Origin: Candidatus Giovannonibacteria bacterium RIFCSPLOWO2_12_FULL_44_15
Lineage (GTDB): Bacteria; Patescibacteriota; Minisyncoccia; JACPKW01; UBA11713
Reading direction: 5' to 3'
NCBI GenBank assembly: GCA_001778905.1
Contig: MFIQ01000012.1
Span: 1-40,145 of the forward strand
Length of the DNA stretch: 40,145 nucleotides
A program made the position numbers and the translations under genes. Below, piece after piece: positions 1 through 40,145 of the stretch. The notes under the pieces were generated by a model. The model was not told where the DNA came from. It ran no database searches and saw only the letters and a list, made by a program, of their open reading frames with translations. The first letter of the stretch is position 1, and each line of letters starts with the position of its first letter.

Positions 1-148
1 GCGCACTGTAGAGGAGATACAAGATGCTGAAGAAAAAGATAAACACCCACGCAAAGGCTGGTCCGCCCAAGAAAAACTTGGCGAAAAAAACCAACATAAT
101 GGATGCTCCGAAAATTCCGAACAATTGCCACAGAGTTAAGATCGTCAT
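1..148 (-). CDS. Partial small membrane protein running off the left edge (MTILTLWQLFGIFGASIMLVFFAKFFLGGPAFAWVFIFFFSILYLLYS...)
   Basis: Manual translation of the minus strand; ATG at 148 preceded by AAAGGAGG SD; hydrophobic; not in ORF track. Confidence 0.65.
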   Translation of the reverse strand, partial: MTILTLWQLFGIFGASIMLVFFAKFFLGGPAFAWVFIFFFSILYLLYSA

Positions 149-164
149 GATATCCTCCTTTGGA

Positions 165-917
165 TTAGACCCTGAACCATCTTGCCGAAATAATATTGCC
201 GACTACCTCCGCTACAGCGTCGATGATACCTTCCATTATCAACCACCAACTTGGCCTATGGGGAACAGTTCCTGCTCCTTCGGCAGGCCCATGCTGATCG
301 CGACCTCCGCGCTCTTGGCGCGTTTGTCTCCTTCGCTCCGCCCATGCCATAACCTCTTCTCTTCTGGCAACAATACCATAAAGCAAGAGAGCTGGCGGAT
401 ATACGAAGACGAAGACGAACCAGTGCAACCACGATGCAATCCCGTAGAATTGACGTCTTGGCGGCTGTTGCGATGCTGGTTTCACTGTGGTTGGCTCCAC
501 GCCAAGATTTTTCTCAAGTTTTTCGAGTTTGAAATAATCCCAGAGCTTCTTGCCAGCCGCAGTTGAAATCTCTTTCCCTTTGGCAATGGCACTCGAAGGT
601 TCGGCCTGGTTAAATCTTTCAACCAAGCCTTCTTCGATGCCTCGCAACATAGGCTGTCCCCAGCCGGTGATGCTACACCAGACGAAGAAAACAAATGTCA
701 GAGCCGCAAGTGCAGCCCATCGCTGTTCGTTTGTCCGAAATGGGCGATAATCGTACCGCTCACGCACCGTTTGAGAAAACGATAGGAAGACGATCGCAAG
801 CCAGGTCACGAAATAAACAACTTCGCGAATCGCAACTCCGGCTTCCTTTGGTGTTTGTGTCACTGCCAGAATAATCTCGAGAATACCCCAAACTCCCGCA
901 ATAATTCCGAAAATCAT
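165..917 (-). CDS. Hypothetical multi-pass membrane protein
   Basis: 250 aa ORF, several hydrophobic stretches, AAGGAG SD before ATG, co-directional with neighbours. Confidence 0.7.
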   Translation of the reverse strand: MIFGIIAGVWGILEIILAVTQTPKEAGVAIREVVYFVTWLAIVFLSFSQTVRERYDYRPFRTNEQRWAALAALTFVFFVWCSITGWGQPMLRGIEEGLVERFNQAEPSSAIAKGKEISTAAGKKLWDYFKLEKLEKNLGVEPTTVKPASQQPPRRQFYGIASWLHWFVFVFVYPPALLLYGIVARREEVMAWAERRRQTRQERGGRDQHGPAEGAGTVPHRPSWWLIMEGIIDAVAEVVGNIISARWFRV

Positions 918-935
918 AGATTTTCTCCTTTTTGG

Positions 936-1727
936 CTATGGAGCCATTGTTGATAGCCAAAACCCAACAAGGATTACGGTTCCAACAAGACTCAATCCAA
1001 TTCCTAACCCCCATCGTTGATCAATAGTCATCAGCGAGGGCGGCAAAGTTTCGAGATAATCAAACTTTTTCTCGTTGCCTTGCACTCGCACATTAACCGC
1101 CGTATGCTCGATCGCTATTGGAATATATTCATTCACTCTTCCAAAAGCGTCGGTCAAGAATTCGAGCGGGTACTCGTGCTCGCCCGGAACCGAGATCGTG
1201 ACATTCACAGGAACACCGCTAACCGGCTGTCCATCCTCGTTTGGAACGAAAACATTCAGCCGATACCTGCCACGCCTGCCGGGAAATGAAATCGCCGGCT
1301 CGCCGAGCTTTTGAGGCGTCGGTAAGTTTTCCGCATTATGCTTCCGGGTTTCTGACCTAACTCTTGCCCTATCACGAGCTTGCTCTTCTGGAGATTTTTC
1401 TTCCTCCTCGAGTGCAGTGATCGTCCGAGTTATACGGCCGACGCGCTCGATTTTCTTTTCGCCGCTGACTTCTACTTCAACCTCAATTTCTGCGCCAGCG
1501 ATATAAAGCCCGGGCGCAGGAAATGTAATTTCCGTCGAAGCCACCATTTCATCAACTGGTTCAGGGAACTCCTTCTCGTTCAAGAAAAAAATTACCCTGA
1601 GTAATTTTTCGCGTCTGCGGCGATCCATTCTCTGCGAAAGAATTGCCTGAAATGATGAATGAAAAGTATCCTTTCCCAACTGAACTGCGTTTGGAGTCTT
1701 TAAGACTCCTATAGAATACACTGCCAT
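936..1727 (-). CDS. Hypothetical protein with Ig-like/carboxypeptidase-regulatory-like segment and C-terminal TM anchor
   Basis: 263 aa ORF; ...GRYRLNVFVPNEDGQPVSGVPVNVTISV... and terminal hydrophobic helix; operon with downstream ORFs. Confidence 0.65.
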   Translation of the reverse strand: MAVYSIGVLKTPNAVQLGKDTFHSSFQAILSQRMDRRRREKLLRVIFFLNEKEFPEPVDEMVASTEITFPAPGLYIAGAEIEVEVEVSGEKKIERVGRITRTITALEEEEKSPEEQARDRARVRSETRKHNAENLPTPQKLGEPAISFPGRRGRYRLNVFVPNEDGQPVSGVPVNVTISVPGEHEYPLEFLTDAFGRVNEYIPIAIEHTAVNVRVQGNEKKFDYLETLPPSLMTIDQRWGLGIGLSLVGTVILVGFWLSTMAP

Positions 1728-1852
1728 AAATCACCCTTTTTCCTTTCTTCTTTATTTAGTTGTCAATTTGGTTTAATTATACTCCAAAACGGCCGAAAAG
1801 TCAATGGCTTAAAAAGCTCCCCAAAAGCATCAAAAACCCTTTAAAAATAAGG

Positions 1853-2782
1853 CTATTTCCGCCTTTTGCCGTGAAAGGCTTTATGTATCTCGCGTAGAGA
1901 CTTGTCCGTTACGTGCGTGTAGACTTGGGTTGTCGAGATGCTTGAGTGCCCCAAAAGCGCCTGGACGGAGCGCAAATCGGCCCCGTTTATAAGCAAATCG
2001 GTCGCGAACATATGGCGCAGGACATGCGGAGTTACTTTTTTCGAAATTCCGGCTTTGATTGCGTAATATTTCAATATTCTTTCGACGGAACGCGGAGTTA
2101 ACCGGGATGGTTCATTGGAATTTATCCCATAATTCACAAACATCGCCTCGGCCATATCCTGTCTTTTGTCTAAATATTCTTTTATAGCTTTCTTCGCGGA
2201 GAGCGAGAGAAAAACAACGCGGACTTTCTCTCCTTTCCCGCGGACAGAAAATTCATCCTTGGAAAGGTCAACTGAATCCTGATCGAGCGAAGTCAATTCC
2301 GAGACGCGAAGGCCAGTCGAGAATAAAAGTTCCAAAATCGCCCTGTCGCGAAGACGTTTTAAGGAAGACGGACTTCCGCTTGGAAGTCCGTCTTCCAAGT
2401 CGGGCGCTTTAAGCAGCCGCTCCAACTCTTCAATGGTAATTAAATCCAAATCGCGCTCGGGAGCTTTCGCGAGCAAAATTCTATCAGACGAAAGCGACTC
2501 AATACCGCGCCAGGCAAGGTATTTTAAAAAATTCCTAAGCGCAATAAGGTGATAGTTCTGCGTGCGCTTTTTTAGTCCTCCGCGATTTAAAAATAGGCGG
2601 TACCTCCGGACCAAATCGTCGTCTATCCCGGAAGTCGAAGAAATCTTCGCAAATTCAAAAAATTTTTTAAGATAGCGGTCGTAGTTTTCGACAGTCTTAA
2701 GCGACCGCCCGCGTTCGATCTCTAGATATTCTAAATATTCTCTATGCAGCTCTTTTACCCCCATATAGATATTGTGCGACAT
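1853..2782 (-). CDS. xerC: Tyrosine recombinase XerC/XerD family
   Basis: 309 aa; RVSELTSL, HVLRHMFATDLL, LGHSSISTTQVYTHV catalytic motifs; true start may be the internal ATG at 2764. Confidence 0.9.
   Translation of the reverse strand: MSHNIYMGVKELHREYLEYLEIERGRSLKTVENYDRYLKKFFEFAKISSTSGIDDDLVRRYRLFLNRGGLKKRTQNYHLIALRNFLKYLAWRGIESLSSDRILLAKAPERDLDLITIEELERLLKAPDLEDGLPSGSPSSLKRLRDRAILELLFSTGLRVSELTSLDQDSVDLSKDEFSVRGKGEKVRVVFLSLSAKKAIKEYLDKRQDMAEAMFVNYGINSNEPSRLTPRSVERILKYYAIKAGISKKVTPHVLRHMFATDLLINGADLRSVQALLGHSSISTTQVYTHVTDKSLREIHKAFHGKRRK
2363..2396. repeat. Perfect inverted repeat inside xerC
   Basis: GGAAGACGGACTTCC-GCTT-GGAAGTCCGTCTTCC, 15-bp arms. Confidence 0.9.
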
Positions 2783-2826
2783 GCGCCCATATTGTCAAAA
2801 TTACAAAATTATGCTAAGCTTTGAAA

Positions 2827-3096
2827 ATGCTGAAAAGCAAAGATAAGGAGAAAATAATAGAAAAGTTCAAGACAAGCGAAAAAGATACCGGCTCGGCCTC
2901 GGTTCAGACCGCCATCTTAACGGAGGAAATTAAGCGCTTAACCGAGCACTTAAAGACTCATCGCAAAGACAAGCATTCGCGCCGAGGACTTTTGCAGATG
3001 GTCTCAAAAAGAAAAAAACTTTTGGACTATATTTCAAAAAGCAACCAAGCCGCATACGCGGACGTCACTAAAAAATTGGGACTCAAGGCTAAATAA
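2827..3096 (+). CDS. rpsO: 30S ribosomal protein S15
   Basis: Motifs [52 protein letters not shown] 2827 preferred over TTG 2821. Confidence 0.95.
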
Positions 3097-3111
3097 TTTA
3101 AAATATATTAG

Positions 3112-3618
3112 ATGAATATAATTAAACATAAAAATCAGCGCGTCGCTGTTTTTATCGACGCGCAAAATATGTATCATTCCGCGAAAAGCCTTTTTGGAGG
3201 AAGGGTGAATTTCAAAGAACTTTTAAAAACCGCGGTTGCCGGCAGGCAATTGATCCGCGCTTTCGGATATGTAATCCGAACGAAAACCGGAGAAGAAAAA
3301 CCGTTTATAGATGCGCTTTTGAGCCTTGGAATCGAATCCCGAGAAAAAGATCTACAGGAATTTTTTGGCGGGGCGAAAAAGGCGGACTGGGACGTCGGCA
3401 TAGCGGTTGACGCGATCCGAACCATAGATATAGTGGACACAGTCGTGCTCGCGTCAGGCGACGGCGATTTTATTCCGCTTGTACAATATTTGCAAAACCG
3501 TGGGCGCAGAGTCGAAGGAATGGCATTCGGACCTTCCGCTTCCGGAAAGCTCCGTGAAGCTGTCGATGAATTTATCGACTTGGCAGAAGACCCGGGAAAG
3601 TATATATTAAAAAGGTAA
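3112..3618 (+). CDS. NYN domain (LabA/DUF88-like) putative RNase
   Basis: VAVFIDAQNMYHSAK ... DTVVLASGDGDFIPLVQYLQNRGRRVEGMAFG motifs of the NYN/PIN-like family. Confidence 0.85.
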   Translation: MNIIKHKNQRVAVFIDAQNMYHSAKSLFGGRVNFKELLKTAVAGRQLIRAFGYVIRTKTGEEKPFIDALLSLGIESREKDLQEFFGGAKKADWDVGIAVDAIRTIDIVDTVVLASGDGDFIPLVQYLQNRGRRVEGMAFGPSASGKLREAVDEFIDLAEDPGKYILKR

Positions 3619-3636
3619 TTTTTTATTATTAATATT

Positions 3637-3687
3637 GGCCTTTAGATAGGTAGTCCGTTCTAAAAAGCGGCCTAAAATCTGAAGGTC
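3637..3687 (+). promoter_or_regulatory. Candidate structured 5' leader of pnp
   Basis: GGCCTTTAGAT (3637-3647) pairs along its whole length with ATCTGAAGGTC (3677-3687) including G-U pairs; inner CCG/CGG and AGG/CCT pairing; ends 12 nt before the pnp ATG. Confidence 0.5.
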
Positions 3688-3699
3688 AAACACAACTAA

Positions 3700-5886
3700 A
3701 TGAACTCAAAAAAATTTACTACGGATTTCGGCGGTAAAGAGCTTACTGTTGAATTTAACGATTTAGCGGAGCAAGCTCACGGTTCCGCCATGGTTCGCCT
3801 TGGCGATACCGTCATTTTAGCGACGGCGGTAATGTCTCAAGGAAAGCGTGAGGGAATAGATTATTTCCCATTATCGGTTGATTACGAAGAAAGGTTTTAC
3901 GCCGCAGGAAAAATTCTCGGTTCGCGCTTTGTTAGGCGGGAAGGAAGGCCTTCCGAAGAAGGAGTTTTGGTTTCGCGCCTGATTGACCGGGGACTGCGCC
4001 CCCTTTTCAACCATAAAATCAGGAATGAGGTTCACGTCGTGGCTCTCGCCCTTTCAGTTGATCAAGAAAACGAGCCGGATGTTGTCGCCATATTGGCGGC
4101 GTCGCTGGCGCTCGGGACTTCGTCTATCCCGTGGGACGGGCCGATCGGCGCCGTTCGCGTCGGAAAAGTTGGGGGAAAATTTGTCTTAAACCCGATTCGC
4201 TCCGAACTCGAAAAATCTGATCTGGATATGGTTGTCTGCGGAAAGGATGGAAAAATAAACATGGTGGAGGCGGGTGCTAAAGAAATTCCTGAAGAAGAAA
4301 TGCTTGAAGCTCTAGCTTTCGCGCAAAAGGAAATCGATAAAATAGAGGAGTTCCAAAAAAAAATTGCGGGCGAGATGGGCAGAGAAAAGATAATGCCTGC
4401 ACTAAAAGACGAGCCCGAAAAAATTTCCGAAATTTTCGAGAAAGATTTCCGCGAAAAACTCGAGAAAGCTATTTATATAAAAGATAAAAAAGAAAGGAAT
4501 GTTAACCTTTTTAAATTGAAGGAGGAATGGGATAGTATAATCGCAAATGATGTCGGAGCAGATTACTCCAGCGTTGCGGATGGATTTTACGAAGAGAAAA
4601 TCGACGAGATCGTGCACAAAAATATTCTTGTGGGCGATCTGCGGCCGGACGGCAGGGGTTTAAAAGAACTTAGATCCCTCTGGGCCGGCGTTGGCATTCT
4701 GCCGAGAACGCACGGCTCCGGGCTTTTTTACCGCGGAGAGACGCATGTGCTCTCTGCGGCAACTCTTGGCGGCCCGGGAGACACGCAACTTGTTGAAGGA
4801 ATGTCTATTTCAACCAAAAAAAGATTTATGCACCACTATAACTTCCCGCCCTTTGCTCCGGGAGAAACCGGAAGAATGGGTGGCCCGGGGCGAAGAGAGA
4901 TAGGACACGGCGCCCTTGCCGAAAGAGCGCTTATCCCGGTATTGCCGGACATTTCAGAATTTCCATATGTAATCCGGCTCGTATCCGAGGTGCTTTCCTC
5001 AAACGGTTCGACATCCATGGCATCTACATGTGCTTCGATACTCTCGATGATGGACGCTGGGGTTCCGATAAAGCGCATGGTTGCCGGGATTGCTATGGGG
5101 CTTATTCTTTCCCCCGATGGAAAAAAATTCAAAGTTTTAACTGACATTCAGGGTCCGGAAGACCACTACGGGGATATGGACTTCAAATCCGCCGGGACGA
5201 GCGAAGGAGTTACGGCGGTACAGATGGATGTTAAAATTTCCGGGGTTACGCTTGAGGTGTTAAAAGAAACTCTCCTCGACGCGAGGGCGGCGCGAATAAA
5301 AATTATGGAAGTTATGGCGCGTGCAATTGATAAGCCGAGGGCGGAACTTTCCAAATTTGCGCCGAGAATTTTGACGATAAAAATAAATCCGGATAGGATT
5401 CGCGACCTGATCGGGCCCGGAGGGAAAATGATTAATTCAATAATCGACGAGACCGGAGCTACGGTCGACGTTGAACAGGATGGGACTGTATTTATAACCG
5501 GGTCTGCTGAAGGGAGCGAGAAGGCTCTGGCCAGAGTCAAAGAAGTTACGCACGAATTTGAAGTTGGCGAAGTATTTGAAGGGACTGTGTCCAGAATTTT
5601 TGATTTCGGCGCAATGGTTGAAATCGCCCCAAAACAGGAAGGGCTTGTTCATATATCGGAGTTAGCCCCGTTTAGGGTAGAGAGAGTCACGGATATGGTG
5701 GACGTCGGAGATAAAGTTAAGGTTAAAATAAAAAGCATAGACGAGCTTGGAAGGGTTAATCTTTCAATCAAAGACGTGGCTGAATTAAAGCCGAAAGTTA
5801 GAGAGCCTGGATGGTCGCCTAGAGAAGACCGCCCCAGAGGCCCTGGGGGAAGGAGGGAGCGAGGAGGGGGACGCTTCAGGAGATAA
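3700..5886 (+). CDS. pnp: Polyribonucleotide nucleotidyltransferase (PNPase)
   Basis: 728 aa; two RNase PH domains, KH (IRDLIGPGGKMINSIIDETGA) and S1 (GEVFEGTVSRIFDFGAMVEI). Confidence 0.97.
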   Translation: MNSKKFTTDFGGKELTVEFNDLAEQAHGSAMVRLGDTVILATAVMSQGKREGIDYFPLSVDYEERFYAAGKILGSRFVRREGRPSEEGVLVSRLIDRGLRPLFNHKIRNEVHVVALALSVDQENEPDVVAILAASLALGTSSIPWDGPIGAVRVGKVGGKFVLNPIRSELEKSDLDMVVCGKDGKINMVEAGAKEIPEEEMLEALAFAQKEIDKIEEFQKKIAGEMGREKIMPALKDEPEKISEIFEKDFREKLEKAIYIKDKKERNVNLFKLKEEWDSIIANDVGADYSSVADGFYEEKIDEIVHKNILVGDLRPDGRGLKELRSLWAGVGILPRTHGSGLFYRGETHVLSAATLGGPGDTQLVEGMSISTKKRFMHHYNFPPFAPGETGRMGGPGRREIGHGALAERALIPVLPDISEFPYVIRLVSEVLSSNGSTSMASTCASILSMMDAGVPIKRMVAGIAMGLILSPDGKKFKVLTDIQGPEDHYGDMDFKSAGTSEGVTAVQMDVKISGVTLEVLKETLLDARAARIKIMEVMARAIDKPRAELSKFAPRILTIKINPDRIRDLIGPGGKMINSIIDETGATVDVEQDGTVFITGSAEGSEKALARVKEVTHEFEVGEVFEGTVSRIFDFGAMVEIAPKQEGLVHISELAPFRVERVTDMVDVGDKVKVKIKSIDELGRVNLSIKDVAELKPKVREPGWSPREDRPRGPGGRRERGGGRFRR

Positions 5887-5889
5887 GTT

Positions 5890-6558
5890 ATGAAAATATT
5901 TCTCCTAATTTTGCTTTTGGTTGTTCTGGCAGGCGGGGGATGGTATGTCTATAAAAACTTTTTATTCCCCGAGCCCCCAGCGCCAGTCGACGAAGATGTC
6001 CCCAAAAAATTGATTAATGCCCAGGAGAGAATAATCAAACTCGAATCGAATTCGGAATTATCCAAAGCGGTGCGCAACATTGGGAAACTGCCGAGGGGAA
6101 GCTTTGAAGTAGTTTACTTTTCTGAAAACGCAAGCGGGGCGCGCCATTTTCTCACACCATTGGAATTTTCTTTGGCTGGAAGCATGCATCCGCCGCAAAA
6201 ATTACTTTCATTAGTTATTAATTATAATTTCGGTTTTTCGGGCGGAGAGACAAAAAATTATCCATTTTTGATATTTGAGATAGGTTCAATCGATGAAGCC
6301 CGCGCGGGGATTATGGGATGGGAAAAAAATATGCCGGGGGAATTGCCCGGAATTTTTGGCGGCTCGGAAAATTCCGGAACAGTTGGGGAGATTTCTTTTC
6401 AGGATAAGGTCATAAAAAATCAAAACGCCAGGATCTTCGAATCCGGCAGCACTAAGGTTATTTATGCCTTTTATAATCAGAAATTATTGATAATAACCTC
6501 ATCCGAAGAAGCTTTTGATGCCATAATATCCAGATACGCCGTCTTTCCTCCAAACTAG
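5890..6558 (+). CDS. Hypothetical membrane-anchored protein
   Basis: 222 aa, N-terminal TM helix MKIFLLILLLVVLAGGGWYVYKNFL; follows pnp directly. Confidence 0.7.
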   Translation: MKIFLLILLLVVLAGGGWYVYKNFLFPEPPAPVDEDVPKKLINAQERIIKLESNSELSKAVRNIGKLPRGSFEVVYFSENASGARHFLTPLEFSLAGSMHPPQKLLSLVINYNFGFSGGETKNYPFLIFEIGSIDEARAGIMGWEKNMPGELPGIFGGSENSGTVGEISFQDKVIKNQNARIFESGSTKVIYAFYNQKLLIITSSEEAFDAIISRYAVFPPN

Positions 6559-6596
6559 CTGTTGCCTTAATGCTAGGATTTTCATAACATATAGCA

Positions 6597-6950
6597 ATGG
6601 CTTGGGATAAATATAAAACATCTTTGCTTGAAGAAAAATCCAAATTAGAGAAAGAGCTTTCGTTGATCGCGACGAAAAACCCGGAACATCCCGGGGAATG
6701 GGATGTCAAAGCGCCAGATATGAACCCAATGGTCTCGGACCAATCCGAATTGGCGGATATGTTTGAGGAACTGGAAACTCAAACCGGACTCGAGGCACAA
6801 CTCGAGGAAAGGCTAAAACATGTAAACGGCGCCCTAAAAAGAATCGAAGAAAACAAATTTGGGAAATGTTCGGTTTGCGGCAAAGAAATCGAAGAAAAGA
6901 GGCTTGATGCAAATCCGTTTGCCGAAACCTGCATGGAACATATGGAGTGA
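6597..6950 (+). CDS. DksA/TraR-type zinc-finger protein
   Basis: Coiled coil plus GKCSVCGKEIEEKRLDANPFAETCMEH (CxxC...CxxH). Confidence 0.8.
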   Translation: MAWDKYKTSLLEEKSKLEKELSLIATKNPEHPGEWDVKAPDMNPMVSDQSELADMFEELETQTGLEAQLEERLKHVNGALKRIEENKFGKCSVCGKEIEEKRLDANPFAETCMEHME

Positions 6951-6955
6951 TTAAT

Positions 6956-8485
6956 ATGAGCGCGGCTAAAACACATTCGGCCGAAATTTTAGGCCTTGGG
7001 GGAGAAATTATAGATGTCGAAGTGGATCTTGCCCCGGGGCTTTTTCATTTCTCCATCGTCGGCCTTCCCGATAAGGCGGTTGAGGAATCCAAAGAGAGGG
7101 TTTCCTCGGCGATAAAAAATACGGGCCTCCGCCATCCCCAGAAAAAAAACCAGAGAGTTGTTGTTTCGCTCGCCCCCGCGGATCTTAAAAAAGAAGGTCC
7201 GCTTTTTGATCTTGCGATAGCAATCGGATACCTTCTGGCTTCGAAACAAATCGAATTTGATTCGTCCAAAAAATTATTTTTAGGCGAGCTCGCACTCGAC
7301 GGATCTTTGCGAAAAATTAAAGGAGCGCTCTCTCTCGCGATGGCCGCAAAAGAAGCCGGGTTTGAAAATATAATTTTGCCTCATGAAAATGCTCCGGAAG
7401 CAAGTTTGGTTGAGGGAATTAATGTTTATGGAATGAAAAATCTCTCACAAATTTTAAAATTCTTGAGGGGCGAGGAAGTAATCGAACCTCACTCGAAGGT
7501 TGAAATCGAGCCGGAAAATTTATATTCACTAGACTTCGGAGAAATAAAAGGGCAGGAAACCGCGAAGCGCGGATTGGCTTTAGCTGCTGCCGCAGCACAC
7601 CATGTCTTAATGGTCGGCCCTCCGGGAACCGGAAAAACAATGCTCGCGCGCGCTCTTCCGTCTATACTTCCGCCGATGAGCTTCGAAGAAATCTTGGAAG
7701 TTACAAAAATTCACTCCGTTTCCGGAAATTTAAGGAAGCCTTATGTTTCAGAGCGACCTTTCAGAAATCCTCACCATACCGCATCTTACGTAGCTCTTGT
7801 CGGCGGTGGACAAATCCCGCGCCCTGGGGAAATTACGTTGGCGCACCGAGGCGTCTTATTTTTGGATGAATTTCCTGAATTTGAAAGGAGAGTTCTTGAA
7901 GCGTTGAGGCAGCCCTTGGAAGATGGGGAGATAACCGTGTCCAGGGCAAAGGGTACCTTAACTTTTCCGGCGAGATCCCTTGTGGTCTTCGCGATGAATC
8001 CATGCCCCTGCGGAAATTATGGATCGGACAAGAAACCTTGCCTATGCACCACGCAAACGCTCTACCGCTACCAAAGAAAAGTTTCGGGGCCGATAGCGGA
8101 CAGGATTGACATCTGGCTCGAGGTTCCTCATTTCGAGCATGAAAAAATGAGCCTTAAGTCCAAGCGGGAAAGCGACGCTATCCGTGAAAAAGTCACTCAA
8201 GCAAGAGAAATTCAGAAAGAAAGATTCAAAAAATGCGATATCTCGCTAAACGCCCACATGCGCCCGAAAGATCTCGAAGAATTTGCACCCTTGTCTTCCG
8301 AAACACAGGATATAATGCAAACGGCCGCCAAAAAATTGGATCTCTCTGCCCGCGCCTACCACCGAGTTATAAAACTCGCACGCACCATCGCGGACTTTGA
8401 GGGCGCACGCGATATTAAAAAAGAGCATATACTCGAGGCCGTCCAATACCGCCCCCGCAAAAACTTTTTTGTCTATGAAACATAA
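6956..8485 (+). CDS. comM: YifB/ComM family Mg-chelatase-like AAA+ ATPase
   Basis: N-terminal ChlI domain, Walker A GPPGTGKTMLAR, FLDEFPEF, C-terminal Mg_chelatase_C; internal ATG 6956 preferred. Confidence 0.93.
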   Translation: MSAAKTHSAEILGLGGEIIDVEVDLAPGLFHFSIVGLPDKAVEESKERVSSAIKNTGLRHPQKKNQRVVVSLAPADLKKEGPLFDLAIAIGYLLASKQIEFDSSKKLFLGELALDGSLRKIKGALSLAMAAKEAGFENIILPHENAPEASLVEGINVYGMKNLSQILKFLRGEEVIEPHSKVEIEPENLYSLDFGEIKGQETAKRGLALAAAAAHHVLMVGPPGTGKTMLARALPSILPPMSFEEILEVTKIHSVSGNLRKPYVSERPFRNPHHTASYVALVGGGQIPRPGEITLAHRGVLFLDEFPEFERRVLEALRQPLEDGEITVSRAKGTLTFPARSLVVFAMNPCPCGNYGSDKKPCLCTTQTLYRYQRKVSGPIADRIDIWLEVPHFEHEKMSLKSKRESDAIREKVTQAREIQKERFKKCDISLNAHMRPKDLEEFAPLSSETQDIMQTAAKKLDLSARAYHRVIKLARTIADFEGARDIKKEHILEAVQYRPRKNFFVYET

Positions 8486-8489
8486 TGAG

Positions 8490-8523
8490 AAAACGCCGCG
8501 CTTAGTGAGTAAGCTGGCGTTTT
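8490..8523 (+). terminator. Rho-independent terminator candidate after comM
   Basis: AAAACGCC (8490-8497) / GGCGTTTT (8516-8523) with inner GCTTA/TAAGC. Confidence 0.6.
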
Positions 8524-8579
8524 AGCTTAGGCGGGGTTCGGAGGGGATAACGAGCGGAAGATTGTTGGATCACCTCCTC

Positions 8580-8798
8580 TCAGTCGACAGCGTACTCCGG
8601 GAGATAGCGGACAAAAACAAATTCATCCGGATACTTAAGTCTCACGCTGGAGCCACGGAGAGATAGCATGTGGTCGCCGATCACCGGGTCATCGCTCTCA
8701 TAATACCCAAGGGTTGTTCGAGGGAATTTCCCTTGATAATCAGCCACTATTGCAACGGTCGTGACCACAATCGCACCCCTTTCTCCCAAGTGCGTCAT
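8580..8798 (-). CDS. Small hypothetical protein (MTHLGERGAIVVTTVAIVADYQGKFPRTTLGYYESDD...)
   Basis: Short ORF with strong AAAGGAGG SD upstream of ATG 8798 and TATACT -10-like element. Confidence 0.6.
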   Translation of the reverse strand: MTHLGERGAIVVTTVAIVADYQGKFPRTTLGYYESDDPVIGDHMLSLRGSSVRLKYPDEFVFVRYLPEYAVD

Positions 8799-8867
8799 AG
8801 ACAAGCCCTCCTTTCACCAAGAGTACTTTTACTTTCAGTATAGCAATATCTAAAAAGAAAGTTGTGA

Positions 8868-9887
8868 TTAAAACGGGTTTCTCGCTCCCCGGACTTCGAA
8901 GTGCACGTGGCATCCGGTAGAAAGGCCGGTTGAACCGACATATCCGATGACTTGCCCCTGAACAACGTGAAAACCGGAAGCAGTTATTATCAAACTCAAA
9001 TGGGCGTAGAGGGTTTGCGTTCCATTGGCGTGCGAAACCACAACATATTGCCCGTAACCGCTGTTCCATCCTTGCGATTTGGAAATAATTACATCTCCGC
9101 CCGCGGCGGCCATTACCGGAGTCCCGCAAGAATTGGCTAGGTCAACTCCGTTATAACCGTGTATTCCTTGCGTTTTGACTCCTCCTGATATCGGCCTGAT
9201 GTAGTAGCCCACATATGAAGGCCCCGAAGACCTGGCCGCCTTAGACAGGGAACTTTGTGAAAATGCGGGCTTGGCCAGTTCCGATGCTTCTCCATTAGGA
9301 ATTATTAGAGTCGAACCGATTTCCAAAGAAGTAGAGCGGCTTAATCCGTTGAAGCTTAAAATTTCATCCGAATCTCCTGCGTATTTTTTAGAAATGCTTT
9401 GGATGGTGTCTCCTTTTTTTACCGTGTACTGGACTCCGGTTATTGGAAGGATAACCAAAATCTGGCCGGGGCTTATAACGCTCCCGCTTTTCAATTCATT
9501 TGCCCAGCGAATGGTATTCGCGGATACGCCAAATACTTGGGCTATATCCGATAAAGTATCCCCCTCCCGGACGGAATAGAGGCTAATCTGGTCCGATTTA
9601 TACTCAACTACATCCGCGATTGACCCTAAGGGGCCCGTTACTGAAAGGAGAGCCGAATCTTGGACTATGTTAATGTCCCCGCCCCCCATCCCATTTAGAA
9701 GGTTGATATTAAAGGGGGCGGTAAGCAAGGGGATCGTCTGCGAAGTCCCCATGCTGGACGCGGATTCATTGGTCTTGCCCAGAATTTTTTCAAAAAAATC
9801 AAAAAACTTCGCGTCCACCTGGTTAAAGCTCGCCAAAAAAGAAATCAAAAAAGAAGCAAGGATTAACTTCTCCTTTTTTTCTGCCAA
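8868..9887 (-). CDS. M23 family metallopeptidase with two LysM domains
   Basis: LysM repeats YSVREGDTLSDIAQVFGVSANTIRWAN and YTVKKGDTIQSISKKYAGD; M23 motifs HGYNGVDLAN, HANGTQTLYAHL, GCHVHFEVR. Confidence 0.92.
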   Translation of the reverse strand: MAEKKEKLILASFLISFLASFNQVDAKFFDFFEKILGKTNESASSMGTSQTIPLLTAPFNINLLNGMGGGDINIVQDSALLSVTGPLGSIADVVEYKSDQISLYSVREGDTLSDIAQVFGVSANTIRWANELKSGSVISPGQILVILPITGVQYTVKKGDTIQSISKKYAGDSDEILSFNGLSRSTSLEIGSTLIIPNGEASELAKPAFSQSSLSKAARSSGPSYVGYYIRPISGGVKTQGIHGYNGVDLANSCGTPVMAAAGGDVIISKSQGWNSGYGQYVVVSHANGTQTLYAHLSLIITASGFHVVQGQVIGYVGSTGLSTGCHVHFEVRGARNPF

Positions 9888-10151
9888 AGAGAAAAAGACG
9901 CGCTTAGCTTTGGTTAAAATATTGTTTTGGAGCGAGGTCTAATTAAAAGATAGCGCCGACTGGATCAAAATTAGAATAAAAATTCTGAAACTATCTTGTT
10001 AATATTTTACAATTTAAAGGGGCGGGGGTCAATGATTTTTTCCCCATTTTATCCCCAGGGAAAATGAAAACAATTTTGGGAAAAAATGTCAAAAATCCTT
10101 ATTCTATAGGCAGAAATTGGAGGCTTGTTCCTTGCGTGGTATTCTGAATTG

Positions 10152-12056
10152 ATGCCTAAAAAAAGTGACCCTTTTCTCTTAAATCGAGCTCAGGAAGAAG
10201 CAATATTGACACAAGTCGGGCCAGTATTGATAGTTGCCGGAGCCGGGTCCGGTAAAACGATGGTTTTAACGCATCGTATTTCACATTTAATTGCGGGTGG
10301 AGTCAAGCCTGATTCAATTTTGGCTATAACTTTCACGAATAAAGCCGCGGAGGAGATGAAAGAAAGAGTATTCCGCCTAACCGAAAGGCAGACTTTGAGG
10401 CCATGGGTTGGGACTTTTCATAGCTTCTGCGTTTATGTGTTGCGCCATTCCGGGCATGCGATTGGCATCGGTAAGAATTTTTCGATCCTAGACGAAGAAG
10501 ACAGCCTTTCTGTGATAAAAGAGATAATGAAGGGATTTTTGCTCGATCCCAAAAAATTTGAGCCAAAAAAAATCCGAAATATCATTTCCAAGAACAAAAA
10601 TGAAATGCGGGGCGCGGATAGCTGGGAAACAAGGGATAGTTATTTTGGAAAGATTTTTCCCGAAGTTTGGAGAAAGTACGAAGAACGCCTTCTTGAAATG
10701 AAGGCTCTGGATTTCGACGATCTTTTGTTAAAAACTGTCGTCCTCTTTACAAAACATCCGGATATCCTTCATGAGTGGCAGGAAAGATTTCTGTATATCC
10801 ACATTGACGAATATCAGGATACAAATTTAGTCCAGTACCACCTCGTTAAGCTACTCGCGGAAAAATACAGGAATATTTGCGTTGTGGGCGATATAGATCA
10901 AGCAATATACTCCTGGCGCGGAGCGGATTTTAGAAATATCTTGCATTTCGAGCGCGATTGGCCAGATGCGAAAATTATTACGCTCGAAGAAAATTACCGT
11001 TCGACAAAATTGATTCTGGACGCGGCAAACGCAGTAATCGTAAAAAACAAAGCACGCCTGCCGAAAAATTTGTACTCAAAAAAAATAGCCGGTCCTAAAA
11101 TAACTCTTTTTGAAGCCGCGAACGAGGAGGAGGAAGCGAGATTGATATCTGAAATGTCGCGAGAGATGATCCGCGGAGGGATAAATCCTCGGGACATCGC
11201 AGTCCTTTACCGAACGAATTTCCAATCGAGAATCATCGAAGAAAAAATGCTCGGGGAAAATATTTCATACCAGGTTATCGGAGTAAAATTCTACTTGCGC
11301 AAAGAAATAAAAGACGCCCTCGCGTATTTAAAAGCAGCATTGAATCGGGAAGACGTGTTGTCTCTTAAGAGAGTCGTCAATTTTCCGCCAAGAGGCATAG
11401 GGAAGGTGCTTTTGGCAAAAATTCTCGGGAGCGCGGAATTAAATTTAAAAGAAGGGGCAAAAAAAGAAGAGCTTTTTAAAATTTTAGACGAGATAAAAAA
11501 AGATTTGGAGGAGGAGAAGGCAAGCGAGGCAATTAAATTCGCGATAAAAAAATCGGGGCTTGAAGATTATTTCAATGACGGGACAGAAGAAGGGGAAATT
11601 CGTCTTTCAAACATCCGCGAACTCGTCACGCTTGCCCGAAGATACGATATCCAAAATCCGCCCGAGGGAATATTAAAACTCATGGAAGACGCCGCTTTAA
11701 TGTCGGACCAGGATACGATGAAAAAGGAGGAAAATTCCATTAAGCTTATGACGGTACATGCGGCAAAAGGGCTTGAATTTAAAGTGGTTTTTGTCGCTGG
11801 GCTTGAGGAAGGATTATTTCCCCATGCCGCCTCCTTCGGAGGCGAGCCTCGCCCCGACGACGAGTCGAGGCTGGAAGAAGAGAGAAGACTTTTTTATGTC
11901 GCACTCACGCGGGCGAAAGAAAAAATCTTCCTTTCTTACGCAATTTTCCGGACAATCTTCGGCGAGAGAAGAATAAATATGCCATCAAAATTTATTTCGG
12001 ACATCCCCGAGGACTTGCTTGAACGCGGGGACGAAGCCGTAATAGTGTTCGAATAG
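10152..12056 (+). CDS. uvrD: UvrD/PcrA-family superfamily 1 DNA helicase
   Basis: VAGAGSGKTMVLTHRI, IDEYQDTN, GDIDQAIYSWRGA, RRLFYVALTRAKE motifs. Confidence 0.95.
   Translation: MPKKSDPFLLNRAQEEAILTQVGPVLIVAGAGSGKTMVLTHRISHLIAGGVKPDSILAITFTNKAAEEMKERVFRLTERQTLRPWVGTFHSFCVYVLRHSGHAIGIGKNFSILDEEDSLSVIKEIMKGFLLDPKKFEPKKIRNIISKNKNEMRGADSWETRDSYFGKIFPEVWRKYEERLLEMKALDFDDLLLKTVVLFTKHPDILHEWQERFLYIHIDEYQDTNLVQYHLVKLLAEKYRNICVVGDIDQAIYSWRGADFRNILHFERDWPDAKIITLEENYRSTKLILDAANAVIVKNKARLPKNLYSKKIAGPKITLFEAANEEEEARLISEMSREMIRGGINPRDIAVLYRTNFQSRIIEEKMLGENISYQVIGVKFYLRKEIKDALAYLKAALNREDVLSLKRVVNFPPRGIGKVLLAKILGSAELNLKEGAKKEELFKILDEIKKDLEEEKASEAIKFAIKKSGLEDYFNDGTEEGEIRLSNIRELVTLARRYDIQNPPEGILKLMEDAALMSDQDTMKKEENSIKLMTVHAAKGLEFKVVFVAGLEEGLFPHAASFGGEPRPDDESRLEEERRLFYVALTRAKEKIFLSYAIFRTIFGERRINMPSKFISDIPEDLLERGDEAVIVFE
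11829..11871. repeat. Tandem palindromes inside uvrD
   Basis: GCCTCC-TTC-GGAGGC (11829-11843) then GCCTCG-N14-CGAGGC (11846-11871). Confidence 0.6.
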
Positions 12057-12062
12057 AGATTT

Positions 12063-12815
12063 ATGATATACGATTTAAGAATAAAGAAGCACTTAGGGCA
12101 GAATTTTTTGAAGAATAAAAAAATTCTGGAGGAAATAGTGAAAATCGGCGGGGTTTCCAAAAAGGATATTGTTTTGGAAGTCGGCCCGGGGCACGGGGAA
12201 TTAACTGGCTTTTTGGCTCAAGGGGCGAAAACGGTTATCGCGATCGAAAAAGACAAAAACTTAGTTCCAATGCTTCGAGAAAAATTTAGAAATAATAAAA
12301 ATGTTGAAATTCGCGAAGGCGATATTCTTAAATCTAAAGTTTTAAACCTAAAATCCGAATATAAAATTATTGCAAATATCCCCTATTACATAACTTCGCA
12401 TTTTCTCCGAAATACGCTTGCTCAAAAAAATAAGCCCTCCCTCATCGTCCTCATGGTTCAACTTGAGGTCGCGAAAAGAATTTCCGCAAAAGTTCCAGAT
12501 ATGAACCTTCTTGCTTTATCCGTCCAAGCCTACGGAAAAGTTGAATTTATCCGAAAAGTTTCAGCCGGGAATTTTAGCCCAACCCCGAAAGTCGATTCCG
12601 CAATAATAAAAATCTCGGAGATATCAGATAAGTTTTTCAGAAAAAATAAAATTTCGGAGAAGAAATTTTTTAAAATCCTGCGAAAAGTCTTCCAGCAAAA
12701 AAGAAAAATGCTCCGAGGGACAATCGGAAATAAAATTCCGGAAGAATATCAAACAAACCGGCCGGAAGAACTTTCGCTCGAAGATTGGATAAAAATTTAT
12801 TCAGAAATTAATTAA
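12063..12815 (+). CDS. rsmA: 16S rRNA (adenine1518/1519-N6)-dimethyltransferase
   Basis: KKHLGQNFLKN, VLEVGPGHGELTGFL, IANIPYYITS motifs. Confidence 0.95.
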   Translation: MIYDLRIKKHLGQNFLKNKKILEEIVKIGGVSKKDIVLEVGPGHGELTGFLAQGAKTVIAIEKDKNLVPMLREKFRNNKNVEIREGDILKSKVLNLKSEYKIIANIPYYITSHFLRNTLAQKNKPSLIVLMVQLEVAKRISAKVPDMNLLALSVQAYGKVEFIRKVSAGNFSPTPKVDSAIIKISEISDKFFRKNKISEKKFFKILRKVFQQKRKMLRGTIGNKIPEEYQTNRPEELSLEDWIKIYSEIN

Positions 12816-14449
12816 TCGCAACCGCATTGATCCGCATCATTGGCGTGAATATGTGTTGGCGAGCCATCACATCCGACATTTTCACCGGCATTATTCTCAC
12901 AGCGCGCCCCTCTTACATATTTACCACAGCCGTTGTCCACTCCGGAAGTTGATGATAAATCCGTGACGATTTTCATAAGCTTATTCCAATTAGATGACGA
13001 GGCCGGACTTACTGTAAAATCAGCCGCATGGCCAGTCCCGTTGCACGAAGGCCCGCCATAATGGCAGGAAATTTTCGTGGGGGACCTATTTGAAAATGAT
13101 GAACATCTGATATCCGTATTGCCTGAAAATTGGCATCTATGGCAGCCTTGATTGAGCTGGTTTGATGCCGGCTGAGGAACTGATAGCCCGGCGGCGGCTG
13201 CTTTTGATATAACGCAGCTTACCATCGCGTTTGTGATAGCGGATACCTTGTCGGCAGAACATTTAAGTCCTGTGGGGCATTTATTATCACAATTTGAAGT
13301 TGAATATTGCCCGCTCGCATCTTCCACGCACTGATTATTAGAATTGCACGTATATTTTTTATTTGAAGGGGTCGGAGAAGGAGTTGGGGTTGTGGAAGGA
13401 GGGGGGGTCGTTCCGCCGCCTCCGATATGGCACCCGCAAATTCTGGTTTGCGGATCCCAAATCGCGGGCAGGTTAGCGCAAACTTTATTCAAACACCCGA
13501 GCTGGATATTACATGCCCCGCCTGACGGCCCGCAATTTTGCCGGAAAGTACATCCAGTGTTTGTGCAGAAAAATCCACAGTTGCAGCACGGCGCAGACCT
13601 TTGCGATCCTCTCTGGTTATTCGGCGTTCCTCCGCGATAGCATTCGGGCGAGACGGAAAACTGCGCATAGGCTTCGGGAATAATTCTAGAGATTATGCTT
13701 TTCCCTATCCAGGAAATTATGCCTTCTGATTTTTTTCTGGCCAGAGCGCCCTTAAACTTAGAAATAAAATTACGAGGATCTTCCCCGGCCACAGTCCTCT
13801 CTGCTTTTATTTCGTCTTCCCAAAGTTTTGGCAATATTTCCCGATATGATTTTCGATATTGAGCAATTTCGTCCGCGGAAAATCCTCCTCCGCTGGCAGA
13901 ATGCGCTGATAAATACTCAAGCCAATCTGCGAATCTGTCTTGAAGTGCTATTGCATCGGCCATTGTATCCAGTTTGTAAACTTCCCCGGATTTCAAATAT
14001 CCGATATCTATCATTCCTTGATTAATTTCCCTTAAAACGCTTTTATATTCTTCCGAGTAACCGAAGATAAAAATTTCTTTCTCTGTAACGGTTACGGCCG
14101 ACGTCGGTTGGCTGGAAAAAATTTGAAATGAAGAAGGCTCATTTTGCGCAAATTCAAATTTGCTGGAAAAATTCTGGGCGCCTTGATCAAAAGTTGAAGA
14201 AACTGCTTCTCCAAACGCTTCGATCGCAGGGGTTATAAGATCATCCCGCCCTAAATCATTTAGGCGAGATCCGTTTCCTCCAGGGGCGCCTTTCCTCTCC
14301 GCGAAAACTCCGGAAAACTTTTGGATAGGCTGATTCCCGCTCTGCTCAGCCGATTTTGACGAAGAAATCACTACATAGAAGATGAATAACAAGGCTCCCA
14401 GCACAGCCAAAATCGTCATCCAAACCACTTTCTTCCTCGAATCCGGCAT
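12812..14449 (-). CDS. Large secreted/membrane-anchored Cys-rich protein, C-terminal M15/hedgehog-like peptidase candidate
   Basis: 545 aa; N-terminal TM, Pro/Thr linker, C-terminal GHAADFTV ... THIHANDADQ pattern plus many Cys. Confidence 0.6.
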   Translation of the reverse strand: MPDSRKKVVWMTILAVLGALLFIFYVVISSSKSAEQSGNQPIQKFSGVFAERKGAPGGNGSRLNDLGRDDLITPAIEAFGEAVSSTFDQGAQNFSSKFEFAQNEPSSFQIFSSQPTSAVTVTEKEIFIFGYSEEYKSVLREINQGMIDIGYLKSGEVYKLDTMADAIALQDRFADWLEYLSAHSASGGGFSADEIAQYRKSYREILPKLWEDEIKAERTVAGEDPRNFISKFKGALARKKSEGIISWIGKSIISRIIPEAYAQFSVSPECYRGGTPNNQRGSQRSAPCCNCGFFCTNTGCTFRQNCGPSGGACNIQLGCLNKVCANLPAIWDPQTRICGCHIGGGGTTPPPSTTPTPSPTPSNKKYTCNSNNQCVEDASGQYSTSNCDNKCPTGLKCSADKVSAITNAMVSCVISKAAAAGLSVPQPASNQLNQGCHRCQFSGNTDIRCSSFSNRSPTKISCHYGGPSCNGTGHAADFTVSPASSSNWNKLMKIVTDLSSTSGVDNGCGKYVRGARCENNAGENVGCDGSPTHIHANDADQCGCD

Positions 14450-14526
14450 ATATCCCTAATTATTGCACAATTTGCCTAGAGTTTATGCACAAATTCCTAA
14501 CAAATTACCCACTATAATAAAGTAGG

Positions 14527-15291
14527 GTGACGAAATTATTTAGCCCAAGGTTTATAATTACCATTTTTGCAGTGCCTGCTATGGGCGCCCTGGCTTTATT
14601 TTGGTATTTTTCTTTAGAGGGCGCACTTAAATACGAGCAGACTTCGGACTCTGTTTCCAGCCAACAGGCCAACCTCACTGAAAATTTCTCGAAAGCTTTT
14701 ATAGATAAATTTGGCGAAAAAGCCGTAAAGGGGGAAGATCTCTCTAAAATCTCCCCGGAAGAGATAAGCGCAACTTCTAAGGAAATTATCCCGTTTGAAA
14801 AAATTGTCGGGGTAATCCCGACAGTAACCAAAAGCGACATCACCATTCTCGATGAAAATCGCCCCGAGGCCGTAAAAAACTATTTCAATTCGCTCTACGG
14901 AGTATACGAAAAAACATTTCTAACAATCGAGAAGGATGATATCAAGATTTTATCTGAAGCTCTTTCCGAAAATAATTCTTCCAAACTTGCCCAAATCGAC
15001 AACGTTATCGAATCTTTCGATAAAAGTTTTGAAGAAGTGAAAAAAATTCCGGTGCCCAGAGAGTGGGAAAATTTTGCGGTAGGTGAGCTTAATTATCTTC
15101 TGCGTTCCAAAAAATACGTCGAACTTATTCGCAATGAAGACAAGGATCCATTGGCGGCGCTTCTGGCTCTGAAGGAACGGCTTTTATTGATGGGCGAGGC
15201 CCGAAGCTTTCACAAAAAAACTGCCGGAGATCTTCTCGCGGCGGGAATTAAGTTTTCTCCGGAAGAAGGAGGATATAAATTTTTCAAATGA
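14527..15291 (+). CDS. Hypothetical membrane-anchored protein, first gene of T4SS-like locus
   Basis: 254 aa, GTG start, N-terminal TM; overlaps next ORF by 4 nt. Confidence 0.7.
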   Translation: MTKLFSPRFIITIFAVPAMGALALFWYFSLEGALKYEQTSDSVSSQQANLTENFSKAFIDKFGEKAVKGEDLSKISPEEISATSKEIIPFEKIVGVIPTVTKSDITILDENRPEAVKNYFNSLYGVYEKTFLTIEKDDIKILSEALSENNSSKLAQIDNVIESFDKSFEEVKKIPVPREWENFAVGELNYLLRSKKYVELIRNEDKDPLAALLALKERLLLMGEARSFHKKTAGDLLAAGIKFSPEEGGYKFFK

Positions 15292-17018
15292 TTATGATCT
15301 GGATTTTCGCCATTATATCTATACTCTTAACTCCTAACTTGGCCTCCGCTGATGTTCCGGTATTTGATTCGAGAAACAATAAAGTTCTTCTGGACACCAA
15401 GCAGTTAATCGATGAGAGAACAGAAATTTTAAACCAAATGATCGCCGGGATTTTCAGGAAAGAAATCGGCATCACTAAATCGGGGGCGAAAGAGGATCCG
15501 GCAATTCAAGAGATTATTGCATCCGTGCAATCGGGCAGCGCCACCCCGTGCGAAGCGCTAGGCAACTCCTTGGACTGCATAGCATCAAAGATCACCGAGC
15601 AGTCGATGGTAAATCTCGCAGCTCAATACCAAGCCAGGCTAGAAGGCGAAGATGAAAATGGCGCTGCAGCTAAGGAGCCCGACGGCGACCCGATAAACAC
15701 TTTCACGGACGGCAAATTCTATGTGCCAGATTATGGGCAATACTATGCAAATGTGGCCACTAACGAGCGCGAGATCTTTTTAGGAAGTACTCTTGGGGAC
15801 GCTGATCCGCTCCAGGTAAAAGCAAATCTGGCGCCTTATCTTAAAGATACTATCCCTCAATTAGTGAGCAAATCTCTGAAGTCAGAGGACTTCGAAAATC
15901 GGGTAAAAAGCACGATGCCCGAAAATGAAGACGACTTTTTTGCGACCTGGGAGGCTCTCATCTCCCCGCAAAACAGCCCCGAAGGCGTTTATCTTAGCTT
16001 TCTTGACGAAGCGCAATTCAGAGAGCAAACTGCGCTCGCAATCGCCCAAGAAGAGTTAAATTCTCCGGGAATTATCCCAACCAAGGATTGCGACTATGCT
16101 GATGTGAATGGTAAGAAGCTAATAGGGAACTGCATAATTACAAATCCCGCCGGCCAGAACGTTGCGGCAGCTGGTCAGATCCCAATCATCGACCGCGAAA
16201 GGGCAAGCAATGCGGATGAATTAAGCGATATCCAAAAGGTTGCGTCCAAGCCGGGGGAAGGCGAGAACACATTCATCGGGCCAAGCATAATGACCGCGGG
16301 AAATGACGCAACCAGGAAAAATTCCTCGCTTTATAACGTCGACCAGCTTATCAATCTCGCGGCAAAAATCATTGCGTCGATATTTAACGGCACCGCAAAA
16401 ACTGCTCCGACTCCTACTCCTAGGGTATCTCCAACTCCTACTCCCGCTCAAAGGCCCGTAATGATAGATTCTCCCGCAAACGGGACATACGCAAATGGCG
16501 ACGTCTCCGTTTCCGTAACCTCGACCGCTCCCGGAACTGTAGCTGTGCAATTTTATGTGGATGGCGTCCCATATGGATTGCCGGTTGCCGGAACGGGAAC
16601 ATTTAATACAACGATTGACACTGACATTCTTACGGAAGGCCCGCACGTAATTACTGCGGTAGCCCTTGATAGCAATAACGCGCAAATTGGCACAAGCAAT
16701 CCGGTCACAATATTCGTGGATCGCACGCCTCCCGCGATAAGTGCTTTAAGAACATCTGATAGCGAAACAAATATTCGAGGAAATACAAATATCACGGCGG
16801 ATGCATCAGACAACGGAAATAAAAAATTGGTTTCTGTGGAATTTTTCCTGAATGGAATTTCCATCGGCTTCGGGAATCTTCAGATGGGCCTCCATCGCCT
16901 TATCGGTTGGGACTCCACTTCATTCGTTAATGGGACTTACCAGCTAATCGCGGTGGCAACCGACAGGGCCGGGAATACGACCGAAACTACGCCGCTCGCG
17001 ATAACTATAAATAACTGA
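15288..17018 (+). CDS. Secreted protein with two C-terminal bacterial Ig-like domains
   Basis: Signal peptide, TPTPRVSPTPTPAQRP linker, repeats PVMIDSPANGTYANGDVSVSVT...VDRTPPAIS...GNTNITADASDN...ATDRAGNTTETT. Confidence 0.75.
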   Translation: MIMIWIFAIISILLTPNLASADVPVFDSRNNKVLLDTKQLIDERTEILNQMIAGIFRKEIGITKSGAKEDPAIQEIIASVQSGSATPCEALGNSLDCIASKITEQSMVNLAAQYQARLEGEDENGAAAKEPDGDPINTFTDGKFYVPDYGQYYANVATNEREIFLGSTLGDADPLQVKANLAPYLKDTIPQLVSKSLKSEDFENRVKSTMPENEDDFFATWEALISPQNSPEGVYLSFLDEAQFREQTALAIAQEELNSPGIIPTKDCDYADVNGKKLIGNCIITNPAGQNVAAAGQIPIIDRERASNADELSDIQKVASKPGEGENTFIGPSIMTAGNDATRKNSSLYNVDQLINLAAKIIASIFNGTAKTAPTPTPRVSPTPTPAQRPVMIDSPANGTYANGDVSVSVTSTAPGTVAVQFYVDGVPYGLPVAGTGTFNTTIDTDILTEGPHVITAVALDSNNAQIGTSNPVTIFVDRTPPAISALRTSDSETNIRGNTNITADASDNGNKKLVSVEFFLNGISIGFGNLQMGLHRLIGWDSTSFVNGTYQLIAVATDRAGNTTETTPLAITINN

Positions 17019-17019
17019 T

Positions 17020-18948
17020 ATGGGTGTAATAGTTTCTAGAAAATTTCTTGCTGGGTTTCTGATTATAGCTATTTTGAGTTTAATGTTGCCAGTTCACCAG
17101 GCTCATGCCGGTGCTAAAGAATTGGGAAAAACTTTTCTGACTGGTGCCGGGAAAGTCGCCAAAGCCGCGCCCGGTTTCTTATGGGGTGCAGCCAAAGTCG
17201 GCGCGGGAATTATCGGAACAGCAATGCTTTTAAAATTTCTAAGCGGGGTTATCGTAGAACTAGCCGGCTTGATTTTTAATATGTCGCTGGGACTTACTCT
17301 CGATAATGAAAACTATTCTTCCTCAAAAATAGATGCGATTGATGCTGGCTGGACATTCTCCCGAGATGTCGTAAATATATTTTTCATTTTTATCCTGCTT
17401 TTCATCGCAATCGCCACCATTCTGGGAATCGAATCATACGGCGCCAAATCTCTTTTGGCGCGGTTGATCGTCGTCGCCCTTCTTGTGAATTTCAGCCTAT
17501 TGGCAACGCGGGGGATAATTTATGTTTCAAATTCGCTTGCCGTTCAAATATATAACTCACAAGTTAATATCGGGGATACCGCCGGGACAGCAGGGGCCCT
17601 CTCGGGTTTCTTGAACTTAAAGTTTAAGAAGAATTTGGGAGAGCAAGTTATGAATCGATTCTATTTAAAACAATTGTATGAGAAAGCTCCAAAACCGGAT
17701 TCTGCTAGCGCATTGGCCAATGAACTACTTGGCTTTGGAACCATAGAATTGGGCGCCATCGTCGTTGCTCTTCTGGCCGCTTTCTTGCTTTTTGTTGCAT
17801 CATTTTTATTCATAACCAGGATGGCCGTCCTTTGGCTCTTGATGATCCTGGCTCCCTTTGGATTTGTATTTTTAATATTGCCTGCGACGAGATCCTATGC
17901 CCAGCAGTGGTGGAAAAAATTAATCGACCAAGCCGTTTTTGCTCCGGCATTTTTGTTCCTTTTTTTTATAGCGCTTAAGGTGCTCGATAAACTCGGGGAT
18001 TTTATGGGTAAGGCAAACGACATAAAAAGCACAAACGAATATTTGGCTCTCATCCTATTGCAGATAACTATAGCTTTTATTCTCCTCTTCGCCTCGCTTA
18101 TGGTCGCAAAACAGCTCGGCACCTACGGCGCGGACGGGGCGATCGGTATGGCCAAAAAGAGCGGGGCGGCGTTTGGGAAATATGTTGGAAGGGGCGCTGC
18201 AAGAAGAGCAATGGCTCCAATTAGAGCCGCTGGAAGAACTGCTGGCAGTATACAACGCAGCGACAGCGCCGGAGCACGGCTTTTCAAAGCAATTCCTGGA
18301 GTTCAGAGAGGGCTTGGCAGGATGGAGGCAACATCTAGAAAGGGCATTGAACAAAGAGAGAAAGACCTGGAGGCAATGAATTTGAGCGCCTCCACTCTTA
18401 AAAATAGAGCTGCTCTTTCGACGGTCGGAGCCGAAGAAAAGGCCGCAATTGTAAATATGCTTGCCAAAAAAGATAATCTAACTCCGCAAGGCAACTTCGA
18501 CAGGTCCCATATCGATGCGGCGGCTCGTCTCTACGAGGCACAAGGAATGGGCGTCAATGCGCGAACGATTAGAAGCCTCGAATGGCAATATGCGAGAAAT
18601 GAAACCGAGAGAGCGGATGCGCTAAATCGCGGAACGGTTAAACCAACGGATATAAAGAAAAATGATTTCAGCGCTCAATATTTTGCCACTGGGGCGGCAA
18701 ATCAACCAGTTAGAGATGCTATGTATAACAATTTCAATGAAAGTCATATTCATAACATGATGGAGAGGGACGACAATTCTGCAAATGACTTCTTTAATAA
18801 TCTCGGAGACGATATGGCGGCTGCCGGAATTCCAAGAACAATCGCTGATTTGCAAACATTTTTAGAAACGCGAGGAAACAGGCGTTTATCAGCATGGACT
18901 CGCACTCCAGCCGGACAATCAGTGATGCGTGCTTATGGATTTACATAA
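17020..18948 (+). CDS. VirB6/TrbL-like polytopic membrane protein
   Basis: 642 aa with signal peptide and many TM segments, hydrophilic C-tail; position in T4SS locus. Confidence 0.7.
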   Translation: MGVIVSRKFLAGFLIIAILSLMLPVHQAHAGAKELGKTFLTGAGKVAKAAPGFLWGAAKVGAGIIGTAMLLKFLSGVIVELAGLIFNMSLGLTLDNENYSSSKIDAIDAGWTFSRDVVNIFFIFILLFIAIATILGIESYGAKSLLARLIVVALLVNFSLLATRGIIYVSNSLAVQIYNSQVNIGDTAGTAGALSGFLNLKFKKNLGEQVMNRFYLKQLYEKAPKPDSASALANELLGFGTIELGAIVVALLAAFLLFVASFLFITRMAVLWLLMILAPFGFVFLILPATRSYAQQWWKKLIDQAVFAPAFLFLFFIALKVLDKLGDFMGKANDIKSTNEYLALILLQITIAFILLFASLMVAKQLGTYGADGAIGMAKKSGAAFGKYVGRGAARRAMAPIRAAGRTAGSIQRSDSAGARLFKAIPGVQRGLGRMEATSRKGIEQREKDLEAMNLSASTLKNRAALSTVGAEEKAAIVNMLAKKDNLTPQGNFDRSHIDAAARLYEAQGMGVNARTIRSLEWQYARNETERADALNRGTVKPTDIKKNDFSAQYFATGAANQPVRDAMYNNFNESHIHNMMERDDNSANDFFNNLGDDMAAAGIPRTIADLQTFLETRGNRRLSAWTRTPAGQSVMRAYGFT

Positions 18949-18954
18949 TAAAAT

Positions 18955-19806
18955 ATGAAGGTTGACCCTCAAAAATTACTAGAAAAATTCAAAAAACTTC
19001 CAGAGGATCTTAAGGTTGTTTTGTTTAGCCAAGAATCCGCCACTAAAATAGGGGCGGTTGGAAAGAAAAATGATCTCAGTTCATCAAACATCGGGATCCT
19101 TGCAGACGAAACCGGTTTGGTTTTATTTGGTGTTCTGCATCCTAAAGATTTTATTCCGGATTTATCGGAAAAGCTTGGGGTAGACAAAGAAACGGCGAAG
19201 AAAATCGCGGAGGATGTTAATCGCGAGATTTTTCAGAAAGTCCGGGTAAGCTTGAGAAAGCTCTATGGAATAACGGACGAAATTACGGAAAATGTTCCGG
19301 TCCCGGCGCCGGCACCAATCCAAAAAGCGCCGCCTCCGCCGCCAATTCCTAAACCGCAGCCTCAACCGCCTAAAATAATAATTAGAGAAAATGTTGAGAT
19401 CCCAAAAGAAGCTCCGAAGGAAGAGTTAAAGCCTCTTGAGATACGGCCGATCAAAGGAGGGCCACTTGGCGATAATGAATCTACGGGGAAAAAACCTGCC
19501 TCGCCTGCCTTGTCGGCAGACAGGCCGGCAGGCATGCTTCCTGAACCGGAGAAAATATCCCCGCGCCCGCAGCTAGATTTCCCGCCTCGCCGATCCCAAG
19601 AACCGGAGCGTGACATGGGATTAAAAATTATGCCTCATTCGCCAGAGGAAATTAAACCAGTCAAGCCGCTCTCGTCTCCCAAACCACCCTCCCCGCCCCC
19701 GGGAATGGCGTTCATTGCAGAAAAAAAATTAGAACCACCGGCGCCGCCAAAGCCTGCCTCGCCGGCAGGCAGGCCGAGTTATGATCAATATAGAGAGCGA
19801 ATATGA
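18955..19806 (+). CDS. Hypothetical protein with Pro-rich C-terminal half
   Basis: 283 aa; conserved-looking N-terminal helical domain, PAPAPIQKAPPPPPIPKPQPQPP linker. Confidence 0.7.
   Translation: MKVDPQKLLEKFKKLPEDLKVVLFSQESATKIGAVGKKNDLSSSNIGILADETGLVLFGVLHPKDFIPDLSEKLGVDKETAKKIAEDVNREIFQKVRVSLRKLYGITDEITENVPVPAPAPIQKAPPPPPIPKPQPQPPKIIIRENVEIPKEAPKEELKPLEIRPIKGGPLGDNESTGKKPASPALSADRPAGMLPEPEKISPRPQLDFPPRRSQEPERDMGLKIMPHSPEEIKPVKPLSSPKPPSPPPGMAFIAEKKLEPPAPPKPASPAGRPSYDQYRERI
19495..19533. repeat. GCCTGCC/GGCAGGC palindromic repeat, copy 1
   Basis: CCTGCCTCGCCTGCCTTGTCGGCAGACAGGCCGGCAGGC. Confidence 0.7.
19752..19775. repeat. GCCTGCC/GGCAGGC palindromic repeat, copy 2
   Basis: GCCTGCCTCGCCGGCAGGCAGGCC. 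Confidence 0.7.
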
Positions 19807-20258
19807 GGCAGTTTCAAGTCCCACAATTTATCGAAGTCGAAGACAAAATTTTCGGGCCGTTAACCTTAAAGCAGTTCTTATATATAGTAGGGGGCGCTGG
19901 TATGGCTTATATTCTATACGCCTTTTTGAGCCCGTTTTTGCCCTTATTTATAATCCTCACTGTAGCGGCGCCAATTGTCTCTTTTTTTTTCGCGTTGGCG
20001 TTCTATAAAATAAACGGCCAGCCGTTCATGAAAATTTTGGAAAATGCTTTCGCTCATTATACAAACTCCCGCCTATATATATGGAAGAAAATAGACAGGC
20101 CTATAACAATAACTGAGGAGAAGAGCGAATTCTTGCACAGAAATAATTTTTCCCTGCTTAAAAAAAGGGCTCCATCAACCAATCAAGGGGCTAAGTTGCA
20201 GGACTTGGCGTGGTCGATCGAGGTGCGCGGCAGTAAAAATATAAATCCCCAAACTTAG
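19803..20258 (+). CDS. PrgI family protein (VirB3-like inner-membrane component)
   Basis: MRQFQVPQFIEVEDKIFGPLTLKQFLYIVGGAGMAYILY typical PrgI N-terminus; two TMs. Confidence 0.85.
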   Translation: MRQFQVPQFIEVEDKIFGPLTLKQFLYIVGGAGMAYILYAFLSPFLPLFIILTVAAPIVSFFFALAFYKINGQPFMKILENAFAHYTNSRLYIWKKIDRPITITEEKSEFLHRNNFSLLKKRAPSTNQGAKLQDLAWSIEVRGSKNINPQT

Positions 20259-20261
20259 GCT

Positions 20262-20924
20262 ATGGCAAATAAAAAACTAAAATCGGCAAGCGCGCAGGAA
20301 TTCGTCCCGATCCAGGAAATACGAGAGGGGATTGCCGTCCTAAAAAATGGCGCACTAAGAATGGTTTTGATGGCATCTTCTCTCAACTTCGCGCTCAAAT
20401 CCGTTGAGGAGCAGGAGGCAACAATATTCCAATACCAAAATTTCCTGAATTCGCTCGATTTCTCGGTTCAGTTTTTTATTCAATCCAGAAAATTAAACAT
20501 CAATCCGTATCTTGATACGCTAAAAAAGGTTGAGAATGGGCAAACCAACGAGCTTTTAAAAATACAGACCCGCGAATATATTGAATTCATAAAAAATTTC
20601 GTTGAGACGACAAATATAGTTTCGAAGGCTTTTTACGTCGTGGTTCCCTATGAACCGCCAGTTTTTGAAACGCCGAAAGGGGCTGCCGACTCTATTTTGG
20701 AAATATTCGCAAGCAAAAAAAATGAAATTAAAAAAATTCCTGATACAAAATTCGAGGAATATAAGATACAGCTTTTCCAGCGAGTGGATACGGTCGCGCA
20801 GGGATTGATGTCGGCCGGGGTCCGGGTCGCTCCCCTTAACACAGAGGAATTAATTGAGCTTTATTTCGGCCTGTTTAACCCTGGGGAGCTGGAAAAGGGG
20901 GGGGCACCGACCGTTACAAGCTAA
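20262..20924 (+). CDS. TraC/VirB4 N-terminal-domain-like protein
   Basis: FVPIQEIREGIAVLKNGALRMVLMASSLNFALKSVEEQEATI...FNPGE; immediately upstream of VirB4 ATPase. Confidence 0.8.
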   Translation: MANKKLKSASAQEFVPIQEIREGIAVLKNGALRMVLMASSLNFALKSVEEQEATIFQYQNFLNSLDFSVQFFIQSRKLNINPYLDTLKKVENGQTNELLKIQTREYIEFIKNFVETTNIVSKAFYVVVPYEPPVFETPKGAADSILEIFASKKNEIKKIPDTKFEEYKIQLFQRVDTVAQGLMSAGVRVAPLNTEELIELYFGLFNPGELEKGGAPTVTS

Positions 20925-20928
20925 AAAC

Positions 20929-22752
20929 ATGTTTGGATTCGGAAAAAATAAAAAGGAAGAGAATATTACGGTAACGGAAATGCCGTCTATGCTGCCCGAA
21001 AATATCAAAGGAGCGGGGAGTTTTGAAGTTGAAGACGCAGTCGCGCCCGCCGCCCTTGAAATAGAGTCGAACTACGTAAAGCTTGGCGAGAAAGTTGCCC
21101 GGACTCTTTTTGTTTTTACGTACCCGAGATTTCTCGCAATAAATTGGTTCGCCCCCGTAATAAATCTAGACAAGGTTTTTGATATCTCGATTTTTATCCA
21201 TCCGCAGGATACTAATACGGTCCTGCGCCAGCTCGAAAAAAAAGTTGCAGAGGTCCAGTCGCAGATTCATGATCGCGAGAAAAAGGGATTGGTGCGAGAC
21301 CCCATGCTCGACACCGCCCACCAAGACCTTGAAGAATTAAGAAATAATCTCCAGCAGGCGCAAGAAAGATTATTTTCTTTCGGCCTATATATAACGATCT
21401 ACGCCGAGAATGTCCAGGAATTAAATAAAAACGAAAGCGAAATACGTTCCATTTTGGAATCCAAGCTCGTATACGCGAAGCCGGCGCTTTTCCAGCAAGG
21501 CGAGGGGTTGCAAACGACTTTTCCGCTCGCGACCGACCAACTTGAGGTCAATACAAAGCTGAATTCATCCCCGGTATCCTCCCTTTTCCCTTTTACCTCC
21601 TTCGATCTGACTTCAAATAAAGGTATTCTCTACGGCATAAATCGGCACAACTCAAGCTTGGTCCTTTTTGATCGTTTCAGTCTTGAGAACTATAACTCCG
21701 TTGTTTTCGCGAAATCCGGTTCCGGAAAATCTTACGCGACCAAACTCGAGATTTTAAGATCGCTGATGTTCGGCACCGAAGTCATCGTTATCGACCCGGA
21801 GCGAGAATACGAATATTTGGCGGAGACTGTGGACGGAAGATATTTCAATATTTCCCTCTCTTCGCACCACCATATAAATCCCTTTGACCTGCCTCCGCCA
21901 AGGGAAGACGAATCTCCGGCGGATTTGCTTAGATCAAATATCATTAATCTTATCGGGCTTTTTCGCATAATGTTCGGCGGGCTTACTCCGGAAGACGATT
22001 CTATTTTGGACCGCGCGATTACGGAAACTTACGCGTCGCGCGACATCACGCCGGATGCCGATTTCTCTAAAGCGACTATGCCTATTCTCTCGGACCTAGA
22101 GTTGGTGCTCGCCAACATGGAAGGAGGGGAATCACTCGCACAGAAATTAAGGAAATACACGCAAGGAACATGGGCTGGGTTTATCAACCAGCCTTCGAAT
22201 GTCGATATTAACAAAAAGCTTGTTGTATTTTCCGTCCGCGATATGGAGGACGAGCTGCGCCCGATCGCGATTTATTTGATCGTGCATCACGTTTGGAACG
22301 CCGTCCGGACAGAGATAAAAAAGAGACTCTTAATCGTGGACGAGGCCTGGTGGATTATGAAAACCGAAGACGGAGCTTCGTTTTTGTTCGGAATTGCCAA
22401 ACGGGCGCGCAAATATTTTTTGGGGATTACGACAATAACGCAGGATGTCGGCGATTTCTTAAATTCAGAATATGGGAAAGCCATCATTACAAATTCCTCC
22501 ATCCAACTTCTCTTGAAACAAGCCCCGGCGGCGATAGATTTATTGAAACAAACTTTTAACCTTACGGAGGAGGAAAAATTTCTTCTGCTCGAGTCGGACG
22601 TCGGGGAGGGAATTTTCTTCGCTGGGATGAAGCACGTTGCGATAAAAATTCTCGCTTCATACACGGAAGATCAAATCATCACCTCCGACCCGTCCCAGCT
22701 TCTCGCGATCAAAAAGGCGAAAGAAGATTATAAGGAATCTAATTTGAAATAA
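20929..22752 (+). CDS. virB4: VirB4/TraC-type conjugation ATPase
   Basis: Walker A FAKSGSGKSYATKLE, VIDPEREYEYLAE, Walker B LLIVDEAWWIM, TITQDVGDFL; ATG 20929 preferred. Confidence 0.93.
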   Translation: MFGFGKNKKEENITVTEMPSMLPENIKGAGSFEVEDAVAPAALEIESNYVKLGEKVARTLFVFTYPRFLAINWFAPVINLDKVFDISIFIHPQDTNTVLRQLEKKVAEVQSQIHDREKKGLVRDPMLDTAHQDLEELRNNLQQAQERLFSFGLYITIYAENVQELNKNESEIRSILESKLVYAKPALFQQGEGLQTTFPLATDQLEVNTKLNSSPVSSLFPFTSFDLTSNKGILYGINRHNSSLVLFDRFSLENYNSVVFAKSGSGKSYATKLEILRSLMFGTEVIVIDPEREYEYLAETVDGRYFNISLSSHHHINPFDLPPPREDESPADLLRSNIINLIGLFRIMFGGLTPEDDSILDRAITETYASRDITPDADFSKATMPILSDLELVLANMEGGESLAQKLRKYTQGTWAGFINQPSNVDINKKLVVFSVRDMEDELRPIAIYLIVHHVWNAVRTEIKKRLLIVDEAWWIMKTEDGASFLFGIAKRARKYFLGITTITQDVGDFLNSEYGKAIITNSSIQLLLKQAPAAIDLLKQTFNLTEEEKFLLLESDVGEGIFFAGMKHVAIKILASYTEDQIITSDPSQLLAIKKAKEDYKESNLK

Positions 22753-22753
22753 A

Positions 22754-23500
22754 GTGGCGAACGGAGTCGCAAGCACAATTGAAAACGAACGCTTTATGGC
22801 TCTGCACGGGGCTAGGGTTTCAAGCAGACGGAATTCTCCTTTGGCGAAAGTCAGAAAATCATCTCCGGAAGCAGTGGAAAGCGTTATGCGGAAACTGAAA
22901 GAAGAGGTCGCAAGGGGACACGCAACCGTTTCCTTCATAATTATTCTTTCTTTTGGACTCCTAAAAGAATTCGGCCTGGATGGGATGAGAATCCTCGTCA
23001 AAGGGACAGTAGGCGCAACAGCGGGTGGCACGGCGCGTCTGATAAGTTCGGGGTTGGATTTGATCAACTACATTCCCCTCCCTGCTCGCATTGGCTCTGG
23101 CCCGGTAAGCTGGTTGATACAAGGCGCGGTGATGGGCGGTTCGTATATAGCAAGCGCGATCGGCGAAGCGCAGTCCAAAGCCGCCATTCAAGCAGTAGAT
23201 CTCGCATTCATGTGCATTTCTTTATTGGTTTCGGGCGGCATCTTTCTATTGATGCTAAATAAAGGTTGGATGATAAAGACCAGATTAAAATTAACTTGGT
23301 GGGGGTTGGGATTCTTTATTGACAACCTCCCGATGGTAAGCATACTTCCGCTAACAACTATTTCGGTTTTATACGCCTGGAGGCATGTAAAAAAACGCGC
23401 GAGGGCCGCCGAGAAAAAACTTGCGGATATCGAAAAATTGACGCAAAATGAGATTGAGGATTTGGATCAAGATATTTCTATTTTGGACAAAGAAAGCTAA
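22754..23500 (+). CDS. Hypothetical membrane protein in T4SS-like locus
   Basis: 248 aa, GTG start, several TM segments, coiled-coil C-terminus. Confidence 0.65.
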   Translation: MANGVASTIENERFMALHGARVSSRRNSPLAKVRKSSPEAVESVMRKLKEEVARGHATVSFIIILSFGLLKEFGLDGMRILVKGTVGATAGGTARLISSGLDLINYIPLPARIGSGPVSWLIQGAVMGGSYIASAIGEAQSKAAIQAVDLAFMCISLLVSGGIFLLMLNKGWMIKTRLKLTWWGLGFFIDNLPMVSILPLTTISVLYAWRHVKKRARAAEKKLADIEKLTQNEIEDLDQDISILDKES

Positions 23501-23503
23501 ATT

Positions 23504-24217
23504 ATGAAAATATTTCTTTTAATAATTTTTTTGGGAATAGCACCTCTCGCCTCCGCACAAGTGGGAAATTTTAAACCAGTGGAGGTTAATCTTCTTATGG
23601 AGCCGGGGAGTTACGCGCCGGGTTGGTATAGGGGCGCTTCCTTGCCGACTCTCGAATCAAAAACTAAAATTTCCGCTTTTATCTTTTTAAACGGTAAAAA
23701 ACTTCTGCCCGCAAATTTTATCTACAATTGGACGATAGATGGTAATTTGGATAGGGTGGTCTCCGGCAAAGGGAAAGACGGTATCTCTTATTCTTTTCCG
23801 AAAAGCAAAGGGTCAAAGAGTATAATTCAACTCGAAGTTTTGGACAATAAAAATAAGCGCCGTGGAAAAGCTGAAATCGTAATTGATCCAAAACTTTCCG
23901 AAGTGCTGATTTATGAAAAAAATTCTTCTGGCCCGATAACGTCCCGCGCTATTTCCAGAAAAACCATTGGCCCAGGAACCCAATTTACGGTTAAGGCTGT
24001 GCCGTTTTTCATGACCTTTGCCTCAAAATCTGATTTACAATTTATTTGGTTCCAGGATAGTCAGCCGCAAAGCTCAATAGAAGGCGAGTCGGATGCTTAC
24101 ATGGTCGAAGCTAAACCAGGATCCGAAGGGCAGAGCGCGACATTTAAAGTTATTGTTACCAATATTAAAAGTCTTTTAGAGAAAATTGAAAACTCTCTTT
24201 ATGTTGAGGTTAGGTAA
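23504..24217 (+). CDS. Secreted hypothetical protein, beta-rich
   Basis: 237 aa, signal peptide MKIFLLIIFLGIAPLASAQ. Confidence 0.65.
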   Translation: MKIFLLIIFLGIAPLASAQVGNFKPVEVNLLMEPGSYAPGWYRGASLPTLESKTKISAFIFLNGKKLLPANFIYNWTIDGNLDRVVSGKGKDGISYSFPKSKGSKSIIQLEVLDNKNKRRGKAEIVIDPKLSEVLIYEKNSSGPITSRAISRKTIGPGTQFTVKAVPFFMTFASKSDLQFIWFQDSQPQSSIEGESDAYMVEAKPGSEGQSATFKVIVTNIKSLLEKIENSLYVEVR

Positions 24218-24638
24218 AACACTGCTTCTATTTCTGTTCGCGTCTTCTCTGTTTTTTTCTATTGCAAGCGCGGCGATCGACCCTGCGCCTACGGCGACAT
24301 CAAACACGGATTTTACCGGCTACGCAAAATTTATATATCCCTTTGTAATATCCGTCGGCGCGATACTGGCCGTAATAATGCTTATAATAGCTGGGTTGCA
24401 GATGATGACGGCTTCCGAGGGACAGCGCACTGCGGCGAAAGAACGAATACAAAATGCTTTGTTGGGCCTTCTACTTTTGGTGGGGGTCTACCTAATTTTG
24501 CATACAATAAACCCGGACTTATTAAATTTAAAAATTAATACGGATGGATTGAAAGTCGATGCGGGTGGCGAAAAAAGGTGCAGACCGGCTTGCACATCTC
24601 CACTTATTTGTTCAAGAGGCGCTTGCAGCATGCCTTAA
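24201..24638 (+). CDS. VirB2/TrbC-like pilin candidate
   Basis: Signal peptide plus two hydrophobic helices (YPFVISVGAILAVIMLIIAGLQMMTAS; IQNALLGLLLLVGVYLILHTINPDLL), Cys-rich tail; ATG 24201 overlaps previous gene. Confidence 0.75.
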   Translation: MLRLGKTLLLFLFASSLFFSIASAAIDPAPTATSNTDFTGYAKFIYPFVISVGAILAVIMLIIAGLQMMTASEGQRTAAKERIQNALLGLLLLVGVYLILHTINPDLLNLKINTDGLKVDAGGEKRCRPACTSPLICSRGACSMP

Positions 24639-24656
24639 TAATGCGAAATAAATAAC

Positions 24657-25862
24657 ATGCAGGAACTGCTTACAACCAAAAGAATTATAATCGCCCTCGC
24701 AATTTTATTCGTCCTATTTTTTGTGGTGGCGGCGGCTTGGTATTACTTCCTGCGCGATGGCGGTTCGGCAGAGAATAATACTCAAGCAGAACCACCTCCC
24801 GAAAATCCATTTCCAGAGGGGGAGGGGAGGAATTCCGCAGGGGGAGCAAGCAACCCGGCGGGAGGTTCGTCGGACATCGGATCAGTTCCCCAAAACCTAA
24901 ACGCGTCTAAAGGAGATGTTTTCCAGATTGTTCCGGATGCCGTTACGGGCGCAGTTTTTTATAATAATAAAATTCGCTATGTTGAAAAATCATCGGGGAA
25001 TATTTTTGAAGTAGACTTAGATGGGAAAAATAAAACCAACCTTTCCAATAATAAAATTTCGGGCGTTTTTGACGCAATGTGGTCACGGCAGGGGACGCGG
25101 TTAATAATTAAATACGCGTCCGGAGATAAAGTAACCGCGGTGTCCGCCACAATCACCGGCTCGAGCACAAAGACTGTGATTTTGCCGGCAGGCGTTAAGG
25201 ATGTCGCATTCTCGCCCAAAGGAGATCGCATTGCATATGTGCTCGTTTCAGGAGATGTCGCTTCCGTTATAACCGCAACCCCGGAGAATAAAAGTCCGGT
25301 AACTCGCCTCAAGCTGAAGTACTCTTCCTGGAAAATTCTTTGGACAGAAGATAACGGCATTTATCTTCTGTCATCTCCGTCAGCGTATCTGGATGGATTT
25401 CTATATAAAATTACTTTGTCTTCCGGAACTTTCTCCAAAATACTCGGCCCATATCCAGGCCTTCTTGCATCCGTCAACGCCCCCAGCCTAATATTTTCCG
25501 AGGCAAATCAAAAAGAAAAAACCATCGATACATTTCTTTCGAATTCCTCCGGTGGGAACATAGGTCCTCTGCCAATAAAAGCGCTTCCGGAAAAATGCAC
25601 TTGGTCAAAAAAGGTAAAAGATATTGTTTTTTGCGCGGCTCCTTTGATAATCCCCGGCGCTACCTATCCGGATAATTGGTATATGGGCAAGGTTTCATTT
25701 GGAGACGCCGCCGTAAAAATAAATATAGCCTCCCGCGCGATAAATTCTTTCTTGTTGCCAGAATCAACTGACGCAATAAAGCTTTTTCTATCCGCCGATG
25801 AAACAAACTTGTTTTTCATAAACAAAGATGATGAATCTTTGTGGAGATTAAGAATTCCTTAG
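24657..25862 (+). CDS. Membrane-anchored TolB/WD40-like beta-propeller hypothetical protein
   Basis: 401 aa; N-terminal TM, repeated ...MWSRQGTRLIIKYASG..., ...VAFSPKGDRIAYVLVSG... blades. Confidence 0.65.
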   Translation: MQELLTTKRIIIALAILFVLFFVVAAAWYYFLRDGGSAENNTQAEPPPENPFPEGEGRNSAGGASNPAGGSSDIGSVPQNLNASKGDVFQIVPDAVTGAVFYNNKIRYVEKSSGNIFEVDLDGKNKTNLSNNKISGVFDAMWSRQGTRLIIKYASGDKVTAVSATITGSSTKTVILPAGVKDVAFSPKGDRIAYVLVSGDVASVITATPENKSPVTRLKLKYSSWKILWTEDNGIYLLSSPSAYLDGFLYKITLSSGTFSKILGPYPGLLASVNAPSLIFSEANQKEKTIDTFLSNSSGGNIGPLPIKALPEKCTWSKKVKDIVFCAAPLIIPGATYPDNWYMGKVSFGDAAVKINIASRAINSFLLPESTDAIKLFLSADETNLFFINKDDESLWRLRIP

Positions 25863-26320
25863 CTTTCGTTGAAGGGCTTTATCACGACTTTCCTATTCGG
25901 CTCATCGCCGACCGATTGGGTTATGATATCCGGATATTCAGTCAGGATCGCATGAACTATTCTTCTTTCGTATGAACTCATCGGCCTTAGTTGTATTTCT
26001 TTTTTGAAATATCTGACTCGCTGGGCGGAAAGCCTGGCTAAATCTTTTATCTCCTCTGCTTTTTGTTTTTGGTAATCGTTCACATCGACTGAAAAAGGCG
26101 CTGGGATTTTCCCCAATTTAGCCTCCGCCAGTCTTTTTACAAGATGGTTTAGTGCAATCAAATTTTCTCCTCCTTCGCCGATCAGCAACCCAGCTTCTTG
26201 GGTTCTTATTTGAAATTGTGTGTTGTCTGCCGTTTCAAAAATAGAAACATCGCCAAAAATTCCTATTTTAGTCAAAACTTCTTCAACTATTTCCTTTATT
26301 TTTATTTTCTCCTCGTCCAT
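25859..26320 (-). CDS. jag: Jag/KhpB (SpoIIIJ-associated) KH-R3H RNA-binding protein
   Basis: GLLIGEGGENLIALNHLVKRL (KH) and RPMSSYERRIVHAILTEYPDIITQSVGDEPNRKVVI (R3H); next to yidC. Confidence 0.92.
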   Translation of the reverse strand: MDEEKIKIKEIVEEVLTKIGIFGDVSIFETADNTQFQIRTQEAGLLIGEGGENLIALNHLVKRLAEAKLGKIPAPFSVDVNDYQKQKAEEIKDLARLSAQRVRYFKKEIQLRPMSSYERRIVHAILTEYPDIITQSVGDEPNRKVVIKPFNES

Positions 26321-27032
26321 AGAGAAGCTTAGCGCGAGAGCGCACTATAGCTTCATGTAAAGTAGCAAAAACGTTGGAGGATGTCCAATAAAGGGCAAGC
26401 GCGGCTGGGAAGCGGGTTGAAATGTAGAAGATGACCAGGGGCAGGACGTACGTGGCCTGTATCGCCATGGCTCTTGCCATCTCGTCCTTCATATTGGGGC
26501 CCTTTTGCGGAATTTTTGGATTCGAAAGCTTCATCTGTAAAAATTGTGAAAAGCCCGCGAGGAACGCCAAAATATAATTCGGGGCGCTTAAATTAACCAA
26601 TCCGAGAAAGCTGGTCCTAATAACTTCCGGCATTGATACAAAAGAATAAAGTGCAACATTCCCAGTCAGAAGCCCCTTCAAGAAAAGCTGATAGAGCGTT
26701 ATTAGAATTGGGAGTTGGACTAAGAGCAAAAAACAGCCCGAAAGTGGGTTTACCCCGTGCTCCTTATAGAGTTCCATCATTTTTTTATTTTGCTCCTCGG
26801 TGTTGTTTTTATAAGTTTCCTTTATCTTCCTTATTGCCGGCTCGAGCTCTTTCATTTTTATCTGAGTGATGAGCCCGCGATGCGTGAAAGGAAAAATAAC
26901 GATCCTTACCAATATAGTTAGGAGCACGATCGCGATTCCGATATCATGCCCCGGGGCAAGCCCGGTCAAAAATACTAAGGCGTTATAGAGGGGTCGGTAG
27001 AGAGCCTCGTTATATATTAAAGAAAAACTCAT
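26283..27032 (-). CDS. yidC: YidC/Oxa1 family membrane insertase
   Basis: IVLLTILVRIVIFPFTHRGLITQIKMKELEPAIRKIKETYKN... typical YidC core. Confidence 0.95.
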   Translation of the reverse strand: MSFSLIYNEALYRPLYNALVFLTGLAPGHDIGIAIVLLTILVRIVIFPFTHRGLITQIKMKELEPAIRKIKETYKNNTEEQNKKMMELYKEHGVNPLSGCFLLLVQLPILITLYQLFLKGLLTGNVALYSFVSMPEVIRTSFLGLVNLSAPNYILAFLAGFSQFLQMKLSNPKIPQKGPNMKDEMARAMAIQATYVLPLVIFYISTRFPAALALYWTSSNVFATLHEAIVRSRAKLLYGRGENKNKGNS

Positions 27033-27259
27033 GGTTTAAACGGATCTATTATTCTTTTCTGCCACGGATGGCATTTTGCGATCCTGAAAGCTCCTTTTCT
27101 TAGGCCGTAGAAAACGCCTCCGAAATTGATGGCTTCTTTTATATACTCGGAGCAAGAGGGTTCAAAAACACAATATTTTCTTCGCGAAGAAAAAGCCCCC
27201 TGGTCGGGAGAAATTATGATTTGGTAAAAATTTATAAGAGCAACAAAAATTTTTTTCAT
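27029..27259 (-). CDS. yidD: Membrane protein insertion efficiency factor YidD
   Basis: FYQIIISPDQGAFSSRRKYCVFEPSCSEYIKEAI. Confidence 0.93.
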   Translation of the reverse strand: MKKIFVALINFYQIIISPDQGAFSSRRKYCVFEPSCSEYIKEAINFGGVFYGLRKGAFRIAKCHPWQKRIIDPFKP

Positions 27260-27531
27260 TTTATAAGCTGTCTTTCGTCTAAGGCGCGAGAAATTCCTTT
27301 TTCTAGTTCTTTGTAGCTTTGCTCTTCAGCACCTTTTTTAAAAATAAAAGCGAGGCTGATCCCTTTTTTGATGCCGTCTCCTTTCCTTCTTAATATTTCT
27401 CTTGCTCTTCTCCTGATTTTATTACGCAATACGGCTTTTTTTACTTCTTTGCTCGGGATAATGAAAGTGAATCGCTTTTCGCCGATATTGTTCTTAGAAA
27501 TTCTTAGGCTGATGAAATCTTCGAAACTCAT
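27256..27531 (-). CDS. rnpA: Ribonuclease P protein component, N-terminally short or diverged
   Basis: FTFIIPSKEVKKAVLRNKIRRRAREILR core motif; ATG at 27531 follows rpmH stop; the longer 27585 start would overlap rpmH. Confidence 0.8.
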   Translation of the reverse strand: MSFEDFISLRISKNNIGEKRFTFIIPSKEVKKAVLRNKIRRRAREILRRKGDGIKKGISLAFIFKKGAEEQSYKELEKGISRALDERQLIK

Positions 27532-27535
27532 CTTG

Positions 27536-27670
27536 CTATATGGCGAGCCGCGCCCTCTTTTTCCTGCGCCTGCGGCGCAGGACATTTTTCCCCGATGTCG
27601 TGCTTTTTCGTTTTAAAAAGCCGTGGCTTCTCTTCCTTTTTCTTTTTTTGGGCTGGTAAGTTTGTGACAT
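27536..27670 (-). CDS. rpmH: 50S ribosomal protein L34
   Basis: Manual minus-strand translation [44 protein letters not shown]; 44 aa, below ORF-track cutoff. Confidence 0.95.
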
Positions 27671-27816
27671 TGAAACATTGTAACACAAATCAGCAGACTT
27701 TCAATATTAACAAGAAATTCATAGTTTATTAACATTCTAGTAATGTTTGGCCTTAGTAGTAAATTTTCCATTAAAACAATAAAATTACTTCTATAACCCA
27801 AGTTAACATTATATGC

Positions 27817-29181
27817 ATGACTAACGAAGAATTGTGGCAGACGGCGCTGAATGAGTTGGAATTAGCTGTTTCGAAAGCTAATTTTATCACTTGGTTTCAA
27901 AATACCTCCGTAGCCGATCACCAGGGTGGAATGGTTGTTCTGAATGTGCCGAATGCTTTCGCGAAAGAGTGGCTTGAGTATAAATATCATAAATTTATCC
28001 TCAAGGCTCTCCGAAATCTTTCTCCGGACGTGCGCAATGTAGAATACGTAATCTCCTCTGAAATTACCCCGCTTCTTCAAAAGCGAAAACGCGAGCGCAG
28101 TATTTTGCCTCAAGAAAACCAACTTGAATTCAAGGAACTTTTAGTCGATCGTGAAACAAACCTAAATCCTCGTTATACTTTTGACTCATTCATAGTTGGC
28201 CCGTTTAATGAGCTCGCGCACGCAGCGTCGATTGCCGTGAGCAAAAACCTGGGTCAGGCGTATAACCCGCTTTTCTTATATGGCGGCGTTGGTTTGGGGA
28301 AGACTCATTTATTGCAAGCTGTTGGGAATGAGATTAAAAAAACATCTCCTCGTTTTAAAGTTTTATATACGACATCGGAACGCTTTACAAGCGACCTTGT
28401 GAATTTCATGCAGTCGAATGAAGCCGCAGCTTTTAAGGAAAAATATCGGTCTTATGATTTGCTTATAATAGACGACATCCAATTTATCGCCGGGAAAGTA
28501 AAGACACAAGAAGAACTTTTCCATGTTTTTAATCATCTTTACGAAGCTAGCAAGCAGATAATTTTCTCTTCCGACAAACCACCGCATGCAATAAACGATC
28601 TGGAAGAGCGCCTTAAAAGCAGATTTGAGGGGGGGATGGTGGCTGATATCGGACAGCCGGAATACGAGAGCCGTCTCGCGATCTTAAAATCTAAATCCCA
28701 AGGGAAAGACGCTTATCTAAATCAGGAGATTTTGGAATATATAGCTTCGAATGTTCAGAAAAATGTCCGGGAACTGGAGGGTGCCTTAAATGCAGTTGTC
28801 GCGAAGTCTAAACTTTCGGGAAAAACGCTTTCCGTCCCGGAAATTAAGGAAATACTGGATAAGAATACTCAGCCTAAGAGAATAGTAACCGCAAACCACA
28901 TTATAAAATGCGTTGCGGAATTTTATGATGTAAATGAAAGGACTTTATTTGAAAAAACTAGAAAAAAAGAGATTGTTAAGCCGAGGCAAGTAGCAATGTA
29001 TTTATTAAGGGAAGACTACAGCGGCTCATATCCTTATATAGGCCAGCGCTTTGGAGGGAGGGATCATACGACCGCAATACACGCTTTTGACAAGATATCA
29101 AAAGAGTTGAAAAAGAATTCTCAACTTGTGGAAGAGATGAAGAGAATCCGTGAGTTATATGATTATAGTTCTTCGTCGTAA
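27817..29181 (+). CDS. dnaA: Chromosomal replication initiator DnaA
   Basis: NPLFLYGGVGLGKTHLLQA, LLIIDDIQFIAGK, FGGRDHTTAIHA. Confidence 0.97.
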   Translation: MTNEELWQTALNELELAVSKANFITWFQNTSVADHQGGMVVLNVPNAFAKEWLEYKYHKFILKALRNLSPDVRNVEYVISSEITPLLQKRKRERSILPQENQLEFKELLVDRETNLNPRYTFDSFIVGPFNELAHAASIAVSKNLGQAYNPLFLYGGVGLGKTHLLQAVGNEIKKTSPRFKVLYTTSERFTSDLVNFMQSNEAAAFKEKYRSYDLLIIDDIQFIAGKVKTQEELFHVFNHLYEASKQIIFSSDKPPHAINDLEERLKSRFEGGMVADIGQPEYESRLAILKSKSQGKDAYLNQEILEYIASNVQKNVRELEGALNAVVAKSKLSGKTLSVPEIKEILDKNTQPKRIVTANHIIKCVAEFYDVNERTLFEKTRKKEIVKPRQVAMYLLREDYSGSYPYIGQRFGGRDHTTAIHAFDKISKELKKNSQLVEEMKRIRELYDYSSSS

Positions 29182-29207
29182 AAAAAATAATTCCCAACTA
29201 ACCCAAA

Positions 29208-29277
29208 TTATTCACACATTATTAAAAAATAAATTCTTTAAAATGCTATCTAAAAAAGATTAAAAGTGATATCCACA
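29208..29277. promoter_or_regulatory. Candidate DnaA boxes / oriC element between dnaA and dnaN
   Basis: TTATTCACA (29208-29216) and ATATCCACA (29269-29277), each one mismatch from TTATCCACA, in AT-rich intergenic DNA. Confidence 0.6.
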
Positions 29278-29304
29278 CACATTTAACAATATCTGATAAT
29301 AATT

Positions 29305-30402
29305 ATGAAATTAAGTTGTAATAAAAATGAATTATATAAATTAGTTAGTCTGGCTGAGAGGAGTACTAATAAAAATCCAACCCTAATTGCGCTTTCGTCG
29401 ATCCTTTTACGGACTGGGAAAAACCAACTTTTTATAATAAGTACAAATTTAGAAGTTGCTTTTGAGGGAAGCCTCGCCGCGTCTGTTGATGAGGATGGGG
29501 AAATATTATCTCCAGGAAAAACCCTCCTTTCTGTACTCTACGCAATGCCGGACGAGGAAGTTGATTTAAATAGTGCTGGCGGGAACCTAAAAATAGTTTC
29601 AAAAACATCATCAGTAAATTTAAAATGCCTTAATATGGAAGAATTTCCAACAATCCCAAAAATAAAAAAAGAAAACCACTTCCAAATATCATACTCTTCC
29701 CTAATTGAGGCTTTAAAAAATACAATAATTGCCACCGCCACAAACTACACAAAACCGGAATTAGCGAGCGTTTATATGTTTTCTCAAGGGAAATTACCAC
29801 TAACGCTTGTGGCCACAGATTCATTCAGGTTAGCCGAGCAGAAAACAAACATTACCCATCCCTCGCTCGCCCTGCTTTTACCACAAAAAACATGCCAAGA
29901 AGTAATTAGGATTTTTGAAGATTCAGGAGACGATATCGACATCACATTCAATAAAAACCAAATACTTTTTCAAAATAAAAAAATCTCTTTTTTATCCAGG
30001 CTTACCGAAGGAAAATTTCCAGAATACCAAACAATAATCCCGAAGTCTTTCGATACCCAAGTTTTCACGGACAAAAATCAAATATTAAATGCCGTGCGGG
30101 CGGCGGGAATTTTTTCTTCCAAACTTTCGGAAGTCACAATCGCCGTGGACGGGGATAAGGGAATTTTAGGCATAAAATCTTCAAACGCAGAGACGGGAGA
30201 GTACGAATCAAACTACCAAACTAAAATATCCGGGGCTTCCGTCGAGGCCAATTTCAATTATCACTATCTGCTCGAGGCTCTCCAAACAATCTCGAATCAA
30301 AAAGTGTTTATGGGATTTAACGGCCCCCAAAAGGCAGTTCTAATCAGGGGCGCCGACGATGCGGGGTACCTGCATCTGGTCATGCCTATGAGGGGAAATT
30401 AA
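29305..30402 (+). CDS. dnaN: DNA polymerase III beta subunit (sliding clamp)
   Basis: MKLSCNKNELYKLVSLAERSTNKNPTLIALSSILL...YLHLVMPMR. Confidence 0.95.
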   Translation: MKLSCNKNELYKLVSLAERSTNKNPTLIALSSILLRTGKNQLFIISTNLEVAFEGSLAASVDEDGEILSPGKTLLSVLYAMPDEEVDLNSAGGNLKIVSKTSSVNLKCLNMEEFPTIPKIKKENHFQISYSSLIEALKNTIIATATNYTKPELASVYMFSQGKLPLTLVATDSFRLAEQKTNITHPSLALLLPQKTCQEVIRIFEDSGDDIDITFNKNQILFQNKKISFLSRLTEGKFPEYQTIIPKSFDTQVFTDKNQILNAVRAAGIFSSKLSEVTIAVDGDKGILGIKSSNAETGEYESNYQTKISGASVEANFNYHYLLEALQTISNQKVFMGFNGPQKAVLIRGADDAGYLHLVMPMRGN

Positions 30403-30672
30403 ATGGTCCTCATTAGGGTGGAAAATTTTCTGAGCAAATTTAAGGGACTGGGGGCGAACGAGGAGCGCGAGAATAAAATTTACGAAATTTTAAAAAACAG
30501 TTTTCTGATCGGAAAAGCTAAAGTAGCTGTCCGGAAAAAAACTATTTATTTTTATGATCTTTCCCCAGCGGCCAAAAGCGAACTTTTTTTAAAAAAAGAG
30601 GTGATATTAAAAAAACTAAAAGAAGTTATGAAAAGCGCTGCCCCGAACGAAATCAGTTTCCGGAAACCCTAA
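30403..30672 (+). CDS. DUF721/DciA-like protein (putative helicase loader)
   Basis: Short 89 aa ORF abutting dnaN; ...KAKVAVRKKTIYFYDLSPAAKSELFLKKEVILKKLKEV resembles DciA core. Confidence 0.6.
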   Translation: MVLIRVENFLSKFKGLGANEERENKIYEILKNSFLIGKAKVAVRKKTIYFYDLSPAAKSELFLKKEVILKKLKEVMKSAAPNEISFRKP

Positions 30673-33181
30673 TTATTTTTTCAACTTCTGTTTTATTTTT
30701 GGCGTAGTCGTAAATAACGGCCGTTATTTTTATTTCTTGCCCGGGTGAGCCCAAGACATCGACAGGGAATTCATAAGGAGCCGCTTTATAAGAGCCGCCG
30801 TATTCGGAGTTTATAAAAACATCCACTTGTTCAATCTGAAAGCGCGCCTCTGCGTTGACTAAGGCCGTTATCCGCGCACCATTCGGGAAACTGTCTCCCG
30901 GAGGGTCTATTATTATTTCGCCCTTGGGAGAATATTCCGGAAGGTGAATATCATCGCTCTCCCTTGGGATTACATCGTCGCCGCGGTCAAATAATCCGCG
31001 CGCAGCCGCCCAATCCCTAACAGTTGTTTCCCAATTTTTAAATTGAGGATCGGATGACGGATTTTGCGGGGGAGGGCCCAAGGGATCGCTTTTATTGACC
31101 CAGTAAAGGATGCTATGGACTTCCGGAACAACCCTTTTTTCTATAAGTTCCTCTGGCGTGAACTCTGTGGCAAGCTTTCCGGACATCTTGTCGATTTTAT
31201 AAATCCGTCCGCCGCGCCACTCTCCTCGAAGAACAGCCTTCTCCGGTTCCGGAACGGCCGGCTTTTCGAAATTTTCTGTTGGCAGTTCATCAAATATCAA
31301 ATGCATTGCGGAATTCCAAATCGGGGCTACGATCAAACCTGCTACCTTTCTTTCCATTTTCGAATTATCGTTATTGCCCGCCCAAACTCCGATTACAATA
31401 TTCGGGGTGTACCCGATTACCCACGTGTCTCTGGTATCCTCCGTCGTACCGGTTTTTACGGCAACCGGACGCTCCGGGATATAAAGAGCCGAATTTTCCG
31501 TGAAGGCCGGGGTTCGCGCGGCATTATCCGAAAGGATATCCGATATTTCTCTCGCGATACTCGGATCCAGCGCCTGCGTTTTGTTTTCTGAATATTCCTC
31601 AAGCACGCTCCCATCGGGGGATTCAACTTTCAGTATCGGGGCATAGGGAATATAGTAGCCCCCATTCGCAAAAGCCGAATATGCATTTGTAAGTTCAAGG
31701 GGTTTAACCTCTCCTCCTCCCAGGACCAAGGTCAGCCCATAACGGTCCGGGTCAGTCAGCGTTGTAATGCCCAAATTCCGAGCCATCTTCAGCGAATCGG
31801 CCAATCCGGCGAGGTAGAGAACTTTTACCGCGACAACGTTGACGGATTGTGCCAAGGCGTCCCTTAAAGAAACCGGACCGCGAAATTTATTGTCAAAATT
31901 TTCCGGGTGGTAGCATTTTTCCGGATCAACCCCGGGGTCAGGGACGCTATACGGAGAGCAATATGCGCTGAATTCAGTTTTTAGGTCAAATAGCGACGTG
32001 CTTGGGGCGTATCCCTTGGAAAATGCCGTCGCATAAACCACAGGCTTAAATGAGGAGCCGGGCTGTCTTGAGCGCAGGGTCATATTTACCTGGGGATCGA
32101 ATTTGCAATTAACTCCCGGCGTGCACCCTTCCGGGAGCGGATTTGAAAAATAATCTCTGGACCCAACCATGGCCATAATTTGCCCGGTTTTGGGGTCGAT
32201 CGCGACAAGCCCAGCGTTATAGGCGCTAAAGTTTTTTTCATTTTCGGCGGACCTTGTCCGCAACAACTCTTCGAATTTCTCTTGCCACTGCCAATTTACA
32301 GTTGTTGTAACCTTGAGCCCGCCCCGCTCGACAACGTCTTCCCCATATTTTTCAACAAGATACTCTTTAACGAAAAGAGAGAAATGAGGGGCCTTTATTC
32401 CCCCAACGGCTTTTACTGCGAATTTAACCTGTTCGTTTTTTGCGCTATCAAACTCCTCTTTCGTAATTTGATTTTTGTCAAAAAGCCTCGAGAGGACTAT
32501 ATTTTTGCGCACCTCAAGTTCGTCGCGGTGGGATCCGTATGGGGAATATCGCGTTGGCGCCTGGAGCATCCCGGCAAGGTAAGCCGCCTCCGCAATATCG
32601 AGATTCTCGGCATGCTTGTCGAAATAATTTTGACTCGCCGCTTCAATTCCATACGCATTTGATCCGAACGGGACTTGGTTAAGGTAAAACCCGAGAATTT
32701 CGTTTTTTGTATATTTCGATTCGACTTTAATCGCCAACACCCATTCCTTTATTTTTCTAGTGATAGTCTTTTCCGGAGTTAAAAAAGTGTTTTTTACAAG
32801 TTGTTGCGTTATGGTCGAGCCGCCTTGGCTGAATTTTCCAGAGAAGACATTAACAAAAATAGCGCGTACTATTGAGGTCGGGCTTATCCCAAAATGTCTG
32901 TAGAAATTTTGGTCTTCCATTGAAATCACGGCTTCTTTCAGGTGCGCGGGAATTTTGTCAAAAGGTATGACGGTGCGCTTTATATCCCCATGGACGTCGT
33001 ATAGAAGCACTTCCCCTGTGCGGTCGTATATTTTTGTCGACTGGACGATATTTTTTGAATCCAAGGCCTCAAAATTTGGGACGGTTATTGTCGCAAAAAC
33101 AACGCCAACTATAAAAAACGCCGCCGCCGCAGATATTGAAAGGCGGATAGCCAATTTATGTTTTCGTTTTGTTCTTACCAT
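30653..33181 (-). CDS. Bifunctional class A penicillin-binding protein (PBP1A)
   Basis: Transglycosylase ISMEDQNFYRHFGISPTSIVRAI, STITQQLVKN; transpeptidase RQPGSSFKPVVYATAF, SVNVVAVKV, KTGTTEDTRDTW. Confidence 0.95.
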   Translation of the reverse strand: MVRTKRKHKLAIRLSISAAAAFFIVGVVFATITVPNFEALDSKNIVQSTKIYDRTGEVLLYDVHGDIKRTVIPFDKIPAHLKEAVISMEDQNFYRHFGISPTSIVRAIFVNVFSGKFSQGGSTITQQLVKNTFLTPEKTITRKIKEWVLAIKVESKYTKNEILGFYLNQVPFGSNAYGIEAASQNYFDKHAENLDIAEAAYLAGMLQAPTRYSPYGSHRDELEVRKNIVLSRLFDKNQITKEEFDSAKNEQVKFAVKAVGGIKAPHFSLFVKEYLVEKYGEDVVERGGLKVTTTVNWQWQEKFEELLRTRSAENEKNFSAYNAGLVAIDPKTGQIMAMVGSRDYFSNPLPEGCTPGVNCKFDPQVNMTLRSRQPGSSFKPVVYATAFSKGYAPSTSLFDLKTEFSAYCSPYSVPDPGVDPEKCYHPENFDNKFRGPVSLRDALAQSVNVVAVKVLYLAGLADSLKMARNLGITTLTDPDRYGLTLVLGGGEVKPLELTNAYSAFANGGYYIPYAPILKVESPDGSVLEEYSENKTQALDPSIAREISDILSDNAARTPAFTENSALYIPERPVAVKTGTTEDTRDTWVIGYTPNIVIGVWAGNNDNSKMERKVAGLIVAPIWNSAMHLIFDELPTENFEKPAVPEPEKAVLRGEWRGGRIYKIDKMSGKLATEFTPEELIEKRVVPEVHSILYWVNKSDPLGPPPQNPSSDPQFKNWETTVRDWAAARGLFDRGDDVIPRESDDIHLPEYSPKGEIIIDPPGDSFPNGARITALVNAEARFQIEQVDVFINSEYGGSYKAAPYEFPVDVLGSPGQEIKITAVIYDYAKNKTEVEKIIRVSGN

Positions 33182-33216
33182 AATACGCTCTTTGAGGTAT
33201 CCTATTATTATACGAT

Positions 33217-34389
33217 ATGAAAAAGATTTCAAATAAGGACATTAAAGATATTCTCGAGAAAAACGTCGCTGAAATTATTGATCGCGCGAGTTTGGAGAAA
33301 AAACTTTTATCTGGGCGTAAGCTCCGAATTAAGTTAGGCATAGATCCGACAAGTCCGAATATCCATATCGGCCGGGCGGTGGTTTTACGAAAACTCCGAG
33401 ACTTCCAAAAATTAGGCCACACGGTGATTTTTATAGTCGGCGATTTTACCGGGCTTGTCGGAGATACCTCCGATAAGGATTCAGAGAGACCAATGCTGAC
33501 CGAAAAACAGGTTAGGGCGAATATGAAAACTTATTTCAAGCAGGCATTTAAAATTTTGGATAAAAATAAAACCGAGACGCATTATAATTCTGAGTGGCTG
33601 AAGAAATTGGGATTTAAAGAAATAGCCGCCATCGCCAATATGTTTGGCCTTCACGAATTCGAAGCGAGAGAGGTAATCGCCCGGCGACTGAAAGAGGGTA
33701 AAAGAGTTTCTCTTCGCGAAGTGCTCTACCCGTTAATGCAAGGATACGACAGCGTCGCAGTTAAGGCCGACGTTGAATTGGGCGGCACAGATCAAAGATT
33801 TAATCTTCTCTCCGGGCGCGTAATTCAGCAAAATTTCAGACAGAGCCCGCAGGATATTTTAATGACAGTATTTCCGCTCGAAGGAACTGATGGGCGGAAA
33901 ATGTCTTCTTCATGGGGAAATGTAATTAATATTGCCGATGAGTCAAATGATATGTTTGGGAAAATCATGTCCATACGGGATAACTTAATCGAAAAGTATT
34001 ATAAGCTTGCCACCGATTTAACGGATGGAGAAATCGCGCAAATTATGAAAAAGCGTCCCCTTGAAGCGAAAGAAGAGCTTGCGTTTGAAATAACCAAACT
34101 ATATCACGGAGAAAAAAAAGCTCTTGGCGCGAGAAAGTATTTCAAAGAAACATTTCAAGAGAAGAAACTTCCAACGAGTATGCCGGCGGTTAAATATGAG
34201 GACGTCAAACTTTCAGATATCTTACTAAAAGCGGGGATGGTGGGATCAAACTCCGAATATAGGCGGCTTATCCGCGATGGGGCGATTGAGGTCAATTCAA
34301 AGGTTATTGGCGACCCAAATTTCAAACCGCATCCGGGCTCTATTATAAAAATAGGGAAGAAAAAATTCATAAAAATAAGAGCGAAATAA
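33217..34389 (+). CDS. tyrS: Tyrosyl-tRNA synthetase
   Basis: KLGIDPTSPNIHIGRAVVLRKL, GGTDQRFNLLSGR, KMSSSWGN, C-terminal S4 domain. Confidence 0.95.
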   Translation: MKKISNKDIKDILEKNVAEIIDRASLEKKLLSGRKLRIKLGIDPTSPNIHIGRAVVLRKLRDFQKLGHTVIFIVGDFTGLVGDTSDKDSERPMLTEKQVRANMKTYFKQAFKILDKNKTETHYNSEWLKKLGFKEIAAIANMFGLHEFEAREVIARRLKEGKRVSLREVLYPLMQGYDSVAVKADVELGGTDQRFNLLSGRVIQQNFRQSPQDILMTVFPLEGTDGRKMSSSWGNVINIADESNDMFGKIMSIRDNLIEKYYKLATDLTDGEIAQIMKKRPLEAKEELAFEITKLYHGEKKALGARKYFKETFQEKKLPTSMPAVKYEDVKLSDILLKAGMVGSNSEYRRLIRDGAIEVNSKVIGDPNFKPHPGSIIKIGKKKFIKIRAK

Positions 34390-34422
34390 AAACAACTCCG
34401 GCCGTGTGCCGGAGTTGTTTTT
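34388..34422. terminator. Strong, probably bidirectional intrinsic terminator
   Basis: Perfect 15-bp inverted repeat AAAAACAACTCCGGC-cgtgt-GCCGGAGTTGTTTTT between tyrS and convergent small ORF. Confidence 0.9.
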
Positions 34423-34424
34423 AT

Positions 34425-34553
34425 TTACTCTTCTTCGTCTTCCTCTTCTTTATCTAGATCTTCCCAAGATTCCTCCGTATCATCCCCATCAGCGACTGCA
34501 CCGTCATTTTCGTCGTCATAGGAATCGGAGAAATCGTCATTCCTCTTTTTCAT
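34425..34553 (-). CDS. Small highly acidic protein (42 aa)
   Basis: Manual translation MKKRNDDFSDSYDDENDGAVADGDDTEESWEDLDKEEEDEEE*; abuts the terminator; absent from ORF track. Confidence 0.6.
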   Translation of the reverse strand: MKKRNDDFSDSYDDENDGAVADGDDTEESWEDLDKEEEDEEE

Positions 34554-34620
34554 GAAATTTTACGATTTTTTATGCGACCTTTAAGGTCTTTATAATAATC
34601 TCCTTTGAAAATAACCGGTC

Positions 34621-35106
34621 TTACCTGATTTGCAAAGTGCCGCTGTGGATAACGCCGGAGCAAGCAATTGCTATCGCATCAGTCTCATCGTCCAAAAATT
34701 TTTTATTCGGGAGAGCCACAGTCAATTTCAGCATATCGTAGACGCTTTTTTTGTCAGCACTCCCGTATCCCGCGATAGCGAGTTTAATCTCCGCAGGCCC
34801 GAATTCAAGCAATGTGAGGGCATATTTAGCCGACAACATAAGTGCCACCCCCCTAACCTCGCCAATTATCAGCGCCGTCTTGACGTTTTTGGAAAAAAAT
34901 ACTTTCTCAATGGAAAGTATATCGGGCCTTTCTTTTTTAATGAGCTCTTCCAGAAAGTTGTTTATGTCTAAAAGGCGCTCTCTTGTGGGCTTTGATTTCA
35001 GAGTTTTCTTTACTCCGGAGGTTATATATTTGGATTTTTTATGCTTGCCCTCAACCAACGCCCATCCCAGCCTCTCAATCCCCGGATCAATTCCCAGCAC
35101 TTTCAT
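34621..35106 (-). CDS. ruvC: Holliday junction resolvase RuvC
   Basis: MKVLGIDPGIERLGWALVEG ... ILSIEKVFFSKNVKTALIIGEVRGVAL ... DETDAIAIA. Confidence 0.94.
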   Translation of the reverse strand: MKVLGIDPGIERLGWALVEGKHKKSKYITSGVKKTLKSKPTRERLLDINNFLEELIKKERPDILSIEKVFFSKNVKTALIIGEVRGVALMLSAKYALTLLEFGPAEIKLAIAGYGSADKKSVYDMLKLTVALPNKKFLDDETDAIAIACSGVIHSGTLQIR

Positions 35107-35151
35107 ACGGTAATCTTAATTATTTAAATTCGAAATTACTATGGAAAATGA

Positions 35152-35185
35152 AAAGAGCCTGCGGACATCTGCCTGCAGGCTCTTT
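35152..35185 (-). terminator. Intrinsic terminator for HIT gene
   Basis: AAAGAGCCTGC / GCAGGCTCTTT inverted repeat with T-rich tract on minus strand. Confidence 0.7.
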
Positions 35186-35216
35186 GCTTTTGTCGGGCTG
35201 GTTGTTCCCTAGGCGA

Positions 35217-35648
35217 CTAAACTTTTATCCGCGCCGCTAACTGATCAAGTTCGGCGCGAGCGGCTGTTGGAAGATGGCTTTCGGAGAACTGGAACTCGCC
35301 GTTATCCCCCATGTACGCGAAGTGCTTGGACGTGATGTCGTGTCGGCACTTCATCGACACTATGTTGAGATGAGCATGTAAGACGCCGAAGCCTGCAACA
35401 ACGTAGCCAACCCGTTGTGGCTGAAATTCCCGCATGATGTTCTTGGCTATTTTTTGGGCGGTCTGTATTATCCGCACCGCAACATCTTCGGGCAGATCCA
35501 TGAAATGGTCAATGTGTTGTTTGCTCGTGACCAAACACATTCCTTCGTGGAACTGATGGGGGGTCATAAACCCCAAAACCATCTCGTCTTCATAAACCAT
35601 GCTTGCCGGCTCCTCACCCCTGATTATTTTGCAAAAGATACAATCCAT
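35217..35648 (-). CDS. HIT-family protein (histidine triad-like)
   Basis: DCIFCKIIRGEEPASMVYEDEMVLGFMTPHQFHEGMCLV ... GVLHAHLNIV; AAAGGGGG SD. Confidence 0.85.
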   Translation of the reverse strand: MDCIFCKIIRGEEPASMVYEDEMVLGFMTPHQFHEGMCLVTSKQHIDHFMDLPEDVAVRIIQTAQKIAKNIMREFQPQRVGYVVAGFGVLHAHLNIVSMKCRHDITSKHFAYMGDNGEFQFSESHLPTAARAELDQLAARIKV

Positions 35649-35733
35649 TTTAACACCCCCTTTAAGTTATATATACCATGAATTTAAGCATTCTGTCAAT
35701 AGATGATTAAACCCTTGCTTTTCAGCCTATTAT

Positions 35734-36273
35734 CTATAATTGTTCTGTATTCGAATAAACATTCTCAACCTCATCTTGGTCTGAAAGAGCTTCAAGAAGA
35801 TTTTCGAAATTTTTTTGGTCTTTGGGGGAGATAGTTTGAGGAAATTTGGCTTTATATTCCTCGCCGGCGCGGTCAAACGCCCACATTGCAGATCCTTCAA
35901 CTCCAAGCTTCCCGTCCGAAAGCGAAAGGATATGTTTTATTTCATTGGTTGTCCTGTTTGAGTTATCTGTGATTGCGGTAATGATAAGCGCCGAACCACC
36001 GGGCCCAAAAGCTTCATATACGACTTCTTTTAGATCCAGCCCTTCTTTTTCCGATGCCCTTTTTATCGCGCGGTCAATATTTTCCTTCGGCAGATTTTCT
36101 TTTTTAGCTTCCTCGATCGCAGCTTGCAGGCGCGAATTAGTTTTGGGGTCAGGGCCTTTTTCTTTGGCCGCGATGGTCAGCATTTTGGAAAGCCTAGAGA
36201 ACAGTTTTCCCTTCTTTGCATCCGAGGCTGCTTTTTTATGTTTTATTTGCGCCCAGCGCGAATGCCCCGACAT
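35734..36273 (-). CDS. yebC: YebC/PmpR/TACO1 family protein, short form
   Basis: MSGHSRWAQIKHKKAASDAKKGKLFSRLSKMLTIAAKEKGPDPKTNSRL...VYEAFGPGGSALII...VENVYSN. Confidence 0.93.
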   Translation of the reverse strand: MSGHSRWAQIKHKKAASDAKKGKLFSRLSKMLTIAAKEKGPDPKTNSRLQAAIEEAKKENLPKENIDRAIKRASEKEGLDLKEVVYEAFGPGGSALIITAITDNSNRTTNEIKHILSLSDGKLGVEGSAMWAFDRAGEEYKAKFPQTISPKDQKNFENLLEALSDQDEVENVYSNTEQL

Positions 36274-36275
36274 TT

Positions 36276-36746
36276 TTAAGGGTTAGTTGTTTGCTTGGCA
36301 TGTTTCAATATCAAATCTCGCGCTATATGCGGAGAGGGGACCTCTCCTATCGAAAAACTCACTTCGCCCGCTGTCTGGATCTTGATATTGCCATAGTGGA
36401 AAAATGTCGCCGCGAAATTTGGGATTTCTATAGTAACGTCTTGAACTCTTTCCATTCTGAATTCGGACACAGTGTGTCTAAAAAGCCCAATTTGGTCTAT
36501 GTCCAGAATCCTTTTATCCGTAATAACGAGCGCGTCCAGGTAATAGTCTATCCAAAAGCCGAAAGCTATCATCAAAGTAATTAAATACCAAAGCGAGATG
36601 GCGAAAGAAAAAAATGGCTTTAGGATCGATATGAAAATCCACGGGACCAGTAAAGAAAAAAGTACTATAAAAGCAGGGCCAACAAGCGTTATCCAGTGAT
36701 GATGCATTATTAAGAGGACTTTTTCTTCGGGATCGAGGTTGAGCAT
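36276..36746 (-). CDS. Membrane protein with bacterial PH (YdbS/YdbT-like) domain
   Basis: Two TMs then DALVITDKRILDIDQIGLFRHTVSEFRMERVQDVTIE. Confidence 0.75.
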   Translation of the reverse strand: MLNLDPEEKVLLIMHHHWITLVGPAFIVLFSLLVPWIFISILKPFFSFAISLWYLITLMIAFGFWIDYYLDALVITDKRILDIDQIGLFRHTVSEFRMERVQDVTIEIPNFAATFFHYGNIKIQTAGEVSFSIGEVPSPHIARDLILKHAKQTTNP

Positions 36747-36747
36747 A

Positions 36748-36987
36748 TTAGATTAAAGTATTAGAAGGGGAAGTGAATTCAAAGGCTTTAAATGCGCTTG
36801 CCCAATCTATTTGCAGGTAAGAGAAAACGGATAAAGCTCCTAAGAAGACGGCCGCGATTATAAATACAGCGCTCGCGATATTGGCTTTTCTGGAGAACGA
36901 ATAAACGTTGAGGTGCCATACTACCGCCGAGGATAACGCCGCGTATCCCAGCAAAAATAAAATTAGTAATGCAAACCCAATTGTCAT
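36748..36987 (-). CDS. Small membrane protein
   Basis: 79 aa with two to three TM helices; between PH-domain gene and ruvB tail. Confidence 0.6.
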
Positions 36988-37208
36988 GCTAGAAACGTGC
37001 TTTGCTCCGCGAAATTGCGCCCGAGGTGTTCGTAAGCGCGCCTTGTCGCGATTCTGCCGCGAGGCGTCCTCTCGACGAAACCGGAACGCATTAAATACGG
37101 CTCGTATACTTCTTCAATGGTTTCTTTTTCCTCGGAAGTCGCTGCGGCGAGAGTCTGAAGACCCACAGGGCCGCCCCCAAATTTGGAAATTATAGTCTCA
37201 AGAATCAT
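36984..37208 (-). CDS. ruvB: RuvB C-terminal winged-helix segment, in frame after a TAA
   Basis: [62 protein letters not shown] = canonical RuvB C-terminus. Confidence 0.85.
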
Positions 37209-37220
37209 CCGGTCCGTAGA

Positions 37221-37997
37221 TTAAAGCCCGACCGGGTCTATTTCAAGAAGGTCGAGCGTTTTTAGAGCCAAGTCTCCGGTAATGGAGTTTGATTTTTCGA
37301 CTTGGGCAAAATCCCTGCAGCGTTTAAGCAACCTATTTGCGACCCTGGGAGTGAAACGCGATCTTTTCGCAATCTCCGACATGGCCCCTTCGTCGATATT
37401 TATTCCGAGAATCTTTGCGGATCTGGCGATAATTCTCTTAATTTCATCTTCAGTATAGAAATCGAGCCGGTAAGTTCCTCCCGAAAATCTTGAACGCAAG
37501 GGAGAGGAAAGAAGCGCTATTCTTGTTGTCGCCGCAATAAGCGTGAAGGGGGGGAGTTCGAGTTGTATGGTGCGGGCAGAGGGGCCTTTGCCGATAATTA
37601 TGTCGAGCGAGCGCGATTCAAGCGCCGGGTATAAAATTTCTTCGATTAATTTATTTAACCTATGGGCTTCATCGATGAATAAAATATCTCCTGCGGAAAG
37701 ATTGGTTAAAATAGAAGCAAGGTCGCCAACTTTCTCAATTGCCGGCCCCGAAGTTACTTTAACTTGAGCATTTAGCTCCCTAGAGATCAAATGAGCGAGC
37801 GTAGTTTTCCCAAGTCCCGGAGGACCGTAGAAAAGAAGGTGTTCAATCGGTTCGCCCCGCTCTTGGGCAGCCTGGATCAGTATTTTCAAGTTCTTTTTAA
37901 TCAGTTCTTGCCCGATATATTCATCCCAGCTTTTGGGCCGCAAGGTTTGGTCGAGCGAGCGGTCGTCTTCACGAAATTTTGTGTCCGTTATAGCCAC
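37221..37997 (-). CDS. ruvB: RuvB ATPase core, ends at in-frame TAA (GTG start)
   Basis: [50 protein letters not shown]; same reading frame as 36984-37208. Confidence 0.93.
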
Positions 37998-37999
37998 TA

Positions 38000-38028
38000 T
38001 TGACTTTTTATTGATTATCTGCTAAACT
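38000..38028 (+). promoter_or_regulatory. Sigma70-type promoter candidate for the ncRNA
   Basis: TTGACT (38000-38005) - 17 nt - TAAACT (38023-38028). Confidence 0.6.
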
Positions 38029-38035
38029 TATGCAC

Positions 38036-38190
38036 AGGTTTTGACCTTGAGTCTCTAGGCATATCCGGAGTTTTTTCAGAAGGACGGCTTGGTTCCCCGC
38101 CTTGGCGGGATTTACTGGCGCCACTCCTCAGAAATTCTCTTTACTCATCCTACCCATAGTATGAGACTTGCCTAGAGGCTCGTGGTCAGG
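38036..38190 (+). ncRNA. Candidate structured ncRNA, 6S-like architecture
   Basis: Long closing stem 38042-38061 / 38169-38188 (19 of 20 positions pair, counting G-U), inner hairpins 38067-38127 and 38144-38165, promoter just upstream; no ORF explains it. Confidence 0.5.
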
Positions 38191-39856
38191 ATCCTATAAC
38201 TCTTTCTAACTCTTCCAGCGTTGTTACGCCAGAGAGTAACTTTATAATTCCATCCTGCTTCATAGTCAGCATCCCTTGTTTTATCGCGGCTTCGCGAAGC
38301 GCGGACTCGGAGGGCTCGGTCAAGATTAATCTTTCTATAGCATCGTCAATTTCAAAGCCTTCAAAAACTCCGATCCGCCCCTTATATCCTGTCCCTCCGC
38401 AGGCATCGCATCCGACGACGGCAAAAAATTCAGCTTTCCCCAAATCCGGCTTTTCGATACCCTTGGGAAATTTTTCCATCTCTGCTTTTATTTTTTTGAT
38501 GTCTTCCGGGCTCGCCTCGGTCTTTTTTTTGCAGGCCTTGCAGAGCTTTCGGACTAGGCGCTGCGCCATCGCAATATTTATCGCGGGTGCGATTATATTC
38601 GGCTTAACTCCCATATCGATTAGACGGGGAACGGTTCCAGGCGCGTCATTCGTGTGCAGAGTTGAGAAGACAAGGTGTCCGGTCAGTGCGGCATGCATGG
38701 CGATTTCAGCCGTCTCGAAGTCGCGGATCTCGCCTACGAGTATAATGTCTGGGTCTTGGCGCAAAATAGCGCGAAGTCCGTTCGAAAAATCATATCCTTT
38801 TTCCGGATCGACTTGCGTCTGCGTTACGGAAGGAAGGTGATATTCAATCGGGTCTTCTATTGTTATTATTTCAAGCCCCGGCTCGTTTACAGTTTTTACG
38901 AAAGCATAAAGCGTCGTTGTTTTGCCAGATCCAGTCGGCCCCGTCGTTAAAATCATCCCGTTAGGCTTATCAAGCTGTTTTTGTATTATTGCGTAGAATT
39001 GCGGGTTCATCCCCAAATCCTCGAGTTTGAGCGCGATTGTTTTGGGGTGGAGTATTCTCAAAGTAACCGCCTCGCCGTTGGGCCCAGGCAAGGTCGCGGT
39101 TCGGACCTCGATATCCGTATCTTTGGTCCTTATAGTAAACCTCCCGTCTTGCGCTTTATCCTTAACATTCAATTTCAATTCCGATATTAGTTTTACTCTA
39201 GAGAGAAGAAGTTTATATATTTTTTGAGGGAAAGAAACCGCTTCTTGCAGGACGCCATCCATTCGGTACCGGACTACAACATTAACTTCTGCCGGCTCGA
39301 CATGTATGTCGGATGCGTCGAGCGCCAGTGCCCCCGCGATTATCATCTCCAATACTTCCGAAACTTTCCTTGTTTCCTCGGTCTCCCCTATTCCTAGAAG
39401 CAGTGTTTTAAGATCGGAAATTTTTTTTACCTTAGTCTGAAATTCGTCGAGCCGCTTCTGCGAGACGGCGACCATTGCGGATTTAATTTCCTCGAAGGCC
39501 GGGAGCTCCGCGTATCTGGAGAAAGCTTTCTCGAGGCTTTTGGGCGAGACGAGAAAAAGTTCAACTATAAATCTCTTACCTTTAAGATCTTCGATTATTT
39601 GTTTTGCTTTCAGGATTTCTGGATTGACGAGGGCGACGGACACTTTTTTGCCGACGGATTGGAATGCGACGATTTTTCCGTCCCTGGCATCCCTTTCGGA
39701 AATTAATTTCAGGGAATCGAGGTCTATCGTAATCGAGGTTAGGTCCAAATAAGGGAGACCCCGTTTTTTGGCCATAATTTCGGCCAATTCCTCCTCCTCC
39801 TTGTCCCTAAGTTCGGCGAATCTGCTCTTGCTTTTTGATTCTTCAAAGTCAGCCAT
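38186..39856 (-). CDS. GspE/PilB-type secretion/pilus ATPase
   Basis: ILTTGPTGSGKTTTLYAFVKTV, ITIEDPIEYHLPSVTQTQV, LRQDPDIILVGEIRDFETAEIA, CKACKKK/CDACGGTGYKGR zinc motif; start at internal ATG 39856 likely. Confidence 0.93.
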   Translation of the reverse strand: MADFEESKSKSRFAELRDKEEEELAEIMAKKRGLPYLDLTSITIDLDSLKLISERDARDGKIVAFQSVGKKVSVALVNPEILKAKQIIEDLKGKRFIVELFLVSPKSLEKAFSRYAELPAFEEIKSAMVAVSQKRLDEFQTKVKKISDLKTLLLGIGETEETRKVSEVLEMIIAGALALDASDIHVEPAEVNVVVRYRMDGVLQEAVSFPQKIYKLLLSRVKLISELKLNVKDKAQDGRFTIRTKDTDIEVRTATLPGPNGEAVTLRILHPKTIALKLEDLGMNPQFYAIIQKQLDKPNGMILTTGPTGSGKTTTLYAFVKTVNEPGLEIITIEDPIEYHLPSVTQTQVDPEKGYDFSNGLRAILRQDPDIILVGEIRDFETAEIAMHAALTGHLVFSTLHTNDAPGTVPRLIDMGVKPNIIAPAINIAMAQRLVRKLCKACKKKTEASPEDIKKIKAEMEKFPKGIEKPDLGKAEFFAVVGCDACGGTGYKGRIGVFEGFEIDDAIERLILTEPSESALREAAIKQGMLTMKQDGIIKLLSGVTTLEELERVIGS

Positions 39857-39910
39857 ATCGCCTAATTTTACCCCTAATTTAAGGGCTATTCTAGGCATTT
39901 CCCAAGGAGC

Positions 39911-39939
39911 TTGCTTTTTTAATTTACCTATGATATAAT
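39911..39939 (+). promoter_or_regulatory. Sigma70-type promoter
   Basis: TTGCTT (39911-39916) - 17 nt - TATAAT (39934-39939). Confidence 0.6.
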
Positions 39940-39967
39940 ATAGAAAATTTGACAGTAAGGAGGACCC

Positions 39968-40145
39968 ATGAAGAAAAGTTTAGCGTTCGTTGGAATGTTG
40001 GTGGCGTTATTGGTTTCTGTTTTTTCGGAGGCGTTTGCCGGTGGCGGACATCACGGTGGCCAGAGCTGGAATCGTGGTGGAGGACATCGCCGTGTGGTTG
40101 TGGTTCAGCGACGAGGAGGCAACAGTGGCTTGCGGGATCTCGGAA
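39968..40145 (+). CDS. Partial small secreted Gly/His/Arg-rich protein
   Basis: AAGGAGG SD, signal peptide MKKSLAFVGMLVALLVSVFSEAFA then GGGHHGGQSWNRGGGHRR...; runs off right edge. Confidence 0.6.
   Translation, partial: MKKSLAFVGMLVALLVSVFSEAFAGGGHHGGQSWNRGGGHRRVVVVQRRGGNSGLRDLG

What the first reader, a model, noticed from the sequence alone, without database searches (positions are those of the whole stretch)
38000..38190. Candidate structured ncRNA (6S-like shape) with its own promoter between ruvB and gspE
Seen: 38042-38061 (TGACCTTGAGTCTCTAGGCA) pairs with 38169-38188 (TGCCTAGAGGCTCGTGGTCA) across about 107 nt, with one T/T mismatch and a few wobbles. Inside are a long hairpin (GGAGT...ACTCC closing, GGC/GCC, CCCGCCTTGGCGGG tip) and a second small hairpin on the 3' side (CTCAT-C-CTA-CCCA-TAG-T-ATGAG). 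A TTGACT-N17-TAAACT promoter points into it on the + strand. Established: 6S RNA has a long closing stem, a central bubble that may carry a small 3'-side hairpin, and a terminal stem. Inference: this may be a divergent 6S RNA or an undescribed structured RNA. The 3' stem overlaps the gspE stop codon, so pairing there also constrains coding sequence.
Basis: partly seen in the sequence, partly recalled or inferred. Interest (0 to 1): 0.75.

Follow-up and report, generated by a model that had tools for sequence, protein, structure and literature searches.

The report
Undescribed structured RNA in Paceibacteria
Between two ordinary genes of an uncultured ultra-small bacterium lies a gene for a folded RNA, about 150 to 180 bases long, that occurs throughout its class, always beside the same gene, and matches no RNA family known to us; what it does is not yet known.

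Summary
Window 38039-38191 (+) encodes a structured, independently transcribed RNA. Its fold scores z = -5.1. Helices covary in 80 related loci (92% of pair cells paired; no shuffle or slid register comes close). A consensus sigma-70 promoter precedes it in most loci. G-U pairs, not A-C mismatches, fix the + strand. The family is single-copy and occurs in at least 176 of 384 genomes of class Paceibacteria (over 60 families; laxer filters add 12 of 22 'negatives'). None was found in other classes of the phylum. It sits divergently from ruvB and convergently with pilB in practically every locus examined.

It is not 6S RNA. Rfam finds no match to any family. The junction holds hairpins on short linkers instead of an open bubble, and the 6S motifs are missing. 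Real 6S RNAs, which I found with Rfam, a motif and a custom model, lie elsewhere in 22 genomes that also carry this RNA. RNase P RNA and tmRNA also lie elsewhere in the window's own genome, and the SRP hallmarks are absent.

It is therefore an undescribed class-wide RNA family. Most likely it acts in trans as a protein-bound (RNP) RNA; that mechanism is inferred and no expression was tested.

The parts
38000..38005 (+). -35 hexamer TTGACT of the RNA's sigma-70-type promoter
   Evidence: in relatives TTGACA-N17-TATAAT-like, at least 10/12 matches in 53 of 82 loci versus 3.2% of shuffles
38023..38028 (+). -10 hexamer TAAACT (17-nt spacer)
38039..38191 (+). Core of the structured RNA (full model R2 match, 133 bits, E = 4e-32; single copy in the genome)
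   Evidence: the reverse strand scores only 27.9 bits
38037..38061 (+). 5' strand of closing helix P1 (mismatch at 38047); sequence-conserved top CTCTAGGCA
38169..38193 (+). 3' strand of closing helix P1 (TGCCTAGAG...); overlaps the pilB stop codon at 38186-38188
38062..38066 (+). 5' junction linker; in most relatives outside this family a covarying hairpin (P1a) stands here
38067..38140 (+). Main arm P2 with internal loops and variable apical hairpin (38096-38109); invariant GG/CC pairs 38082-38083/38126-38127 and conserved tandem wobble UGG/CUG 38090-38092/38115-38117
38144..38165 (+). 3' hairpin P3 with exposed CCCA loop (38153-38156); UnCCCAn loop recurs in many families
37221..37997 (-). 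ruvB (Holliday junction helicase, N-terminal part), divergent from the RNA; flanks the RNA in 66 of 67 loci tested
38186..39898 (-). pilB/gspE-type ATPase gene, convergent with the RNA; flanks it in 67 of 67 loci tested

Best explanation
38039-38191 (+) is the gene of an undescribed, single-copy, independently transcribed structured RNA, typically 150-180 nt, found across class Paceibacteria (Patescibacteria/CPR). SHOWN: a consensus sigma-70 promoter precedes the + strand RNA; the RNA has a closing helix of about 23 bp around a tight junction carrying a variable 5' hairpin (lost in this family), a long arm with invariant GG/CC and UGG/CUG elements, and a 3' hairpin with a CCC-type loop; it is a different RNA from 6S, RNase P RNA and tmRNA. 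INFERRED (about 0.45): it is an abundant trans-acting housekeeping RNA that works as a ribonucleoprotein. The sequence-conserved top of P1 and the conserved wobble/GG-CC arm would be the protein docking surface, and the exposed CCCA loop would contact a partner. Its place beside ruvB would be inherited gene order, not a cis mechanism.
For: Thermodynamics, z = -5.1. Covariation: 22/57 pairs compensated in an unguided 5-sequence alignment; 92.9% of cells paired in 30 sequences and 91.8% in 85 rows, with slid registers at 40-51% and 0/500 shuffles reaching the observed values. Strand: 634 G-U versus 106 A-C cells, and R2 scores 133 bits on + versus 28 on -. Promoter: at least 10/12 matches, nearly all with 17-nt spacing, in 53/82 loci versus 3.2% of shuffles. 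T-runs just after the 3' end in 47/82 loci versus 34% shuffled and 30% in flanking windows. Distribution: 176/384 class genomes; 12 of 22 'negative' class loci recovered beside ruvB with laxer filters; in the phylum sample all 15 hits were in this class. Independent confirmation by gene order: RNA between ruvB and pilB, antisense to both, in 66/67 loci although the model knows nothing of the flanks. Independence from the neighbours: RNA kept where pilB is not adjacent (L173, L180, L184), and in G018 (L007/L014) other coding sequence, not ruvB, lies upstream while the promoter is intact. Conserved positions cluster in P1's top, the GG/CC and UGG/CUG elements and the P3 loop. No Rfam family matches.
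Against: No transcript was measured. CM-built alignments lean towards their structure, so pair counts from A3, A5 and A9 are partly circular; the unguided alignment, the slid registers and the fixed gene order are the safeguards. Gene order this stable could also mean a cis role. No partner protein is known, and R2 does not detect the RNA in every Paceibacteria genome. Terminator support is moderate.
Confidence: 0.75

Rival explanations
1. Divergent 6S RNA (or a 6S-2 type paralogue): the closing stem and junction mimic an open promoter, bind RNA polymerase-sigma70 and template product RNAs.
For: Overall outline (closing stem, arm, 3'-side hairpin), size and strong own promoter resemble 6S. No 6S was recognised in the window's own genome.
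Against: 22 genomes hold this RNA and a separate, motif-bearing 6S. No RF00013 match to this RNA, even permissively. R2 and the 6S-arm model R3 do not cross-match. The junction has short linkers and up to two hairpins, not an open bubble, and the GGGAG...CACCCACCU motifs are absent.
Confidence: 0.08
2. Cis-acting element: the divergent/antisense transcript controls ruvB or pilB, by overlapping promoters, antisense pairing with read-through pilB-ruvB mRNA, or as terminator of pilB.
For: The gene order ruvB-RNA-pilB is fixed in 66/67 loci. In the window the RNA's -35 box lies 3 nt from the ruvB start codon and a GATAAT on the minus strand lies inside the RNA promoter.
Against: G-U/A-C asymmetry and scores say the + strand RNA is selected, not the minus-strand mRNA. 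The RNA persists with pilB 0.7-1.4 kb away or not adjacent, and with other coding sequence in place of ruvB upstream. A plain antisense transcript or terminator does not need this conserved internal architecture.
Confidence: 0.2
3. Trans-acting base-pairing sRNA whose exposed CCC loop binds G-rich sites on mRNAs; the rest is a stability scaffold.
For: The P3 loop UnCCCAn recurs across many families.
Against: The loop is not universal (for example L112, L114, L115). Most conservation lies in helices, more typical of protein recognition. No target was tested.
Confidence: 0.2
4. A diverged housekeeping RNA: SRP RNA or RNase P RNA of these reduced genomes.
For: Rfam's bacterial small SRP RNA was not found in 15/15 Paceibacteria genomes tested.
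Against: RNase P RNA is elsewhere in the same genome (G000 C13, 169.6 bits) and tmRNA too. The apical loop is variable with no GNRA/AGCAG SRP signature. No Ffh/FtsY-type P-loop motif was found in the window's genome, so no SRP RNA is expected there.
Confidence: 0.03
5. Chance palindrome or intergenic repeat (MITE, REP).
For: Long inverted arms.
Against: Single copy per genome, deep covariation, fixed position.
Confidence: 0.01

Closest known systems
6S RNA (SsrS, Rfam RF00013), including the Patescibacteria 6S RNAs found here
   Same: Size, long closing helix, long arm, hairpin on the 3' side of the junction, own sigma-70 promoter, one copy, conserved neighbour gene (6S is linked to ygfA in many bacteria, PMC4064990).
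   Different: No open single-stranded bubble; often a second hairpin on the 5' side; different conserved sequences; no CM match; coexists with a true 6S in at least 22 genomes.
Structured bacterial ncRNAs of unknown function (raiA, OLE, ROOL, GOLLD; from my own knowledge)
   Same: Stand-alone, deeply conserved, elaborately folded, with unknown or partly known function.
   Different: Unrelated in sequence and fold (no Rfam match); smaller; confined to Paceibacteria; fixed next to ruvB.
Bacterial SRP RNA (RF00169)
   Same: Small structured housekeeping RNA that would be expected in most bacteria but is not found by model in these genomes.
   Different: SRP signature loops missing, multi-branched fold, and no Ffh/FtsY motif in the window's genome.

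Membership tests
6S RNA (RF00013) | Long closing stem and terminal arm | tested here: met
6S RNA (RF00013) | Single-stranded central bubble flanked by conserved G-C pairs (definition in PMC4064990) | tested here: not met
   Covarying 5' and 3' hairpins separated by short linkers, mostly 1-5 nt
6S RNA (RF00013) | Match to the 6S covariance model | tested here: not met
   No hit at gathering or at E <= 10 in the window; none in 19 relatives at E <= 5
6S RNA (RF00013) | Is the genome's 6S, i.e. no other locus fills that role | tested here: not met
   Separate 6S in 22 genomes with this RNA; in the window's own genome no 6S was recognised
6S RNA (RF00013) | Binds RNAP-sigma70 and templates pRNA | not testable with these tools
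   needs biochemistry
Bacterial SRP RNA (RF00169) | Conserved apical tetraloop and AGCAG internal loop; CM match | tested here: not met
   RF00169 finds nothing in 15 genomes that include the window's; apical loop variable
RNase P RNA (RF00010) | Is the genome's RNase P RNA | tested here: not met
   A separate RNase P RNA at G000 C13:4278-4655
tmRNA | tRNA-like domain and tag reading frame | tested here: not met
   None in the window; the tmRNA is on G000 C1
Any Rfam 15 family | CM match at the gathering score | tested here: not met
Stand-alone structured ncRNA gene | Covarying fold, own promoter, defined strand | tested here: met
Stand-alone structured ncRNA gene | Own terminator | tested here: inconclusive
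   T-runs enriched, 47/82 versus about 30-34%; no intrinsic terminator in the window itself
Stand-alone structured ncRNA gene | Discrete transcript | not testable with these tools
   no RNA-seq available

The most novel reading that the evidence does not exclude
A previously unknown housekeeping ribonucleoprotein of Paceibacteria: a near-universal, strongly transcribed RNA at the level of 6S or tmRNA, unique to these ultra-small and mostly host-dependent bacteria and serving a core process not seen in other bacteria.
Probability: 0.4. Interest if true: 0.9.

Novelty: categorically new. Interest (0 to 1): 0.78.

Why it matters
Few RNAs specific to the candidate phyla radiation are known; my literature searches found none for this class. 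A single-copy RNA kept, with its promoter and its place beside ruvB, across more than 60 families of highly reduced genomes is probably important to these cells. It gives a concrete target for metatranscriptomics and pull-downs. It also shows that Patescibacteria possess ordinary 6S RNAs that Rfam's cut-off mostly misses.

Tried and rejected
6S identity: rejected by coexistence, model scores and junction anatomy. SRP RNA: considered because RF00169 is missing from 15/15 genomes; rejected because the signature loops are absent and the window's genome shows no Ffh/FtsY motif. RNase P RNA and tmRNA: found elsewhere in the same genome. Minus-strand element (pilB 3' UTR or terminator, ruvB leader): rejected as the main function by G-U/A-C asymmetry. 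Mobile repeat: single copy. Promoter-only DNA matches in G044 and G028 (L005, L006) were not the RNA; those genomes carry it elsewhere. The short Rfam hits below threshold are chance. Literature searches for Patescibacteria/CPR noncoding RNAs returned nothing describing this RNA. A first 6S alignment (A4) misaligned the closing stem, so only the conserved arm was modelled (R3).

Full report
Observation. The RNA strand folds at -67.8 kcal/mol, z = -5.14, 0 of 200 shuffles as stable. The flanking genes are ruvB and a PilB/GspE-type ATPase, best match PilB but below NCBIfam's cut-offs. The window belongs to a genome of Candidatus Giovannonibacteria, class Paceibacteria: its congener G001 is MFIO01000001 (the class name is my own knowledge of where this group is placed).

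Conservation and covariation. DNA search found the element in G001 (89% identity), G006 (71%) and G004 (67%), and, through its core, in G018 of another family. An ordinary MAFFT alignment of these five gives a consensus fold of 57 pairs, 22 of them with compensatory double changes. A covariance model (R1) found it once per genome in 93 of 384 class genomes. The 30 best revealed a covarying 5' hairpin (P1a), missing in the window and its closest relatives. The refined model R2 found 176 of 384 genomes in 66 families by my count. In a phylum-wide sample, all 15 hits were in this class. In 22 class loci scored negative, laxer filters recovered 12 more, all immediately upstream of ruvB. Over 85 aligned rows (80 loci plus 5 reverse-strand duplicates) 91.8% of pair cells are paired and 58 of 61 pairs show double changes. 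Slid registers give 41-51% and no shuffle reaches the observed values. These CM-made alignments favour the structure, so the unguided alignment and the gene order below carry the independent weight.

Gene order. The model knows nothing of the flanks, yet 67 of 67 loci have pilB downstream in convergent orientation and 66 of 67 have ruvB upstream in divergent orientation. The exception, G018, has other coding sequence upstream that resembles a transposase (my reading, not searched), while the RNA and its promoter are intact. In L173, L180 and L184 pilB is not adjacent but the RNA stays beside ruvB. The RNA is therefore an independent gene in a very stable neighbourhood.

Transcription and strand. 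A TTGACA-N17-TATAAT promoter with at least 10/12 matches precedes the RNA in 53 of 82 loci, against 3.2% of shuffles. T-runs follow it in 47 of 82, against 30-34% in controls. G-U pairs outnumber A-C by 634 to 106, so the + strand is the functional RNA.

Not 6S. Rfam's 6S model does not touch the window or its relatives. It scores weakly (29.9-39.9 bits, cut-off 46.4) at other places in G014, G043, G195 and G102, where the sequences carry a 6S arm (GGGAG...GCGGGCACCCACCUGG), several with promoters. In other classes of the phylum, 3 of 240 genomes exceed the cut-off. A motif search added G036, G060, G131 and G167. An arm model (R3) then found 6S at E <= 1e-8 in 15 of 38 genomes, among them G018 at 75 bits. 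In all, 22 genomes carry both RNAs at separate places. The two models do not cross-match. 6S is defined by a single-stranded central bubble (PMC4064990); this RNA has hairpins on short linkers there. One caveat: no 6S is recognised in the window's own genome or in its family, so the exclusion rests on orthologues in other families.

Not other housekeeping RNAs. RNase P RNA and tmRNA are elsewhere in this genome. SRP RNA was not found in 15 of 15 genomes, but this RNA lacks the SRP signature and the genome shows no Ffh/FtsY P-loop motif.

How it probably works (inference). Conservation is concentrated in the sequence of P1's top, invariant GG/CC pairs and a UGG/CUG tandem wobble in the arm, and a CCC-type loop in P3, while apical and 5' hairpins vary freely. 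That pattern suits a protein-bound RNA acting in trans (about 0.45), ahead of a cis role at ruvB-pilB (0.2) and a base-pairing sRNA (0.2). No expression, binding partner or phenotype was tested.

Novelty. No Rfam 15 family matches, and literature searches returned nothing; unpublished or subscription-only descriptions cannot be excluded. I call it categorically new as an RNA family, with function open.

Noticed in passing
window 37221-37223 (-): ruvB is interrupted by an in-frame TAA; the C-terminal RuvB_C domain continues in the same frame (36984-37208), and the congener G001 has an intact gene. It may be a real nonsense mutation or an assembly error.
   Followed up: partly
L008, L009, L065-L074, L135, L136, L146, L147, L152-L167: Patescibacteria carry genuine 6S RNAs, mostly far below Rfam's RF00013 cut-off; a dedicated arm model finds them easily (up to 79 bits).
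   Followed up: yes
whole genome G000, family f1; also f36 and f41: No recognisable 6S RNA in the window's family or in the tested genomes of families f36 and f41: lost or strongly diverged.
   Followed up: partly
whole genome G000 and 14 relatives: Bacterial small SRP RNA (RF00169) undetected in 15/15 genomes, and no Ffh/FtsY-type P-loop or DTAGR motif in any G000 ORF: the SRP pathway may be missing.
   Followed up: partly
L007/L014 1-649 (G018): Coding sequence resembling a transposase (not searched) lies upstream of the RNA where other genomes have ruvB; the RNA and its promoter are intact.
   Followed up: no
window 38000-38028: The RNA promoter abuts the ruvB start codon, and a GATAAT on the minus strand lies inside its spacer, so the divergent promoters may overlap.
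   Followed up: no
window 38221-38248 (+): A second promoter-like site TTGTTA-N16-TATAAT, antisense within the 3' end of pilB.
   Followed up: no
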